Shown here piece by piece: positions 1 to 64,000 of a stretch of 64,000 nt of DNA. A program made the translations under genes and the position numbers. This DNA is from Candidatus Marsarchaeota G2 archaeon ECH_B_1 (GTDB lineage Archaea; Thermoproteota; Thermoprotei_A; Marsarchaeales; Marsarchaeaceae), in contig NEXG01000006.1 in NCBI GenBank assembly GCA_003019535.1, positions 1-64,000 on the forward strand, read 5' to 3'. The notes beneath the pieces are model-generated. The model made no database searches and was not told the DNA's origin. It saw nothing but the letters and a program-made list of their open reading frames with translations. Numbering within the stretch: the stretch's first letter is position 1; every line of letters starts with the position of its first letter.

Positions 1-1148
1 CCGCGAGCCAAGATGGTAACTGATCTGGGGTTCTTGCAGCCCTCGACGAAGAGCATCTTCTCGTTGGCAACACGCCTCTCCTCCACGAGCTCAGCGTACC
101 CTAAGTCCTCGGCTGTTAGGTCCTCGATGGTGGTCACAATCCTGGCGCCAGTAGCCCTGCTAAGCTTCTCCATATCACTCTGCTTAACACGCCTCACAGC
201 CAAAATCTTGTGCTTAGCCAAGAAGTGCTGCGCAACATCATCAATACCCTTCTGGCAAATCACAACATTCGCACCAACAGCCGCCAACTTCTCAACCATA
301 TCCCTCAAAATATTCGTCTCCTGATCAATAAACGCCTTCATCTGATCGGGCGAAGTAATGGATATCTTCGCCGTGATCTCTGTCTTCTCGATCTCGAGGG
401 GAGCGTTGAGTAGCGCGATCTTGGCTTTCTCAACACGCTTGGGCATACCCGCGTGCACAACCTCCTTGTCGATCACTATACCGTTTATTATTTCTGCCTT
501 GACTGTGCTTTCACCCTTCCTCTTCTCGATCTTGACATTATCCAAATCTATCTTCACTTCGCCATCAAGCTGCTCTTTCACCTGAAGCACTGCCTTCACA
601 GACATTTCCGATAGAGCATCTAGTGAAGCGCCGCCAGAAACGATCTTACTCGCCAACGCTGTCTTGGCTATCTCCTTTAACACTTCGAAGTTGTTCCCCT
701 CAACCGTCTTAGCGAGGCTACTCAAAAGCTCTATAGACTTGGTGTAAGCCTTCCTGTAGCCATCAATGATTATGGATGGGTGAACGTTGTCATCCAGAAG
801 AACGTTAGCCCTGTTAAGCAGTTCACCCGCCAAAACCACGGCAGTCGTTGTACCGTCGCCAACTTCGGCATCCTGCGCCTTCGAGACCTCTACAAGCATC
901 TTCGCAGCCGGATGCTCAACCTCCATATCCTTCACAATGGTCGCGCCGTCATTGGTTATTGTCACATCGCCGAAGCTGTCAATCAGCATTTTATCAAGGC
1001 CCCTAGGACCGAGCGAGCTCTTTAGGACCTCTGCAACCGCATACGCAGCCAAAATGTTTGTCCTAAGAGCCTCACGACCCGTCGTCCTCTTAGAGCCCTC
1101 TTTGAGTATTAACACAGGTAGACCCTGTGGCGTTGTTGCTAAAGCCAT
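1..1148 (-). CDS. ths: Thermosome subunit (group II chaperonin), 3' end cut by window
   Basis: ATP-driven cytosolic folding chamber of archaea. Reading the minus strand from the ATG at 1148 gives an open frame of about 382 residues to the window edge, so the C-terminal third of this normally ~550-residue protein is missing. Family signatures are visible: [12 protein letters not shown] at residues 44-55, TNDGAT at 65-70 and the nucleotide-binding GDGTTT at 97-102. The apical and intermediate domains follow. A strong TATA box lies at 1183-1192, about 26 bases upstream of a start site near 1161, so the leader is only ~13 bases. The identification is secure; which thermosome paralogue this is cannot be decided from one copy. 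Confidence 0.97.
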
Positions 1149-1182
1149 GTTTCACACCCTATGTAAAGAGGCGGCTAAGCGG

Positions 1183-1192
1183 TTATTTAAAT
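1183..1192 (-). promoter_or_regulatory. TATA box of the thermosome gene
   Basis: ATTTAAATAA on the minus strand, preceded by a purine-rich BRE-like stretch, about 40 bases before the thermosome ATG. The gap from here to 1363 shows nothing else recognisable. Confidence 0.6.
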
Positions 1193-1363
1193 TCTAATGT
1201 AAAACCTCACACGAAATCAACCCCAACATCCAATCAAAATCGTAGAATCAGTGCAACCACGCTCAAACCCAACACACTGAAGCTCAACCAAACCGTGTTA
1301 TATGCGTTGTTAGGTGACAGACAACACATCAACCCGCAGAGAGGCGGGGCGCTCCGTTTTAGT

Positions 1364-1846
1364 CTAACCCTCTTTCAGGGGTAGCTGAGCCTGCATGACG
1401 TATGCGTCTTCTCCATCAGAGTAATACCCCACGCTTACTTCTTTTATTTCAAACCCAAGTTTTTTGTAAAGCGATATAGCAGGGGCGTTCGTAACCCGAA
1501 CCTCCAAATAGACCTCTGTAGCTTTATACTCCGAATAAGCGTTGTTGCATGCAATGAGCATTAGGCGCCGACCTATCCCCTGTCTTCTAAACGCTTTGTG
1601 CACAGTCACGGAGATAACATGGGCGCGGTTCACCCACTTCAGAACGGAGAGGGTTTTCTCCACCCTAATCATTATGTATCCGACGGTTTGTAGGCCGTGC
1701 TTAGCAACTATGAATGTCTTTGGAAACTGGGATAATATCTCATAAAAAAACTGTGGAGGGTAATTCTCTGGAAGGTTCATTCTGTTGAGCGCAATCACAT
1801 CATCGATCTCCGAGACATCCGCTGGGCGTATTTCTACACTCAACAC
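1364..1846 (-). CDS. rimI: GNAT N-acetyltransferase, RimI/Ard1 (NatA-like) type
   Basis: Acetyl-CoA dependent protein N-terminal acetyltransferase, the archaeal RimI/Ard1 type that modifies the alpha-amino group of many proteins. At 160 residues it is a single GNAT domain. The acetyl-CoA pyrophosphate loop RRQGIGRRL sits near residues 87-95, and the typical C-terminal segment NAPAISLYKKLGF with YYSDGEDAYVM follows. It is transcribed away from the MBL nuclease at 1952, with a ~105-base divergent promoter region between them. The substrate range cannot be read from sequence. Confidence 0.9.
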   Translation of the reverse strand: MLSVEIRPADVSEIDDVIALNRMNLPENYPPQFFYEILSQFPKTFIVAKHGLQTVGYIMIRVEKTLSVLKWVNRAHVISVTVHKAFRRQGIGRRLMLIACNNAYSEYKATEVYLEVRVTNAPAISLYKKLGFEIKEVSVGYYSDGEDAYVMQAQLPLKEG

Positions 1847-1951
1847 ACATCACTCTCACCTCCCCCCTACTTAACATTAACGATGACCACTGTAAACACT
1901 TCCACCAGAAGAAAATATTTTATTAGCACCCAATCGTGTTAAGACGATAAC

Positions 1952-2908
1952 ATGCACCCACCCATAGAGGATGTCTCTATCAACTCTAAGGGCGCCATAC
2001 TCATCGGCTCAGAGTTTGCAGCCGATGGCCCATGCTCTGAGAGAACCCTCTTTGTGAGCCACGCGCACAGCGACCACATCGGTGGTTTGAGGAGGAGGGG
2101 TGGGAGCAGAGAGACGCTGTGCACCCCAGCTACATACGACTTAGCATGCCATACACTAGGTTACAGGCCGAGCGGGGTGCGCACAGTGGGCTATAGCAAG
2201 CCAGTCGCATACGGTGAGGAAATATTAACTCTATACCCCGCGACCCATATACTTGGCTCAGCGCAGGCCCTTGTTGAGACCAGATTCGGAAGCGTCGCCT
2301 ATACGGGTGACTTTAAACAGCCAGGCACACCAATACTTGGCGCCGACGTGCTCATCATGGAAGCGACCTATGGGGCTCCAATTTACAGGCGTGAAGTAGG
2401 CGACGCGGAGGTAGCTCTAGTGGAGACAGTCGAAAAACACCTCCACGATGGACCGATATGTATTTACGGATACACCTCTAAGGTGCAGGAAGCATTGGCC
2501 ATTCTAAGAGGGTTTATTGACGCGGAATTCCTCCTAGATAGCGCATGTGATAAGGTGGCCAAAATATACCTCAAACACGGCTTTAAACTACCCAAGTACA
2601 ACCTCTTAGACCAAGAGAAGGCCGAGGGAAGAAGCGTGGTTTTTAAGTCGCTGAGCAAAGCAAGAGAGAGGTTCCAAGGCACAAAAATACTACTCACAGG
2701 ATGGGCTCCCAGCCTAGTCACGAGGGTGGAGGGTGGGTACATGATTAGGCTGAGTGATCACGCAGACTATAACCAACTACTGAATTACGTCGAGGAAGCC
2801 AAGCCAAAGGTTGTATACACCGATGGCTGGAGAAGCAGTTACGCTAAAGTGTTAGCCAAAGAAATAGAGAATAGGCTGGGTATAAAGGCTCATCCCCTGC
2901 CTAGGTGA
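1952..2908 (+). CDS. Metallo-beta-lactamase-fold nuclease (CPSF/SNM1-like exonuclease)
   Basis: A 318-residue MBL hydrolase with the zinc motif HAHSDH at residues 37-42, ATHILGSAQ and YTGDFKQPGT further on, and a C-terminal RLSDHADY. This is the layout of the CPSF/RNase J/SNM1 nuclease group without KH domains. It probably processes RNA or DNA ends in the cytoplasm. The full-length beta-CASP homologue at 43594 is a separate paralogue. A TATA-like tract (about 1914-1922) lies upstream. It is followed after 5 bases by the DUF131 pair, suggesting co-transcription. DNA versus RNA substrate is undecided. Confidence 0.85.
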   Translation: MHPPIEDVSINSKGAILIGSEFAADGPCSERTLFVSHAHSDHIGGLRRRGGSRETLCTPATYDLACHTLGYRPSGVRTVGYSKPVAYGEEILTLYPATHILGSAQALVETRFGSVAYTGDFKQPGTPILGADVLIMEATYGAPIYRREVGDAEVALVETVEKHLHDGPICIYGYTSKVQEALAILRGFIDAEFLLDSACDKVAKIYLKHGFKLPKYNLLDQEKAEGRSVVFKSLSKARERFQGTKILLTGWAPSLVTRVEGGYMIRLSDHADYNQLLNYVEEAKPKVVYTDGWRSSYAKVLAKEIENRLGIKAHPLPR

Positions 2909-2913
2909 TATAG

Positions 2914-3216
2914 ATGCTTATCGCACCGATCCTTTTCTATGCTGGCATTCTACTAGTCTTCATTGGTATAATCGGAATAGTAGCTTATACACTCATACTC
3001 GCCTCGAGAAGGACTCAACGAGACAACCAAGGCGGGGGTGAGACGGAGGATAAGTCGAGCAAAGGTGAGGTTGAGGGAGGGGGAGTGATATTTATTGGGC
3101 CCCTCCCTATAGTTTTTGGCTCAAACAAGAGAATAGCTAAGTGGATGGTTATAGCGGCTATCTTGATAACAATAGTGCTAGTGATTGAAACATTATTCGT
3201 GTTGGGGGTGGTCTAA
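2914..3216 (+). CDS. DUF131 (TIGR00304) membrane protein, first copy
   Basis: A 100-residue membrane protein with a transmembrane helix at residues ~3-28, a charged loop, the family signature GGVIFIGPLPIVFG at about 49-62, and a second helix at ~75-98. Members of this archaeal family are of unknown function. The second DUF131 gene begins 1 base after its stop, so the two are almost certainly translationally coupled and derive from tandem duplication. Confidence 0.85.
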   Translation: MLIAPILFYAGILLVFIGIIGIVAYTLILASRRTQRDNQGGGETEDKSSKGEVEGGGVIFIGPLPIVFGSNKRIAKWMVIAAILITIVLVIETLFVLGVV

Positions 3217-3217
3217 T

Positions 3218-3481
3218 GTGTTCAGAGTTTTCCTTGTACTCATATTCGTGGGATTCCTACTAATCTTCACAGCAACCACACTTATAGCTTTAACATCAAA
3301 CACGCAGAGCACCACTAGTGTCGGAGGCGTGATTCTAATAGGACCAATACCAATAGTGTTCGGTTACGGGAGGCTCGCACCCCAGCTCTCTGAGTTAGCG
3401 ATAATCCTAACAATCATAGCAATTATACTTTTTCTTTCACCTTTCTTTATAAACAGAAAGCGATATCAGGCTTCACATTAA
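3218..3481 (+). CDS. DUF131 (TIGR00304) membrane protein, second copy
   Basis: A second member of the same family with the signature GGVILIGPIPIVFG between two hydrophobic helices. I place the start at the GTG at 3218 (protein begins MFRVFLVL), because the purine-rich ribosome-binding sequence gggggtgg at 3204-3211 sits 6 bases upstream. The longer TTG start at 3185 would overlap the preceding gene and place charged residues before the helix. Function is unknown; the two copies may form a heteromeric membrane complex, which is inference. Confidence 0.82.
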   Translation: MFRVFLVLIFVGFLLIFTATTLIALTSNTQSTTSVGGVILIGPIPIVFGYGRLAPQLSELAIILTIIAIILFLSPFFINRKRYQASH

Positions 3482-3649
3482 CAGGATTTTTAAGTATTAT
3501 GTAAAGTTACAAAGCTACCGTCTATCCTCATCCACTGAACGCCAAAAATGCACACACTGATTTGACAAAATAGATTATTGGTTCGGCACACTTTGTGAGA
3601 AATATACGCAACACTTAATTAATCGAGAGAGGGTTAGTTTTTGATCAAC

Positions 3650-3949
3650 ATGAGCACCAACGAGGAAAGGAAAAGTAGTAAAACGCAGGAAAACGTGGTA
3701 CTCATAGGCCAGAAGCCAGTGATGAACTACGTTACAGCCGCACTAGTCCAATTCAACGGTGGGTCAAGCGAGGTGATTTTGAAGGCCAGAGGCAAGGCAA
3801 TAACCAGAGCAGTGGATACAGCTGAAATCTTGAGAAACAGATTCCTTAAAGACGTCAAAGTGAAGAAAGTGGAGATAGGGTCAGAGACGATAACAATCGA
3901 CAATCAGACCAAGAATGTTTCAACCGTTGAGATCGTTCTCTCAAAGTAA
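3650..3949 (+). CDS. alba: Alba DNA/RNA-binding chromatin protein
   Basis: A small basic dimeric nucleic-acid-binding protein that coats archaeal DNA and also binds RNA. The typical Alba core is clear: [17 protein letters not shown] with the conserved lysine, then an [21 protein letters not shown] segment and C-terminal strands. A TATA-like element at 3612-3619 puts transcription start near 3643, favouring the ATG at 3650. An in-frame TTG at 3641 is an alternative, because gagaggg at 3627-3633 would be well spaced for it. It is transcribed alone. Confidence 0.95.
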
Positions 3950-4016
3950 TTGGGGCCATCACCCCCCAGCTTTTTCCGAAAATTAAAAATGGGTCGGGTA
4001 TAATTTCCCTAGCTAC

Positions 4017-4721
4017 TTAGACTGACCTAATTAGGCCTGTTGTTGCATCCTCATATATTAGTCCCGCTTCGCTAAGCGTCTCCAGCAGCCTCCTCTCACG
4101 CTGGCTGAGCTTTTGTTTTTCGGATATGGGTATAGGGAGCTTTTTTAGGAATGCCTGATAGCTTGGCGTGTGAACAAGTAACTCTTCACCTCCTACACTC
4201 ATTATGCTCACTACGTTTTCCTTCATGAGCTTCTCTATCTGCTCGCGAGGCTTTCTGATTTTATCCAATGGATAAACAACAACGTCTTCAAGGAATCTGA
4301 GAAAGCTGTCCTGTTGTGACTGAGGCTGTTTTTCAGATATAGATGTAGCTGGTTGAACCGGTTTGGGTGTTATGACCTGCGGTGTTGACCTGACCTCCCT
4401 CTGGGATAGTTGGTGCGGCTTATCAGACGGCTTAGCTATAGCCTCCATAGCCTTCGTCTGGGCTTCTTGCCGTTCTGCACTTTGAGTTTGAAGCCTTTCG
4501 AGTGCACTCACCCTTTTCTCTAGGCTTTGAAGCTTCTCCCACATGTCTATCAACATGTCTATCCTACCAGCCTCAATACTTCCTCCCTTAGTGTAAACAT
4601 CTATCAAGGCCACAAGCACTTGATCAAAGCTCACCTCTCGTCCAAGCAAGGACTCCATAGCCTTCTTTACATCATTGAGCCTCGACAGAACTTCCTTACT
4701 AACAGCTAGATTTTCACTCAT
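4017..4721 (-). CDS. Hypothetical protein with coiled coil and linker
   Basis: A 234-residue protein I do not recognise. Residues ~1-55 are helical and resemble small DNA-binding or dimerisation modules (SKEVLSRLNDVKKAMESLLG, then FDQVLVALID). Residues ~60-95 are a predicted coiled coil (LQSLEKRVSALERLQ). A Gln/Pro/Ser/Thr-rich linker spans ~95-140, followed by a compact C-terminal domain with many charged residues. There is no signal peptide or membrane segment. It stands alone, convergent with alba. A DNA-binding or chromatin-related role would be a guess. Confidence 0.6.
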   Translation of the reverse strand: MSENLAVSKEVLSRLNDVKKAMESLLGREVSFDQVLVALIDVYTKGGSIEAGRIDMLIDMWEKLQSLEKRVSALERLQTQSAERQEAQTKAMEAIAKPSDKPHQLSQREVRSTPQVITPKPVQPATSISEKQPQSQQDSFLRFLEDVVVYPLDKIRKPREQIEKLMKENVVSIMSVGGEELLVHTPSYQAFLKKLPIPISEKQKLSQRERRLLETLSEAGLIYEDATTGLIRSV

Positions 4722-5207
4722 CTATACACATAAAAACAACGCATAGAGATAATGTTTACTCATCTGATTCATCAACAGGCAACAACGTAGGGTTCTAGCT
4801 TGAGCCACCATCTATTAGGGATGCGTGACCTTTCCCCATCGCTACCTCTACGAGGAGGTTTCAGGAGCACAGTCTACCTGCACCGGAGATCCAATACGCC
4901 AACAACAATACCATAAATTTGGATGCCGAACTATATGTATAATGCTTAAACAGCTCACCATCACGGGGAGCCATGTATCAGAGCACGGAGGCAACCCCCT
5001 GTAGAACTCTCAGGGTTAACATATGTGATCGTAGCCCAAACTACGCTAGCCTGCATTTATCTGTTGGTAGAGAAACTTGAGCGTTCCACCTCGAAAGCTC
5101 TCTATTTATGCACTTCAAGGCACTGAGAATCCTCTACCTGATATTATTTAACCCATCAAGTTTAATCCCACTCTTTGTTTGAGGTAGCAGCTATGCTTGT
5201 TGGGAGC
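4722..5207. other. Gene-free stretch
   Basis: Both strands are broken by frequent stops. Only very short open runs occur (for example about 36 codons from 4973 on the plus strand). No tRNA, SRP RNA or RNase P RNA signature was recognised. It may be eroded coding sequence too degraded to identify, continuous with the relic at 5208-5515. Confidence 0.4.
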
Positions 5208-5515
5208 TTATGCATAAGGATCTTCTTTTGCTATGTCTACTTCACGTATCGAGTGTCCCTCAGAGGCAGTTACAAGTCTTATACCTAACAGCCATTAAGT
5301 CATTCACTTCGAAAATTTTTCTCGTCGACGTCCAAAACACTTAGCTTCATCCCGTGGATATAAGGAGCCCTAAACGACCAAACATTCTCCTTAAACTTCA
5401 CTATCCAGACAGCTTGGTCAAGGTGTATCACCAAAACGAATCCGCTAGTCAAAGATCTAACTATGTAAAGTTTAGAGGTTGAGCGCGTAGGTATGAGAGG
5501 GTTACAATCAGTTTA
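5208..5515 (-). pseudogene. Decayed unidentified gene
   Basis: The minus strand carries protein-like text in three successive frames. A segment containing LVIHLDQAVWIVKFKENVW and ending DVDEKN stops at 5300-5302. A second frame reads KIFEVNDLMAVR. A third reads IRLVTASEGHSIREVDIAKE and ends at a TAA at 5208-5210. Splicing these by two frameshifts gives one plausible ~95-residue product, so I read it as a gene broken by two small indels. The symmetric TATA sequence GTTTATAAAC at 5511-5520 could promote it and, on the other strand, the LSm gene. The family was not recognised. The longest intact part (5300-5452) could alternatively be a small gene. Confidence 0.4.
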
Positions 5516-5520
5516 TAAAC
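5511..5520. promoter_or_regulatory. Palindromic TATA element
   Basis: GTTTATAAAC reads the same on both strands. On the plus strand it places a start site near 5542, just upstream of the LSm start at 5556. On the minus strand it would serve the decayed gene at 5208-5515. Confidence 0.5.
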
Positions 5521-5555
5521 ACCCTTCACACTAATAGTTGTTACGGAGGATAAAA

Positions 5556-5834
5556 TTGGTCTATCAAACGCAGAAAACCGATACGAGGTCGGAGAGGCTG
5601 AGAGTGGACCCACCGCCCAAATATATAAGAAACGCCTTGAACACAGAGGTTCTCGTAAGGCTGAAGGATGGAAGCGAATTTGTTGGCAAGTTGGTTGATT
5701 ACGACTCAGTGATGAACCTTATACTGGAGGATTCGAAAGAAGTTGACAGAGACGGCAACCCGCGTATTAACCTAGGTAAAGTCATGATAAGGGGAAGCCA
5801 GATTATCTTTGTACGAGTCGCGCCTCAACCATAG
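5556..5834 (+). CDS. Sm-like RNA-binding protein (LSm)
   Basis: An archaeal Sm-like protein that forms a ring and binds U-rich or A-rich single-stranded RNA. The Sm1 motif (VLVRLKDGSEFVGKLVDYDSVMNL, seen as VLVRLKDGSEF then DYDSVMNLIL) and the Sm2 motif (GKVMIRGSQIIFV) are both present. I choose the TTG at 5556, because GGAGG at 5545-5549 sits 6 bases before it. The upstream TTG at 5538 would translate through the ribosome-binding site. Product length (~92 residues) is normal for the family. Confidence 0.93.
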   Translation: MVYQTQKTDTRSERLRVDPPPKYIRNALNTEVLVRLKDGSEFVGKLVDYDSVMNLILEDSKEVDRDGNPRINLGKVMIRGSQIIFVRVAPQP

Positions 5835-5901
5835 TAACGAGTAAAACACGGGATTCCGTTTTTGATTTACACACGATACACACGGTTAAAGTTAGGCAAA
5901 C

Positions 5902-5910
5902 ATTTAAAAG
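5902..5910 (+). promoter_or_regulatory. TATA box of the AdoMet synthetase gene
   Basis: ATTTAAAAG, 26-30 bases upstream of a start site close to 5932 and a short leader before the ATG at 5940. Confidence 0.55.
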
Positions 5911-5939
5911 TGTTCCTGCTTTTAGTGTGTGAATAAGAG

Positions 5940-7154
5940 ATGGATGCTACAAGTATTAGTGTCCGACTATTAAAGGGCTCAAGGGTCACTGAACAGCACG
6001 TTGAGTTCGTGGAGAGAAAGGGATTAGGCCATCCGGATTATATTGCTGATTCCGTTGCTGAAGAGTTCTCTAGGTGTCTTTCAGCGTACTATCTAGAGGA
6101 ATTCGGAACGATACTCCACCATAACGTTGATAAGACGCTCTTAGTGGGTGGGCAGGCCCGCCCAGTGTACGGTGGAGGGGAGATTATAACTCCAATTCTA
6201 ATCGTGCAGGCGGGCAGAGCCACAAAGCAGGTTCTGTATGACGGCAAGCTAAGGGATGTCCCCGTCGGTAGACTTGCGGTTGAGTCGGCGAAGCGTTGGA
6301 TCTCGAAGAATTTGAGGTATATGGACCCAGAACGGCACATTGTGGTGGATCATAAGATTAATCCTAGCTCGGTCGACCTTGTTTCTCTCTATAACGCGGG
6401 CGCAAAGAAAACACCCCTATCCAATGACACTTCATTCGGGGTTGGATTTGCACCGCTTACACCATTGGAGAAAACCGTCTTGAGCGTTGAGAGAACACTG
6501 AACTCAGAGGCATTTAAACGAAGGGTTCCAGAGAGCGGCGAAGATATCAAGGTGATGGGGCTAAGGCGGGGCGACGAGTATGTTCTCACCGTTGCCGCCG
6601 CAATTATAGCACCCCTCGTGAAGAACTATGAACACTATCTTGACGTTAAAGCCAAGATCTCGGAGGAAGCTTTGAAAGTGGCAACCAGCATAATCGGTTC
6701 GTCAAAAATCAATGTTCACGTCAACACCGCGGATAGAGACGCGGATAGCGCCTACCTGACAGTTACAGGTTCAAGTGCGGAGCACGGAGATGACGGTGCA
6801 GTCGGTCGAGGAAACCGATCCAACGGTCTTATAACGCCTAATAGGCCCATGTCACTTGAGGCTGTCGCAGGCAAGAACCCCGTGAGCCATGTCGGCAAAA
6901 TATATAATCTAGTCTCTCAAAGGATCGCTGATAGAATCGTGAAGGAATTCGGGATAACGGAGGTTTACGTCAAGATGCTCAGCCAGATAGGTAGGCCAAT
7001 AGACAATCCACTCCAAGTTGATTTGGAATTCCTAGGGGACAACGAGAGGGCTACCATTGTGTCAAAAAGCCTAGAATCAATAGTAAGGGAGGAAATAGAG
7101 GGTTTACCCAAGCTCACAGAGATGCTTGTTCGCGGCGAACTGGACGTGTGCTAG
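5940..7154 (+). CDS. mat: S-adenosylmethionine synthetase, archaeal type
   Basis: Makes S-adenosylmethionine from methionine and ATP, supplying the many methyltransferases and radical-SAM enzymes in this window. The 404-residue length and sequence belong to the archaeal MAT family, which is distinct from bacterial MetK. Conserved blocks include [15 protein letters not shown] near the N-terminus, [40 protein letters not shown] in pieces, and [17 protein letters not shown]. The start is the ATG next to a well-placed TATA box. It is monocistronic and convergent with the DUF460 gene, 7 bases away. Confidence 0.97.
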
Positions 7155-7161
7155 GCTGGGA

Positions 7162-9105
7162 CTATACGGGCGCCCCACCCAACTCATTTGAACTGTCTAA
7201 GAGCCTTCTGAGCGCCTCCAGCTTCTTCTCCTTGTTTTTCTGCTGTAGTTCTCTAAGTCTGTCGCGAACCATCTTTATGGCATCCACACTAACAAGCCCT
7301 ACCCCAGCTGGGTGAACCTCTTGAAAACCCGCTTCAACGCCACCCATTAATGGAAGCTCATACTCCTCGAATACGGGTGGTGCGGGCGGTCTCGCTCCCT
7401 CCACTATTATACCCAAAACGCCATACCTCTTGAGCAGCGTGATACCTTCACGCTCCCAGTGGTTTGGGTTACGCACAAACACTAGTTCAACTTTTACGTT
7501 TGGGTCGCCTAAACACTTCTCAATGGTTGATCTTGAGAGGTCATCTATGATCCTTACAGCCACGACTTTGCCTTCGGCAACGCTTCTAATAGCCTGCGCG
7601 AGCCCAGAAATCACCGCTTCAAGCGACCTCAACCTGACCTGGGACTCGTCCAGCATCTTTGTGAGCTCGCCGACCCTAAACTCCAAATTCATCAGCTCCC
7701 TATCCCGTCTTAGGGCAGCTTCCTTTTCATTCAAAACTGATTTAATCTTTCCCTCCAGAGTCAATGATCGTTCCTCAGCTTTTGCCGCCCTACTCTCCGC
7801 GTCTATAAGTCTAGCCCGCAGAAGGCTTAGCTCCGTTTCAAGTTGCTTTATATAGGCTGGCTGAGGCTCAGTTGAAGATGGCTGGAGCCTCGGTTGAGCG
7901 GTCTCTTGTAACTCATACTTAGACCTGATTTCGCTTAGCGCTACATCAATATTTTTACCATTCAAAACTGACCTTATAAGCTCAAGCAGGTGTGAGGAGA
8001 GGCCGTCACTCACGGCTCTCTGCTTTATCGAGTCAAAAAGCTTTGAGTAGAAGGTATATGCCTTTATCGCGGAGGCGGCCGCATCCCTTTCATGAGTAGT
8101 TTTGACATGTACCCCAAATCTCCTTACAAGCTCCCTCTTTTCCTCAACACTCATGTCTTCAGTTGGGAGAAAGAGCTTGGCGCCAAACGTGCTGCACAAC
8201 CTCTTCACCGCATCGGGGGGATCCGACACGTCTGTTGCTACCACCACTGGTGAACCATATCTTGAGCAAAACGATACAACCTCGGTTCTATCAAAGTTCC
8301 TCGCACTCATAACCCCCAAAAGGCTACCTGAAACATCAAGCACAGCTATACCCGTGGTTATTCCAGGGTCATAACCAACTATAATCGGCCTAGAAATCGA
8401 CCGTGGCTCTCTGTATCTAAACCTAGTTTGAACTCGTTCAAGCTTAACCGCGTAGTCTCGACCCACGAAAGGGTACACGACTCCCCTCAGGGATTTTGGG
8501 TCAGAGTACACAATAAAACTCACAGAAGAGTAGCCACCAGTCGACTCTCGGGCGTACACATCATAGTCAAGCTTGGCTGCCCTAAGCTTGTCTTCAATCC
8601 TGCTCTTCAAATACTTTATCTGCGTCTCAACGTTCCGCTTAAATCGTAGTGTACTCGACCCACCCGACCCCGGTACACGCCTTCTAACAACCCTTATCAC
8701 CGTTTTAGGCGAGAAGAGATCCACTCTTTTACCGTGCCCCATTCGTGCGAGTACCGCAACCATCTCAGATGCGAGTTGTGGGGATAGTTTACCGCCGCCG
8801 AAGAGACCCAGTCTTTGAGACTTAACCTCCAAGGGTTCGTCGTGGGCAACCTCAACAAATTCCACACTCCTCTCTAACCCAGAGAGCTCGAATGTGAACT
8901 TGTTCAGAATAGGCGCGAGCTCGGCGAGATTGTCGAATGCCAACACATCCACATGGTGCTGTTTGATTAGGCTTGCCAGAGCGGTTGACCTCACAGCCTG
9001 AAAAACCCTTCTGGTGTTATCTTCTCGTATAATCGTCACGCTGAAAGTGGAGCTTTTAGAGTGCGCTTCGTGCGGGTTCACATCCAGTCCAGCGTAAACC
9101 GGCAT
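7162..9105 (-). CDS. DUF460 protein (RNase H/RuvC-like fold with coiled coil)
   Basis: A 647-residue conserved archaeal protein. The N-terminal region and residues ~240-370 form a RuvC/RNase H-like fold (IVGYDPGITTGIAVLD carries the first catalytic-type Asp, and ATDVSDPP and THERDAAASAI fit later acidic positions). Residues ~420-520 are a long coiled coil with repeated Glu/Arg/Leu. A C-terminal domain follows. It starts 12 bases after the pyrG stop, so it is probably co-transcribed with CTP synthase. Nuclease activity on structured DNA or RNA is predicted for the family but not established. Confidence 0.85.
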   Translation of the reverse strand: MPVYAGLDVNPHEAHSKSSTFSVTIIREDNTRRVFQAVRSTALASLIKQHHVDVLAFDNLAELAPILNKFTFELSGLERSVEFVEVAHDEPLEVKSQRLGLFGGGKLSPQLASEMVAVLARMGHGKRVDLFSPKTVIRVVRRRVPGSGGSSTLRFKRNVETQIKYLKSRIEDKLRAAKLDYDVYARESTGGYSSVSFIVYSDPKSLRGVVYPFVGRDYAVKLERVQTRFRYREPRSISRPIIVGYDPGITTGIAVLDVSGSLLGVMSARNFDRTEVVSFCSRYGSPVVVATDVSDPPDAVKRLCSTFGAKLFLPTEDMSVEEKRELVRRFGVHVKTTHERDAAASAIKAYTFYSKLFDSIKQRAVSDGLSSHLLELIRSVLNGKNIDVALSEIRSKYELQETAQPRLQPSSTEPQPAYIKQLETELSLLRARLIDAESRAAKAEERSLTLEGKIKSVLNEKEAALRRDRELMNLEFRVGELTKMLDESQVRLRSLEAVISGLAQAIRSVAEGKVVAVRIIDDLSRSTIEKCLGDPNVKVELVFVRNPNHWEREGITLLKRYGVLGIIVEGARPPAPPVFEEYELPLMGGVEAGFQEVHPAGVGLVSVDAIKMVRDRLRELQQKNKEKKLEALRRLLDSSNELGGAPV

Positions 9106-9117
9106 GCGTCTAATCAG

Positions 9118-10764
9118 TCACCTCTCTTTAACCTTCTCAACGATTCCTTCGGTGTGGGCAACGGCGGCTTTGAGTAATCCTAAATAGGGTGGGCTTGGTC
9201 TCAGCGGCCTAGACTTGAATTCGGGGTGGAACTGTGTGGCCAAGAAGTAGGGGTGGTTTCTCAACTCTATCACCTCCACCCTACCACCCTCGAGGCTTAA
9301 TCCAGTTATACTCAACCCACTCTCAACAAGGCGAGCAATATACTTCGGGTTTACTTCATACCTGTGCCTATGTCTTTCTTGGATGACCTCAGAGGAGTAG
9401 AGCGAATGGATTCTCGAACCCTTCGTGAGCACAACCTTGTATCCTCCAAGACGCATTGTCCCACCCTTCTTCTCAATCGAGGCCTGTTCAGGGAGCAGGT
9501 CAACCACAGGGTGAGGCGTGTTGGGGTCATTCTCCGTAGAATTAGCGCCTTGGAGTCCTACAACATTCCTCGCAAACTCAACAACCGCTAGCTGCATACC
9601 GAAGCACACACCTAGAAAGGGTACACCACGCGTCCTCGCATAGTTTATGGCACGTATCTTCCCTTCGGTCCCACGTTTCCCGAAGCCCGGTAAAACCACT
9701 ATGCCATCCACGCCCGCAAAGACATCATCAAGTTCCTCTTCCCGCTCAAGACGCTCGGACTGAATCCACACAAGTTTGGGCTTAACCCCGATGTTAGCCC
9801 CGGCATGAACAAGCGCCTCAGTTATACTTAGGTACGCATCTGGTAGGGTTGTGTACTTACCAACCATGCCTATATTAACACTCTTTTTTGCGTCGAGAAT
9901 GTTATCAACCAGCTTCTTCCATCTATCAAACTCATCATTGTAGTTGGTCTCAACCGAAGCGTTAAGCAAGCCGAGTCTCTTCTGCAGGTATTCACCCATA
10001 CCCTGCTCCTCGAGGATTATCGGAACACTATATATGGACTGCACATCATACGACGTAAATATAGCACGCTCAGGCACACTTGTGAAGAGCGCTAGCTTAT
10101 CCTTCGAAGCCTGATCCAAGGGTTTTTCGGCTCTTGCCACTATTACATCCGGCTGGATTCCTATCCTCCTTAGCTCCTGAACACTGTGCTGTGCCGGCTT
10201 GGTCTTTGTTTCACCCGTCGCCTTAAGAGTGGGTACGAGCGGGACGTGCACAAATACTGTGTTATCATAGCCCTCCTCGATTCTTAGCTGACGTATAGCT
10301 TCAAGAAACGGAAGACTTTCAATGTCCCCTACGGTACCACCCGTCTCAACTATGAGCACATCGCACTTCGACATCGAAGCGTTGAGTCTGAGCAGCCTCT
10401 TTATTTCTTCAACAACATGGGGAATAATCTGGACTGTTTGACCAAGGTAGTCTCCTCTCCTTTCTTTCTCAATCACCTCCCTATAGACGAGACCCGTTGT
10501 GATATTAGCAGACCTACTGAGCTCAATATTCAGAAATCTCTCATAATGGCCAAGATCAAGGTCGGTTTCCCCACCATCCTCGGTGACAAAAACCTCTCCG
10601 TGTTGATACGGATTCATAGTGCCAGCGTCAACGTTAACATAGGGGTCCATTTTAACCGCGGAGACGCTGAAACCCCTAAACTGGAGTATTCTACCTATAG
10701 ATGAGGTTATGATACCCTTACCCACACTGCTCAGAACCCCGCCCGTCACGAACACATACTTCAA
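9118..10764 (-). CDS. pyrG: CTP synthase
   Basis: Converts UTP to CTP using ATP and glutamine. The full-length enzyme (548 residues) has an N-terminal amidoligase domain beginning [18 protein letters not shown] and containing [15 protein letters not shown]. The C-terminal class I glutaminase has the catalytic Cys in [10 protein letters not shown] and His/Glu in QFHPEF. A TATA-like sequence on the minus strand at about 10800-10810 gives a short leader. Upstream and divergent is valS. Nothing is missing. Confidence 0.98.
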
Positions 10765-11001
10765 ACTTGCACACCGTAACAGTGAAACATATGTTCAGGA
10801 GCAATTTTTAGGTTTTGTTTATGCCAGCTTCCAAAACCAACTGATGGTAGAACTCGTTGAACAGCTATGATTTAAGGGTTTATAAGGCGCTAAGATATGC
10901 GACCCTCGTTTAAACACTCACGCCTAAGAGTGCGTTATCCATAACACCACCTAGGTTCAACGCAAGGTTTATGTTTTAAGCTGTGGATTTTGTTCGAGTT
11001 T

Positions 11002-13404
11002 ATGGAGCACTCGAACATACCTAAGGTGTATGACCCGAAACAGGCGGAGCCGACTTGGGAAAACCACTGGCTCAGAGATGAGGTTTATCGCGCCGTCTAC
11101 GCTATGAAAGGAGATGGGAGGCCGCTCTACGTGTTTGATACACCACCCCCCTTCACGAGTGGAAATCTACACGTAGGTCAGGGCTACTGGATTTCGATAG
11201 CGGACACCCTCGCCAGGTACAAGAGGATGCGTGGGTTCGACGTCATCCTCCCACAGGGATGGGACACACACGGTCTACCCACAGAACTCAAAGTAGAGAA
11301 GCAACTGGGTGTCTCCAGAGCGGATAGAGATGAGTTCGAACGGAAATGTGTTGAGTGGACGCAGCGGATGATAGAACTTATGAAATCGGATATGGTACGC
11401 CTGGGCTACAGGCCGCAGTGGGAGGATTTCGAGTACACAACACACTCCCCCGAATATCTGAGGGCGGTTCAACTATCTTTAATACAGATGTACAAGCAGG
11501 GATTACTCTACATAGATAGGTTCCCCGTTCTCTGGTGCCCCAACTGCTCCACGGCCATAGCTCAAGCAGAGACGGGATACGAGGAGCGTGACGGCGTTCT
11601 CTACACTGTGAGATTCGAGGTTGAAGGTGGGGGCTATCTAAGTATAGCCACCACCAGACCAGAACTTATTCCCGCATGTCAAGCCATAATGGTCAACCCT
11701 CAAGACCGTAGGTACACCCACCTTGTGGGTAGGCGTGTTAAGGTGCCATTCACGGAGCGCTATGTGAACGTGCTCCAAGACCAAGAGGTTGACACCGACT
11801 TTGGGACGGGTGCAGTCATGGTGTGTAGCTATGGGGACGAAACCGACATCAAGTGGATTAAGCGATACTCACTGCCCACATCACAAATAATTGATGAGAA
11901 GGGTCGTTTTACCGCCCCAGAACAAATCAAAGGTAAAAGTGTGAGTGAAGCGAGAAGGGAAATCGTGGGCATACTCAGGTCCACTGGGGCTATCCTAGAG
12001 GAGAAAAAGATCAGACACAACGTTCTCATACACGCTGAGAGGTCTGATTGCAGGGCGCCCATAGAGTTCCTAGAGAAGGAGCAAGTGATGATCAAAACCA
12101 AATCCCTTCTCGATAAAGTCTCCGAGGCAGCATCACATATAGTGTTCCATCCCCCCTTTATGAAGGAGAAGTTAAATGATTGGATTGCGAGTGTTGAATG
12201 GGACTGGATAGCTTCGAGGCAACGGGTTTTCGGTACACCCTTCCCATTCTATCACTGCGTAGACTGCGACTCGCTTATACCCGTCCCCGAGGATAAGCTT
12301 CCGTTTGATCCACGCAAAAGTGAGACTCTATTTAAAACCTGCCCAAAATGCGCTTCGAATCGTGTGGACCCGATTCTAGATGTGTGCGATGGTTGGATAG
12401 ATTCAAGCATTACGCCCCTCTTTGTCACGGGTCAATACTCTGAGCGCAAACCCCTAGGTGAAGCGTACCCTGTGGACCTTAGGATTCAGGGGCAAGACAT
12501 TATACGTACCTGGCTCTTCTACACAATTTTCAGGTGTTCCGTGCTAACATCCAAGCCACCCTTCAAAGAAGCCCTAATCCACGGTTGGATCCTTGATGCA
12601 CAGGGCAAGAAAATGTCCAAGTCAAGGGAGTCTCTGCCACTAAAACGTATAGTCGAAGAGTATGGCGCCGACTCGCTGCGCTATTCACTCATGACGTTTT
12701 CCATCGGAGCGGATTTCGAGTTCACCCCGGAGTTCGTAAGGAGAGGCAAGCTCTTCATGCAGAAGGTTTGGTCAGCCTACAGGTTCTCAACACCATATAT
12801 AGGTAGCATCAATAAGCACACCTCCAAGTCCCCGGTTGATAACTGGATACTTCAAAGATTAAAGGATACGGTTACCCGGATGACAAAATACTTTGACTCC
12901 TACGAACTCAACGATGGGCTAGAGGTTTTTCACAACTTCTTCTGGCATGAACTGTGCGACGAGTACATTGAAGCCATAAAGCACAGGGTCAGCTATGACG
13001 AGGACGCCAAGAACACTTTATCACAGGTAATGTGGACTTCTCTACGGTTGCTAGCACCCATAATGCCCCATCTAGCCGAGGAAATATACCAGCGGTTATT
13101 CCTAGACAAGGATAAACCCAGTATCCACGCCGCGGAGTGGCCCTTACCCCAAGAGATCCTCACAGACGACAAACTCGCCGAGCTTGGCTCCAAAATCATC
13201 TATACCATAAAGGAGGCAAGAAAGGCTAAGGCGTCAAGTAATATCCCATTAGGTCAGAGAGTGCCCAAGGTGGTTATAGGCATTCCACAGGATTATCAGG
13301 AGGTTGCCTCAGAAAAGGACACAATCAGAAGCACCCTGAGGGCTGACGAAGTAGAATTTGTGATCGACTCCCAGCCCAAACCGTGGGCCAAATACAACAC
13401 CTAG
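11002..13404 (+). CDS. valS: Valyl-tRNA synthetase
   Basis: Charges tRNA-Val. This class Ia synthetase of ~800 residues has the N-terminal TPPPFTSGNLHVGQG block, the CP1 editing domain (TTRPELIPACQAIMVNP), two zinc-type CxxC pairs (WCPNC and CPKC), the KMSKS loop (GKKMSKSRESLP) and an anticodon-binding domain. The HIGH-type motif reads HVGQ, with the last His replaced by Gln. Start: the ATG at 11002, four codons after an in-frame TTG, because a TATA-like tract (10968-10976) puts transcription start near 10999. Valine rather than isoleucine is inferred from overall family resemblance. Confidence 0.93.
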   Translation: MEHSNIPKVYDPKQAEPTWENHWLRDEVYRAVYAMKGDGRPLYVFDTPPPFTSGNLHVGQGYWISIADTLARYKRMRGFDVILPQGWDTHGLPTELKVEKQLGVSRADRDEFERKCVEWTQRMIELMKSDMVRLGYRPQWEDFEYTTHSPEYLRAVQLSLIQMYKQGLLYIDRFPVLWCPNCSTAIAQAETGYEERDGVLYTVRFEVEGGGYLSIATTRPELIPACQAIMVNPQDRRYTHLVGRRVKVPFTERYVNVLQDQEVDTDFGTGAVMVCSYGDETDIKWIKRYSLPTSQIIDEKGRFTAPEQIKGKSVSEARREIVGILRSTGAILEEKKIRHNVLIHAERSDCRAPIEFLEKEQVMIKTKSLLDKVSEAASHIVFHPPFMKEKLNDWIASVEWDWIASRQRVFGTPFPFYHCVDCDSLIPVPEDKLPFDPRKSETLFKTCPKCASNRVDPILDVCDGWIDSSITPLFVTGQYSERKPLGEAYPVDLRIQGQDIIRTWLFYTIFRCSVLTSKPPFKEALIHGWILDAQGKKMSKSRESLPLKRIVEEYGADSLRYSLMTFSIGADFEFTPEFVRRGKLFMQKVWSAYRFSTPYIGSINKHTSKSPVDNWILQRLKDTVTRMTKYFDSYELNDGLEVFHNFFWHELCDEYIEAIKHRVSYDEDAKNTLSQVMWTSLRLLAPIMPHLAEEIYQRLFLDKDKPSIHAAEWPLPQEILTDDKLAELGSKIIYTIKEARKAKASSNIPLGQRVPKVVIGIPQDYQEVASEKDTIRSTLRADEVEFVIDSQPKPWAKYNT

Positions 13405-13433
13405 CGGGGTTTCGAAACGCTTCCTCCACGTCA

Positions 13434-14144
13434 TCATAGGAGAAACGCTATTACAACCGCGAGAATACCCGATATGAATATCCCATCAAAGGTGCCCGCT
13501 CCCCCAATGCTCACTATTTGGGCGCGTAGCCTAGATATTCTTCTCAGGTTTAGCAGGTCGGCCCCAATCAGGGTGCCAAGAGAGCCACTTATGTAGGCTA
13601 AACTAAATAGGAGTGGGGAGCTTCCAAGCGATACCACGAGCGCTGAGACAGCCGCTACGATTGGGGGTATGAAAGCGGGCATAACTATGCCAACTCCTTC
13701 AACAGGCTTCGCAAGCTTGTAGCAAACCAGTGTTACCAAAAGTATGCAAAGCAGTATCTGCGGCGTGTGGGCATATTCACGGTACCAGAGGTAGGCTGAT
13801 ATCGAAGCAGGAATCAGCGCGCCCCCAGCATTCACAGCTATCACGGTTTTCTGCTGGGTTGTCACTATGGAGGGTACAGGGTAGGTTACACCGTAGAGCG
13901 TATAATACTCAACACGCACTATTGGTTGATTATTCGCGATCTTAAAGACAGGTATATTGATCGCGCTACCCGCCAAGCTTAGTACTATTATAGCGAAAGC
14001 TGCAAACGGCGTGAAACCCAGTTGTTTGAACACCTGGGTTACCCCAAGTATTAGGAGGGGAACCAGTATGATTAGTAGTAACAAGATGAGCAAGTAGAAT
14101 AGTAAACCCATGGCTGGTGGATAAAAATACTTCTTATAACTCAA
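13434..14144 (-). CDS. DUF1614 membrane protein
   Basis: A polytopic membrane protein of 236 residues with about seven hydrophobic helices. It ends with the family signature SIGGAGTFDGIFISGILA and includes SLGTLIGADLLNL. DUF1614 is found in archaea and some bacteria with no known function. The start overlaps the 3' end of the phosphoesterase gene by 11 bases, so the two are translationally coupled. It is convergent with valS. Confidence 0.82.
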   Translation of the reverse strand: MSYKKYFYPPAMGLLFYLLILLLLIILVPLLILGVTQVFKQLGFTPFAAFAIIVLSLAGSAINIPVFKIANNQPIVRVEYYTLYGVTYPVPSIVTTQQKTVIAVNAGGALIPASISAYLWYREYAHTPQILLCILLVTLVCYKLAKPVEGVGIVMPAFIPPIVAAVSALVVSLGSSPLLFSLAYISGSLGTLIGADLLNLRRISRLRAQIVSIGGAGTFDGIFISGILAVVIAFLL

Positions 14145-14805
14145 TACGCGTGCACCCTGATGTTACGGGGAAAGCCACGTTATAAACCCTTGTTTTCCCG
14201 ATTTTGGTCGAGCGCACATTGGACAGATGAGCGTGACCGTGTATAGAGATGTCGATACCACATGACCCGAACAGATCACTAAGGTCGCATCCCAATTCAT
14301 CCAAGTACTCTTCGCCTTCACCAGTTAACGTTTCCCTAGAAGTGGCGTAGTGTGTGAGTAGAACCTTCCTTTCGCTTTCAACAGTTTCAAAGTATCTTGC
14401 GATCTTATGAAGCCTGTTCTGGTAGACCTGTATGATGTTCGGATAATTCCTAAGTTGCCACTTGGTTGGGGTATGTAAAACACCTAGGGACCCGAATATT
14501 GCAACCCTTTCGCCATTACGAGAGTTGATCACCATACCTTCATCGTCAAGCCAAACAATTTCAGGAAACCTCCGCTTAAGGAATTCCCTATAGCTAAACC
14601 ACTCAGAATTACCAAAACATGAGACAATAGGTGCGTCAAAAACTTCGCGCAGGTGTTTAAACACCTCCCAGAAAGCGGTTGGATTACCCTTATCAACCAT
14701 ATCACCAGCAAGAAGTATTATATCTGCGTGGCAATGGGAAAGTCTATCCACAAAGGACTCTAAATATCTCGGCGCATGGACATCACTTACAGCTAAGACG
14801 ATCAA
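14134..14805 (-). CDS. Calcineurin-like metallophosphoesterase
   Basis: A 223-residue phosphoesterase with the five metal-binding motifs in order: SDVH near residue 7, GDMVDKGN near 36, GNSEW near 66 (a GNxE/H variant), a histidine in LLTHYA, and HGHAH near 190. The family hydrolyses phosphomonoesters or diesters; the substrate here is unknown. It forms an operon with the DUF1614 membrane protein, whose start it overlaps. Confidence 0.85.
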   Translation of the reverse strand: MIVLAVSDVHAPRYLESFVDRLSHCHADIILLAGDMVDKGNPTAFWEVFKHLREVFDAPIVSCFGNSEWFSYREFLKRRFPEIVWLDDEGMVINSRNGERVAIFGSLGVLHTPTKWQLRNYPNIIQVYQNRLHKIARYFETVESERKVLLTHYATSRETLTGEGEEYLDELGCDLSDLFGSCGIDISIHGHAHLSNVRSTKIGKTRVYNVAFPVTSGCTRIEL

Positions 14806-15154
14806 AAGTCAATCGAATGAATAGCCTTAAACAGTGTTATAGAGTTTTCTAAGCACATGGAGACCAATCAACCGAAGAAATTGAATGGTACACCTGTCCA
14901 CTACTTATTGAGAATGATCAGCTAAATGGGTTCTTATGCTCTAGTCAAACGACCCTTGCTCCTAGGATCCATCAGCTGGAAGTATCGAATAACGGTTTAC
15001 CAGACATGAGCACTTGGCTAACGCTTACCCAAAGAAACCATTAATCAGCTGATGCAATAAGAATATATGGGTTGGTTCCAACTGAAACATGCGCCTTGCT
15101 CGGCGATAGTCGCCCAGCGCTTGGAGCCTACACACCACTGAAATAGACCTTCAA
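14806..15154. other. Gene-free stretch upstream of the phosphoesterase gene
   Basis: No open frame of protein-like composition or RNA gene was recognised on either strand. The right end may contain the lost N-terminal coding sequence of the Rieske relic. Confidence 0.4.
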
Positions 15155-15609
15155 CGCAGACGCCTTATAAAGCAGTTAGCGAGTGCAATCGCAATAGCTC
15201 GTTTGATGACTACGGGCTTAGGATACCTAATGCGGTGGGGCGAATAATCGTAATCCTGCTGGAGATGGGGGTAGCGGGACTAGCGGACCCACGACCACCA
15301 CTGGAGGCGTTCGGCCAATAGCGAACTTGGATTCCCTACCGAAGTATCGTCAATCGACTTTGTCGGCTCTAACGGTAACACAGACTTTCTTATACGTCTG
15401 AGCGATGGTTCGCTAGCGGTGTACAGTCGTGTTTGTACCCATGCGAGACGCCTAGTCGACTATATTCCACAGTACGATGCTATATATTACCCGTACCACC
15501 GCTCAGTTTTCAATCCAAGACCGGTTACTCAACGTAGGGATCAGCATATATTCCATTGTTAAAGATACAGATCTACGTTGGCCAAGCTGGAAATATCTAT
15601 GCCAAATAA
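15155..15609 (+). pseudogene. Rieske iron-sulfur protein, decayed by several frameshifts
   Basis: Successive plus-strand frames reconstruct a membrane-anchored Rieske protein. First comes a basic twin-arginine-like start and hydrophobic helix (QRRRLIKQLASAIAIARL, then GLGYLMRWG). Then a Gly/Ser/Thr linker (GDGGSGTSGPTTTTGG) and VRPIANLDSLP. A third frame has the fold core IDFVGSNGNTDFLIRLSDGS and box I VCTHA. A last frame has C-terminal strands (AYIPLLKIQIYVGQAGNIYA) ending at TAA 15607-15609. At least three frameshifts are needed. Box II, normally CPCHGS, reads YPYHRS, and the disulfide Cys after CTHA is Arg, so the cluster ligands are gone as well. The intact protein would have carried electrons outside the membrane. 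It is clearly non-functional now. Confidence 0.75.
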
Positions 15610-15848
15610 TAGAACGGGTCGTACCTATCTTTATCTCTATGCATTCTCAGGTCTTAGGGTGTAAAACGCTTTGTAATCTGCATGAATCCTTATGCGCGCT
15701 AAGAGGTAGCAGAAAGCGCTAGATTCTATTCTAATAGCTCTTTTACCACTAAGCCACCCATGAAGTCATAGCTCAAGCTTTACCCTTCTTTTGGCTACTC
15801 CCTGCAATCCGGCTAAAACCGGTTACCTTATCCGTGAGCAAATGCAAC

Positions 15849-16457
15849 CTAATCACGAACTTTGTGGCAAACGGCGTATACCTCACTGCTACTGGGCCTC
15901 GAGGACGACGGTTTTTCGAGCTTAACGTTCTCGAACCGCCGTCTTAACATGCCTACAAACTCTTTCACATCAGGTGACATGTAGAGTTTGATAACGAACC
16001 AGCCCCTACTATCCAGAGTTTGAGAGGAGAGGCCCAAAGCCCTTGAGGCCAAGTCGTAGTGTCTTGCTATGTCGACGCTCCTAATACCCGTAAAGCGGGG
16101 GGCAAGGTCGCTGAGGAGAACATCAGCTCTTCCACCCAAGGCTCCCAATAGCTCCTGTGGGTCGAGGTCGAATATATCCTTTTGGATAAAGACAAGATTC
16201 CCATGTGACGTCACCCTGATGTTATCTACGTCAACGGCAACAACCCTACCCATCTGACCCACACGTTCCAACTCGTAACTTAACCACCCGCCTGGAGACG
16301 AGCCTAAGTCAACCACCTTGGACCCACGTACCAAGAAGCCGTACTTGTTGTTCAGCTGTGCAAGCTTAAAGTAGGCTCTACTTGGTACTCCAAGCCGCTT
16401 AGCAAGCCTATAGTACTTATCTCTCCCTCTTAATGCTATCCAGTCCACTGAGCCCAC
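15849..16457 (-). CDS. rlmE: FtsJ/RlmE-type 23S rRNA ribose 2'-O-methyltransferase
   Basis: An S-adenosylmethionine-dependent ribose methyltransferase of 202 residues. It has the SAM-binding motif VVDLGSSPGGWLSYEL and the K-D-K-E catalytic set: Lys in RAYFKL, Asp in LLSDLAP, Lys in WFVIKLY, and Glu in SSSEVYAV. It probably methylates U2552 of the 23S A-loop (family knowledge). It lies 11 bases downstream of a small Cys-containing gene in the same operon. Confidence 0.92.
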   Translation of the reverse strand: MGSVDWIALRGRDKYYRLAKRLGVPSRAYFKLAQLNNKYGFLVRGSKVVDLGSSPGGWLSYELERVGQMGRVVAVDVDNIRVTSHGNLVFIQKDIFDLDPQELLGALGGRADVLLSDLAPRFTGIRSVDIARHYDLASRALGLSSQTLDSRGWFVIKLYMSPDVKEFVGMLRRRFENVKLEKPSSSRPSSSEVYAVCHKVRD

Positions 16458-16468
16458 CGTTCACAGGT

Positions 16469-16723
16469 CTACCTTTTAGACCTTTTTCCCTGTTCTTCTG
16501 GTTGCTGCTCGTCAGCTTTTAAGAACCATTCTAACAGGAAGTCGCATGTAAGCGGATTATGCTTGGCGCCAGTCTTACACTCATCAAAGAATTGACACGT
16601 AAAGCATGGCGTAGCAAACTCAGGATAAGCCGATATGAGATCCCTCCACTGCCTGTCAACCTCCTCCCAGTCCACCTTAACATCATCAAGTGGAAAAGTC
16701 GAGGCCAGCAAGTCAACATCCAA
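16469..16723 (-). CDS. Small cysteine-containing protein of unknown function
   Basis: About 84 residues with a compact cluster CFTCQFFDEC followed by a further Cys in LTCDFL. This arrangement could bind a metal or an iron-sulfur cluster. It is acidic at the N-terminus and basic at the C-terminus. A TATA box (attatata, about 16743-16752) would start transcription near 16722, so I favour the leaderless TTG at 16723 over the GTG at 16732. It is first in an operon with the FtsJ methyltransferase, hinting at a link to rRNA modification, though no family was recognised. Confidence 0.7.
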   Translation of the reverse strand: MDVDLLASTFPLDDVKVDWEEVDRQWRDLISAYPEFATPCFTCQFFDECKTGAKHNPLTCDFLLEWFLKADEQQPEEQGKRSKR

Positions 16724-16969
16724 ATTCGACACAGTAGAACGTATATAATACGTCGCAGACCGCTTTAAGTTTAGCTAAGATCATCGATGAAACATATACT
16801 ATGGACACAGAGTTCATATTTAAGGTTGCAGGGACCACGGTTCCTTAGCGAACTGCCCAATGTGCAATTAGAAAAATATAATGGATCATCTGCAACAAAG
16901 CCATCACACCACTCTAAGCCGTTTGAGCCTAAGACGGTTTTCTTTATTGAGCATTTCTGTTAGTTGATG

Positions 16970-17139
16970 GTGTCCGGATAACGGGCGAAGCGATGTTCTC
17001 AGCAACGTTCTTGTTGGGGTAGAGAGCGTTGTTCCGTAACACCATGCCCACATTCCTCTGGTTGGGTGGAACATTATCCACGAGCTTGCCGTCGATGGAC
17101 ACGTGCCCAGAGTTCTAGGTCTCAAGTGTGTCCGGATAA
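16970..17139 (-). pseudogene. Fragment of an ABC-transporter ATPase (MalK/UgpC type)
   Basis: The minus strand reads SGHVSIDGKLVDNVPPNQRN then VGMVLRNNALYPNKNVAENI. This matches the stretch just after the Walker A loop of sugar-type ABC ATPases, including the Q-loop region (Gln is Arg-Asn here). The Walker A, signature and Walker B segments are absent, and a stop interrupts the upstream side. Only ~50 codons survive. The fragment is bounded by two copies of gtgtccggataa (16970-16981 and 17128-17139), which may be scars of the deletion or recombination that left it. Confidence 0.7.
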
Positions 17140-17210
17140 TCGTTATCCCCCGCCTAGGTACCACGTCCATCAATCCCTAATCTTGACACCATCTGCTAGT
17201 TGGCATTAAG

Positions 17211-17219
17211 CTTAATTAT
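17211..17219 (+). promoter_or_regulatory. TATA box of the eS8-SRP19-Gar1 operon
   Basis: CTTAATTAT, placing transcription start near 17241, just before the ATG at 17247. This argues against the longer GTG start at 17229. Confidence 0.5.
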
Positions 17220-17246
17220 GATTCCAGCGTGTGGGTGTCGGAATAT

Positions 17247-17639
17247 ATGAGTTATTATCAGGGTAACGATCTTAGATTGGTAAGCGGAGGCTTAAAGAGT
17301 CCACACAGAGGTAAGAGGAAGTATGAGCTGGGCGGGCCGTTCACTGCTCCAACTGTTGGGGAGCAGACGCTCGTCAGGGTTGAAAGGGTTCGCGGTGGAA
17401 GGCTAAAACTCAGAGTTGTTAAGGCTGACCATGTTAACGTGGTTGACCCTGCCGGAAAAGTCACTAAAACCAAGATTTTGGGTGTGGAGAGGACACCTGC
17501 GAATCTGGAGTACGCGAGGCGTGGAATCGTTATTAAGGGGGCTATCGTGAAAACCCAGCTGGGATTAGTTAGGATCTCCTCACGGCCGGGTAGGGATGGC
17601 ACAGTTAACGGTGTACTAGTAGAGGAAAGTAAGAGTTGA
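17247..17639 (+). CDS. rps8e: Ribosomal protein eS8
   Basis: A small-subunit ribosomal protein of archaea and eukaryotes, ~130 residues, starting MSYYQGNDLRLVSGG as usual for the family. The basic SPHRGKRKYELGGPFTAP and the later TPANLEYARRGIVIKGAIV are typical. Start chosen at the ATG at 17247 from homology and promoter position. It is first gene of a three-gene operon: the SRP19 start overlaps its stop by 4 bases. Confidence 0.96.
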   Translation: MSYYQGNDLRLVSGGLKSPHRGKRKYELGGPFTAPTVGEQTLVRVERVRGGRLKLRVVKADHVNVVDPAGKVTKTKILGVERTPANLEYARRGIVIKGAIVKTQLGLVRISSRPGRDGTVNGVLVEESKS

Positions 17640-17932
17640 TACCGAGGGAAGGAGTCAGAGTATATGTAGCCTACTTCGACCGGAATCTGAGCAGGCGTGT
17701 GCGTAGGATTCCCCTTACCTTAGCTATACAGGCACCGACTATAAGGGAGCTGGAGGAAGCGTGTAGGGCGTTGGGCTACAGGTTCACTTCTCTACAAGTA
17801 AAGCATAGTGCAGTTTGGTGGATGGATGGAGGAGCTGTCGAAATCTCTGGCGTAAAAAAGACGCAGGCCCTGAAGAGTTTGGCGCATGAGCTGTTAAAGA
17901 TTCGCGGTGCCAAGGAAGTGGGCAGGAGATGA
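17636..17932 (+). CDS. srp19: Signal recognition particle 19 kDa protein
   Basis: Binds helices 6 and 8 of SRP RNA and promotes SRP54 loading in co-translational protein targeting. The 98-residue product begins at a TTG overlapping the eS8 stop. The RNA-binding core is visible: YFDRNLSRRVRRIPL, then APTIRELEEACRALGY and a basic C-terminal helix. It overlaps the following gar1 start by 4 bases. No SRP RNA gene was seen nearby. Confidence 0.92.
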   Translation: MIPREGVRVYVAYFDRNLSRRVRRIPLTLAIQAPTIRELEEACRALGYRFTSLQVKHSAVWWMDGGAVEISGVKKTQALKSLAHELLKIRGAKEVGRR

Positions 17933-18234
17933 GGAAGCTGGGTAAGGTGCTCCATTATTCAAAGGTCTCAAAGAGACTTATCGTTAAATCTAAAGAAGCC
18001 GACCCGGTTAGGGGGTACGTGGCTGATAAAACGGGGTACATAATAGGGAAAGTAGATGAGGTATTCGGACCCACAGGCGAGCCATACTTTGCTATAAAAC
18101 CATATTCAAAGATAGAGCCAACCAAATACCTCGGGGAGGAGGTCTTCTTGGTGCCGTATTCAGAGCAGAAGGGGGAAACACGTAAGGGGTCAAGAAAAGC
18201 TTCCCTAAGAGCTGGTAGGAAGAGTTCGAGGTAA
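17929..18234 (+). CDS. gar1: H/ACA ribonucleoprotein subunit Gar1
   Basis: Component of the RNA-guided pseudouridine synthase complex with Cbf5, Nop10 and L7Ae. A small beta-barrel of ~100 residues: GKVLHYSKVSKRLIVKS, then GYIIGKVDEVFGPTGEPYFAIKP, quoted in parts, with a basic Ser/Arg/Lys tail. It overlaps srp19 by 4 bases and ends the operon. Confidence 0.93.
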   Translation: MRKLGKVLHYSKVSKRLIVKSKEADPVRGYVADKTGYIIGKVDEVFGPTGEPYFAIKPYSKIEPTKYLGEEVFLVPYSEQKGETRKGSRKASLRAGRKSSR

Positions 18235-18464
18235 AGATTTAAGCAACACACGGCGTATGAATAGTGCTTTGAGCGCGGACACTGCAACATTATCGGCTCT
18301 ACCCATGCCTCTGAAAATCATAAGCTGTGGTTTTAGAACACTACAAACACTTATAACATGGGGGAATAAAATCTGTGAGCGTAGAGTGGTAGCTGATTTA
18401 AAACCCCGCTATTCAGGGGTAGCCTGCAAATTGGGCTACAACCCAACATTCTGAGGTGGGAGAG

Positions 18465-19283
18465 TTGAGCTCGCTCATCCGCACCATTGCTGCACACATA
18501 AAGCACCGTGTGTTAAACTATACATTGGGTTGGGTTTACAGGTTCTATGCGTGGAGATTAGAAAGTAGGGTTATGATGCACCCCAGGCCTAAGCATATAG
18601 GTATAATCTTGGATGGGAACAGGAGGTGGGCTCGGGAGCGAAGTATGCCTCCCACATATGGCCACAGAGTGGGCTACGATAAAGCTAAACAGGTTTTAGA
18701 GTGGTGCTGGGAGCTGGGAATACAGACGGTTACTGTGTATGCGCTTTCATTGGATAATATGAAGAAACGCAACCCTGAGGAAGTGAGTAGCTTGATAGGT
18801 TTGGTTGAGCACGCGGTTGAGGAGCTGAGTGTGGATCCACGGATTAAGAACAACGCTGTGCGCGTTAAAGTCATAGGGCGGAGGGAGCTGTTACCCCCTA
18901 AACTACTTGAGAAAATAAACACCTTAGAACAGGATACCTTGCATAACACCAAACACAACCTCTTCCTCGCGGTGGGCTATAGCGGTAGGGCGGAAATAAT
19001 AGACGCTGTCAGGAAAATCGTCAAGGACGCTGTCTCAGGTGCGCTGAGCTACGAGGGAATAGATGAACAGGTGTTCTCAAAATATCTGTACACGGCTGGT
19101 GCAGACGACCCAGATCTTATACTAAGAACGGGCGGCGAGACGAGACTAAGCGATTTCCTACCATGGCAAGCAATATACTCTGAGTTCGTTTTCATGGATG
19201 TACCATGGCCAGACCTTAGGAAGATAGACTTTTTAAGAGCTATAAGAACCTATCAATCCAAACAGAGAAGACTTGGTGCATAG
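18465..19283 (+). CDS. uppS: cis-Prenyltransferase (undecaprenyl/polyprenyl diphosphate synthase family)
   Basis: Condenses isopentenyl diphosphate onto an allylic primer to make the long cis-polyprenyl carrier used for protein glycosylation and envelope glycans. The catalytic Asp is in GIILDGNRRWAR (about residue 50), and RTGGETRLSDFLPWQ and YSEF near the end complete the diphosphate-binding site. I prefer the TTG at 18465, because GAGGTGG (18452-18458) is 6 bases upstream; the GTG at 18456 lies inside that site. A TATA-like tgatttaaaac at about 18391-18401 precedes a leader that can fold into short hairpins. Confidence 0.94.
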   Translation: MSSLIRTIAAHIKHRVLNYTLGWVYRFYAWRLESRVMMHPRPKHIGIILDGNRRWARERSMPPTYGHRVGYDKAKQVLEWCWELGIQTVTVYALSLDNMKKRNPEEVSSLIGLVEHAVEELSVDPRIKNNAVRVKVIGRRELLPPKLLEKINTLEQDTLHNTKHNLFLAVGYSGRAEIIDAVRKIVKDAVSGALSYEGIDEQVFSKYLYTAGADDPDLILRTGGETRLSDFLPWQAIYSEFVFMDVPWPDLRKIDFLRAIRTYQSKQRRLGA

Positions 19284-19493
19284 TGCATCGGACTCCAACG
19301 CGGCTAGACCACCGCCATACATTGGTCATAAGCCCTCACCCATAGTTTTACCATGATCAAAGCGCTTTGATTTATCCGTATCAACCATTATGGCTTGTTA
19401 ATATTAATTTGGCATTCAGTCAATCAGTCTTGAAAGCGCATTCGCAAAGACTGGAGGCGTTCTGAGAGCATCATCAGTGTTATTGGTTATTCA
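19284..19493. other. Convergent intergenic gap with a weak C/D-box RNA candidate
   Basis: Between two convergent genes. On the minus strand a TGATGA (complement of 19471-19476) and a CTGA (complement of 19424-19427) are spaced ~50 bases apart, as in archaeal C/D guide RNAs, but the internal D' and C' boxes are poor. No protein-like frame was found. Confidence 0.2.
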
Positions 19494-20624
19494 CTACACT
19501 TGGCCCCCCGTACCAGTCTCAGGGTTTGAAGCCTGCGCCTGACCCGAGAAAAACCTGGTGTTAACCCACTTTTCAAGCCTTAAGGATAATACGGCCATAA
19601 GAATTGTGAGTAGCGTAGCTGAGAACATAAGTATTAGGAAGCCTTCAACCGCCCCAATTGTTACTGTGCCCCCAATCAGATTGGTGAGAATATAGAACAC
19701 GGCTGGCCGTAAACTCAAAAGCAGTGTGGCACCAGTCACCTCCTTCCAGAAGCGTGGCGCACCTTCAAGGTAGGTTGTGGCCACTATAGAGGAAAAGTAG
19801 ACTATCAAGGCTAACACATAGTAGTCGAATGTGCCTTTGATGACGAGGGAGACACTCTCAGCGGGGTTCACGTGGCTCAAAACTATCTCCACATCGGTGA
19901 ATACGGCTACAACAAGCACTATTAGGCTTACAACCCTGCCTATGAAGTAGATAGGTTGTTTTTCCCATTCCTCCCCTATAACCTCAGGCACATTGAACCC
20001 CCTTATGGTCATTATAATACCAATAACCAAGCCGATCGCATAGAAGGCGTAGTAAACGTATGCGGATAGACCCGCGATAGCGAGTGTCGTTGAAGCTATT
20101 ATTAGTAGGCCGGGTATACCCAGTGTGTACTTAATGAACCTCGGCTCAGTGAGCCCTTTCCTTATATAGGATGCGAGCACACGATAGTTCTCCTCTATCC
20201 CCTTAGAGTACTGGACTGTGACTCGTTGGACGGAGAATAAGGGTAGGAGGGACTGGATTATGGGTATAACTCTTTCATCATCACCCCCATCACTCACGAA
20301 GACCACCCCCGAAGGGTTGAGCCTTTCTTTGACTTCGAGTACCTCACGTCTAATGTTCAGGTCTGCTTCAACACCTCCCTTAACACTTCCTGAGACAACC
20401 GCTATCTCTGCGTTCTCAACACCCTGTGACTTTAGAAGATCAAGCTGCTTTATTGCGCCGAAAAGGGCGTTCACATCAGTATCCTCGGGGGTAATGAGCG
20501 CAAGCTTGGTGACTGCATCCAAAACGTTCTCTCTTCCAAAGATGGGTGTCTTAACCCCACTCTTCGAGACATCATCATCGATGTCCACTGCGAGGACAAC
20601 AATCTTCTCTTGCATCAGCCCCAT
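19494..20624 (-). CDS. DUF373 membrane protein
   Basis: A 376-residue archaeal membrane protein. The soluble N-terminal domain (~1-150) starts KIVVLAVDIDDDVSKSG and includes VVFVSDGGDDERVIP. About six or seven transmembrane helices follow from residue ~165, and the C-terminal tail is Gln/Gly-rich. DUF373 has no known function. The coiled-coil gene at 20661-21581 ends 36 bases upstream on the same strand, so the two may be one operon. Confidence 0.87.
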   Translation of the reverse strand: MGLMQEKIVVLAVDIDDDVSKSGVKTPIFGRENVLDAVTKLALITPEDTDVNALFGAIKQLDLLKSQGVENAEIAVVSGSVKGGVEADLNIRREVLEVKERLNPSGVVFVSDGGDDERVIPIIQSLLPLFSVQRVTVQYSKGIEENYRVLASYIRKGLTEPRFIKYTLGIPGLLIIASTTLAIAGLSAYVYYAFYAIGLVIGIIMTIRGFNVPEVIGEEWEKQPIYFIGRVVSLIVLVVAVFTDVEIVLSHVNPAESVSLVIKGTFDYYVLALIVYFSSIVATTYLEGAPRFWKEVTGATLLLSLRPAVFYILTNLIGGTVTIGAVEGFLILMFSATLLTILMAVLSLRLEKWVNTRFFSGQAQASNPETGTGGQV

Positions 20625-20660
20625 TTAGATTAGGGTTCATAGAGATTTAAAATTGGTGTA

Positions 20661-21581
20661 TCACTCACCCAGTTTTTTGGGTGAATCCTGCTGTCCCCCC
20701 AACTCATCTGCTAAGAGTAATGCCTGCAACTCTTCAAAGTTGAGCTTCTCACCCTTATCGAGCTTCTCCTTGGCCTTCGCAGCCTTCTCGACAAGCACCT
20801 TGTTCACTCTAGCCCTCTGCTCGAACTGCGAGCGCTGACGCATCTCCCTTCTATCCTCTCTGACCTGGAGTCTCACCGCGTTGAGCTCCGCCTGATACTT
20901 TATAACTTCGTTAGCGTGTTGAATATAGCGTTGGTGACATTCATCTGCTTCAGCCTTAACCTTTTTGGCCTCGGCCAAAAGCGATGCAGCCCTGCTTCTT
21001 ACCTCATCCAACTCGCTAACAGTGTTCCTAAACTGATCCTTAAGACGCCTGAACTCGTTTAGCTTCTCATCATACTGCCTTTTTAACTCCAACGTCTCCT
21101 TGTACACTTCCTGCTTCTTCTTGGCAGCCTCAAGCTTCGCCTCTAGCTCTTCTATCTCCTTCTCCAAGTTCTTAGCAGCAAGAGTGGACATAGAACGCGT
21201 CTGATACTCCCACTCCGCCTTCTGTAGTGCGGCTTCAAGCCGCTGCACCTGCTTATCTATCTTATCGATGGCGGCTACCTCTGTCTCCCTACCTTTCAGT
21301 TTTTCGTGTAGCTGTTGGAGCTCCTTGAACACCACATCCTTTTTTGCTCTCACATCCCTAAGCGTCTTGATAAGGTCGTCCCTTCTGTTTTTGAGCTGCT
21401 TATACTCTGTTATAAGTCTTTTAAAAGCTGCGTTCAACTCATCCCTCTTATTGGCTTCGGCTGAAGCCAAATCCCTCTCTTGTTTTATCAATTCCTGAAG
21501 CCTTCTCGCCTTTTCTTCAAGCTCATCTAGTCCGCTAAGCAACTGATAGCATCGCCTTCTTCGCAGGTAAACATAGCTCAA
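20661..21581 (-). CDS. Long coiled-coil protein (COG1340-like)
   Basis: 306 residues, almost entirely heptad-repeat coiled coil rich in Glu, Lys, Arg, Leu and Ala, with a short non-coiled C-terminus (LNFEELQALLLADEL). It resembles the uncharacterised archaeal coiled-coil family COG1340. There is no membrane segment or ATPase motif, so it is not an SMC. The start is uncertain: a TTG at 21581, or a later TTG before LSGLDELEEK. Structural or scaffold role is inferred only from composition. Confidence 0.8.
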   Translation of the reverse strand: MSYVYLRRRRCYQLLSGLDELEEKARRLQELIKQERDLASAEANKRDELNAAFKRLITEYKQLKNRRDDLIKTLRDVRAKKDVVFKELQQLHEKLKGRETEVAAIDKIDKQVQRLEAALQKAEWEYQTRSMSTLAAKNLEKEIEELEAKLEAAKKKQEVYKETLELKRQYDEKLNEFRRLKDQFRNTVSELDEVRSRAASLLAEAKKVKAEADECHQRYIQHANEVIKYQAELNAVRLQVREDRREMRQRSQFEQRARVNKVLVEKAAKAKEKLDKGEKLNFEELQALLLADELGGQQDSPKKLGE

Positions 21582-21737
21582 CCAGTTGTAATATAAGATT
21601 TTCGGGGTTTACAGAGTTGACAAGAAGCACCTAAGCTAAAATACCAATCAGGTACAGATAAAGCTAAAAACACGCTAAGCCGGTAACCCAATACCGCAAG
21701 AAGCGCAAGGCAGGAGGTTGGTGTAATGGAAGTGGGT

Positions 21738-22526
21738 TTAGTCGGTGTCGTCAAACGCGCTGCTGCCGGGGTCCTCAACTTCTCCTCCAAGAAAAACCCG
21801 CTGGATTTCAGCGTGGAGCTCTGGGATTCCGCTCAACTCCTGGGAGGAAACAGGAATAGGGTGGGAGGGGCCTGCAACCTCGAAAACATCTTCCACGAGT
21901 CTGGCGGAGAGTGAGCTCACAAGGCTGCGCCCTCTGCTTAACACATTCACAAAGTCTTCAGGGTATTCGAAGTAACCCATTATGCGCTCAAGCTCCCCCT
22001 GGCTTAGCGTATCGGCTTTGCTGATCACGTTTATGGTTGGCACGCCGAGCCTGAGGGATGAGCTCGCGGAGAGCAGGAGGAGGGATGCGAGGCCGCGGGG
22101 CTCTTGGGCTATCGCTGGGTCTAGAAGGAACACGGCAGCCCTTTCCACATCAAGGATGCTATCCAATAAGAGCGGGCCTATCTCCCTGAATGCGAATAAC
22201 TCTAGCTGACCGGGTGTATCCACGAGCAAGTAGTCGGCTTCGACCTCACTCAACTCATCCATTAAGGGTTTGAGGTCGGCTGCGAGCATATCCATTGCGG
22301 CCACAATGGCTCCGTTTGGGCCCAGCACGCGGTCGAGGAGAAGCTTGCCTATCGAAACATGGTTTCTCACATCAACATCCGGGTTGTAGGGTAGTGTGAC
22401 CACCGCGGGGTCTAGGTTGAGGGTGGCCGCACTCAAACCCTGGTCTGCGAGGTACTCGGAGTACGCCTTCACAAGCCAAGTCTTGCCGCTGCCAGCCGTA
22501 CCTATGAAGAAGATGGCCGCTAGCAA
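21738..22526 (-). CDS. GPN-loop GTPase
   Basis: A dimeric GTPase of the GPN family, linked in eukaryotes to RNA polymerase II assembly. The P-loop is GTAGSGKT near residues 9-16, the diagnostic GPN motif is in LGPNGAIVAAMD near 70, the DTPGQLELF switch near 103, and the specificity motif SKAD near 169. Length (262) is typical. A TTG start is used. It sits 2 bases after the CinA-like stop, so the two form an operon. Confidence 0.93.
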   Translation of the reverse strand: MLAAIFFIGTAGSGKTWLVKAYSEYLADQGLSAATLNLDPAVVTLPYNPDVDVRNHVSIGKLLLDRVLGPNGAIVAAMDMLAADLKPLMDELSEVEADYLLVDTPGQLELFAFREIGPLLLDSILDVERAAVFLLDPAIAQEPRGLASLLLLSASSSLRLGVPTINVISKADTLSQGELERIMGYFEYPEDFVNVLSRGRSLVSSLSARLVEDVFEVAGPSHPIPVSSQELSGIPELHAEIQRVFLGGEVEDPGSSAFDDTD

Positions 22527-22528
22527 AG

Positions 22529-23299
22529 TTAGTCCACCACTCTGCCACCTATCCTAACAACTTCCGCCCTAAGCTTTTCAGCCACACTAGAGCATAGCTC
22601 TCTAACACGCGGGTTATTCGAAACAGTGTATACATGCACCTCTATCAGGGATTCACCCTCCGAGCCCTTGGGGTGGCTTTTGATATACACGTATGGATTC
22701 TTCCTCACTAGTTCGGCTATAAGTGGGGCCAAGGTGGATTCCGGTAGACCCGCGACCCTAACACTCTGCTCGAAGAGCTCCCCCTCCTGTGGAAGAAATG
22801 TGTCTGCGTGCTTTAAAAACATCCCCTTCACTTCCTCTGGAACACCTGGAAGACACACTATGCGCACACCTTTGTGCAACAAAGTGAACCCCGGAGCAGT
22901 GCCGACAGGGTTCTCAAGAGGAGTCGAACCCTCTGGGAGCTCCGCCATCTTACGCCTCTCAGGTGTGAGAGGCAGACCAAGCGACTCATATTTTTTTGCT
23001 ACCATGGTAAACGCAGCCTCGTTTAGAACGAGATTTCTACCCAACGCTTTGGCCACTGCCTGCGCGGTTATATCATCGAACGTGGGTCCAAGACCACCTG
23101 TTGTTATGATGATCTGCGCCCCACTAGTGATTGAATAATCAAGCTCTGAGCCAATCCACGACTCGCTGTCCCCAACACACGCTATGCGTTCAACCGTGTG
23201 GCCACGTCTGGTTGCCTCCGCTGATAACCATGAGGCATTTGTGTTAACAACCCTACCTATGAGCAACTCGTAACCAATACTCAGAATCTGAATGCGCAT
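22529..23299 (-). CDS. CinA N-terminal (MoaB/MogA-fold) protein, COG1058
   Basis: A molybdopterin-binding-fold protein of ~256 residues. The signature ITTGGLGPTFDDITAQAVAKAL and the later LPGVPEEVKGMF mark the COG1058 family; bacterial CinA/PncC relatives act in pyridine-nucleotide repair. I begin at the ATG at 23299 (MRIQILSIGYELL); a longer start at 23326 adds nine residues not expected in the family. The C-terminal amidase domain of bacterial CinA is absent. It is divergent from the PRPP synthetase. Confidence 0.88.
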   Translation of the reverse strand: MRIQILSIGYELLIGRVVNTNASWLSAEATRRGHTVERIACVGDSESWIGSELDYSITSGAQIIITTGGLGPTFDDITAQAVAKALGRNLVLNEAAFTMVAKKYESLGLPLTPERRKMAELPEGSTPLENPVGTAPGFTLLHKGVRIVCLPGVPEEVKGMFLKHADTFLPQEGELFEQSVRVAGLPESTLAPLIAELVRKNPYVYIKSHPKGSEGESLIEVHVYTVSNNPRVRELCSSVAEKLRAEVVRIGGRVVD

Positions 23300-23422
23300 A
23301 TGGCCCACAACAAATATGGATAGCACAAGCGGCTGCTATTAGCGTGGCGGCCAAAAACATGCGTGGACTACGCACAACAACTTAATCAATACCCACACAC
23401 CTTTGGTGAACTGGGTCATCAC

Positions 23423-24313
23423 ATGATCGTGTATGGTTCCTCCTCCACACAGCTTGCGGCGGACTTATCAAGGCTCCTCGGGGCTTCGGCCGCCCGTTTC
23501 GAGACAAAGGTTTTCCCAGATGGCGAAAGCTACGTTCGCCTCCCTAGAATTGACGGTGTAGAGAAGACGCTTGTGGTGAACACAATGTACCCCAACCAAG
23601 ACAAACGACTCGTCGAAACCCTGCTTATGTGTGACGCACTCAAGAGAAACGGTGCGAAGAAAATAGCCCTGGTCGCACCGTACTTAGCATACGCTAGGCA
23701 GGACAAGGTTTTTCTTCAAGGAGAGCCAGTGTCCCCCCAGCCAATCGGCCAAGCGTTAAAGTGTTCAGGTGTGGATGAAATGTTTGTCGTAGAGGCACAC
23801 AGCGATGAGGCTGTGAGCGCCCTGGGTTTGAAGTGCTGGAACGTCAGGGTGGTGGACTCAATGAGCAGAGCTGTGTCGAGCCTCAATAAAACACCACAAG
23901 TGGTTGCCGCACCCGATGTAAAGGCGTCGCATAGAGCTAAGGCCATCGCCGATAGGTTAGGCTTAGAGCTCATCGTTTTCTCTAAGCAACGCGACAGGCT
24001 CACGGGTGAAGTGACAACGCACCCAAGCACAGAGGTAGATGTCAAGGGTAAAACAGTGGTTTTTGTGGATGATATAATAAGCACGGGGGGATCCATAGCC
24101 TCAGCTGCACGCATCGTTAAGGAGGCTGGCGCCCAAACAATATTCGCCGTGTGCGTCCACGCACTAATGGTGGGCGGCGCTGAAGAGCTCCTAGCGTCCA
24201 GTGGGGTGTGTCGGGTCATCGGCTCTAACACGGTTGAAAACCGATTCACCTCTTACAGTGTTGCACCAGAACTCGTAGAGGAGCTCCGAAGACACGGCTT
24301 CCAAGAAGGGTGA
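23423..24313 (+). CDS. prs: Ribose-phosphate pyrophosphokinase (PRPP synthetase)
   Basis: Transfers pyrophosphate from ATP to ribose 5-phosphate to make PRPP for nucleotide, histidine and tryptophan synthesis. Conserved elements are FPDGESYVRLP, the flexible-loop region YLAYARQDK, and the PRPP-binding VVFVDDIISTGGSIASAA. Starting at the ATG at 23423 gives ~296 residues, normal for archaeal enzymes; the upstream in-frame ATG at 23363 adds 20 residues without homology. The next gene begins directly after its stop. Confidence 0.94.
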   Translation: MIVYGSSSTQLAADLSRLLGASAARFETKVFPDGESYVRLPRIDGVEKTLVVNTMYPNQDKRLVETLLMCDALKRNGAKKIALVAPYLAYARQDKVFLQGEPVSPQPIGQALKCSGVDEMFVVEAHSDEAVSALGLKCWNVRVVDSMSRAVSSLNKTPQVVAAPDVKASHRAKAIADRLGLELIVFSKQRDRLTGEVTTHPSTEVDVKGKTVVFVDDIISTGGSIASAARIVKEAGAQTIFAVCVHALMVGGAEELLASSGVCRVIGSNTVENRFTSYSVAPELVEELRRHGFQEG

Positions 24314-25315
24314 TTGAGCCTTACGATGAATAGTATAGAGGTGTTTGTAAGGCCCGCTCAGGATTTTCCGGAGCTCAACCTAACAGAAGCAAGAACACTG
24401 TCGAGAATGTATGGAGGAGACGCGGGACGTATATCCAACGGTGAACTCGTGTTCGAAGCACCATTAGATAAGGCTCAACGCCTGCTCTCGCGGATGTGTG
24501 GCTCTAGGGAGGCAGGCTTACTCTTAGGAGAATACGCTAAGCAGGATATTCCACGTGCAGTGCGGCTAGCAGCTGGCATCATAGGGTCTATGCGCTACAA
24601 GGTTGTAGTGGAGCGGGGGCAAAGAGACCTTATCACGGAGATTGTACACAACATGGGAGGAATCGTGGACATCAGGTCACCGGATGCCATACTCAGGGTC
24701 ACCAAGAGCGGCGGCTCGTACACCTTGAAGCTTATTTTGGGTACAGCGAGGGTGGTGCTCAGCAAGCTACAGCCGAAGAAGTGGGTTTACTTCCACCCCG
24801 GAGCGCTCCAACCCTTTTTCTGCGGTTTGATGTGCAACCTCGCAGCCTGTCCCGACGGCGGCCTATTACTTGACCCATTCTGCGGTGTAGGTTCAACTCT
24901 TATAGCAGCCTCAAAATTGGGGTTAAACGCGGTCGGCTGGGATATAAGCAAGAAGCAAGCATATGGCTGTAAGAGGAATATAGCCTCCCTCAGACTAGGC
25001 GGGGCGCTTGGTGTCCTGAGAGCGGACGCTGCAAACCCGCCCTTAAAGTCGGGTATAATTGATGCAGCGGTTTTCGACCCCCCGTACGGAAAAGTATCCA
25101 GTCTCTTCGGAAGAAGCTTTGAAGTGTTACTAGCGGAGGTAGCAGAAGGTTTGTGGCGCATTCTTAAGCCGGGCGGTTTTGCGTGTTTCTTTACACCTCT
25201 TGGTAGAGGATTGGATGTGTTTGTTTCAAGGGGTTTTAAGCTTACGTATACCTACACTATACGTATTCACAGTGGGCTCACTCGGATGCTTGTTGTTGTA
25301 ACAAAGGTGGCCTAG
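24314..25315 (+). CDS. THUMP-domain tRNA (guanine-N2) methyltransferase, Trm-G10/Trm11 type
   Basis: A 333-residue methyltransferase predicted to make N2-methyl or dimethylguanosine at tRNA position 10. The N-terminal half holds a THUMP-like tRNA-binding region. The C-terminal half has the SAM motif LLDPFCGVGSTLIAASKLG and the catalytic DPPYG (VFDPPYGKVSSLFG). The TTG start directly follows the prs stop, and its own stop abuts the RNase Z start, so prs, this gene and RNase Z form a tight operon with a tRNA theme in the last two. Confidence 0.9.
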   Translation: MSLTMNSIEVFVRPAQDFPELNLTEARTLSRMYGGDAGRISNGELVFEAPLDKAQRLLSRMCGSREAGLLLGEYAKQDIPRAVRLAAGIIGSMRYKVVVERGQRDLITEIVHNMGGIVDIRSPDAILRVTKSGGSYTLKLILGTARVVLSKLQPKKWVYFHPGALQPFFCGLMCNLAACPDGGLLLDPFCGVGSTLIAASKLGLNAVGWDISKKQAYGCKRNIASLRLGGALGVLRADAANPPLKSGIIDAAVFDPPYGKVSSLFGRSFEVLLAEVAEGLWRILKPGGFACFFTPLGRGLDVFVSRGFKLTYTYTIRIHSGLTRMLVVVTKVA

Positions 25316-26236
25316 TTGACCAAACTAAGCATCCACTTCATCGGCACTGGCTCTGGTGCACCCAGCCTGACGAGGGGCTCCCCGGCCATAATGATAAGAC
25401 GTGAAGGCGTGGGGTTGCTTTTTGACTGCGGTGAAGCTACACAGCTCGCTATGCGTAGACAAAGGCTAAGATTTCGTAAGCTAGAAGCTATCTTCATCTC
25501 ACATATGCATGGAGACCACGTGCTCGGATTGCCTGGCCTAATCATGACGCTCAACTTAAACGCAAACCCAGAGGGTCTAGCAATATATGGTCCACGGGGC
25601 ATTGGTGACTACTTGGAGTGCGCTTTTAAAGCAACGCTCTTTCAGCCCAGATTCGAGCTCAAAGTTGTTGAACTCGAAGAGACACCGTCACCCACCCCAG
25701 TACACCGAGGCGATGACTTCAACGTGTACGCGGTTTCCTCTAGACATGTTGTGCCGAGTTTTGCGTATGCTCTAGTAGAAGATGATAGGCCTGGTGAATT
25801 CAATGTTGAGAAAGCGCTTGAGCTAGGTGTACCACGGGGGCGACTGTGGGGTGAGCTCCAGAAGGGTAAAAGTGTAGAGGTCGACGGTAGGGTGGTCACA
25901 CCCGAGCAAGTTCTCGGCCCTAAGAGAAGGGGTAGAAGGGTTGTGTATTCGGGGGACACTAGACCATGCGACACCGTGCTAGAGCTTGGACGGGGCTCCG
26001 ATGTTTTCATTCATGAGGCGACATTCACCGATGACCACCTAGAGGAGGCCCAAGCGGGGGGCCACTCAACCATCAGCGAGGCTTTGGATGTAATAAGGAA
26101 GTCGGGATGCAAGATGGGCGTAATCACAAACATCGGTCAGAGAACACGGCCCGAAGACCTAGAAAAACTCGTCCTCGGCGGCGAGTCTATCATCGTGGCG
26201 TCTGACGGGCTTACGCTTGAGGTTCCGCTTAGATAA
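25316..26236 (+). CDS. rnz: Ribonuclease Z
   Basis: The 3'-end tRNA endonuclease. It is an MBL-fold enzyme of 306 residues with GTGSGAPS at the N-terminus, the zinc motif HMHGDHVLG near residues 62-70, VYSGDTRPCD, HEATF and GGHST. A TTG start begins one base after the preceding stop. None of the tRNA genes here encodes CCA, consistent with a need for RNase Z. Its last 78 bases overlap the convergent COG1325 gene. Confidence 0.95.
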   Translation: MTKLSIHFIGTGSGAPSLTRGSPAIMIRREGVGLLFDCGEATQLAMRRQRLRFRKLEAIFISHMHGDHVLGLPGLIMTLNLNANPEGLAIYGPRGIGDYLECAFKATLFQPRFELKVVELEETPSPTPVHRGDDFNVYAVSSRHVVPSFAYALVEDDRPGEFNVEKALELGVPRGRLWGELQKGKSVEVDGRVVTPEQVLGPKRRGRRVVYSGDTRPCDTVLELGRGSDVFIHEATFTDDHLEEAQAGGHSTISEALDVIRKSGCKMGVITNIGQRTRPEDLEKLVLGGESIIVASDGLTLEVPLR

Positions 26237-26686
26237 CTCGTCGATAGGCACGCCGCCAACTGTGGGTGTGGCAAGCCAGTCTAGAACCGCCTGTGGGTTC
26301 TCTGCCTCCACCCTAAAGGAGATAGGGCCCAAGGGCGACTCTGAATGTGTTGAGCAAAACACAGCTACACCCACATACGCCGCCTGCTTATGCAGATCAA
26401 AGCTGAAGGAGCGCCCACGCATAGTGCGAGCCATATAAGAGCGGGCCACGTCAAGGGTCTTCTGTTTTCTTATAATTCTTCTAAGGGACGCCAAACTCTC
26501 CCTACCGTAGGCGACGCCTTCTAAGAGCTCGTATAACTCGGTTCTCTCTATAGTTTCTAGATGGGGGAGGCGCACCATGTTTGTAACAGCCCGGACAACC
26601 TTATCCCGATCCTCTGTTACGTAAACCCTAACCCTCCCAACGACAACAGTGTCTACGTCACTCATCAATTCTATCATCCCATTCAT
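26159..26686 (-). CDS. Predicted RNA-binding protein, COG1325 (exosome-associated type)
   Basis: A 175-residue archaeal protein of the COG1325 family, proposed as exosome-associated or RNA-binding. Features: a VVVGRVRVYVTEDRDKVVRAV-like N-terminus (quoted in part), a basic middle (LRRIIRKQKTLDVARSYM), and SFSFDLHKQAAYVG. The C-terminal ~25 codons overlap the 3' end of RNase Z on the other strand, so both ends are constrained by two proteins. Identification is by family resemblance, function inferred. Confidence 0.8.
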   Translation of the reverse strand: MNGMIELMSDVDTVVVGRVRVYVTEDRDKVVRAVTNMVRLPHLETIERTELYELLEGVAYGRESLASLRRIIRKQKTLDVARSYMARTMRGRSFSFDLHKQAAYVGVAVFCSTHSESPLGPISFRVEAENPQAVLDWLATPTVGGVPIDELSKRNLKRKPVRRHDDRLAAEDEFF

Positions 26687-26793
26687 TCAAAAAAGTGTTA
26701 CCTGCACAACCCTTTATTGAGTATATAACCCAAACGACACAAGTGGAAATCTGGGCGTCACACTGCTCGTTGTGCCAGTTTGAAGATGGGTTG

Positions 26794-27360
26794 CTACTGC
26801 CCGTTGCCAGCGTTGCAGAGTGTTTTTAGCAGGTTTATACACTCTTTTTTGAACTCTGTTTGGGAAACGCCTTCGTTCACAAGGTGGTAGTCGGCTAACA
26901 CCATGAGTGAGCCAAGGCCAAGCGCCAGTTCCACCTGGTCTCTCTGTTCGAATTCTTCGAATGTCTTTGGGTCGTCGGGTTTGCTTCTTGTTGTAAGCCT
27001 ACTAAAGCGTGTCTTCGGTGAAGCATGGACGGCTACGAGAACACACCGCCCGAACTTCTGTTTGAAGAAGAGATACTCGTCCATGCTTCTTAAACCGTCG
27101 AAAACCACCTTCGGAGTATCTTCCTTAACCAACTCAGCACTCAGGGCGGCCACGGCTGCTGGACCCATCTTTTTACGTATCTCAACGCTGAACGCCTTCA
27201 TACTTGCGTGGTTAATCTTGCCCACGCGTTTAGCAAGCTCATTCCTTACAACCTCGCCGAGACTCACCACTTGATAGCCGAGCTCAGCAGCGGCTTCACT
27301 AAGCACGGATTTACCTGAGCCCTTAAGACCCGCCGTGCAGACCACTAAGGTTTTTGGCAT
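26794..27360 (-). CDS. UPF0200 P-loop kinase-like protein
   Basis: A 188-residue nucleotide-kinase-like protein of the archaeal UPF0200 family, related to dephospho-CoA kinases. The Walker A loop is GLKGSGKS near residues 12-19, followed by VSLGEVVRNEL and the family hallmark pair SKPDDPKTFEEFEQRDQ and LADYHLVNEG. The substrate is unknown. It is the middle gene of a same-strand series with the helicase and OB-fold gene, but it is separated by gaps. Confidence 0.85.
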   Translation of the reverse strand: MPKTLVVCTAGLKGSGKSVLSEAAAELGYQVVSLGEVVRNELAKRVGKINHASMKAFSVEIRKKMGPAAVAALSAELVKEDTPKVVFDGLRSMDEYLFFKQKFGRCVLVAVHASPKTRFSRLTTRSKPDDPKTFEEFEQRDQVELALGLGSLMVLADYHLVNEGVSQTEFKKECINLLKTLCNAGNGQ

Positions 27361-27387
27361 AGATTACCAGCAAAAACTAGTCTTTGT

Positions 27388-27681
27388 TCACTCTACTTTA
27401 ACGATGCTTCCGTACTTACCCACGTTGAGCTGGGTTCTACCACGGAATTCGGTTGTGTATCCGTTCTCGATCCTTACCCTATCCCCCTCACTGAAGCTTT
27501 CAATCTGGGAATCCCATAGGGAAAGGTCTATTTGCCCCGTATCATCCTGTAGCACTGCATCCGCAACCCTGCTCTGCTGGCCGCTTCTTAAGGTGACAGT
27601 CCTCGGCTCAGATATTCTAACTATGACGCCTTCAACGTTGACGTTTTTGATACCTCCTCTCACAAGGTCTTTTATCTCCAT
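27388..27681 (-). CDS. OB-fold single-stranded DNA-binding protein
   Basis: 97 residues forming one OB-fold of the RPA/SSB type: VEGVIVRISEPRTV, then AVLQDDTGQIDLSLWDSQIESF and GDRVRIENGY. It resembles the compact archaeal SSB without the acidic C-terminal tail of the crenarchaeal protein. It probably binds single-stranded DNA or RNA. It is transcribed from a gap after the helicase gene, with 27 bases to the UPF0200 gene. Confidence 0.88.
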   Translation of the reverse strand: MEIKDLVRGGIKNVNVEGVIVRISEPRTVTLRSGQQSRVADAVLQDDTGQIDLSLWDSQIESFSEGDRVRIENGYTTEFRGRTQLNVGKYGSIVKVE

Positions 27682-27754
27682 TCTTCGTTACACCATACAG
27701 CACAAAAATAAATACTTAGGAAACCTATAAACTTAATACCCAAAAACCCACCGT

Positions 27755-29611
27755 TCACGCGGGTATCGGTGAGTTGAGAAGCTCGGCGAAGATTGTTCTA
27801 CCATCAACCCTAGTCACCCTGACCGGCTCAGTCCAACCGCGTGGAGCGCCCCCCACAAGCACCTCGAATCCCATCCAGTTGGTCTTACCCACCCTCTCCA
27901 CTTCATCGTACTCGCGTATGGCAACTTCAACGTAAAGCTGCTTTTGGGATAGGATCGCCTGAATTCTCTTACTTGGCGCTTCATACTCACTCAGTCCCTC
28001 AAGTCTGAGCCTCTCCTTCATAATCGACTTGGAGTGCTCCGTGTACCCGAGGAACTCGGACAATCTCTCATACGAATACATATACCAAGCAGCTCGGTCA
28101 CGAAGGATTGTAGGCGAATCATAGTTTACAATAAGGAGCACTCCATCCATGTAGGGCTTCTCTACAAACCTCCACCTTAGAAGGTCTTGGTAGCTGGTTA
28201 TGTGGGGAGGAGCCGAGGAAGCCTCCATCATAACAGCTTCGAACACAACACGCGCCGCAACCTGACCAAACCTCTCACCGCGTGGAAAGCCCTTGAGCTC
28301 CCTTATGAACCTGTAGGCCACAAAGGGATTGAGGTTAAGTTCCGCCACAAACCTTCCAACCCTATTAAGGCCACCTCCATCCAAGAAGCCCATCTTAGCA
28401 AGCGTCTGCAAAGCGTGGTTTACCATCTTTGGCTCAACCCTTGCAAAGCTCTTAGAGAGAAGCTTCCTTATCTCCTCAGCCTCCCTATAGAGAAGCAATC
28501 CGTGAACCCTTTGCACAAGGTTCGTCTCAAAGAAGCTCATCACCGGTTCAGCGTCGTGGTTGAGTAGGTGCAGTTTAGCATACCTATACTCGTTAGAACC
28601 CACAGCGAATACCACCACATTCCCCTCCAAGATCTCTTTGCCGTCAACCGGGCTCACCAGAGGCCGCCCAGCCCTGCCAGCCATCTGCAGGTAGTCGTTC
28701 ACGGAGATGCTGAACTCACCCCTCCTTGTGTTCCAAATAGGGTCATAAACCACTACGAAGTGAGCGGGTAGATTAACACCGTATTGTAGTGTAGCGGTAC
28801 AGAAGAGTGCCTGCACCCCACCGCTTCTAAAGCCATCCTCCGCGGTTATCCTTGAAAGCCTATCCAAGCCAGCGTGATGCACAGCGGTCCTCACACCGAG
28901 GGCGGCATAGTACCGAGCCAAACCCTCCGCTTCGAACCTCCTTGGCACAAACACGAGAAACTGTTTATCTGGGTTATCCTTTATGAGTTTTAACAGGTAC
29001 CTCTTCTTATGTTTCTCGCTTCTGAACTTCACAGCATGCTGGACGAGGTGTACAGGTCTGAGCTTCATGGGAACCTCGAACACTTCAACAGGTTTTGTGA
29101 ACAGCGTGGAGAGCCATCGACCAAGCTCACGGGGGTTGCCGATCGTGGCGCTGAGCGCCAAAACCTGTACGCTGGGTTTGAACTCGCTGAGGAGTATAAG
29201 CAACTCCTCTATTACACCACCCCTCTCATCGTCATCCATGAATTGAAACTCGTCCATCACTAGCAAATCTAGGCCACCAAACCATTCATCCTTTCTTCGC
29301 AGCTGGAGGAGAGCGCTTTCATACGTAGCCAGAACAACATCGCCCTCATACTTTGACGACTCCCTTCTGTAGTCTCCAGTGTAAATATTCACCCTCTTAG
29401 TGTCCGATAAAGCCCTGTAGGCAGCCATGAACCACTCCCTAGTGAGCGCCTTAGTGGGCAGAACCCACAGAACCCTATTATAATTCCTGCAGAGCCAGAG
29501 CGCTAAGTGGCTCTTACCGCTACCAGTTGGTGCAACGAGCAATACATTCTTACCGCTCAGCACATTATGGGCCACATCATGCTGCCACTCCCTGAGGGAA
29601 TCATCAGACAA
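27755..29611 (-). CDS. SF2 helicase, Ski2/Hel308-like
   Basis: A 618-residue ATP-dependent helicase. Motif I is APTGSGKSH near residues 28-36, motif II reads MDEFQFMDD (DEFQ, not DEAH), motif III LSATIGNP, motif IV-VI region TATLQYGVNLPAHFVV and QMAGRAGRP. A winged-helix and ratchet-like region follows, ending in a variable domain. It is shorter than Hel308 (~700) and lacks an obvious HhH end, so it may be a distinct Ski2-like archaeal helicase acting on DNA or RNA. Confidence 0.88.
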   Translation of the reverse strand: MSDDSLREWQHDVAHNVLSGKNVLLVAPTGSGKSHLALWLCRNYNRVLWVLPTKALTREWFMAAYRALSDTKRVNIYTGDYRRESSKYEGDVVLATYESALLQLRRKDEWFGGLDLLVMDEFQFMDDDERGGVIEELLILLSEFKPSVQVLALSATIGNPRELGRWLSTLFTKPVEVFEVPMKLRPVHLVQHAVKFRSEKHKKRYLLKLIKDNPDKQFLVFVPRRFEAEGLARYYAALGVRTAVHHAGLDRLSRITAEDGFRSGGVQALFCTATLQYGVNLPAHFVVVYDPIWNTRRGEFSISVNDYLQMAGRAGRPLVSPVDGKEILEGNVVVFAVGSNEYRYAKLHLLNHDAEPVMSFFETNLVQRVHGLLLYREAEEIRKLLSKSFARVEPKMVNHALQTLAKMGFLDGGGLNRVGRFVAELNLNPFVAYRFIRELKGFPRGERFGQVAARVVFEAVMMEASSAPPHITSYQDLLRWRFVEKPYMDGVLLIVNYDSPTILRDRAAWYMYSYERLSEFLGYTEHSKSIMKERLRLEGLSEYEAPSKRIQAILSQKQLYVEVAIREYDEVERVGKTNWMGFEVLVGGAPRGWTEPVRVTRVDGRTIFAELLNSPIPA

Positions 29612-29735
29612 ACTTATTCCTTCACCTTTGCCTATACCTTCCCCCCAGCTTACTCATTAGTTTTACCAAGCTAATCCCAACGCTGACGAGTTAGACGCGA
29701 AGGCTAATAGGTGGGCTGAGGAGTGTGGTGATGGT

Positions 29736-30476
29736 ATGAGTGGGAAGAGAACCACTTGGCAGAGATGGCTTGAATACAGTCAGTCCAAGACCCTAAGAAG
29801 GGTTTTGGGTGTTGTACTCCTAATACTCATAGGCCTCATCGCTAAAACAATACAGACACACTCCCAGTCGCCATTCAGCTTTAGTCCTGCTCACACTGCT
29901 TATGTGGTGGTTGAACTCGTCGCCATACTCGACCCCATAGGCGCCCTCCCCACATTCATGATATTTTTAGGTGACATTGACCAGGCGGGGCGTAGGCGGG
30001 TTGTTGAGACCATGACTGGCGTTGTGTTCGCGCTCATGCTCTTCTTCGCACTACTAGGCCAACCCTTACTGCAATTACTCGGAGTGAACGTTACAAGCTT
30101 CCAGTTCGGGGGCGGAATAATCCTGCTATACCTTGCGATAGACATGTTAAGCCACGGCTCTGAAGGAAGAAAGATAGATTTGAGCCAAGTGGCGGTTGTG
30201 CCACTTGCAACACCCCTCCTAGTGGGTCCCGGCACCATGACCGCGCTAATAGTTCTCACAAACCAGCAAAGTGTATCACTTCTCGATGTGCTTATCGGCT
30301 GCATGGCATCAACTTTGATTGTCTACCTCACGTTCTACTTTTCAGAGTACATCTTTAAACTGCTCGGTCAAAACGGTGTGAAGGCAATAAGCAGATTGTT
30401 CACGATAATACTCGCGGCCATAGCTGCCCAAATGATACACAACGCCCTGCTTGGGTGGGGTGTGGCCAAATTCTGA
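29736..30476 (+). CDS. marC: MarC family integral membrane protein
   Basis: 246 residues with six predicted transmembrane helices. Family marks are VAILDPIGALPTFMIFLGD, FALLGQPLLQLLGV, and PLATPLLVGPGTMTALIVL. The function of MarC/YchE proteins is unknown; the multidrug link in the old name was not upheld. It is followed after 51 bases by an acyl-CoA dehydrogenase gene on the same strand. Confidence 0.9.
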   Translation: MSGKRTTWQRWLEYSQSKTLRRVLGVVLLILIGLIAKTIQTHSQSPFSFSPAHTAYVVVELVAILDPIGALPTFMIFLGDIDQAGRRRVVETMTGVVFALMLFFALLGQPLLQLLGVNVTSFQFGGGIILLYLAIDMLSHGSEGRKIDLSQVAVVPLATPLLVGPGTMTALIVLTNQQSVSLLDVLIGCMASTLIVYLTFYFSEYIFKLLGQNGVKAISRLFTIILAAIAAQMIHNALLGWGVAKF

Positions 30477-30527
30477 TGTAGAGAAGGCTTAAGTTTGATC
30501 GGGTCAATTGTGTTTGATGGTGGTCTT

Positions 30528-31721
30528 ATGGATTTTGGCTTCAGCGATGAACAGGAACTCTTCAGGCGCACCATAAGGGAGGGGCTCAGCACCCACCTAA
30601 CACCGCGCCTACGTGAAATGGAGGAAAACAGGGAGATACCCCGTGAGGCTATAAGGGAGATGGCTAAGATGGGTCTGCTGGGCATCACCGTGAGCGAGGA
30701 GTTCGGTGGGATGCACGCAGACTTTGTAACATCCACGATAGCCGCGGAGGAGATAGGCAGAGCTGACATAACACTCGCGACCGCTGTCTACTTCCTCTTG
30801 GAGGCGGGATGGGGCTACATATTCGACAAGTACGGCCAACAGGAGGCTAAGGCTGAGGTACTCCCACACGTGACTTCGGGAGAATACTTCCTCGGCGTGG
30901 CGTCAACAGAACCGAGTGGTGGCTCCGATGTGGCTGGCGAGAAAACACTAGCGAGGAGGGTTGATGACAAGTATGTGGTTAACGGGGAGAAAACGTATAT
31001 AAGTGGAGTGGGTGAAGCCCACAAATATGGGGGAGGCTTCCTACTGTTCACCAAGACCAACCCAGAGCTTGGGCACAAGGGTATGACGATAATCTACACC
31101 CCTGTGAGGGATACACCCGGCGTCAGCGTATCCCTCATCAGGAACATGGGTAGAGAGGGCATATCCACAGGTATAATAACCCTCAGAGAGGCGGAGCTAC
31201 CCCTGAAATACCGTGTAGGGGAAGAGAACAGTGGATTCTACTACGCGATGGAGGGTTTCAACAACGCGAGAATACTTGTATCAGCCGCTACAATAGGCGC
31301 AGCCCAAAGAGTGCTCGAAATGGGTGTGGACTACATAAAGAACAGAGAGGTTTTCGGTCAAAAACTGAGCAAGTTCCAAGGAGTACAATTCCAGCTAGCG
31401 GAACACTACGCCAAGCTTGAAGCTGCAAGGGCTCTAGTGTACAAGGCTGCTTGGATGACCGATGAATACTATAGAAGCAGTCGATTCAGCCGCTCAGAGG
31501 TTGTCAAAAGCGTTTCAGCTGTGAAGTGGCTTGGCCCAACGTTTGCGTTCGACGCCATAAGGGATGTTGCCACATGGTTTGGTGCGTACGGCTACAGCAA
31601 GTACTCACTAATCGAAGCAAGCGTTAGGGGAGCTTTCTCATACCTGATGGGCGCCGAGGGCGCACTCAACGTCATGAAGCAGCTTCTTGCAAGGGAGATA
31701 CTCGGTAGAGACTACGCCTAG
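30528..31721 (+). CDS. Acyl-CoA dehydrogenase
   Basis: A FAD flavoenzyme of ~397 residues that oxidises an acyl-CoA to the enoyl-CoA and passes electrons to ETF. Landmarks: MDFGFSDEQELFRRTIREG, ASTEPSGGSDVAG (flavin-binding), YINGEKTYIS-like VNGEKTYIS, and REVFGQKLSKFQGVQF. Start at the ATG at 30528, preceded by gatggtggt as ribosome-binding site. Chain-length specificity is not evident. It stands apart from other beta-oxidation genes. Confidence 0.92.
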   Translation: MDFGFSDEQELFRRTIREGLSTHLTPRLREMEENREIPREAIREMAKMGLLGITVSEEFGGMHADFVTSTIAAEEIGRADITLATAVYFLLEAGWGYIFDKYGQQEAKAEVLPHVTSGEYFLGVASTEPSGGSDVAGEKTLARRVDDKYVVNGEKTYISGVGEAHKYGGGFLLFTKTNPELGHKGMTIIYTPVRDTPGVSVSLIRNMGREGISTGIITLREAELPLKYRVGEENSGFYYAMEGFNNARILVSAATIGAAQRVLEMGVDYIKNREVFGQKLSKFQGVQFQLAEHYAKLEAARALVYKAAWMTDEYYRSSRFSRSEVVKSVSAVKWLGPTFAFDAIRDVATWFGAYGYSKYSLIEASVRGAFSYLMGAEGALNVMKQLLAREILGRDYA

Positions 31722-31758
31722 CGGGGGATAGGGTCTGAGAGACCCCGGTTAAGCCCCA

Positions 31759-31766
31759 CTTATAAG
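31759..31766 (+). promoter_or_regulatory. TATA box of the UPF0179 gene
   Basis: TTATAAG-type element inside the palindrome ccacttataagtgg (31756-31769). The predicted start site coincides with the ATG at 31789, implying a leaderless mRNA. Confidence 0.55.
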
Positions 31767-31788
31767 TGGCCGGGTTGTTGATATTAGC

Positions 31789-32277
31789 ATGATAAAACAG
31801 GACACATCAAATAGCATGGGTGTGAAAACTCATAGTGAGCCCAAGAAGCTTATAACCCTTGTGCCCACGCATCTTGCGAAGCAAGGGTATGACTTTGTGT
31901 TTAAGGCGGACGCTGGACCAGAGTGCGAAACCTGTAGGGTGCGCACAGTGTGTCTCACCAATCTAGAGGTGGGTGTACGATACACTGTGAAGCAGGTTAA
32001 GAGCGCCGAGCACTACTGTGCACTCGTGGACTCCAAGGCCAAGGTGGTCGAAGTTGAGAAGGCTCTTTTCAAGATCAGCATTGAGAAGCAAAAGTATATT
32101 CCAAGCGCCACGATAAAGTACGCGCCAGTGCAGTGTGATTGGAGGTTCTGTAAAAACTATATATACTGCGTGGATAATGGGCTAACCGAGGGCGTAAAGG
32201 TCAAGTTGGAGGAGGAGGGTGGCGATGTGGATTGCCCACGAGGATTTAGGCTAATCTTCGTAGGTATCAGCCAGTAG
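31789..32277 (+). CDS. UPF0179 protein with conserved cysteines
   Basis: A 162-residue archaeal protein of family UPF0179. Conserved cysteines appear as CETCRVRTVC near residues 45-54, a further Cys in HYCALV, then CDWRFCKNYIYC and DCPRGFRL; these could hold a metal or Fe-S cluster. Function unknown. Leaderless start as judged from the promoter. Its last 11 bases overlap the end of the convergent FKBP gene. Confidence 0.85.
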   Translation: MIKQDTSNSMGVKTHSEPKKLITLVPTHLAKQGYDFVFKADAGPECETCRVRTVCLTNLEVGVRYTVKQVKSAEHYCALVDSKAKVVEVEKALFKISIEKQKYIPSATIKYAPVQCDWRFCKNYIYCVDNGLTEGVKVKLEEEGGDVDCPRGFRLIFVGISQ

Positions 32278-33061
32278 TCTTCTCAGCCTGCTCGTCCCCG
32301 GCTTGGACTGGGGGCTTAGGGGTCTCCTGCGGGGTGGTCTCCGAAGGTTGCGCTTCGGCCTTCTTTTCTTCTTTCAGCTTATAGGTGAATCTTTCAAGGA
32401 ATTCGACCGTCTCCACGTTATCCAAGTACTTGATGAGGTCGCGCGCCACCCTGATCTTGAAGTTCTGTAGTCCTTCAGAGTACACCACATCCTCAGGTAG
32501 CTCAACCCTTACAGTCGTGTCGTTGAAGCTCAGCTTGAACTTTTCGGGGCTTATGGACGGCGTATACCTGTGGATTAGGGCGAGGGCCTTCTCCGCTTGG
32601 TCGGTTATAACCTTTTTAACTTCGAACTCATACACTAGGGTTTTGCCACTGTGCGGGTGGTTGAAGTCAAGCTGAACCCTCCCGCCGCTAATACTCCTTA
32701 CAACGGCCACCTGTCCATTCACCTCGAGGCGCTGACCCACCTCTGGGCGCACACCCTGTTTGACTAGTTCCCTCTCAGGTATTATCCTGATTTTGCTCTG
32801 ATCCCTCTCCCCGAATGCTTCGGAGGGAGGTATCTCCACGACCCTCCGCTCACCCACGTTGCTCTTGAGGAGCTCCTTATCCAAACCTGGCACAACCCAG
32901 CCTTCGCCTACAACCACGAGGAGTGGTTCATACACCACATCTTCACGGTAAACACCTTCCCTCTTTGCGACATCCGCCGAAGTGGTGTCGAAGAGTTCCG
33001 ATGTTTCCTTGATTCGCGCAGTGTAATCCAGTAGTATAAAGTCGCCGTTTTTGAGAGACAT
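32267..33061 (-). CDS. FKBP-type peptidyl-prolyl isomerase, long archaeal type
   Basis: Catalyses proline isomerisation and acts as a folding helper. 264 residues: the FKBP domain with inserted flap (GDFILLDYTARIKETSELFDTT, quoted in part; VPGLDKELL; PPSEAFGERD; DFNHPHSGKTLVYEFEV), then a C-terminal extension to a Glu/Pro/Gln-rich tail. Start placed at the ATG at 33061, giving MSLKNGDFILLDY; the GTG-side extension to 33079 is unlikely. It is followed by the Nip7-like gene upstream in the same direction. Confidence 0.92.
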   Translation of the reverse strand: MSLKNGDFILLDYTARIKETSELFDTTSADVAKREGVYREDVVYEPLLVVVGEGWVVPGLDKELLKSNVGERRVVEIPPSEAFGERDQSKIRIIPERELVKQGVRPEVGQRLEVNGQVAVVRSISGGRVQLDFNHPHSGKTLVYEFEVKKVITDQAEKALALIHRYTPSISPEKFKLSFNDTTVRVELPEDVVYSEGLQNFKIRVARDLIKYLDNVETVEFLERFTYKLKEEKKAEAQPSETTPQETPKPPVQAGDEQAEKTTG

Positions 33062-33097
33062 TGTTACACACACATTCACACAAAGGTGTATTAAGGC

Positions 33098-33616
33098 TTA
33101 ATGCCCCCTTCTCAGATACCAGCCTTTGTCAACCAAGTTCGCAAGTCTACCTGAGCGCTCATCGTAGCGCCCTAGGCCTAGAACATCCCCAGCCCCGTTG
33201 ACCACGACAACCGTACCGCTAGTGGAGAGATTTTCTCGCGGCGTTAAACCTTCAAGGTCCCTACCATACAGGAAACGCTGTTCCTCTTCATAGTTTACTT
33301 CGACTATACTTGAGAGGCGGCCAAGCCTATAGAGGTGTTCGGCTAAGTCCAAGCCGAGTCGGAACCTCCCCCTCCTGAAGGAGCCAGCGAATATTCCAGC
33401 GAAGTACACGTTCCTTTTCACCGAAAGTTGCTCAGCAACTCTGAGAACCATGGTGTCAGAGAACACATACACTTCCCTGTAGCTCAACTCATGAACAAGT
33501 AGAGTATAGTTGGCTGGGAGTGTTGCCCCACATCCCTCTAGAGCCGAGTTAAAACTCCTAAGCTCATCGGGATTAGGGGGTCTGAGGATGCCTCTTAGTT
33601 CTTGGTTACCCTGCAT
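33098..33616 (-). CDS. Nip7-like PUA-domain protein
   Basis: 172 residues with the bipartite structure of Nip7, a ribosome-biogenesis factor in eukaryotes and archaea. The N-terminal domain includes VYVFSDTMVLRVAEQL and GSFRRGRFRLGLDLAEHL, followed by RFLYGRDLEGL. The C-terminal PUA domain includes VVVVNGAGDVLGLGRYDE and ends GWYLRRGH. The start overlaps the rRNA methyltransferase 3' end by 22 bases, coupling two ribosome-maturation genes. Confidence 0.83.
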   Translation of the reverse strand: MQGNQELRGILRPPNPDELRSFNSALEGCGATLPANYTLLVHELSYREVYVFSDTMVLRVAEQLSVKRNVYFAGIFAGSFRRGRFRLGLDLAEHLYRLGRLSSIVEVNYEEEQRFLYGRDLEGLTPRENLSTSGTVVVVNGAGDVLGLGRYDERSGRLANLVDKGWYLRRGH

Positions 33617-34512
33617 ACAAAGAACCCCTCTGTACCATGCATGTGAGGATAGAATCTAACCCATTTTTTGCTAACCGTTTCACCCGGCGAGCCTAGAGGT
33701 GTCAGGCTTGCACCTCTGTCAACCAATCTACCAACAACCTCCTCACCCTCCTCCCTAAAGTAGCTGCACGTGGAGTACACCAGCACACCTCCAACCTTAA
33801 GCGCCCTATAGGCGGCTTCAAGCAAGGCCACCTGTAGGTTTTGCTGCTCTGCCACGTCCTTGGCTGAGACCCTCAACTTCAAGGCTGGGTGCCTTGAGAC
33901 AACTCCACTAGAGGTACAGGGTGCATCCAGCAGAACCCTGTCGAACACCATGCCCAGTGAGGGGAGTGAGCGCCCATCCATTTGGAGGATCACGGTGTTT
34001 GTGCACCCCATACGCGACACATTCGAGCGTAGCGCAGCCACCTTACCACGCTTCGGTTCAACCGCCACGAGAACACCCCTGTTCTCCATAAGCTGGGATA
34101 TATAGGTGGCCTTACCACCCGCGCCCGCTGCCAAGTCGAGCACTGTTTCACCTGGTCTCGGGTCCAAGGCTTCAACCGCGTACATTGAAGGGGGACTCTG
34201 CACGAAGTAGTAGCCGAACAGGTATTCATGTGTAGCGCCGAGTGGAGGTGTGTCGGGCTCAGCTTGAACCCAGTAGCCATTTCTAAGCCAAGGTATCCTG
34301 CTGAGCTGGAAACCCTTCCCCCCAAGCCTCTGCACGAGTTCCCTATGGGTTGTCTTCAGGGTGTTAACCCTGATAGCCTTCCTAAGCGGCTTCTCACTCG
34401 CCTCGGCGGCCGAGAGCGCTTCCTCCCCGAGCACCCCCACTAGCTTCTCAGCAAAGAAGGGACTATACCCGTAAGATTCAACCAGACGTGCAACCACTTG
34501 TTCTTTATCCAA
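33595..34512 (-). CDS. NOL1/NOP2/Sun-family RNA 5-methylcytosine methyltransferase
   Basis: A SAM-dependent m5C methyltransferase of ~305 residues acting on rRNA or tRNA. It has the SAM motif VLDLAAGAGGKATYIS, the catalytic motif IV DAPCTSSGV and motif VI STCSYF with its second cysteine. The annotated frame extends to 34764, but that would overlap the divergent DUF62 gene and encode non-homologous residues. A minus-strand TATA (cttatatg, about 34540-34547) predicts a start near 34516, matching a leaderless TTG at 34512. It is coupled to the Nip7-like gene. Confidence 0.88.
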   Translation of the reverse strand: MDKEQVVARLVESYGYSPFFAEKLVGVLGEEALSAAEASEKPLRKAIRVNTLKTTHRELVQRLGGKGFQLSRIPWLRNGYWVQAEPDTPPLGATHEYLFGYYFVQSPPSMYAVEALDPRPGETVLDLAAGAGGKATYISQLMENRGVLVAVEPKRGKVAALRSNVSRMGCTNTVILQMDGRSLPSLGMVFDRVLLDAPCTSSGVVSRHPALKLRVSAKDVAEQQNLQVALLEAAYRALKVGGVLVYSTCSYFREEGEEVVGRLVDRGASLTPLGSPGETVSKKWVRFYPHMHGTEGFFVCRVTKN

Positions 34513-34635
34513 AGCACTAATAGGGTTATCTGAGTCAACATATAAGCTTCCACACAACCCCCACCCACGCAAGCAGTAGGTGACGCTTGGAGGAGGCTGG
34601 CTTTTGGTTAAGCTTTTAGACACGCAAGGGTTGAT

Positions 34636-35424
34636 TTGGGTGTGGAGTTTACAAAGATAGCGTTCACATCTGACTTCGGCTACAGGGACCACTACGTCGC
34701 CGTGGTGAAGGCCACGATACTTAGCAGGGTTACACGTAGCGTAACCTTCGTGGACGTTACACATGATGTTGGCAGGCAGAACGTTCTACGCGCCGCCTAC
34801 GCTGTGGGCGTCTCTGGGAAGTACCTAGGTGAGGACACGGTGCACCTAGTGGTGGTGGACCCAACAGTGGGCACGGATAGGAGAATAGTCGTGTTCAAGC
34901 CCCGTGACCACTGTGTATTCGTCGCCCCCGATAACGGGGTTCTCACCTTGGCCTACGAGTGGTTTAGAGGAGAAGTATACTATGCGAAGCCCCCCTCCAC
35001 GCCTGTTTCGCACACCTTCCACGCCAGGGATGTATTCGCGCCACTTGTGGCTGAGATCGTGGAGGGAAGACTTAGGGAGAACGTCGAGCCCGCGAGCCTA
35101 GATGCGGTTGTAAAGCTAAACTACCCCGCCTACAAGCTGCGTGGAGATAGAGTGCATGGGTGCGTGTTCTATACGGATGTGTTCGGAGACGTGATAACAA
35201 ACATACCAAACGGGTCCCTCGACGCCCCATCGTACAAGCTAACCACGAGAAGAGGCGAATTCGTTGTCAGCCAAGCACCAAACTACAGCGCTGGCTTAGC
35301 ACAACAACTCCTCCTTATCGAGGGAAGCGAAGGCTACTATGAGGTGGCTGTGAACAAGGGCTCCGCCTCATCTGTGTTAGGGGTCACAGAGGGAGACGAG
35401 GTGGTACTGATTGACACACACTAA
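34636..35424 (+). CDS. SAM hydroxide adenosyltransferase (DUF62 family)
   Basis: A 262-residue enzyme of the DUF62 family, related to fluorinases and chlorinases, that in archaea splits SAM with hydroxide to adenosine and methionine. Conserved blocks: FTSDFGYRDHYVAVVKA, FVDVTHDVGRQNV, VVVDPTVGTDRR, and FHARDVFAPLVAEI. The start is a TTG at 34636, with a GTG six bases later as alternative. It overlaps nadM by 14 bases, linking adenosine nucleotide salvage with NAD synthesis. Confidence 0.9.
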   Translation: MGVEFTKIAFTSDFGYRDHYVAVVKATILSRVTRSVTFVDVTHDVGRQNVLRAAYAVGVSGKYLGEDTVHLVVVDPTVGTDRRIVVFKPRDHCVFVAPDNGVLTLAYEWFRGEVYYAKPPSTPVSHTFHARDVFAPLVAEIVEGRLRENVEPASLDAVVKLNYPAYKLRGDRVHGCVFYTDVFGDVITNIPNGSLDAPSYKLTTRRGEFVVSQAPNYSAGLAQQLLLIEGSEGYYEVAVNKGSASSVLGVTEGDEVVLIDTH

Positions 35425-35959
35425 AAGAGGGCTACTTGTGGGTAGATTCCAACCCTTCCATAAAGGGCACGAATACGTGATAAACCAGATACTCAAAGAA
35501 AACGACGAGGTCATAATAGCCGTGGGAAGCGCCCAGCTAAGCTACACACTCGAAAACCCACTCACAGCGGGTGAGAGGGTGTACATGATTCAGAGCGCAC
35601 TCAAACAAAGAAAGCTGGGCTTGGATAAGGCGATTACGATAACAGTACCCGACATCCAGTACAACTCGGTATGGCCCACCCACCTCAAATCCTACTCTCC
35701 CCCCTTCAACACCGTGTACACCAACAACCCCCTCGTCACAGCGCTACTCAAGGACGCGGGCATCACCGTCAAACACCCCAAACTCTACATGAGGAACAAG
35801 TGCTCGGGCACAAACATTAGGAGGTGGCTACTCAAAGGCGACCCCCAATGGCGAAAATACGTACCAGACACAACAATCACAATCCTCGATGAGCTCAAAA
35901 TAAGGGAAAGACTACTCACCATAACAGCGCAATACGAGAACCCCGGAGGCAGAGACTAG
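35411..35959 (+). CDS. nadM: Nicotinamide-nucleotide adenylyltransferase
   Basis: Makes NAD from NMN and ATP. This is the archaeal NadM type: 182 residues with the nucleotidyltransferase motif GRFQPFHKGHEYVI at residues ~11-24 (HxGH as HKGH) and the C-terminal CSGTNIRRWL motif. The start is a TTG that overlaps the DUF62 gene. The 3' end is followed by the tRNA-Glu gene about 47 bases on. Confidence 0.94.
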   Translation: MTHTKRGLLVGRFQPFHKGHEYVINQILKENDEVIIAVGSAQLSYTLENPLTAGERVYMIQSALKQRKLGLDKAITITVPDIQYNSVWPTHLKSYSPPFNTVYTNNPLVTALLKDAGITVKHPKLYMRNKCSGTNIRRWLLKGDPQWRKYVPDTTITILDELKIRERLLTITAQYENPGGRD

Positions 35960-36006
35960 TTGAACCAAATGAAAAACTAATATGAACCCCAACCAACAAT
36001 AATAAC

Positions 36007-36098
36007 GCCTCAGTCGTATAGCCAGGTCAAGTATCCCAGCCTCTCGACCCCAACGGTGGGGAAAGCTGGGGACCGGGGTTCAAATCCCCGCTGAGGCA
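36007..36098 (+). tRNA. tRNA-Glu (CTC) with a 17-nt intron
   Basis: Acceptor GCCTCAG pairs with CTGAGGC, discriminator A, no encoded CCA. The T arm is CGGGG-TTCAAAT-CCCCG. The anticodon stem CCAGC/GCTGG encloses 24 bases, that is a normal 7-base loop CTCTCG-A plus a 17-base intron at the canonical position 37/38; the intron contains CCCC/GGGG, able to form the exon-intron helix. The anticodon after removal is CTC. A TATA-like actaatatg at 35976-35984 predicts a start at the first base. Confidence 0.9.
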
Positions 36099-36129
36099 CC
36101 TTGTCTTCAGGGTTTATAATCCCATTGTT

Positions 36130-36483
36130 TCAGCTCCTGCGGACGTCGACGACCTCCTCGGCGAGCCCGCTCTTCTCCGCGGCGCAAGCCCTGCGTATGC
36201 CCTAGTTGACCACCGCCCCAAGCTCCTTCACGATCCTTTCCATCGTCCAGCCAAAGCCCTTGAGCAACCGCGCCATCGCGGCGAAGACTATGAATATAAG
36301 CAGGTATGCGTAGTACTGCATCTTGGCAGCGCCGACAGGGACCTGACCACACTCGAATGGGGCGTTCTTTATCGGGTTGGGCTTCTTGGGGGCTAGGAGC
36401 TTCGGGATAAGGACAACGGGTATCGTGAAGACTACGCCGACGACACCCATCATGAAGACCACGCCTATGCCCCCGAACAACAT
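36130..36483 (-). pseudogene. nuoA: nuoA remnant, 3' truncated and fused to foreign coding sequence
   Basis: The minus frame from 36483 encodes the first two-thirds of NADH:quinone oxidoreductase subunit A: a transmembrane helix, NPIKNAPFECGQVPVGAAKM and the start of the second helix YYAYLLIFIVF. The expected Asp-containing helix after FVVFD is replaced by AAMARLLKGFG. The frame then reads MERIVKELGAVVN, a TAG stop at about 36200-36202, and continues GIRRACAAEKSGLAEEVVDV to 36130. The second part may be the start of nuoB (VNWG expected where TAG now stands), which is inference. No other complex I gene is near. A decayed nuo operon end is the best reading. Confidence 0.65.
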
Positions 36484-36635
36484 CGCGGCTTTGGTTCGGG
36501 TGCCTCCAAGCTATTCAAGGTTTGGTCGAGGCGATTTAATCGTGGCCAAGCTCCGAAGTGAGGGGCGGGCTCTACATGCCAGAGGGACTGGAGGAAGGCA
36601 TAATAGGGAGACGATGAGAACAAAGACGAAAAGCG

Positions 36636-36997
36636 TTGAAAGTTGGCTCGATAGTGATCGACTATGAGAAGTTCGATGCCATGTTTGCCTTCTGGCAGGA
36701 GACTCTACACTACAGGCCGAGGGAGCCGGCAGAGGGTGGATGGGTTGTCCTGGCCGACGGAGGGGAGGGGCCGAACATATCGCTCAACCGCGTGCAGAGG
36801 AGGAGTGCGGGCAGGAACAGGTTTCACATTGACCTGTACACGGAAGACAGGGAGGGCGAGGTGTAGAGGCTACTCAGCATAGGCGCAAGGCGCCATCGGC
36901 AGAGATACGGCCCGAAGGACGACTTTTCAGGGTTCTCGAGGACCCGGACGGGAACCTGTTCTGCGTGGTCCAGTTGGAGAAGAAAGCCAATGGCTGA
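36636..36997 (+). pseudogene. Glyoxalase/bleomycin-resistance (VOC) family gene, broken
   Basis: The plus frame encodes a VOC-fold protein (IDYEKFDAMFAFWQETLHYR, then GPNISLNRVQRRSAGRNRFH and IDLYTEDREGEV). It is interrupted by a TAG at 36864-36866, resumes RLLSIGARRHRQRYGPKDDF, and needs one frameshift near 36927-36932 to continue VLEDPDGNLFCVVQLEKKAN to a TGA at 36995-36997. With the two lesions repaired it would be a full ~120-residue metal-dependent VOC enzyme. It now looks non-functional. Confidence 0.75.
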
Positions 36998-37179
36998 CGC
37001 GCCTGTGGGCGGACAGCTGGAACAGGCTGGACGGCAACCCGATTTCAGTCGACGGCGTGGACCTCTTCTTCCTCGTCTCTGAGGAAGCTCTGGAGAAGCT
37101 TCTGCTCCCTGAAGAAGTCCCGTATTCAGAGGACGCCGAAAAGTGTGCAGTCGCCGTTCTCAACGACAAGGTGCCTTGA
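36998..37179 (+). pseudogene. Fragment of an unidentified gene
   Basis: An open frame without a start codon reads LTRLWADSWNRLDGNPISVD, then GVDLFFLVSEEALEKLLLPE and continues to a TGA at 37177-37179. Its third positions are GC-rich, like the preceding VOC relic and unlike flanking genes. The product was not recognised. It may be the 3' end of a gene that once followed the VOC gene. Confidence 0.45.
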
Positions 37180-37674
37180 TGGAAACTATAAACCAAAGTG
37201 TCCTCAAGAATTCCAATAATAAATAATACTATAACGCCACAAAAACTTAACACATGCGTTCTTGCAACCAAGCTTATAACACTTGACGCGGATGCTTCAT
37301 ATGGGGGGTAACGGGAATACACTTTTAAAACCACGTTTTTTTAACTAACCTCTACAGTCTCATGGAAGACTGTTGCTTAAAGGCACAATCATTTTGAACA
37401 GTGTACGACCGACGCCACCCATTCTCAGCGCACCCCGCTAAGCCAGACAAAGTCCAGATGACCATAACATACCCATAAATTCTCAATCCAGCCTTCAAAG
37501 CCATTTTTAGACTCAGGGCATAAGCAAAGTTAAGACTTCTAATGAACCCGAGCTCCTACGTATCAAAAACACCACGAAGGTGGGCACCGGATCGCTGGGT
37601 AGATGAGTGAGGTTAAACCATCTTTGAAGGCTTATATATTCTCTGTGTGGTTTAATGCTTGAAGGTTCTCGCAA
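37180..37674. other. Mostly gene-free stretch
   Basis: AT-rich sequence upstream of the nuclease-like gene. On the minus strand an open frame of 50 codons (37352-37504, beginning MALKAGLRIYGYVMVIWTLS) could encode a small membrane peptide, but it lacks a convincing promoter or ribosome-binding site. The TATA box of the next gene is at 37631-37640 (cttatatatt). Nothing else was seen. Confidence 0.35.
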
Positions 37675-38025
37675 ATGGGTTCTAAGCCCAGCCCCACAGA
37701 CTTCAAGTTCACCTCACACAACAACCTGAGGCGGGTGGCCATACGCCAACTCTTAGAGGAGGGCTACCCTAAGGAGAGGATACAGGTCGACGTGGACTTG
37801 AACACCAAGAGAGTGGACGTGTTCGCGGACGGTGAGAAACCCACGATCATCGAGTGCAAGAGCTTTAAGCACACAAACGAGTACGCGTCAAAATACCTCA
37901 GAAGGGAGGGGGGTGGTAGAAGGGTTCTCTGCCAACCCTTCTTCGACGTGGATGAAATGTGGCTTGTTTATAGAACCAAGAAGAACAAGTACATCGTGAT
38001 AAAAGTACCCCGCCCACAAGAGTAG
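37675..38025 (+). CDS. Small PD-(D/E)XK nuclease-like protein
   Basis: A 116-residue protein with the arrangement of the restriction-endonuclease fold: Asp48 in KRVDVF, then E60-C-K62 in IIECKSF, on adjacent predicted strands. An N-terminal helix bears NNLRRVAIRQLLEEGY. I do not recognise a characterised family; it may be a Holliday-junction-resolvase-like or Mrr-like nuclease. A clear TATA box (37631-37640) precedes it and its 3' end abuts the rRNA operon terminus. No methyltransferase partner is adjacent. Confidence 0.7.
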   Translation: MGSKPSPTDFKFTSHNNLRRVAIRQLLEEGYPKERIQVDVDLNTKRVDVFADGEKPTIIECKSFKHTNEYASKYLRREGGGRRVLCQPFFDVDEMWLVYRTKKNKYIVIKVPRPQE

Positions 38026-38066
38026 CACACACAAAAACAGCAACATTTTTACGAGCATCGTGTGAA

Positions 38067-41208
<3,142 letters not shown>

Positions 41209-41307
41209 CGGCGCGCGCTCGCCGCACGCCGCTAACCCTTCGCCCACAACCCTTAGGGGTTGAGGGCTGCATATAGCTTTGAAGTGTCCGCCGCCAACAC
41301 TAACCGG

Positions 41308-42905
<1,598 letters not shown>

Positions 42906-43404
42906 AAGATCTTTAGAGGTCAAGCCCCCATTACGCAAACTTCCATCTTCATAGATGTACCCACGGGTTGGATGGCAACCATTCACAGCGGGGCGGAGCC
43001 CTTACTCAATGGTTGCACCGCCACCCAGGGCGCATCCAAATATTGGTCAACACGGAAATATAAGCACTTCTATGGCTCACCCAGCCCTACACATCTGATA
43101 TTAATCGTCACGCGTCACGGGTGTAAATTAGTATATTTGTATTAGGCTGTAAATTTCGGAGAGTATCGCGTTGGGTTGAGGTAGAGTTTCCGCGGCAGCC
43201 GGGGGCATTAAAGAGTGTGTTTTCATGAAACGCGAAGACTATAACCCTGTGGGGATCGGGGTTTGGGTGGGCGCATTTTGGGTTTGGGGAGTATTGATGC
43301 CGCCATCATAATGGCTCTTCAAGTTGGTGTGGTTGCCCCCAGATTGTTTTTGACCCAAGGTTTATAACAGCCTTTGACAGTTCAATATATTAGGTGAATG
43401 TGTA

Positions 43405-43518
43405 TTGGGTGGTAGACAGAAGTCAACGCTTCTAGAGGAGATATTTAAGAAGAATCAGTCGCAGAAGCAGGAGGCACCCCAGCAGGGTAAGTCCTCCGAG
43501 AAGGAGAAAAAGCAGTGA
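43405..43518 (+). CDS. Small basic Lys/Gln-rich protein, resembles eS25 N-terminus
   Basis: A 37-codon gene: TTG start at 43405, ribosome-binding taggtga at 43391-43397, and TATA at 43359-43366 all correctly spaced. The product begins MGGRQKSTLLEEIFKKNQSQ and is rich in Lys, Gln and Glu. The MGG-K start resembles the N-terminal tail of ribosomal protein eS25, but the globular domain is missing. It could be a separate small protein or a truncated relic. It precedes the beta-CASP nuclease gene by 75 bases. Confidence 0.5.
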   Translation: MGGRQKSTLLEEIFKKNQSQKQEAPQQGKSSEKEKKQ

Positions 43519-43593
43519 ATTGGGTGGTTCGGCTTTAAGGTTGCTATATTTTATTCCGATTACAATGTTTGATTTTGGGTGGATTGATTAGTT

Positions 43594-44862
43594 ATGAGTA
43601 GTGTTAAGATTAGGTTCCTTGGTGGAGCGCTTGAAGTTGGGAAGGAGGGTGTGCTTGTATCCAACAGTTCGCACACCGTTCTTCTAGATTATGGGAGCAC
43701 TGTGTCGGATGATAATCCGAAGTTCCCGGAGCATGTGCGGCCCACGGAGGTGGATGCGGCTGTTTTATCGCACGCCCACCTTGACCACTCGGGTGCTTTA
43801 CCCTACCTCTATATTAATAATGGGCCTGAAGTGTTCCTGACGGAGCCGACTCTCGAGCTTGGCAGATTGCTGCTTAGGGATTTCCTTAACATCTCGGGTG
43901 AGAGGCTGCCGTACGAGTTTGTTGAAGTTGAGAAGATGAGTGGCAGAGCCACGCTTGTGGGCTACGGTGACAGGGTTTCACGCGGAGGGTTTGAGATGAG
44001 CTTCTTGAACGCTGGCCACATACCGGGTAGCATGATGACTTCGCTCAGTATTGATTCGAAGAGGATTCTGTTTACGGGTGACTTCAACATGCTTGACACG
44101 AGGCTCCTCAAGGGCGCTGAAACTGTGAGTGAGGAGTATGATGCTGTGATAATGGAGGGCACATACTCCAATAAGGACCATGCCGATAGGCATGATATGG
44201 AGATGGAGCTTGTGGCCGCATGTAACCAGATAGTGGAGGAAGGTGGAACAGTGCTTATACCCGCCTTCTCTGTCGGTAGATCCCATGAAGTGGTGGCCTC
44301 GCTTCGCGCTAACGGATTCAAACACCAGATACACTTGGATGGTATGGCACGTGAGGCCGCGGAGATAATACTTAGGCACCCCACCTATCTGCGTGACCAC
44401 TCCGAGGTGGAGCGGGCGCTTAACTCTGTGGATTGGATTGATGGTTGGGGTTCGCGTAAAAAGGCTGTGAGGACACCAGGCGTCGTTGTTTCCCCCGCGG
44501 GTATGTTGAGGGGTGGCGCCGCGGCGTTCTATATGGAGCGTGTGGCCTTCGAAAAGAAGAACGGCGTGTTTCTAGTGAGCTACCAAGCTGTGAACACTCC
44601 GGGGAGAATGCTCATCGAAAGCGGTAAGCTCCCCTTCAGGGGTAAGCTGAGAAGCGTTGAAGCAAAGGTTCAGTCGTTCGACTTCTCTTCACACGCAGGC
44701 AAATCCCATCTAGTGAAGTTCATACAGGCTCTAGGCGGCACACCGAAGGTTTACCTTGTACACGGCGAGGCGGAATCTCTGAGGTCATTCGCCCAGGAGA
44801 TGACGCAGAAGAGTGGTGTACCCGTGCACGCTCCAAGTATTGGGGAGATCGTTGAGGTTTAG
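43594..44862 (+). CDS. Beta-CASP MBL ribonuclease (aCPSF2-like)
   Basis: A 422-residue MBL plus beta-CASP nuclease without N-terminal KH domains, the aCPSF2/RNase J-like group that trims or cleaves RNA. Motifs: HAHLDHSG at residues 60-67, NAGHIPGSM, FTGDFN, the beta-CASP insertion (LIPAFSVGRSHEVV to VVSPAGMLRGG), and the late motifs FSSHAGKSHL and VHGEAESL. A TATA-like tatattttatt at 43543-43553 precedes it. Start ATG 43594. Confidence 0.92.
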   Translation: MSSVKIRFLGGALEVGKEGVLVSNSSHTVLLDYGSTVSDDNPKFPEHVRPTEVDAAVLSHAHLDHSGALPYLYINNGPEVFLTEPTLELGRLLLRDFLNISGERLPYEFVEVEKMSGRATLVGYGDRVSRGGFEMSFLNAGHIPGSMMTSLSIDSKRILFTGDFNMLDTRLLKGAETVSEEYDAVIMEGTYSNKDHADRHDMEMELVAACNQIVEEGGTVLIPAFSVGRSHEVVASLRANGFKHQIHLDGMAREAAEIILRHPTYLRDHSEVERALNSVDWIDGWGSRKKAVRTPGVVVSPAGMLRGGAAAFYMERVAFEKKNGVFLVSYQAVNTPGRMLIESGKLPFRGKLRSVEAKVQSFDFSSHAGKSHLVKFIQALGGTPKVYLVHGEAESLRSFAQEMTQKSGVPVHAPSIGEIVEV

Positions 44863-44884
44863 ACGGCCTCGTATTAGTAGCTAA

Positions 44885-44893
44885 GTTTAAAAC
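44885..44893 (+). promoter_or_regulatory. TATA box of tRNA-Pro
   Basis: gtttaaaac, centred 27 bases before the first base of the tRNA. Confidence 0.55.
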
Positions 44894-44915
44894 ACACTGG
44901 TTGAGCACTATCTTC

Positions 44916-44988
44916 GGGGCTGTCGGCTAGTCTGGTAGGCTGCGAGCCTTGGGCGCTCGCGACTAGGGTTCAAATCCCTGCAGCCCCA
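44916..44988 (+). tRNA. tRNA-Pro (TGG)
   Basis: Acceptor GGGGCTG pairs with CAGCCCC, discriminator A, no CCA. The anticodon stem CGAGC/GCTCG holds loop CTTGGGC, anticodon TGG. T-loop GGTTCAAAT. No intron. Confidence 0.93.
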
Positions 44989-45040
44989 CTGATCCGCGTA
45001 GTTAGGGGGTTTGCGGAGGCTCTCCCCCATGTGATAAACA

Positions 45041-45790
45041 ATGTTGTTCCTCTCTTGGAACGTGAACGGTTTAAGGAGCGCTCTGAGTAAGGGTCTACTT
45101 TACGTTGTGCGCTCAGCTGACTATGATGCGGTGCTCCTCCAAGAAATTAAGGCGGACACCGTGCCACTCGAGCTCTCAACTTTGGGGTACGAGTGCTTCA
45201 TATACCCTGCGAGGAGGAGGGGGTACAGCGGTACGCTGCCGCTTGTGAAGCTCAAGCCTCTTTCAGTCAGCATGGGTATCGGTGTTAGGGAGTTCGATGA
45301 AGAGGGGAGGGTGATAACGCTCGAGTACCCCGAGTTCTACCTTGTGAACGCCTATTTCCCAAACGCCCAACGCGGCCTTACCAGGCTTGAGTACAAGCTG
45401 AGATTCAACAGCAAATTCGAAGAATACGCGCAGAGCCTGAGGAAGAGGAAGCCCCTAGTTATCTGCGGTGACTTTAACGTGGCGCACACGGAGCTAGACA
45501 TCGCAAGACCTAAGGACAATGTGAACAACGCGGGTTTCACGAAGGAGGAGAGAGACTGGATGACACGCTTCCTATCCCTCGGCTACTTGGACACCTTCAG
45601 GCTCTTCGTTAAAGAGGGTGGCCACTACACCTGGTGGACTTACAGATTCAACGCCCGAGAGAAGAACATAGGCTGGCGAATAGATTACTTCGTGGTCTCA
45701 GAGGAGCTAAGAAGCAGGGTTGTAAACGCGGGAATCCTTGGTAGCCTACGGGGCTCAGACCATGCGCCCGTGTTCCTCGAACTCAGATAA
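45041..45790 (+). CDS. xthA: Exodeoxyribonuclease III / AP endonuclease
   Basis: DNA repair endonuclease/exonuclease of the EEP superfamily, 249 residues. Motifs: SWNVNGLRSAL near residue 5, LLQEIKAD near 31 (catalytic Glu), GYSGT, GDFNVAHTELD near 146, WRIDYFVVS near 210, and GSDHAPV near the end. The Trp-rich GGHYTWWTY precedes the last domain. Start ATG 45041. It probably cleaves abasic sites in genomic DNA. Monocistronic between tRNA-Pro and an unknown gene. Confidence 0.95.
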   Translation: MLFLSWNVNGLRSALSKGLLYVVRSADYDAVLLQEIKADTVPLELSTLGYECFIYPARRRGYSGTLPLVKLKPLSVSMGIGVREFDEEGRVITLEYPEFYLVNAYFPNAQRGLTRLEYKLRFNSKFEEYAQSLRKRKPLVICGDFNVAHTELDIARPKDNVNNAGFTKEERDWMTRFLSLGYLDTFRLFVKEGGHYTWWTYRFNAREKNIGWRIDYFVVSEELRSRVVNAGILGSLRGSDHAPVFLELR

Positions 45791-45974
45791 TCCGAGAAAA
45801 TCATGGCTAGCTAAACCGACCAACTACACAGTGATATGCTTTAGTTCGGACCGCGGGTATGCCGCTAGACCGAGTCACGGTTTATATCGGTTTTCGTGTT
45901 TACGCGTTTTTGGATTTAGGAAATGTGAATCATCGAAAGATACATAACTAGGTGAACCTATATTATAGATTAAT

Positions 45975-46289
45975 TTGACTACTATAATTCGGCGAAACAA
46001 TGGGAGATCGAATGGCTTTAGAGGGGAAACAGGTGTAAGTCTTACCTCAGACACACAGGGTGTGCCCTTTGAGCGTGTGCATCGTGGGCTCTCATCCATC
46101 CTCGGGGAAGCCGCGGCGTGGGTGGTTTTAAAGCAAATATTCCCCGCATACAAGGGCGGTGAACGCCTCGACGAGGAGGACTTCAAGGTTTTAAAGTTCG
46201 GCCTTGCGGGGCTCTTCGGGGATGCTGGAGTCATGCTCTACGGGCAGGTCGCCAAACACGACAGGCGACCTAGGGTAAGAGGGCGCTGA
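45975..46289 (+). CDS. Hypothetical protein
   Basis: A 104-codon frame from a TTG. The first ~30 residues are low quality, and the convincing part begins around FERVHRGLSSILGEAAAWVV and continues through ERLDEEDFKVLKFGLAGLFG to a basic end. A predicted helical bundle, no membrane segment or metal motif. Start uncertain: a TATA-like cctatatta (45957-45965) would begin transcription near 45990, so translation may start at a later GTG. Family not recognised. Confidence 0.45.
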   Translation: MTTIIRRNNGRSNGFRGETGVSLTSDTQGVPFERVHRGLSSILGEAAAWVVLKQIFPAYKGGERLDEEDFKVLKFGLAGLFGDAGVMLYGQVAKHDRRPRVRGR

Positions 46290-46705
46290 GGGCGTATACC
46301 AGACACCCGTACACCATATACCAAAGTATTTATCCGCCCGACGAGGAATCAAGCCATTCGGTGAAGTAAGAATTCCAAACCACTCCCCGCCGTGCAAATC
46401 AACTTAATTCGGCAGCAGGTGATTCGGTGCGGGGGCTAAAATTCATAGCCATCCGTGTACCCACCAAGTCCGACATGTGCAGTGGTGACCGTGCAACCCT
46501 AGTGTGCATATAGTGTGAACTCCCGCATTAGCCATGCGTAACCATTGATCCCTGGTGCGACCAGCCCACACATTTGAACTTTTCAGATAGACACACCCGC
46601 AGGGAGTGTGGGGTTTTGGAAAATGTGTGTAGACACCTACTGGTGTGCGGTATAAGCGGTTATCGGCGGATTATCTTTATCTTTGTGGTGTGTGATTCTG
46701 GTTTT
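46290..46705. other. Gene-free stretch before HMG-CoA reductase
   Basis: No protein-like frame on either strand. A long open frame joined to HMG-CoA reductase begins at 46574, but its first 44 residues show no family resemblance and are treated as leader. A TATA-like ttatctttatc lies near 46669-46680. Confidence 0.5.
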
Positions 46706-47944
46706 ATGGATGAGTTCGACGAAATGGTTGCGCAGGCGATCGAGAAGGGCGTCTCATTGAGCAGGCTGAAGGCCTATTTTTCTCTTGCAAGTGAGTCGGA
46801 TACTGCTAGGCTGAGGGCGGCTGTGCTTGAAAGGAAGATGGGTGTTGATCTTAGCAGTGTTAAATCTTTAAAGCTTGATTTTGATGTGCTGGTGGGTAGG
46901 AATATTGAGAACCCAGTCGGCGGGGTTGTCCTACCAGTCGGTGTTGTGGGTCCCCTCTTGGTGGACGGCTCCTTCAGGAAGGCTGAGGTGTTCCTCCCCC
47001 TTGCCACAACGGAGGGAGCGCTGGTCGCCTCGGCTAACAGGGGTGCGAAGGCAACCTATCTGAGTGGTGGGGTGAAGGCTAGGGTGATTGGGGATAGGAT
47101 GACGCGTGCCCCTGTGTTCAGGACTGAGTCGATTGATGAGAGCGTGAGACTCCGAGAGTGGGTGGAGACCAACTTCGATGAGCTCAGGAGGATCGCCTCA
47201 TCGACAACAAAGCATGGGAGACTCGAGGGCGCCAAGTGCTTTATTGTGGGTACAAACGTGTTCGTCAGGTTCTCCTACTCGACGGGTGACGCCATGGGTA
47301 TGAACATGGTCACCATAGCCACCGATAGGGTGGCTGAATACATTGAGAAGGAGACGGGTGCTAAGCTAGTGGCGTTGAGTGGTAACGTGTGCTCGGATAA
47401 GAAGCCCGCGTATATAAACACGTTGATGGGTAGGGGTAAGAGCGTTGTTGCGGAGTGCACCCTGCCTAGAGAGGTGCTCTCAGGGGTGCTTAGGACAACC
47501 GCTGAGGAGATAAATGAGATAAATGTGCGCAAAAACATGCTGGGCAGCTCTGTGGGTGGCTCCCTTGCGCAGAACGCTCACTTCGCCAACATCGTCGCAG
47601 CTAGCTTTATCGCTATGGGTCAAGACGCGGCGCAGGTTGTAGAGTCAAGTCAAGGCTTCTGCTTCACTGAGGTAAGGAGTGGGGGTGACCTATACTTCTC
47701 CGTTACACTTCCAAGCCTAGAGGTGGGCGCAGTGGGGGGTGGGACAAAGCTTGAAACCCAGCGGGAGCTACTCTCACTGACGGGTGTATTCAGCGTGGAG
47801 GAAGGGATGAGGTCTAAGTGGCTAGCCGAGGTGATAGCCGCGGGCGTGCTCTCAGGCGAACTATCCCTCCTCGCAGCCATGGCTTCAGATGAGCTGGCTG
47901 GCTCACACAGCAGACTAGGCAGGGGAGGAGAAGCTAAAGGTTAG
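46706..47944 (+). CDS. hmgA: 3-Hydroxy-3-methylglutaryl-CoA reductase
   Basis: Reduces HMG-CoA to mevalonate for archaeal isoprenoid lipids. 412 residues, class I type: GNIENPVGG-like RNIENPVGGVVLPVGVVGPL, TTEGALVASANRG (catalytic Glu), GDAMGMNM, DKKPAYIN (catalytic Lys) and GAVGGGTKLETQ. The catalytic His is in AGSHSRLGRGG near the end. Start ATG 46706, family-typical MDEFDEMVAQAI; the longer frame to 46574 is rejected. Its last 30 bases overlap the convergent gene at 47915. Confidence 0.95.
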   Translation: MDEFDEMVAQAIEKGVSLSRLKAYFSLASESDTARLRAAVLERKMGVDLSSVKSLKLDFDVLVGRNIENPVGGVVLPVGVVGPLLVDGSFRKAEVFLPLATTEGALVASANRGAKATYLSGGVKARVIGDRMTRAPVFRTESIDESVRLREWVETNFDELRRIASSTTKHGRLEGAKCFIVGTNVFVRFSYSTGDAMGMNMVTIATDRVAEYIEKETGAKLVALSGNVCSDKKPAYINTLMGRGKSVVAECTLPREVLSGVLRTTAEEINEINVRKNMLGSSVGGSLAQNAHFANIVAASFIAMGQDAAQVVESSQGFCFTEVRSGGDLYFSVTLPSLEVGAVGGGTKLETQRELLSLTGVFSVEEGMRSKWLAEVIAAGVLSGELSLLAAMASDELAGSHSRLGRGGEAKG

Positions 47945-48637
47945 GTTGGGTAGAACCTTATACAGGGTTTCACTCCCAAGGTAGATGGGGCAGGTCTGAT
48001 AGTATATTTTGAGGTAGCAATCCGTCAGGTCTAGATTAACTGTTGAGGTTTGACCAATGTTTTCAAGTGTGAGCGTCCCCGACACACCCTGGAGCTGCCC
48101 GATGAACGCGTACACCGCATCCTCTACTCTGGTAGATGAGGAGTTGTTGGGTAGCCCAGCGACCACGCCGAGGAGCTCCTGCGCTATATAGTAGCGTATG
48201 GGTGGCGTAACTGTGTAGGTATAGTTGATGAGCGCCCGCTCAGAAGGCAGGTAGATTGTGGCATCCACTGCGAATAGTGGGAAGCTGGCGGGGGGCTCGG
48301 AGTAGTCCACCTGAAAGTTGTAGAGCGTTAGGCTCACAGTGGCGGCATTCACATGGAACACCACATACCGCCCACCTCTTAGGTTGAAGGCTAGGTTTTG
48401 AAGTAGGGAGGCGTAGGATTTGTTGTCAAGTGTGTAGGATTGGCTGGTTAGGTAGGCTTGGGTGTAGTGGTATATGAGCCACTCTTCGTATGCCTTTGAG
48501 GAGGAGAGCAATAGTGGCGTGGGCGGCGAGAAGCTGGGCATCCCCGCGGGCGCCGCGAAACCAACCGAGAGAGCCACGATTAGCACAGCCATCGTGACAA
48601 GGCTGAGGGTGGTTACCAGAGCACGCCTAGCTCCCAA
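47915..48637 (-). CDS. Secreted or membrane-anchored pilin-like protein (cluster member D)
   Basis: 240 residues. A single N-terminal hydrophobic helix (residues ~6-30, RRALVTTLSLVTMAVLIVA) preceded by two arginines is followed by a long extracellular-type domain rich in Tyr, Ser, Thr and Asn with several N-glycosylation sequons (NYT, NKS, NNSS) and two Cys near the C-terminus (DCYLKIYYQTC). This is the shape of a minor pilin. It overlaps the gene upstream (48627) by 11 bases and is the last gene of the minus operon. Not recognised by family. Confidence 0.7.
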   Translation of the reverse strand: MGARRALVTTLSLVTMAVLIVALSVGFAAPAGMPSFSPPTPLLLSSSKAYEEWLIYHYTQAYLTSQSYTLDNKSYASLLQNLAFNLRGGRYVVFHVNAATVSLTLYNFQVDYSEPPASFPLFAVDATIYLPSERALINYTYTVTPPIRYYIAQELLGVVAGLPNNSSSTRVEDAVYAFIGQLQGVSGTLTLENIGQTSTVNLDLTDCYLKIYYQTCPIYLGSETLYKVLPNLTFSFSSPA

Positions 48638-48884
48638 ACCATACCACCATACTCGATGGGCTGATGCTTAGGTTAACACCCTCGGAGGCGGAGCGCGCGG
48701 GGAGGCCTGGTGCGCACGACTCCTGCGTGCAGGATGCGAAAAGTGTGTAAAGCTTCTGGGCGGCCTGCGCCTGCTCTGTGTGCAGGTGCTCGTAGGACGT
48801 CGAGGCTCCCGTGAGGGCTAGTGTTGAGGCTAGGAGCAGCATCACGGCGAAGGCCGCCAACATTAGGTCGGTGTACACAATCAT
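48627..48884 (-). CDS. Small pilin-like membrane protein (cluster member C)
   Basis: 85 residues: N-terminal helix at residues ~5-27 (LMLAAFAVMLLLASTLALTG), then a short polar region with two Cys (SCTQESC) and a Ser-rich end. Type IV pilin-like topology without a canonical class III peptidase site. The start ATG overlaps the stop of the small gene before it as ATGA, so translation is coupled. Function inferred from context. Confidence 0.68.
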   Translation of the reverse strand: MIVYTDLMLAAFAVMLLLASTLALTGASTSYEHLHTEQAQAAQKLYTLFASCTQESCAPGLPARSASEGVNLSISPSSMVVWFGS

Positions 48885-49048
48885 AGGATAACAGGCCTCC
48901 AGTTCTGCGCGTCTCCAAGATAGTTAAAGAATTGGAGCACCGTCTTAATGATCTGGTGGGTGTAGTTAACACTGAACACACCCATCGTCACCATGAGTGC
49001 GATCGCTAGAACCGCGGCCATGTACTCTAGGAGGCTCGCCAAGAGCAC
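48881..49048 (-). CDS. Very small pilin-like membrane protein (cluster member B)
   Basis: A 55-codon gene. GTG start at 49048 preceded by GGAGG (4 bases), or the ATG at 49021. The product is a hydrophobic helix (LLASLLEYMAAVLAIALMVT) followed by GVFSVNYTHQIIKTVLQFFN and a short polar tail, as in small pilins of the Ced/Ted and T4P systems. It overlaps member A at its 5' end and ends in ATGA with member C. Confidence 0.7.
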   Translation of the reverse strand: MLLASLLEYMAAVLAIALMVTMGVFSVNYTHQIIKTVLQFFNYLGDAQNWRPVIL

Positions 49049-49428
49049 AACGCCTCCTCTACGTTGACTATGTAGACTCCGCCAGCAGTGTAGCGGATGT
49101 TAAGGCAGGTCGGGTTTGTGGTGTTGGCGGCGTACACGCTGAATGGGTAGTTCTCGGTGTAGGTTGTGCCGTTCACATGGATTCTTAGCGTTGTTCCCGA
49201 CGCCTCTAACCAAGCTGTGTCAGCCGGGGGGGCAACAAGCGTGTTAACCCTGTCAGTCCACGCGTAGCCCACGAAGTCGAAGAAGTACGCTAGCTTCTCT
49301 TGGCCCACCACCCTTGCTTGAATCTTAAGGAAACCCCCCAGTGCGGCCACGCTGCTTGAGACCACGAGTCCACCCACTATTATGAGTAGGAAGAGCACGA
49401 GTTGTTCGGATAAGAGTTCTGCTGGCAT
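49027..49428 (-). CDS. Pilin-like protein with extracellular domain (cluster member A)
   Basis: About 133 residues from ATG 49428. An N-terminal helix (ELLSEQLVLFLLIIVGGLVV) carrying a Glu near the start, like type IV pilins and FlaF-type proteins, then a beta-rich domain with sequons (NGT, NTT, NPT) and two Cys. First gene of the minus operon: a minus-strand TATA (about 49453-49459) places transcription at ~49431, so the mRNA is leaderless. The start lies 27 bases from the plus-strand ATPase start at 49455. Confidence 0.72.
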   Translation of the reverse strand: MPAELLSEQLVLFLLIIVGGLVVSSSVAALGGFLKIQARVVGQEKLAYFFDFVGYAWTDRVNTLVAPPADTAWLEASGTTLRIHVNGTTYTENYPFSVYAANTTNPTCLNIRYTAGGVYIVNVEEALCSWRAS

Positions 49429-49454
49429 CGAGTAAATATTCAACTATTTGTTTT

Positions 49455-50918
49455 ATGCTAGTTGACTATCAAGCTGAGGTGGGTTTCGCGATCATAACCG
49501 TTGGCTGGCCGGGTAGCAGCGTGGTATTCGTGGATGATCCCAAGCAGGCCGAGGGTGTTAAGGCGGAGGCTGGGGGGGAGGTTTGCTTTGTTGGTGTGAA
49601 GAACACCTTAACACTGGATGGCGACATCCTGAGGAGGGCTCGTTTCCCGATGGGTAGACGTGTGGCCGAGTACGCTGTGGGCCCACTCGCCGTTAATATC
49701 TACGCTGAGCCTTGGCCTAGCTATAGGTGGACTCCAAGCGTGGACACATCACGCATAAATAGTGTATGCTCGAAGCTGACTCAACTCAAAGTTAGGGTGG
49801 GTGGCCCCGCGAACCTCTTTCGCCAAATATTTGATGAGCTAAACACGCGGGCGCTGAAGTTGCTCGCCGAGGCTGGGGTGGACAAATGGGTTGAGGAGAC
49901 CGCTACACTATGCGCGCTCTCAGCGCTCGGCTTAACACCCATAGCCCCCCTACTCCTAGATGAGGGGGTAGAGGAGGTTTACCTAGATAGGCCTGGAGCG
50001 CTATGCTACCTTGACCAAACGCGTTACGGTAGACTCTGGTACCCCTACGTGGTTGGTAGATACACCCTCCAGAGGCTTGGATTATACACCGAGCTATCGG
50101 TGAGCGGGGCACTCAGCTACGCATCCAACAGTGTTAAGGGGTATATTCAGACGGGTAAACTGAGTCTACGTGTCAGCGTGGACTCAGAGCCGCTCGCCGC
50201 CGACGGCGGCAGCTGTGTTATAAGGAAGCTATACCACTCAAAGTGGACGCTGGACCAGCTAATACGTAACGGCACCCTGAGCGCTGAGGTGGCCGCGCTG
50301 CTTGTGGGCGCCGTGAGGACGGGCTACTCACTACTCGTGTGCGGCCTGCCTAGGAGCGGTAAGACAACACTGTGTAACGCCATACTCGAACACCTCCCAG
50401 CTGAGTGGAGGAAGCTATACATCGAGGACGTGCTTGAGACAGAGTCGCCCAGCGCGGAGGACAGAGTTGTGCGCTACTCTACAGACTCGGGTTTCAACAC
50501 CGATAAACTACTCGAAGTCACAAAGAGCCTGCACAGGTCGCCCGACCTCGTCTTCGTGGGCGAGCTTCAAACAAAGCAGCAGACACTTGCGGCCGCCATG
50601 CTTATGGCGGTGGGTATCCCCTGCATACAGACCGTTCACGCGACCAGCCTAGAGGGGTTACTGAATAGGTGGAGGAACATCTACGGTATGAGACTCGACA
50701 TTAGGTCGCCGCTATTAGCTGTCTTTATAGATCACCGTGAGGGCCGCAGGGTTGTGCGAAAAGTTGTCTACACCAAGTTCTCCGAGAACTCCGGCATGGA
50801 GTCATTGACCATATACTCGGATGGAGCAATCGATCGGCTGAGGTTGGCTGAGGGGGGCCTTGAGGGGGCGTACATAGAGGGGGTCAGGGCTCTTGGACTC
50901 ACTGAGTTACCATCTTAG
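49455..50918 (+). CDS. Type IV pilus / type II secretion assembly ATPase (TadA/FlaI-like)
   Basis: A 487-residue secretion ATPase that would power pilin assembly at the membrane. The N-terminal domain (~1-110) is unlike known ones; then a conserved linker region (EEVYLDRP) and the ATPase core: Walker A GLPRSGKTT at residues 297-305, Asp-box YIEDVLETE, Walker B-like PDLVFVGELQ at 363-372 (VGELQ where most have VGEVRG), and His-box TVHATS. The 3' end overlaps the platform gene by 26 bases. It is divergent from the pilin operon. Confidence 0.9.
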   Translation: MLVDYQAEVGFAIITVGWPGSSVVFVDDPKQAEGVKAEAGGEVCFVGVKNTLTLDGDILRRARFPMGRRVAEYAVGPLAVNIYAEPWPSYRWTPSVDTSRINSVCSKLTQLKVRVGGPANLFRQIFDELNTRALKLLAEAGVDKWVEETATLCALSALGLTPIAPLLLDEGVEEVYLDRPGALCYLDQTRYGRLWYPYVVGRYTLQRLGLYTELSVSGALSYASNSVKGYIQTGKLSLRVSVDSEPLAADGGSCVIRKLYHSKWTLDQLIRNGTLSAEVAALLVGAVRTGYSLLVCGLPRSGKTTLCNAILEHLPAEWRKLYIEDVLETESPSAEDRVVRYSTDSGFNTDKLLEVTKSLHRSPDLVFVGELQTKQQTLAAAMLMAVGIPCIQTVHATSLEGLLNRWRNIYGMRLDIRSPLLAVFIDHREGRRVVRKVVYTKFSENSGMESLTIYSDGAIDRLRLAEGGLEGAYIEGVRALGLTELPS

Positions 50919-52098
50919 ACGCATCCTGCAACCCCTAGTGGCTACAGTGGGTCTAGGCCTGTACGCGTTAAACCCTGAGCTCGGCCTCCTTATAATGTGC
51001 GCTTCGGTTCTATTTGAGGTGGACTCGGAGGGTACAGTGTACCACTCAGTGCTCGCTTCAAGGCTGCGGGGCGCGCTCGTGAAGATGGGTGTGAACAGAC
51101 CAACCGCCACCGTGATATGTGAGGGGTTATTCGACCCGAAGAGTGGAAGCGGGGCTGCTTATCTGTCTAGCGGAGACTATAAGATTAGGGCGAAAAGCGA
51201 ATACGCCTCCAAGATGCTCATTCTTGAAAACGTCGTGCTCCTCATCTCAGGGCTCTCAACCGTCGGGCTACTCACATGCTACATCATCACCTATATTTAC
51301 GGTGGTTCGAGGCTTGCTACCGCACTCTTCGGGGTGGTTCCCTACACTGTGTTTATTGCAAGGTTCTTCGTGTCGCAGAGGACTGGCAGATTCATGCGTA
51401 GCAGGTTGGCGGAGGCGTTCAGCATAGCACTCATCGCACTCTTCTTAGCCACAAACAGGGAGCACATCGCACTCATACCCTTACTTGGCTTCGGTATGGG
51501 CTCAATCTACACACTATATACCCGTGAAATCAGGAGGAGAGGGGCCGAGAGAAGGGAGAAGGCATTCTTTGTAGCACTCATGAAGGCGCTTGGCAACCAA
51601 GGCTTAGCCGCCAAGGCTAAAGTTGTGCGACTCACATCCGAATTCGGCTCACTCAGAGTCGCTGACCTCAGCTATAACCCAAGCGTCCCAAGCATACTCG
51701 AACACATCTCAACCAAGATGGTGAGGAGTGACCACCGCGTAATCCTAGGAGTATTCGGCAAGGCTCTCTCCGCACTGGGCTACAGGCCATCCTGGTTTAG
51801 GGCTTCGTGGTCGCTACTCAGAGTGTCGGAGCGATTAGAGTCAGAGCTCAGCCAGCAACTCGCTAAAAACGTGCTCGTCGCATCCGTTATGTTCTCCATG
51901 AGCGCTCTGAGCATAACCCTGCTAACGGGTACAGCCTTCTTCAAGTTCTCTTCAGGCTCACTGTTAGGTGTGCTGCCCACACTCTCCTTGGATGCAGGCT
52001 ACCTAGGATTCTCCTACATCTATAAATCGGAGACACTCTACGAGGTATTACTCCTAACACTGCTCGTAGGCGAACTTGCGCTCAGGTACTCCATCTAG
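50893..52098 (+). CDS. Pilus platform membrane protein (TadC/FlaJ-like)
   Basis: A 401-residue integral membrane protein with about seven to eight hydrophobic helices in two groups, separated by cytoplasmic loops. This fits the T2S/F core protein that anchors the assembly ATPase. The cytoplasmic segment after YTREIRRRGAERREKAFF is a four-helix-like region. The gene overlaps the ATPase 3' end by 26 bases, typical of this pair. Sequence is divergent; assignment rests on topology and gene order. Confidence 0.8.
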   Translation: MDSLSYHLRRILQPLVATVGLGLYALNPELGLLIMCASVLFEVDSEGTVYHSVLASRLRGALVKMGVNRPTATVICEGLFDPKSGSGAAYLSSGDYKIRAKSEYASKMLILENVVLLISGLSTVGLLTCYIITYIYGGSRLATALFGVVPYTVFIARFFVSQRTGRFMRSRLAEAFSIALIALFLATNREHIALIPLLGFGMGSIYTLYTREIRRRGAERREKAFFVALMKALGNQGLAAKAKVVRLTSEFGSLRVADLSYNPSVPSILEHISTKMVRSDHRVILGVFGKALSALGYRPSWFRASWSLLRVSERLESELSQQLAKNVLVASVMFSMSALSITLLTGTAFFKFSSGSLLGVLPTLSLDAGYLGFSYIYKSETLYEVLLLTLLVGELALRYSI

Positions 52099-52125
52099 CT
52101 ATTAGTGTCTAATCAAAGGTGTATA

Positions 52126-52389
52126 TTGGTGGAAAACTTGCTTGGCGTACTAAAATTCATCTTGAAACTCCTAATGGATAAGAGGGGTTCACCCCTACTC
52201 GAGGAGGGCTTACTCGTGGGCTTAGCGCTCGTGCTCTTCGCGGTTCTGGTGTCCGCCTTCCTGGGAATATTCAACTGGTTCCAGTCAGCCACACAGCCCC
52301 TGAGCGGGCTCGGAGGGGGGCTTTCCACACTCTTCCAGTCAATCATGCAGGGCTACCTTAAACTCTTCAAGTTCCTAACGGGTCAGTGA
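52126..52389 (+). CDS. Prepilin-like protein with type IV-type signal
   Basis: About 87 residues from the TTG at 52126, preceded by aaaggtg (52115-52121). A basic leader is followed by DKRG then SPLLEEGLLVGLALVLFAVL, which is a plausible prepilin cleavage (after Gly) with the hydrophobic helix and Glu at +5 or +6 of a type IV pilin. The C-terminal part is short and Gly-rich, so it is a small pilin. It lies between the platform and HerA-like genes, with the next start 2 bases after its stop. Confidence 0.75.
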   Translation: MVENLLGVLKFILKLLMDKRGSPLLEEGLLVGLALVLFAVLVSAFLGIFNWFQSATQPLSGLGGGLSTLFQSIMQGYLKLFKFLTGQ

Positions 52390-52390
52390 G

Positions 52391-53860
52391 ATGCTCGAAC
52401 TCCCACTCAGCGGGCCGAGGGTAAGGGTTCTACGCGAAGGCGTCAGGTGGTTTGGTTACACACTCGTGGAAGTCAAGCCGAGGGAGGGAGTCAGCGCCGA
52501 CGCTGCAATCTTCCAGAGGTTTGTTGAGGGGATGCGTAGCGCGGGGGTTAACTACGCGTTCCTCGTTGTTGGCAGACACGAGCTACTTCCTCTAAGCCCA
52601 CCTAGGAGGGGGGGCTTCCTACTCGTCTACTCTCGGGGGTTCGGTAAAAGGAAGGTGGTTAAAGACGTTAAACGCTCCTTCCGACAGGCCAAGTCCCTCG
52701 CCGAGGTAGCTGGATTAGACGTTAACCCCGAAGGTGACGGCGCTCGCGACGGGGAGGCGTGGCTTCTACAAGCGGTTTTCAGGAACATATTGGAGGCCCC
52801 CATGGGTGTGGGTGAGGAGCCAGTGTTGGAGGCTCTTAGGCTGGGGCGCCTGGTGGGTGGGGGAGAGTTCAAACTCAGGGTGGACGACGTCTACAAGCAT
52901 GTGGTGGTTCTGGGTGAAACCGGCTCTGGTAAGTCCAGTTTCGTGGCGAAACTCCTCTCAGCTGTGGGGGAGCGTGGAACTCACTTCTTAGTGTTCGATT
53001 GGCACGGCGAGTACTCAGCCCTGCTCAGGGACAGCTCCACGCTTGTGATAGCCCCAGACCAAGACCTTGGGTTCGATATCTTCGACTACCCCAGGGCCGT
53101 CGACCCCTTCGTGCATATCGATGTGCTCATGGATATATTCACCGATAGCTTCGACCTGAGCGTTTCACAGCAGTTCATCCTGAGAAGCGCGTTGCGCAGG
53201 GTTTTCACAGATAAGGGGCACGGTATGAGTGAAGACGCGAAGCCGGTTACGGTGGAGGACGTGATAACGTCGGTCAACGATCTTAGAACATACTCGGGGT
53301 GGGAGCAGGAGTCAAAGCTCGCCGTGCTGCGAAGGATATCCAAGTTAGCGGACACGGGTCTTAGCAGGATGCTTAACGCCAACCAGAAGATAGGGTTCAA
53401 CGACCTGCTCAGTGAGAATGTGATAGTTGACATAGGGCAGGTGACCGATAACTACTCTAAGATATTTGTGGTGGAGGCCATACTAAAGCTCCTCTATGAC
53501 TACAAGGTGTCTAGGAAGCTTGTGGAGCCCCATGTGATAGTGGCTGAGGAGGCGCGTAATATCGTGCCCTACAGGAGAGCGGAGGAGCCGCCGAGTATAA
53601 TGGAGAGGTTGGTGGAGGAGATGAGGAAGTTTGGGGAGGGTATGGTTATGGTCAACCAGCTACCCTCAACCCTCTCCCAGGAAGTGCTCACAGCGGCTGG
53701 AACAATTGTTGCCTTCAGACTCAAGGGTGGAGGCGAATACGACATACTAAGTAAGAGGTGTGGTATAGGCGTCGACGTGTGTCAGAGGCTGGCGGACCTC
53801 CCAGTTGGGCGGGGTGTTTGCCGTCACCCCCACAATAAGACCGAGTTCTTCGAGTTTTAG
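52391..53860 (+). CDS. HerA/VirB4-like DNA-translocase ATPase
   Basis: A 489-residue HerA-FtsK superfamily hexameric ATPase. Walker A GETGSGKSS at residues 175-183, FDWHGEYS, Walker B HVIVAEEARNIVP near 377-389, and a C-terminal arginine-rich end. HerA proteins pump DNA in repair, and relatives (VirB4, CedB) drive DNA transfer through conjugation-like or import pili. A unique ~150-residue N-terminal domain precedes the motor. Coupled to a pilin gene rather than to NurA, so a role in transport is more likely than repair. Confidence 0.88.
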   Translation: MLELPLSGPRVRVLREGVRWFGYTLVEVKPREGVSADAAIFQRFVEGMRSAGVNYAFLVVGRHELLPLSPPRRGGFLLVYSRGFGKRKVVKDVKRSFRQAKSLAEVAGLDVNPEGDGARDGEAWLLQAVFRNILEAPMGVGEEPVLEALRLGRLVGGGEFKLRVDDVYKHVVVLGETGSGKSSFVAKLLSAVGERGTHFLVFDWHGEYSALLRDSSTLVIAPDQDLGFDIFDYPRAVDPFVHIDVLMDIFTDSFDLSVSQQFILRSALRRVFTDKGHGMSEDAKPVTVEDVITSVNDLRTYSGWEQESKLAVLRRISKLADTGLSRMLNANQKIGFNDLLSENVIVDIGQVTDNYSKIFVVEAILKLLYDYKVSRKLVEPHVIVAEEARNIVPYRRAEEPPSIMERLVEEMRKFGEGMVMVNQLPSTLSQEVLTAAGTIVAFRLKGGGEYDILSKRCGIGVDVCQRLADLPVGRGVCRHPHNKTEFFEF

Positions 53861-53913
53861 GGCTGGGCGCTTAGCTCTTATTATCCGCCCACGATAAATA
53901 CGATTGATTCGTT

Positions 53914-55761
53914 TTGGCGAAGCTTATAACGAGTCAGGCTTGCTTTGACCCCGAGGATGCTGAGTGGTTGAGGTGCACGGTTGCAGCCGACGTGTACGCT
54001 AGGTTTTTGGCGGCTGGGGGTGAGAGGGTGGTGTCCGCCACAGGGCTTGAAGCCTACGCTTCGCGAACCCTGCATGAGGCAAAGGTGAAGGGGTTGGAAG
54101 TCAAAGCCCAGTTGGCCTCAAAGAGGCGCACACTCGGCGCGCTAATGGAACAGTTGCACATTTCACCAAACATTTTGGGTGACACATCGGACCCCAGACA
54201 CGCGGACACACTCAAATCTGTATTCACACGACTCGCCGAGTCGGGTGTTATAGCCAAACTTCAGGTGGAGAAGGCGGTGTGCGAAGACGACGGCGAACTC
54301 TTCGACGAGGTTGTGGGCAAGTGCGGTGCCTGTGGCTCGAGCGTTGAAGGGCTCGGCTGCTGCACATCCTGCGGCGCCACCCTAACCGCCAGCACCCTCA
54401 GGGAGGCCAAGTGTGGGGTATGTGACGCCCCAATCAGTGTTAAGAGGGTTGAGGAATGGGCCTACGGGCTGAAAGCACGGGGAGAAGCCAGTATTGTGAA
54501 TGTGCCAATAGTGAGCGAATTGGGTTTGGGTGTACCCACTCCTGGCGATAAGGGTAAAACGTTTGCCCCGTGGTTTAGCGCACTCACCGCCTCCATGAGT
54601 TTCGCTGGGAGGGGAGGGCAGGTGGGGGGCGATGTAGGCGCTGGGGGTGTGCACTTCGTTACCAAGCGCTTCGGCACACATTACAAGGAGCTCCTACCCA
54701 AGTTGGGCGAGGCGCTGGGTGCCGCTGGGAGTGATTTAAGAATAGTGGTAGTGGGCCGCTTGAGGTTTAGCGCGAATGGGAAGCCACTTAGTGTGAGCTC
54801 TTCGAGGCTGGTCGACCACCTTGGCTCAGATGCCACAAGGTACGCGTTGAGCCGAATCAACCCTGAGGCGGATATGGAGGTAGACGTGTACGAGCTGCAA
54901 AAAAGCATCAATGAGGAGTTGGTTGATTCACTGGGTCAATTCGCCCAGAGGGTTCTACAGTTCACACACTCCAAGTATGGATGTGTACCCACACCCGGAG
55001 AGCTTCGGGATGAGGACAGGGAGCTACTCGGGTTGATCGATATAGTATACAACAGGATTATCTCCTCTATAAAGTCGCTCAACAACTCTGAGGCGTACGC
55101 CTCACTATTCGAGTTTGCGAAGAAGGCGGCCGAATACTATACACGCCAGGCTCCCTGGAGCCTACTCAGGGTTAACCCTGAGCGTGCGGCTAGCGTGGTG
55201 TACGTAACACTCGAGGCACTCAGGGCGCTCAGCGTGCTCGCCCAACCCCTCCTACCCGAGTTCTCCTCTAAGACGCGCTCCGCGCTGGGTCTACCATTAG
55301 AGGACACACTGAGCCTGGACGAGTTGAAGCGTCCGCTCACACCTGGCGCACAGCTACCGGAGCCGAAGCCCGCCTACGCCAAGCTCACAGACAAACAGGT
55401 TGAAGCGTTAGTGGCCGAGTGTATGGTGGAGGAGAAACCCGAGGTGGACATAGCAGAATTCCTAAGACTCGACCTCAGAGTGGCGAGCGTGGTTTCCGCT
55501 GAGAGGGTTCCGAACACCAAGAGGCTTCTAAGGTTAAGGGTGAGGGTGGGGGGCAAGCTTAGAACCATTGTTTCAAGCATCGGCGAACAGTACACCCCCG
55601 AGGAGCTGGTTGGGAAAAAAATAGTTGTACTCATGAACCTGAAGCCCTCGGTGTTCGCTGGTGTGACATCCCGGGGCATGCTGCTTGCAGCCGAGGGAGG
55701 TGGGGTGATATCGCTGCTTACACCCATGAGGGAGGTTGAGGATGGCTCATGGGTTCACTGA
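53914..55761 (+). CDS. Methionyl-tRNA synthetase homologue with degenerate active site
   Basis: 615 residues aligned end to end with MetRS plus a C-terminal tRNA-binding OB domain. It begins KLITSQACFDPEDAEWLR, where MetRS has the HIGH motif (now DAEW at 15-18), and SATGLEAYA replaces CGTDEHGT. The KMSKS loop is KPLSVSSSR (290-298). Zinc-binding CxxC pairs remain (137/140, 150/153, 167/170). The anticodon-binding helical domain and the OB fold (DLRVASVVSAERVP from ~residue 500) are well conserved. So aminoacylation is unlikely while tRNA binding is likely. Start TTG 53914, after a TATA-like sequence. The same-strand gene that follows is a tRNA methylthiotransferase. Confidence 0.85.
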   Translation: MAKLITSQACFDPEDAEWLRCTVAADVYARFLAAGGERVVSATGLEAYASRTLHEAKVKGLEVKAQLASKRRTLGALMEQLHISPNILGDTSDPRHADTLKSVFTRLAESGVIAKLQVEKAVCEDDGELFDEVVGKCGACGSSVEGLGCCTSCGATLTASTLREAKCGVCDAPISVKRVEEWAYGLKARGEASIVNVPIVSELGLGVPTPGDKGKTFAPWFSALTASMSFAGRGGQVGGDVGAGGVHFVTKRFGTHYKELLPKLGEALGAAGSDLRIVVVGRLRFSANGKPLSVSSSRLVDHLGSDATRYALSRINPEADMEVDVYELQKSINEELVDSLGQFAQRVLQFTHSKYGCVPTPGELRDEDRELLGLIDIVYNRIISSIKSLNNSEAYASLFEFAKKAAEYYTRQAPWSLLRVNPERAASVVYVTLEALRALSVLAQPLLPEFSSKTRSALGLPLEDTLSLDELKRPLTPGAQLPEPKPAYAKLTDKQVEALVAECMVEEKPEVDIAEFLRLDLRVASVVSAERVPNTKRLLRLRVRVGGKLRTIVSSIGEQYTPEELVGKKIVVLMNLKPSVFAGVTSRGMLLAAEGGGVISLLTPMREVEDGSWVH

Positions 55762-55801
55762 GCGCCTCCCCCACACGGGGGAAAAGGGTTGGTGGTGAGG
55801 T

Positions 55802-57079
55802 ATGACCGGCGGCGACCGTGTGGGTAAGGTGGGCTTCAGGGTTTACGGGTGCACGATGAACAAGGCTGACATGCTCGCCGCCAAGGAGTACGTGGCCTCA
55901 CACGGCTACTCTGTCGTTGAGGATGAGGATGAAGCGGATACGGTTGTGGTGTACAGCTGCTCTGTTAGGAATGAAACAGAGGAGAGCATACTCACCCATA
56001 TCAGGGGGCTTCAGGCTCAGGGTAAGAGGGTGGTGGTGACCAGCTGCCTCGCTAACACTAGGCCCGCGAGAATACTCACAGATGCGCCAGGCTCAATAGT
56101 TCTGGTTGGGGGGGACAGTGAGCAAATAGTGGACGCCCTCCGAGCCGAGGCTGGAAGCGTGGTTTATGGTTCAACGAGGCTGCCCACCCCCACTCTCAAC
56201 TCGCTTGTATACCCCGTCAAGATAGCTGAAGGGTGCACAAGTAACTGTCATTTCTGCCTCACCAAACTCGCAAGGCCCAGGTTGTGGTGTAAGCCCTCCC
56301 AAGAGATAGTTGAAGCCGTAAGGAGAGCCGTCGGTGCGGGCGCTGTGGAGGTGGAGCTCACAAGCATGGATAACGCCGACTACTATGAGCCTCCCAACAC
56401 CAGGATAGCCCAGCTCGTGGGGAAGATCGTGAGCTGTGTGAGGGGTAGGTATATGCTGAGGGTGGGGATGATGAACCCCATGGGTGCGTTGAGGATGAGG
56501 GAGGAGATAGCTGACATGCTCTCACACCCCAAGGTGTACAGGTTCCTACACATTCCAATCCAATCAGCGGATGGGGGTGTGCTTCGATCGATGAACAGGC
56601 ACTATGATCCAGAGGAGGTGGTGAGCTTTGTGTTAGAGTTGAAAAGCAAGATACCCGAACTCAGGGTTGCCACAGACATAATGGTGGGCTACCCTGGGGA
56701 GGATGAAGAAGCATTCTACAGGACGCTGGAGGTTATACGTGGAGGGATATTCGACAAGCTCCACGTCTTCCGCTTTACTCCTAGGCCGCACACCAAGGCC
56801 GCTACTCTGAGGCAGCTTGACGAGGCGGAGAAGAAGAGGAGAAGCCTGCTGGCCTCAACTGAGGCGAGACGGGTACAGCTTGAGAAGAACAAGCAATACG
56901 TGGGTGAAACAGTTGACGCGCTCGTCACAGGCTCCAACCCAGAGGAAGCAACAGAGGCTAGAACCACCAACTACATCAAGATACGCCTACCCTATGCTCC
57001 ACAAATCCATGGTGAGTGGGTCCGGGTGACCGTGAGAGACGCCACAGCGGACCACCTCATCGGCGAACTCGCCGAGTGA
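55802..57079 (+). CDS. Threonylcarbamoyladenosine tRNA methylthiotransferase (radical SAM, archaeal MtaB/CDKAL1-like)
   Basis: Adds a methylthio group to t6A37 in tRNA using two [4Fe-4S] clusters. 425 residues: the UPF0004 domain with cysteines 17, 53 and 82, the radical-SAM motif C145-x3-C149-x2-C152 in EGCTSNCHFC, and a C-terminal TRAM domain. The segment TSMDNADYYEPPNTR replaces the bacterial TGxD. Start ATG 55802 lies 40 bases after the MetRS-like stop. Together with the next gene it forms a tRNA-maturation group. Confidence 0.9.
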   Translation: MTGGDRVGKVGFRVYGCTMNKADMLAAKEYVASHGYSVVEDEDEADTVVVYSCSVRNETEESILTHIRGLQAQGKRVVVTSCLANTRPARILTDAPGSIVLVGGDSEQIVDALRAEAGSVVYGSTRLPTPTLNSLVYPVKIAEGCTSNCHFCLTKLARPRLWCKPSQEIVEAVRRAVGAGAVEVELTSMDNADYYEPPNTRIAQLVGKIVSCVRGRYMLRVGMMNPMGALRMREEIADMLSHPKVYRFLHIPIQSADGGVLRSMNRHYDPEEVVSFVLELKSKIPELRVATDIMVGYPGEDEEAFYRTLEVIRGGIFDKLHVFRFTPRPHTKAATLRQLDEAEKKRRSLLASTEARRVQLEKNKQYVGETVDALVTGSNPEEATEARTTNYIKIRLPYAPQIHGEWVRVTVRDATADHLIGELAE

Positions 57080-57085
57080 CACGAA

Positions 57086-57367
57086 TTGAGCAGGCAACTC
57101 ATACTCACCGAGGTGGAGAGGCTACTCGCGCTAAGCGTAAGGCACTACGCAGATGACCCTGAACTCGCCCAGAACGCCCTCGAACACGCTTGGAGGCTGT
57201 GTGTGCACACCGATACACCCATACCGAAAAACCTCAGACTCATCAGATGCACCAAGTGTGGGAAACCACACATACCCGGACGCACAGCCAAAGTGAGGCT
57301 AATAAAGGGAAAAATACTCTGGTTACCCAACAACTGTGAACACATAAAACAAATAAGGTACAAGTGA
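57086..57367 (+). CDS. rnp4: RNase P protein component 4 (Rpr2/Rpp21)
   Basis: Protein subunit of archaeal RNase P, which matures the 5' ends of tRNAs. 93 residues: an N-terminal helical region with RLLALSVRHYADDPELAQ, then a zinc ribbon beginning CTKCGKPHIPGRTAKVRLIKG with a last Cys near the end (NNCEH). TTG start 6 bases after the methylthiotransferase stop; the end is 14 bases before tRNA-Val, whose TATA-like box lies inside this gene's 3' end. Confidence 0.92.
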   Translation: MSRQLILTEVERLLALSVRHYADDPELAQNALEHAWRLCVHTDTPIPKNLRLIRCTKCGKPHIPGRTAKVRLIKGKILWLPNNCEHIKQIRYK

Positions 57368-57380
57368 GTAGGTAAAGAGT

Positions 57381-57454
57381 GGGTCAGTGGTCTAGCCTGG
57401 TATGACGCCACCCTTACACGGTGGAAATCGCCGGTTCGAATCCGGCCTGACCCA
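57381..57454 (+). tRNA. tRNA-Val (TAC), target of an integrated element
   Basis: Acceptor GGGTCAG pairs with CTGACCC, discriminator A, no CCA. The anticodon stem CCACC/GGTGG holds loop CTTACAC, anticodon TAC. The T arm is GCCGG-TTCGAAT-CCGGC. The integrase gene begins 46 bases downstream in the same direction, so the 3' half of this tRNA is the likely attachment site (attL) and the tRNA remained intact after integration. Confidence 0.93.
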
Positions 57455-57499
57455 TACCGATAGCGGTTCTTATATAAGACAGGCTTATATTCTACATAC

Positions 57500-58753
57500 G
57501 TGGTGTACTCCTTAGGGATAGACCCCTTGACCGAGTTCTTTGACGCCCTGGATAACCCTCTGACGAGGAGGTACTATGAGAGGAGGATCAGGGTGTTCTT
57601 CGCTCACGCGGGGATAGAGGGAAAGGACCTCGGGGAACAGGCCTCCGCGTTTGTGCGCAGAGCGAAGGAGGACCCCACCTATGCGTACTACGCGGTCACG
57701 GGGTTCGTGCGCTTCGAGAAGGAGAGGGTGGAGAGGGGGGAGATAACCGCTGGTACACTCACCAACTTTGTTAAGGCTGTGAAGCTCTTCTGCGAGCAGA
57801 ACGATATCATGCTCAACTGGAAGAAGATCTCAAGAAAGCTGCCCAGGGTGCGCGAATACGCTTCGGACAGGGCTCCAACAAGGGAGGAAATACTCAGATG
57901 GATGGAGTACCCCGACCGGAGGATTAAGCCCATCATACTCCTCATGGTCTCCTCGGGTATCAGGCTGGGCGCCTGGGACTACCTCAGGTGGAAGGATATA
58001 GAGCCCATCTACGCAGAGTCCGCCCCCACCAGCGGCGGCGGGCAGCCGGAGGAGCCTGTGGCCGCGAGGCTCACCGTGTACAGGGGGACAGAGGAGGAGT
58101 ACACGACGTACATAACACCGGAGGCCTACCTGTGCCTCAAGGAGTGGATGGAGTACAGGGCGGGCCAGGGGGAGAGGGTGACACCCGAGTCCTGGCTCAT
58201 GCGTGACCTATGGGACACAACCACCCCTAGGGGTCTCCTCCAGGTTAACACCCCGAGGAAGCTCAGGTCCTCAGGTGTAAAGCGCCTCCTCGAGAGGTCT
58301 CTCTTCGCGCAGGGCCTGAGGAAACCCCTCCCCCCGGGGAAGAGGAGGCACGAGTTCCAGGGTGCACACGGCTTCCGCAAGTTCTTCAAGAGCGTGTGCG
58401 AGAAGCACATGAAGAGCCTGCACGTGGAGATCCTCATGGGCCACAACGTGGGCCTCGCCGAGTCATACTACAGGCCGCAGGAGCGGGAGATCCTCGAGGA
58501 CTACCTGAAGGCCGTGCCCGAGCTCACCTTTTACGCGAAGAAGGAGGACCAGGGTGGGGGTGGGGGGATCACGGAGGAGGAGGCCGAGGCCCTGAGGGAG
58601 AAGATCAGGAGGATGGAGGAGGAGCAGAAGAAGAAGGACGAGCAGATACTCGGGCTACTCGCGGAGCTCGGCCGCGTTGTGGAGGAGCTCAAAGAGGAGA
58701 GGCTCAGGGAGCTCTCCGGCGGGAACCGCGGGGAGAAAGGCAGAAGACATTAG
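57500..58753 (+). CDS. int: Tyrosine recombinase / integrase
   Basis: A 417-residue site-specific recombinase of archaeal-virus/plasmid type. An N-terminal SAM-like DNA-binding region (NPLTRRYYERRIRVFFAHAG) is followed by the catalytic domain: Arg155 in SSGIRLGAWDYLRW, His290-x-x-Arg293 in AHGFRKFF, His315 in LMGHNVG, and Tyr323/Tyr324 in ESYYRPQ. A Gly-rich linker and a C-terminal coiled coil (ALREKIRRMEEEQKKKDEQI) extend it, which may drive oligomerisation. GTG start. It has a higher G+C and AGG/GAG-rich codon usage than chromosomal neighbours, in keeping with transfer. Confidence 0.92.
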   Translation: MVYSLGIDPLTEFFDALDNPLTRRYYERRIRVFFAHAGIEGKDLGEQASAFVRRAKEDPTYAYYAVTGFVRFEKERVERGEITAGTLTNFVKAVKLFCEQNDIMLNWKKISRKLPRVREYASDRAPTREEILRWMEYPDRRIKPIILLMVSSGIRLGAWDYLRWKDIEPIYAESAPTSGGGQPEEPVAARLTVYRGTEEEYTTYITPEAYLCLKEWMEYRAGQGERVTPESWLMRDLWDTTTPRGLLQVNTPRKLRSSGVKRLLERSLFAQGLRKPLPPGKRRHEFQGAHGFRKFFKSVCEKHMKSLHVEILMGHNVGLAESYYRPQEREILEDYLKAVPELTFYAKKEDQGGGGGITEEEAEALREKIRRMEEEQKKKDEQILGLLAELGRVVEELKEERLRELSGGNRGEKGRRH

Positions 58754-58855
58754 ATAGAGCTGGTTGGATCCGTGTCGCCCGTCGTAACGTAAGGAAGCTC
58801 CTTGCTTCAGCTAGGAGCAGCTCACGGGCTGGGTGGAGCTCGAAGAACTCTTTTC

Positions 58856-59491
58856 CTAGTCCCCGAAGGAATCCCTTTTTTCGTATTCTTGCTTGAGGAG
58901 CTCGTAGCTCCACTCCTGGTACCAGAGCTTCCAGGCGTCCAGGCTCCAGTTAATCACCCTATAGAGGTCAGGGTGCACCCAGAGCGAATAAATAAAGTAG
59001 TAGCGGTCCCGCAGCGCACGTTCAAGTGTTTGCCGGATCCACTGATCCAGGGGGGAACCCGATTTCTCAGCCTCCCTATAGTACTCTTCGCCCAATTCGC
59101 CTTGAAGCACGTCGCGGAGGACCAGGCCGAGCTGGTATATCTCATCCACTTCGAGCTTCGCCTTCGCCTTCACTTTCGCGATCACCTCATTCAGGGCCGT
59201 GTTCCCCGCGGCTTTGTCGATCGCCTCAAGCTGCCTAGCGGCCTCCTCCTCGTCTATCTCCTCCAGGGGGGGCGCATTCTCGTCCTGGTCCTCCTGTGTG
59301 CCTGGGTTGGATTCCAGGGGTGAGCGGTGGCCCACCTCCTCCTTCTCCATTTTTTTCTTAACTTTGGCGATGAGGGTCCTGCCAGCCCCCGTTTCCTCCC
59401 GTATTTCCCTGTACGTCTTACCCTCCTTGAGGAGGGTGCGTATTCTTCGTTTTAATTCCTCTTCTTCCTTCTTACCTCTACGGCCTCTCAT
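58856..59491 (-). CDS. HTH DNA-binding protein of the element
   Basis: 211 residues. Residues ~10-50 form a resolvase-like helix-turn-helix (IRTLLKEGKTYREIREETGA, then GRTLIAKVKKKM) suggesting sequence-specific DNA binding, possibly repression or partition. An acidic Pro/Glu/Asp linker (~60-85) and a helical domain with several Trp and Tyr at the C-terminus follow. It is divergent from the ParB/methyltransferase relic; the palindrome region at 59628-59712 lies in the gap and may be its operator. Family unknown. Confidence 0.65.
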   Translation of the reverse strand: MRGRRGKKEEEELKRRIRTLLKEGKTYREIREETGAGRTLIAKVKKKMEKEEVGHRSPLESNPGTQEDQDENAPPLEEIDEEEAARQLEAIDKAAGNTALNEVIAKVKAKAKLEVDEIYQLGLVLRDVLQGELGEEYYREAEKSGSPLDQWIRQTLERALRDRYYFIYSLWVHPDLYRVINWSLDAWKLWYQEWSYELLKQEYEKRDSFGD

Positions 59492-59533
59492 GGGTAGCTA
59501 TGATGCGCAAAGAAACATAAACGCTCCGAAAAA

Positions 59534-59599
59534 AAGAACCGAAAAAGGACTAAAAGGACTGAAAAAGCACGGTTCTTTTTCCTTAGGCAGTCCTTTTTC
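59534..59599. repeat. Nested inverted repeats in the element control region
   Basis: Two overlapping inverted repeats: aagaaccg at 59534-59541 with cggttctt at 59570-59577, and gaaaaaggact at 59541-59551 with agtcctttttc at 59589-59599. They lie ~45 bases upstream of the HTH gene and could be a regulatory hairpin or operator array. Confidence 0.55.
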
Positions 59600-59627
59600 C
59601 CCCGCTTCACCGGGAACCAGGAAACCT

Positions 59628-59712
59628 AGAGAAGACCGAAACTAAAGAAAAACGAAACATCGATTCGGAGACAGTCTCCGAATCGATCAAGAGAAGACCG
59701 AAACTAAAGAAA
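59628..59712. repeat. 29-bp perfect palindrome between 23-bp direct repeats
   Basis: Two identical 23-bp copies (59628-59650 and 59690-59712, starting agagaagaccg) flank a perfect inverted repeat at 59659-59687 (14-bp arms, one central base at 59673; left arm atcgattcggagac). The core tccgaatcgatcaa recurs at 59879-59892. This resembles an operator, partition or recombination site of a plasmid or virus. Confidence 0.75.
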
Positions 59713-59744
59713 GATCCGGTTCTGGATCCAGCCCTCTACCGCAT

Positions 59745-60158
59745 TTGACGGAGGGTCAGAAGGCTGTCCTAGCTAACGAGTACAGGAAGATATTGAGCGA
59801 GAAGGCGAAAAAGCAAAGGGGAGAAAATGCCATTGAAAAAAGATGGAGACCAGAGCAAAAATACTTGTCGGACACTGTGTCCGAATCGATCAAAGCTGAA
59901 GTTGATACCCGTAAAATAGCGTCCGAAAAGTTCAAGGTCTCTGAATGGAAGGTCAGGATGGTTCAGGAAATAGAAAAGAAAGCGCCCGAGCCGGGCTCCC
60001 AGAGGGGAAATTCAGCATTATTTACGCTGATCCCCCCTGGGAATTGGAGAAAATAAGGGCAATGTGGCATAATCGACTTATATTTTTGGCAACAAAATGA
60101 GGTAAAAAAATGGCAAGTGCCAAACAGAAAATAAGGGCAATGTGGCATAATCGACTTA
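59745..60158 (+). pseudogene. ParB-like / MT-A70 adenine methyltransferase gene, internally deleted and frameshifted
   Basis: The frame from 59745 encodes a ParB/HTH-associated segment (EGQKAVLANEYRKILSEKAK and DTRKIASEKFKVSEWKV) that loses sense at about 59990. One base shift away the sequence reads KFSIIYADPPWELEKIRAMW, which is the catalytic DPPW motif of MT-A70 N6-adenine methyltransferases, then RLIFLATK and a stop. The rest of the methyltransferase is missing: the frame ends in the 78-bp tandem repeat at 60048. Intact relatives in phages and plasmids fuse these two parts. The gene was disabled by deletion plus frameshift. Confidence 0.7.
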
Positions 60159-60204
60159 TATTTTTGGCAACAAAATGAGGTAAAAAAATGGCAAGTTGCC
60201 AAAC
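60048..60204. repeat. 78-bp tandem duplication
   Basis: The 78 bases 60048-60125 are repeated at 60126-60204, differing only by one inserted t late in the second copy. Each copy contains the iteron-like gtggcat (within caatgtggcataatcg) and ends in ggcaag-(t)-tgcc-like palindromic bases. Confidence 0.9.
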
Positions 60205-60353
60205 TCGAAAAATATGCCACATTTCCCATCGGTGGGGGGGGTAAACTCTTTTAACACCCCCCGGACCCAGCTATGAAATATGTGGCATTTGTGGCATTTG
60301 TGGCATTTGTGGCATTTGTGGCATTTGTGGCATTTGTGGCATATTTTCTTCAT
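60156..60353 (-). CDS. Small ORF encoding Cys-His-Lys tripeptide repeats
   Basis: A 65-codon frame from the ATG at 60353, directly downstream of an AT-rich minus-strand TATA-like tract. It starts MKKI and then repeats Cys-His-Lys six times, followed by CHIFHSWVRGVLKEFT and a hydrophobic end. The tripeptides come from the 9-bp iterons below. It may be an accidental frame through an origin, not a gene; if expressed, the repeats could bind metal. Confidence 0.2.
   Translation of the reverse strand: MKKICHKCHKCHKCHKCHKCHKCHIFHSWVRGVLKEFTPPTDGKCGIFFEFGNLPFFYLILLPKI
60282..60342. repeat. 9-bp iterons (gtggcattt), 6.8 copies
   Basis: Six perfect units of gtggcattt (60282-60335) and a partial seventh (60336-60342). 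The core gtggcat also occurs in both 78-bp repeat copies (60064 and 60142) and inverted near 60213. Such iterons bind replication initiators next to a plasmid or virus origin. Confidence 0.85.
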
Positions 60354-60397
60354 ATTTATTATATAAGAATATATATATTTATTATATAATAATAAAT
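60341..60397. other. AT-rich tract, candidate origin-unwinding element
   Basis: About 57 bases composed almost wholly of A and T (atatatatattta and similar), immediately after the iterons and just before the end of the replication protein gene at 60435. Iterons plus AT-rich tract together form a plausible replication origin for the element. Confidence 0.6.
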
Positions 60398-60434
60398 GAA
60401 GAAGCAAACTGGAGAAGTAAAGTGTTTGCTTTCC

Positions 60435-63191
60435 TCATGGCACCGATTGAGGAGGTTCCTCAAAGTTCGGGTTGAGGAAGCGCAGGAAAGCCTGCATGTC
60501 TGCTTTAATGCACCTCATGTTTTTATCCCCTACCCTGAGAGATGTGTATTCGAAGCCGTCTCCCAACACTTCCGCGAGATTTGAAAACGCACCGAAGTCC
60601 GCCTCGTTCAAGTATCTTCTTTTTATTTCTTCGCCCACTGCGGTGGTGATTATCACACCACTTAGTTCCCGCTTCCCCTTCCCTCTGTATGGGAGAAGAT
60701 ATGGTACAAGTTTTGCCTGGATCACTTTTTCAACTTTTGTCTCAACATCCTCTTCCTCGCCACTGATTTCGTGGTCCTTGAAAGCTCTCAGGAACGCTTG
60801 ATTAATCGCCTCTACAAAAATCACCCTCACTTGTTCCTTCATCTCCTCCAGCCTTTCAAACACAGATGCTTCCTCTTGTGTGTATTGATCAAACACCCAC
60901 TCAGGCGTCTGCATTCCCACCTCTTTGAAAAGCATTTTAAGAAGATTAATCGAATCAGTGAGCCAATCATTGGACAGCTTGTAAAGATCGGTCGAAACGT
61001 AGAAGCCCACCATTTTCCCGATCGCAGAAAGCTTGTTTGCGTTTTGCTTAACGAAATTCATGAACTCGTGTTTCTGAGTGTTACTCTTCATGAACTCTTT
61101 TTTATTGAAATTCATAAATGTGAGTTTTCTCAGCAGAGCCGCGTCATCGGGTTTTAATTGATTACTTGAAAAAATGACGAATGGTAATGAAGGCACTGTT
61201 TCCCACATTCCGCTCATGAATCTCCCCCGTGCTTGAGTGCTTTCTACTGCATTTTTGATCATCTCTAGTAGTTCCCCTTTTTCCAACAGTTTGTAGGCTT
61301 CATTAATGAGAAGCGGTGTGCCTGAGCCTGCAAGCCATGCGCCCAAACGCGCCTCGGTGTTCGTGGATGAACCAGACGTTACTCGTGGTACTGTTGCGTG
61401 TTGGTTACCGTCGATCGAAGGAGTTCCCCAGATATGAAGAACTGTGAGCGAAAAAGTGGTTTTACCCGAGCCTGTGAAGCCATAAAGCCATAGCCAGGGG
61501 ATGTAGACACCCTTTTGTTTGTATATGAAATTAAAGGGGGCTATTACCACTCTTCTAACGATCTCAGAGGCTTTTGCGCCAAAATGTTTCGAGAAATCCA
61601 TAATAATATTAAGAGTTTCGAGCGCTTGCCTTAATTCGTCGATGAAAGGTGGTTCACAATCTATCCCTACAGGCGCGACTGCTTCGCCACCATTGACTTG
61701 CTCTAAGAAGAAGCCAGCCCTGTCTGCTTCTCTTTTAATTAATGCGCGCCCCTTTCTCACCCATCCTATCATCACAGCGGCGAGCGTGTCTTTCGCATGA
61801 AATGAATTCTTCACGAAGCCCTCTGCCTGTAGTCTCCCCAGGATTTCCTCTAATGTTGCAGGCCCTAACTTGAAGACGTGTCCATCCTCGGCGCTTTCAA
61901 ACGTAACTTCGTAGGTCCTTACACTCGAAAAAGGCGTGGAGTAGATTACCACTTCTCTGGGACAGCATGCAAGGACAATATCGGTGATGCGGAACCTGTT
62001 TTGTTCTTTTTCAAATCGTCCTCTCACTATGCTTCTTTTGGATGGCAGAGAAACAGCGTATCTATCTCCACCCAATTCTTCGAATACTGCGTCCCTCATA
62101 TAAGGAGAGCCGAAGCCGATGGTGTCCTGTAGTTGAGAAACGATTGCAAGCGCCTTTTCTTCGTCACCGAGCGACTCCGTTAAAACTTCGAGAACGCCTC
62201 TTTCCGATTTTAGTGAGGGAAGCGCGCTTACGTCTTCTATGGTGTACGTGCGCTCAAGCCTCTGGAACGCCTGTTTTTTGTGTTCTTCTTCAGCGCCCTC
62301 CGTGAGAAGCTCGAATAGTTTTTTTGCATCTTCATAACTTACACCTGCCCTTCTTAACCAACCAGAGATCGCCAGCTCTAAATCATTTCTGTGCCCTTCT
62401 CTGTACCCTTCATTTATCAAAGAGTAAATTGTGTGTATTGTGTTTGCATCAAGTTTTCGCTCTTTTTGCGGAATAACGACAGAACCACGAAACACTTCAC
62501 GCTCTCTAATTTCTAAATCAGAAAGCAGCGCGGCTTGTTCTTCTTCAGATAATTCGATAGCCGACCCCCAGTTTTGCACCGCTTGGTACCTTACACCAGA
62601 TGGGTGAATGGATGGAGAAACGAGGATCTGGCTTCCTTCCCCCTTGACCTCCAACGCCTCACCGTAGCGTCCATATGCTTTCGCCCTTCGGAAAGGCGTG
62701 CGCACCCTGAAGATTACGCGCACCCCTCGCGCACTCTTTTCCGAAGCATCGAAGACAAGACCGCATAGTGCGCATCTCCACTTATCACCCTCTTTCCTAA
62801 TATCATGTTTTGAACGCAACTGACACTTAGGGCAGCGGGCGCCTGTGAATTCCACCCACGTGTTATTTAAACTCGATCTGTAGATTGGATTACGTTTTTT
62901 CACAAATTCAAGAAATTCATTAAATGTGTGATAGTCTTCAAAGTCAAGAAAGAGATGATTATCGGCTTTTATCCCTAACTGCGCACCATCTCGAAACAGC
63001 TTTTCGAACTCGAGCCACCTCGTTTTTTCCTCTCCGACTGTGAGTTTCTGCCATTCTTTGACAATCGGTCTTTTATCACCTTTTTTAATCGGAAGTACAA
63101 CGTAATTTTGCTCCAAAAGCGTGCGCGCGATCTTCACCATTTCTTCTGGTGCTACTGGTTCCGTTGAAAGACTGTACACTTCATCTGCCAC
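60435..63191 (-). CDS. PrimPol-SF3 helicase replication protein
   Basis: A ~918-residue plasmid/virus replication protein. The N-terminal AEP primase-polymerase domain has motif I FLDFED (Asp/Glu at ~86-88), an inserted zinc knuckle (Cys123/126 and 143/146 in the longer numbering), RGVRVIF and the late motif SPSIHPSG. The C-terminal SF3-type helicase has Walker A GFTGSGKTT (574-582), Walker B TPLLINEA and sensor FSSN (680). I start at the GTG at 63191, because agaggtg lies 6 bases upstream; the GTG at 63200 lies within that site. It would prime, extend and unwind the element's DNA at the adjacent iteron origin. Confidence 0.88.
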   Translation of the reverse strand: MADEVYSLSTEPVAPEEMVKIARTLLEQNYVVLPIKKGDKRPIVKEWQKLTVGEEKTRWLEFEKLFRDGAQLGIKADNHLFLDFEDYHTFNEFLEFVKKRNPIYRSSLNNTWVEFTGARCPKCQLRSKHDIRKEGDKWRCALCGLVFDASEKSARGVRVIFRVRTPFRRAKAYGRYGEALEVKGEGSQILVSPSIHPSGVRYQAVQNWGSAIELSEEEQAALLSDLEIREREVFRGSVVIPQKERKLDANTIHTIYSLINEGYREGHRNDLELAISGWLRRAGVSYEDAKKLFELLTEGAEEEHKKQAFQRLERTYTIEDVSALPSLKSERGVLEVLTESLGDEEKALAIVSQLQDTIGFGSPYMRDAVFEELGGDRYAVSLPSKRSIVRGRFEKEQNRFRITDIVLACCPREVVIYSTPFSSVRTYEVTFESAEDGHVFKLGPATLEEILGRLQAEGFVKNSFHAKDTLAAVMIGWVRKGRALIKREADRAGFFLEQVNGGEAVAPVGIDCEPPFIDELRQALETLNIIMDFSKHFGAKASEIVRRVVIAPFNFIYKQKGVYIPWLWLYGFTGSGKTTFSLTVLHIWGTPSIDGNQHATVPRVTSGSSTNTEARLGAWLAGSGTPLLINEAYKLLEKGELLEMIKNAVESTQARGRFMSGMWETVPSLPFVIFSSNQLKPDDAALLRKLTFMNFNKKEFMKSNTQKHEFMNFVKQNANKLSAIGKMVGFYVSTDLYKLSNDWLTDSINLLKMLFKEVGMQTPEWVFDQYTQEEASVFERLEEMKEQVRVIFVEAINQAFLRAFKDHEISGEEEDVETKVEKVIQAKLVPYLLPYRGKGKRELSGVIITTAVGEEIKRRYLNEADFGAFSNLAEVLGDGFEYTSLRVGDKNMRCIKADMQAFLRFLNPNFEEPPQSVP

Positions 63192-63276
63192 AAAGAACAC
63201 CTCTCAATTCGGAAGAGCCGCAGATTGGGAGCAGATCATTGACCGAGTGCCTCCAGCTTTTCTTAAGCTCTTGAAC

Positions 63277-63342
63277 TTACATGAGTAGCTCAAGCGCTTC
63301 GCCTTCAGTTAAAACAATACGTTTTTTAGACCGCTTCGACAT
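63277..63342 (-). CDS. Tiny ORF (21 codons) of the element
   Basis: ATG at 63342 encoding MSKRSKKRIVLTEGEALELL and one more residue. Basic start, then an acidic helix. It has no strong ribosome-binding site. It could be a small regulator or a chance frame; it overlaps the hypothetical frame 63309-63473 in another reading frame. Confidence 0.25.
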   Translation of the reverse strand: MSKRSKKRIVLTEGEALELLM

Positions 63343-63473
63343 ATTCTAATGCCCCGACGGGTTGGAAGTCGGTTAAGAGGAGACGGCCACCTCTCCCTCT
63401 CCTCCCGACTTCGGTGACAGCTTGTTTTCATCGAGTAAATCAAGCGCGCCCGGTCGCTACGTGCGTCATCCAC
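63309..63473 (-). CDS. Possible small ORF overlapping a hairpin
   Basis: GTG at 63473, preceded by a strong ribosome-binding sequence (gggaggtgg), encodes about 54 residues rich in Arg (MDDARSDRARLIYSMKTSCH and on). The frame runs through an inverted repeat, so the C-terminal part is doubtful. It overlaps the preceding tiny gene as GTGGATGA. Confidence 0.3.
   Translation of the reverse strand: MDDARSDRARLIYSMKTSCHRSREERERWPSPLNRLPTRRGIRICRSGLKNVLF
63368..63413. repeat. Inverted repeat / hairpin
   Basis: gaagtcgg at 63368-63375 and ccgacttc at 63406-63413 form a stem, with internal complementarity agaggaga/tctccct-type. It could be a transcription terminator or small structured RNA between the replication gene and the small-gene cassette. 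Confidence 0.45.
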
Positions 63474-63570
63474 GGGTGACCACCTCCCTCAGCCGCTCAA
63501 GGTGCTTTTCAAGCATTTCAACATAAGCCAGGATGGGATCCTGCCTCCCCTTCTTCACTCTTCTCGCCAC
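63466..63570 (-). CDS. Tiny helical protein (34 codons) of the element
   Basis: GTG at 63570 with ggagg about 8 bases upstream, product MARRVKKGRQDPILAYVEML and a further helical stretch EKHLERLREVVTRG. A basic N-terminus followed by an amphipathic helix suggests a nucleic-acid-binding or oligomerising peptide. It overlaps the zinc-ribbon gene by 16 bases, as expected for coupled translation. Confidence 0.45.
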   Translation of the reverse strand: MARRVKKGRQDPILAYVEMLEKHLERLREVVTRG

Positions 63571-63698
63571 GGTAGCCGCCTCCTGCAGCGCGGACACTCA
63601 CGCGGCCTCGCAACGAAGGGAGTCCAGCTGTACCCGCAGAATGGACAATCCACGACTATCACGGTCTTATACCTCACGCGGACATTTCCCGCTTCCAT
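63555..63698 (-). CDS. Small zinc-ribbon protein (47 residues)
   Basis: From the ATG at 63698: MEAGNVRVRYKTVIVVDCPF continuing CGYSWTPFVARPRECPRCRR to a stop at 63555. The CPFC and CPRC pairs (residues ~18-21 and 35-38) form a rubredoxin-like zinc ribbon. Small zinc ribbons are frequent in archaeal viruses and plasmids, as transcription or replication regulators. A TATA (gtttataac, about 63714-63723) gives a near-leaderless transcript. The divergent gene at 63762 starts 64 bases away. Confidence 0.7.
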   Translation of the reverse strand: MEAGNVRVRYKTVIVVDCPFCGYSWTPFVARPRECPRCRRRLPWREE

Positions 63699-63761
63699 TT
63701 TCCACACCGCTAAGGTTATAAACGTGGAAAAATTATATGGAGATTTGTGTCACCGGTATCT

Positions 63762-64000
63762 ATGCGTGTGTCAAGGGCGCTGAGCGCGGTGGCCAGCCAC
63801 GCCTCACGGCTGCGCGCAGAGCTCGAGCGCTTAGACGCGCTCTTAGACCGCGGTGCGCCCCTAAATGAAGAGCCCGGCCTCCGGGAGCCTGATACACGCC
63901 TGAGACGCCCAAGACGACCGAAGGTATCTAAAGAGCCCGGCCTCCTCGGAGGGGGGCTTATACGCGCGCTCCTGGCGGACGCTGTATTCAGGCTGAAGGC
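63762..64000 (+). CDS. Hypothetical protein of the element, 3' end cut by window
   Basis: ATG at 63762, TATA-like aattatatg at 63733-63741, so the transcript is leaderless. 79 codons are visible: MRVSRALSAVASHASRLRAE then ELERLDALLDRGAPLNEEP, a basic Arg/Pro segment, and GLLGGGLIRALLADAVFRLK. The first part looks like a coiled coil. No family recognised; the frame runs off the window. Confidence 0.5.
   Translation, partial: MRVSRALSAVASHASRLRAELERLDALLDRGAPLNEEPGLREPDTRLRRPRRPKVSKEPGLLGGGLIRALLADAVFRLK

Follow-up and report, generated by a model that had tools for sequence, protein, structure and literature searches.

The window analysed here, a stretch of 64,000 nucleotides, is part of contig C6 in a 2.55 Mb genome whose host is a relative of the Marsarchaeota. 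Between positions 47915 and 53860 its open reading frames bear out the eight genes, and their coordinates, that had been called in an initial annotation of the sequence, arranged in two divergent blocks. The minus-strand block consists of four overlapping genes for small membrane proteins, neighbours sharing between 4 and 22 bases. These are m4 (47915..48637; 240 aa, one helix, secreted, with the prepilin-like N-terminus ARR-ALVTTLSLVTMAVLIVALS), m3 (48627..48884; 85 aa, one helix), m2 (48881..49048; 55 aa, one helix) and the pilin-like m1 (49027..49428; 133 aa), the start of which was set at the ATG of MPAELL. Both m4 and m3 are presumed minor pilins. On the plus strand lie genes for a type IV pilus assembly ATPase of the T2SSE family (49455..50918; Pfam T2SSE, 6.9e-17), a multi-helix membrane protein (50893..52098), a short major type IV pilin (52105..52389, the true start perhaps being downstream of 52105) and a HerA-fold ATPase (52391..53860; Pfam DUF87, 1.4e-22), whose gene starts two bases past the end of the pilin stop codon. 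Confident Pfam matches were confined to the T2SSE and DUF87 proteins, with none above cut-off for m1 to m4 or the platform protein. The flanks of the locus are housekeeping genes, HMG-CoA reductase on one side and methionyl-tRNA synthetase on the other.

The Walker A motif of the assembly ATPase, GLPRSGKTT, is intact and falls exactly at residues 297-305, as first described. The membrane protein encoded next is presumed, by its position in this genome, to be a TadC-like pilus platform, and it follows the ATPase in all genomes of the family. Against profiles of UpsF, AapF and ArlJ the window-family platform reached a probability of 4.5%, which is not significant; the equivalent gene of more distant loci (see below) matched known platforms at 91.6%. 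The pilin carries a class III signal, its processing site being KRG-SPLLEE with Glu at +5, and the motif [RK][GA]-S-P-L-x-E-E-G is common to nearly all of 16 homologues. No prepilin peptidase is encoded inside the locus; it had been proposed that one must be present elsewhere, and a gene matching Pfam Peptidase_A24 above cut-off is indeed found at G000:C1:92583-92882. A lack of pilin structures among the small minus-strand proteins would, according to the initial annotation, have spoken against its reading. The one that was modelled, m1, shows a long N-terminal helix (residues 2-58) followed by a beta domain of seven strands (AlphaFold2, pLDDT 85), and Foldseek retrieved no PDB fold match for the model.

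All six family genomes, among them a Candidatus Marsarchaeota G1 genome (L093), contain the eight-gene set in the same order, and the five relatives each have the full divergent cluster with HMG-CoA reductase upstream. Every one encodes a HerA orthologue, those of the relatives being 46-98% identical to the window protein. In comparisons across genera the pilin stands out as the best-conserved component of the cluster (65-77% identity), with values of 46-55% for HerA, 43-48% for the assembly ATPase, 26-32% for the platform protein and only 16-34% for the small minus-strand proteins. Despite identities of 16-27% outside the genus m4 is kept in all family genomes, as are m3 and m2, the latter ending in an NWRP motif in most members. 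Since the whole set keeps its order in six genomes out of six in spite of the low identity of the small proteins, the grouping is more than chance.

Among the curated families of NCBIfam, the HerA-fold ATPase of the window best matches CedD (129.9 bits, 1.1e-37), followed by HerA (57 bits) and CedB (29.7 bits), its CedD score lying well below the 600-bit cut-off of the model (NF053655). Five distant pilus-linked proteins scored 177-248 bits with CedD, none reaching 600, and at most 72 bits with the next family. The positive control, a Sulfolobales protein encoded beside a TFB3-like gene and the thermosome, gave 731.9 bits; its reference genome is presumably that of S. acidocaldarius DSM 639. 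Phylogenetic analysis places the pilus-linked ATPases in a single clade (support 100/99) inside a CedD assemblage which is itself moderately supported (85/83), with CedB and the NurA-linked HerA proteins outside. The link to Ced-type ATPases originally suggested through CedB is therefore retained, by family score and tree, for CedD but not for CedB. No CedB was found in the Marsarchaeota genomes: the sole match to the CedB model there is a weak one, that of the pilus ATPase, at 29 bits where the cut-off is 700. A second HerA-like protein of the reference taken as S. acidocaldarius (L194) was considered as CedB and discarded, the CedB model placing CedB at 597897-599666.

The N-terminal domain of the ATPase had been described as unusual, and the structural model (pLDDT 85) agrees. 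In HerA proteins of DNA repair this domain is an all-beta HAS barrel; residues 11-135 of the window protein are instead modelled as alternating strands and helices, unlike that barrel. A Foldseek search with the whole model, in which the N-domain was not resolved separately, matched HerA and VirB4 (R388 VirB4; the C-terminal VirB4 structure 4ag5) about equally. The N-domain of CedD has been reported as VirB4-like (PMC11868833). Neither NurA nor Mre11 is encoded in any pilus locus inspected, the window locus included, so that the absence of NurA noted at the outset extends to the relatives, where NurA adjacency would have spoken against a pilus partnership. The canonical HerA-Mre11-Rad50-NurA operon sits separately on contig C9 of the same genome. 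With no NurA neighbour, a different clade, an N-domain that is not a HAS barrel and a HerA-NurA operon elsewhere, the window ATPase was rejected as a NurA-linked repair helicase; it shares the ATPase superfamily with the HerA of that operon but differs in N-terminal domain and clade. PADLOC matches are to generic HerA models.

The distribution of the cluster was assessed in two ways. Searching at phylum level with the pilin as sole query gave matches in 41 of 300 genomes; HerA directly follows the pilin in many of the loci fetched. Scanning a named genome collection, in which some genomes overlap with those of the pilin search, with a HerA alignment gave a set of best 80 loci: in 52 of these the pilin lies immediately upstream of the HerA relative and in 48 the assembly ATPase is also present, which is the conserved co-location that the initial annotation had looked to for support. 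Carriers include Marsarchaeota, Nitrososphaerales and other Thaumarchaeota, among them soil forms, Brockarchaeota, Methanomethylicota, Bathyarchaeota and unplaced 'Thermoprotei' genomes. The order ATPase-platform-pilin-HerA is found again in distant phyla, as is a divergent block of one-helix proteins with counterparts of m4 (by position and N-terminal motif) and m3 (by position). In these distant loci the platform is usually split over two genes and the HerA protein usually has two N-terminal membrane helices, which the window-family ATPase lacks. HerA is missing beside the pilin in some related pilus loci, and therefore the pilus may work without it; other HerA-family proteins of such genomes score far below the true pilus-linked ones. 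The loci thus represent a conserved type IV pilus cluster with a CedD-family ATPase, its order kept across many archaeal lineages. No earlier description of it was found in the literature searched, including a 2016 census of archaeal pili, a 2019 phylogeny of type IV filaments and the Ced and Ted papers; subscription literature and supplementary tables were outside the scope of that search.

Several characterised systems resemble the cluster in part. CedD of the crenarchaeal Ced import system is both the best curated family and a neighbouring branch of the tree, and the distant pilus-linked members, though not those of Marsarchaeota, share its thermosome neighbourhood and its N-terminal membrane helices. 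The ATPase described here differs in the grouping of its gene with type IV pilus genes in one operon-like cluster, in the absence of CedB and in a score far below the equivalogue cut-off, and the Marsarchaeota protein has no membrane helices. In Sa. islandicus CedD is damage-induced and essential for DNA import but not needed for export (PMC11868833). The Ups pili of Sulfolobales are likewise type IV pili with assembly ATPase and platform, and work alongside Ced-type DNA import, the two being separate machines under shared control (PMC11868833). However, the assembly ATPases of pilus-HerA loci form a clade of their own, apart from UpsE, AapE and the archaellum ATPase (references named from position and neighbouring genes, with UpsF beside UpsE confirmed by NCBIfam) and apart from the three other pilus-type ATPases of the same genome. 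The short pilin belongs to another family than UpsA and UpsB, neither of which had a match in the pilus-HerA clusters. A direct origin of the pilus from Ups was accordingly set aside, the assembly-ATPase tree speaking against it. Ced and Ted also combine a pilus with a HerA/VirB4-like ATPase, but their pilins CedA1 and TedC are VirB2-like, with two hydrophobic helices (PMC9905601), in contrast to a pilin with a class III signal and Glu at +5, assembled by a T2SSE ATPase. The likeness to Ups, Ced and Ted noted initially consequently survives in the CedD-type ATPase and fails for the assembly ATPase, which does not group with UpsE, and for the pilin, which is not VirB2-like. Finally, Epd-like and Tad pili are built from short pilins and have their platform divided between two genes (PMC6668835), the former feature being seen here and the latter in the distant loci; they differ in that our clusters have a HerA partner and that no TadZ was seen in them.

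The genomic context of the Marsarchaeota cluster differs from that in other lineages. The arrangement in Methanomethylicota and others runs from TGT and Lsm through a divergent TFB, the minor pilins, ATPase, platform, pilin and HerA to an adenylate-kinase-like gene, thermosome and S17e, and in many lineages the pilus block is flanked by a divergent TFB gene on one side and by the thermosome region on the other. Desulfurococcales and Thermoproteales have the same neighbours around HerA alone; in one Desulfurococcales locus (L153) the HerA gene begins a few bases after the end of a TFB3-like gene. The Sulfolobales order is S17e, CedD, thermosome, TFB3, Lsm and TGT, with no pilus. A TFB-like gene is present at 37 of the best 80 loci and absent from those of Marsarchaeota. 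The pilus-side TFB genes are divergent, two that were tested scoring 31 and 58 bits where the TFB model has its cut-off at 384, and TFB3 is tied to them by position, the sequence similarity being weak. A ParB-like gene near many pilus loci was considered as a link to ups, its best match being at 1e-18 to a ParB-like gene beside the ups operon, and was dropped because both are closer to SerK: each most resembles this ADP-dependent serine kinase, at scores well below the SerK cut-off.

We consider it reasonably probable that the eight genes specify a chromosomally encoded type IV pilus and, dedicated to it, a DNA translocase of the CedD family, forming a machine for DNA exchange, with DNA transport predicted from homology to CedD. 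The recurrence of the pilus-ATPase pairing in so many archaeal lineages means that the cluster probably marks an old, undescribed DNA-exchange machine. In its favour we count the pilin-HerA pairing, CedD as best family and the clade within CedD, the type IV pilin and pilin-like m1, the import role of CedD, the shared CedD-thermosome-TFB3 neighbourhood, the lack of a NurA partner and the separate HerA-NurA operon; against it, the score under the CedD cut-off, the lack of CedB, an assembly ATPase that is not Ups-like, the pilus loci with no adjacent HerA and the absence of membrane helices from the window ATPase. In such a machine the prepilin peptidase encoded elsewhere would process the pilin, which the assembly ATPase and platform would polymerise, while the minus-strand proteins might form a tip or base complex. 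A CedD-like hexamer would lie under the membrane, held by its own two helices in most relatives and probably by another subunit here, and would pump DNA, most likely importing it from other cells nearby to serve recombinational repair or exchange.

Some of the same observations could be read differently. The HerA-like ATPase might be an additional motor of the pilus, one that drives assembly or retraction and moves no DNA, much as VirB4 powers biogenesis of the type IV secretion pilus. Strict gene linkage to the pilin, the presence of VirB4 among the Foldseek matches and the gene's absence from some pilus loci of the same kind, as for an optional motor, would all fit; yet the nearest characterised relative, CedD, is needed for DNA import and not export (PMC11868833), and Desulfurococcales and Sulfolobales keep the gene at the same place without a pilus, making this reading unlikely. 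Still harder to sustain is the idea that the two are co-regulated neighbours only, HerA serving intracellular DNA repair and the pilus damage-induced aggregation like that of Ups. Here one may cite the TFB-like gene at so many loci, and the joint control of the separate Ups and Ced in Sulfolobales (PMC11868833), but the membrane helices of most pilus-linked HerA proteins, like the relationship to CedD, point to the membrane. That the cluster is part of a conjugative plasmid or virus, with HerA as its packaging or conjugation ATPase, is highly improbable: HerA/VirB4 ATPases are common in such elements and a tyrosine integrase lies beside a tRNA gene 3.6 kb downstream of the cluster, but there are housekeeping neighbours on both sides, other lineages have the genes in a conserved chromosomal setting near thermosome, S17e, TGT and Lsm, and plasmid and phage collections gave only distant DUF87 proteins (~23-26% identity).

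For DNA exchange by archaea outside Sulfolobales and Thermoproteales, the cluster of pilus and CedD-family ATPase, with a TFB paralogue adjoining in many lineages, provides several uncultured groups with a concrete candidate for the machine, and the question of whether the pilus carries or imports DNA is narrowed to a defined set of eight genes. It also suggests where the Ced ATPases may have come from, and how Ups, Ced and TFB3 may have become coupled in Sulfolobus, in a form that can be tested. We suggest, tentatively, that an ancestral locus of TFB paralogue, type IV pilus and CedD may have served damage-controlled DNA exchange. Sulfolobales would then have lost the pilus or replaced it by Ups; TFB3 and CedD would be relics that stayed in place and still act within the Ups/Ced response, and Marsarchaeota and others would keep the original. 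TFB3 is Saci_0665/SSO0280 (PMC2246294) or SiRe_1717 (PMC10470591, PMC9738581), and CedD is SiRe_1715 (PMC11868833); the latter two lie two gene numbers apart, in agreement with the CedD-TFB3 neighbourhood seen in Sulfolobales.

In some lineages the gene for the pilus-linked, CedD-family HerA-like ATPase consists of two reading frames, one for the membrane part and one for the ATPase part, as seen in loci L070 (8235-10209), L074 (8473-10207) and L083 (7409-8868). The HerA profile did not match the second part of the split gene in L083, which may be degenerate. At L153:8783-10978, from a Desulfurococcales genome, the HerA/CedD-family gene adjoins a co-directional TFB3-like gene. The presumed Sulfolobus acidocaldarius genome encodes an additional HerA/TraC-like membrane ATPase (L194:7585-9285) which, judged by the curated models, is neither CedB nor CedD; relatives of it are found in Desulfurococcaceae (L199 and L200).

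Many of the pilus loci have a SerK/ParB-like gene nearby, and the presumed S. acidocaldarius genome has a relative downstream of its ups operon. Genes of this kind are located at L076:13962-14837 and L219:8833-9432.

The source genome also carries an archaellum-type operon on another contig (C10; L033), and therefore possesses several type IV filament systems. Downstream of the pilus cluster, window positions 57380-63200 have the appearance of an integrated element: a tyrosine-recombinase-like gene (57500-58753) comes after a tRNA-Val, and beyond it the minus strand carries a large gene of primase/helicase-like type (60435-63200). Elsewhere in the window, positions 38000-42000 reach 62% G+C with hardly any open reading frames, and may represent a ribosomal RNA operon.

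Follow-up and report, generated by a model that had tools for sequence, protein, structure and literature searches.

The HIGH and KMSKS motifs are required for adenylate formation in class I aminoacyl-tRNA synthetases. In the heterodimeric SerRS of animal mitochondria, SLIMP/SerRS2-alpha, a dead paralogue is required for aminoacylation; this paralogue keeps its tRNA-binding part, and the catalytic partner has lost that part (PMC10570016). The OB domain of yeast Arc1p, acting in trans, raises aminoacylation by MetRS (PMC4394549). The OB domain of Trbp111 binds the 3' CA of tRNA, for which Arg75, Lys33, Ser82, Met85, and Phe78 matter, and mutation of Arg75 nearly abolishes its tRNA binding (PMC11286949). 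Sulfolobaceae carry LeuRS-I, a duplicate archaeal class I synthetase that binds tRNA and does not aminoacylate it, yet still makes leucyl-adenylate (described in PMC9437257).

In this study, we examine a MetRS homologue encoded in the window, a 64,000-nucleotide stretch of contig NEXG01000006.1 from Candidatus Marsarchaeota G2 archaeon ECH_B_1. The closest match in both structure and sequence is the MetRS of Pyrococcus abyssi (PDB 1rqg), which has the same domain order but intact motifs. For about 100 residues, the C-terminal domain of the window protein can be aligned to Trbp111 without a gap, and it scores above the cut-off of the stand-alone Trbp111/MetRS-beta proteins (TIGR00399, PF01588; PDB 1pyb, 8vtz); unlike Trbp111, however, it is carried by a full-length dead synthetase and has the equivalents of Arg75 and Phe78 replaced. 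The Arc1p OB domain likewise differs in its carrier, a scaffold of a GST-like and a basic domain (PMC4394549). LeuRS-I makes leucyl-adenylate, whereas the window MetRS has lost the adenylate motifs, and a role can be proposed at the level of a domain. The resemblance to SLIMP/SerRS2-alpha lies in the division of labour, although that system is a class II SerRS of animal mitochondria with one homodimeric ancestor, while the present case concerns archaea and class I enzymes, with two MetRS types of different derivation and an association that we propose. The dead MetRS would give that animal system a counterpart among prokaryotes and class I synthetases. Literature searches, limited to open-licence papers, turned up no account of a dead MetRS like this one, and nothing on tRNA synthetases appears in the paper on the first Marsarchaeota in culture.

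The genomes compared are metagenome assemblies, the key ones being 71-93% complete. They are labelled G000 (the genome of the window, 93% complete), G001 (same genus), G002 (Ca. Marsarchaeota G1 BE_D, a fourth genus), G003 (Ca. Marsarchaeota archaeon FK_Sedi_B_Bin.208, another genus of the family), and G004 and G005 (a third genus).

The degenerate MetRS of the window

The gene is a single open frame of 615 codons on the plus strand, with a TTG start at 53914 and a stop at 55759-55761 (Table 1), and its freedom from frameshifts and stops is as the sequence-only reading had described it. That reading had named sequencing error at the motifs as an observation that would overturn it. An independent genome of the same genus has the same start, and its protein, 86% identical as far as the contig reaches, is broken at the same motifs; an orthologue in the same operon of G003 is more decayed still, so the broken motifs are not a sequencing error.

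Table 1. Features of the dead MetRS gene and its downstream neighbours, in window coordinates
Feature	Coordinates	Strand	Length, evidence and remarks
Dead MetRS (pseudo-synthetase)	53914..55761	+	615 aa, TTG start; ORF, Pfam/NCBIfam; start and broken motifs also in same-genus genome G001
Degenerate class I catalytic domain including zinc knuckle, residues 1-295	53914..54798	+	30/68 conserved columns; 21% identity to the G003 dead orthologue
HIGH position, residues 14-17 (EDAE)	53953..53964	+	Alignments; invariant His replaced by Glu14
CGTDEHG position, residues 43-49 (TGLEAYA)	54040..54060	+	Alignment; Asp replaced by Glu46, His by Tyr48
Zinc-knuckle cysteines C137, C140, C150, C153, retained	54322..54372	+	Present in all Marsarchaeota copies compared
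KMSKS position, residues 291-295 (PLSVS)	54784..54798	+	Alignments; second Lys replaced by Val294
Anticodon-binding helical domain, about residues 325-500	54886..55413	+	PF19303; conserved columns; high-confidence helices in model; Gln342 for invariant Asn, Arg346 and Trp415 kept
C-terminal Trbp111/MetRS-beta OB domain, residues 511-615	55444..55758	+	PF01588, TIGR00399; sole PF01588 match in genome; 66% identity to the G003 dead orthologue
MiaB-like tRNA methylthiotransferase, ancestral operon neighbour	55802..57079	+	TIGR01578; same order in G002, G003, G004, G005
RNase P component 4 (Rpp21/Rpr2), ancestral operon neighbour	57086..57367	+	PF04032; synteny

Conservation was counted in an alignment with 47 intact MetRS, taking the 68 catalytic-domain columns with a conservation of 85% or more. 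Of these, 30 remain in the window protein and 19 in the G003 orthologue, as compared to 53-66 in the intact Marsarchaeota copies. The positions that have changed include the first His of HIGH, the Asp and His of the signature DEHG stretch, and the second Lys of KMSKS, together with the conserved Tyr of the methionine-pocket stretch. The earlier description of the catalytic motifs as lost was thus right in substance, with its registers one residue off: the HIGH position reads EDAE and not DAEW, and the CGTDEHG position TGLEAYA and not ATGLEAY. Profile scores agree with the column counts. The catalytic-domain profile PF09334 gives the window protein 71 bits and the genome's canonical MetRS 487 bits, and the window protein falls below the MetRS equivalog cut-offs (TIGR00398, 150 bits vs 336; PRK00133, 261 vs 587). 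Judged by the HIGH and KMSKS motifs by which an active MetRS is recognized (TIGR00398, PF09334), the protein fails at both, with EDAE and PLSVS. As far as residues can tell, it would no longer activate methionine or aminoacylate tRNA.

The MetRS fold and domain order are nonetheless predicted to remain (AlphaFold2, mean pLDDT 88; best PDB match 1rqg), in a model whose input alignment contained intact MetRS that help impose the fold; it superseded a poor model made from only five sequences (pLDDT 59). All four invariant zinc-knuckle Cys are kept, so the CxxC pairs are intact as first reported. The same had been said of the anticodon-binding domain, but here 12 of 16 conserved columns remain (10 of 16 in the G003 orthologue): the Arg and Trp are kept, while two invariant Asn are replaced, N391 of the G002 enzyme by Gln342 and N456 by Ala406. 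The replacement of the invariant Asn varies, being Gln in G000, Ala in G003, and Ser in G004, and the Arg and Trp stay. The OB domain is the best preserved part, at 17 of 20 conserved columns (18 of 20 in G003), and it clears the curated cut-offs (TIGR00399, 118.1 bits vs 116.65; PF01588, 84.3 vs 27). The picture of a MetRS homologue that has lost its catalytic motifs and retained its tRNA-binding OB domain is borne out.

A second MetRS and a graded series of relatives

The key test proposed by the sequence-only reading was a search of the genome for a second, canonical metG, and such a gene is present on another contig (C45:5126-6826). Its product has the motifs HLGN, GSDEHGTP, and KFSKS, keeps 66 of the 68 catalytic columns, and is without an OB domain. 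Contamination was considered as the source of this contig and rejected. A transposon-like end and short repeats are common to it, G001, and G002, a neighbouring gene is common to it and G002, and its MetRS is 63% identical to an orthologue carried by G003; C45 therefore belongs to the Marsarchaeota group. From its sequence, the OB-less MetRS appears to do the chemistry of tRNA-Met charging in G000.

The relatives form a graded series. G002 has only an intact, OB-bearing MetRS. G004 and G005 have an OB-bearing copy in which HIGH reads YIGR or HIDR, plus a separate canonical MetRS without OB that is different from the C45 type; G000 and G003 carry fully degenerate copies. The OB-bearing copies of the third genus (L048:7401-9461 in G004, L049:7975-10035 in G005) have kept CGTDEH, and in G004 also KMSKS, and they are an intermediate stage of the same decay. 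All five full-length copies, in G000, G002, G003, G004, and G005, lie in the same gene order, metG followed by the MiaB-like methylthiotransferase and RNase P component 4. Running from intact through HIGH-broken to fully dead, it offers natural stages, in archaea, on the way from an essential enzyme to a non-catalytic subunit once another gene has taken over the chemistry, with the target of selection visible domain by domain.

In the MetRS tree, the C45 type groups with the native Thermoproteota enzymes and those of the sister family, whereas the window protein falls with the OB-bearing MetRS of G002, G004, and G005 in a clade of their own, away from the native type and closer to euryarchaeal/bacterial-type MetRS. 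The dead protein had been called a paralogue; it is indeed a MetRS relative that coexists with a second metG, but the tree separates the two types, and it is not a recent duplicate of the active gene. The replacement enzyme of G004 and G005 adjoins a Woesearchaeota sequence on long branches, a placement that we regard as tentative. Because the G003 dead copy is too diverged in its catalytic part to be placed in this tree by its catalytic and anticodon domains (its branch is very long), its orthology rests on synteny and on the OB tree, in which the dead G000 and G003 domains are sisters (95/79) inside a supported family clade (96/87). The miaB tree alone does not resolve the genera. With EF-2, RpoB, and miaB together, G002 branches first and G003, G000/G001, and G004/G005 follow in no supported order, which would fit one shared loss of catalysis as well as several independent losses.

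The OB domain and the proposed role of the dead MetRS

PF01588 was found in 116 of the 117 genomes of the class that are at least 90% complete. The domain occupies a short stand-alone frame in all but G002 and G000, both Marsarchaeota, where it sits only at the MetRS locus. In the Marsarchaeota genomes in which it is found, there is a single match each, at that locus, and in G000 and G003 it is only on the dead MetRS. The relatives without a match are G001, whose contig ends first, and G007, from which no MetRS was recovered. G008 has the OB domain in a frame of its own directly behind that of the MetRS; undetermined bases lie at this point, and the split looks like a break in the assembly. 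The domain on the dead MetRS is thus the only one of the Trbp111/MetRS-beta type detectable in the 93% complete G000 assembly; at that completeness, a stand-alone OB gene could be missing from it. That the domain has been kept even at the cost of a dead 500-residue synthetase suggests that a Trbp-like OB domain matters in these Marsarchaeota/Tardisphaerales hot-spring archaea.

The alignment with MetRS for selection that had been suggested was carried out domain by domain. Between the dead copies of G000 and G003, identity is 21% in the catalytic domain, 25% in the anticodon domain, and 66% in the OB domain; for G002 and G004, of which the latter has a broken HIGH and is otherwise little decayed, the values are 58%, 49%, and 59%. 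Over residues 1-248, dN/dS between G000 and G001 is 0.29 (bootstrap interval 0.17-0.48), and in the catalytic part of G004 and G005 the decaying copy has 0.21 and the canonical one 0.05. Neutral simulations over the G000-G001 distance stay free of stops in about 9% of runs, so the open frame of that fragment is by itself too weak a test. These comparisons point to the OB domain as what selection kept. If the OB domain alone counted, about 500 residues of no use would still have been maintained, with a dN/dS of 0.29 over the stretch open to comparison, so the remainder of the protein may have a function, if only in folding or linkage.

We consider it probable, on balance, that the dead MetRS has been kept since its OB domain is the cell's only Trbp111/MetRS-beta-type module for binding tRNA 3' ends, and that it serves as a beta subunit in trans for the OB-less MetRS. 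In the proposed history, an OB-carrying, euryarchaeal/bacterial-like MetRS would have held the metG-miaB-rnp4 locus in the ancestor of the Marsarchaeota family. Catalysis would have passed to an OB-less MetRS elsewhere in the genome (in G000 and G003 one of the native Thermoproteota type, in G004 and G005 one of a different type), after which the active site of the old enzyme would have decayed while its OB domain stayed. Acting as a dimeric beta subunit, the dead MetRS would bind tRNA 3' CCA ends and help the OB-less MetRS, possibly serving tRNAs generally. On the most economical reading, the chemistry would fall to the OB-less MetRS, and the tRNA-binding domain would come in trans from the dead MetRS, much as with Arc1p in yeast and SLIMP in animal mitochondria. 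As in a SLIMP-like split synthetase, the losses are complementary: one protein is without an active site, the other without a tRNA-binding domain. It is possible, if short of an even chance, that the two genes make up a single MetRS, in which an OB-less catalytic subunit depends on an obligate tRNA-binding dead MetRS of different origin, a pair that arose by complementary domain loss and by way of at least two different replacement enzymes in one archaeal family. Several points count against the main reading: the 500 or so other residues that are maintained, the 93% completeness of G000, the divergence of the G003 copy, whose orthology rests on synteny and the OB tree, and the CA-pocket residues. 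At the positions of Trbp111 K33, R75, F78, S82, and M85, the window OB domain has R, S, A, S, and M, so that Ser82 and Met85 are retained, as Ser586 and Met589, and Arg75 and Phe78 are replaced by Ser and Ala. The R75 and F78 positions are Ala and Met in the intact G002 enzyme, and the R75 position varies in other fused OB domains.

The sequence-only reading had listed chaperone, regulator, tRNA sorter, and operon partner among the non-aminoacylating roles; the data point to a narrower role, given that the OB domain is what was kept and is the only one in the genome. A free tRNA 3'-end-binding protein or tRNA chaperone like Trbp111 or CsaA, with no special tie to MetRS and with the dead body as a mere carrier, is an unlikely account, although Trbp111 does bind many tRNAs through the universal CA end (PMC11286949) and the domain is a separate small protein in the rest of the class. 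In this order, it is found only at the MetRS locus, and the zinc cysteines, the anticodon-domain Arg and Trp, and the predicted overall fold are retained. Less probable by a clear step is a regulator or sorter of specific tRNAs (e.g. initiator vs elongator tRNA-Met) that works through an altered anticodon domain. With Arg346 and Trp415 kept and Gln342 in place of the invariant Asn, specificity may have shifted, but that domain is only 25% identical between G000 and G003, and its Asn is replaced differently from copy to copy, which looks like relaxation and not like a new conserved specificity.

Hardly more probable than a sorter, and perhaps a shade less so, is a functionless pseudogene on its way out. 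The strong decay of the catalytic part and a pace of evolution above that of most neighbours (86% identity to G001, against mostly 94-99%) would fit it. The frame, however, has stayed open in both G000 and G003, genera between which synonymous divergence is saturated, and in G001 up to the contig end; the upper bound on dN/dS is 0.48, and the OB domain stands well above the 21-25% identity found elsewhere in the protein. That the protein is a still-active synthetase with unusual motifs is very improbable. Its predicted fold is intact, but the first His of HIGH, the second Lys of KMSKS, the signature Asp, and the methionine-pocket Tyr are all replaced, and a canonical MetRS is present in the genome.

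The operon and its flanks

A partnership with the adjacent methylthiotransferase or RNase P subunit had been suggested as the new role. The data do not support this: the same gene order flanks the intact MetRS of G002, so the two genes are ancestral neighbours that tell nothing about a new role. In the sister family (L051, L052), a native-type MetRS with a fused OB domain also lies near a MiaB-like gene, and the metG-miaB neighbourhood may therefore predate the change of MetRS type.

Just upstream of the dead metG, at 49455-53860, lies a four-gene cluster whose order recurs in G002 (L050). It encodes a T2SSE type II/IV secretion ATPase (FlaI-like), a membrane protein, a pilin-like protein of 94 aa, and a HerA/DUF87 ATPase that matches the DNA-import ATPase CedD below the cut-off. 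Directly after the RNase P gene, at 57500-58753, is a tyrosine-recombinase-like ORF (weak XerA match), in whose place G004 and G005 have another gene, and which may mark an integrated element. A short GC-rich inverted repeat (CCCCC-acac-GGGGG) lies between the dead metG and miaB, at 55762-55801.
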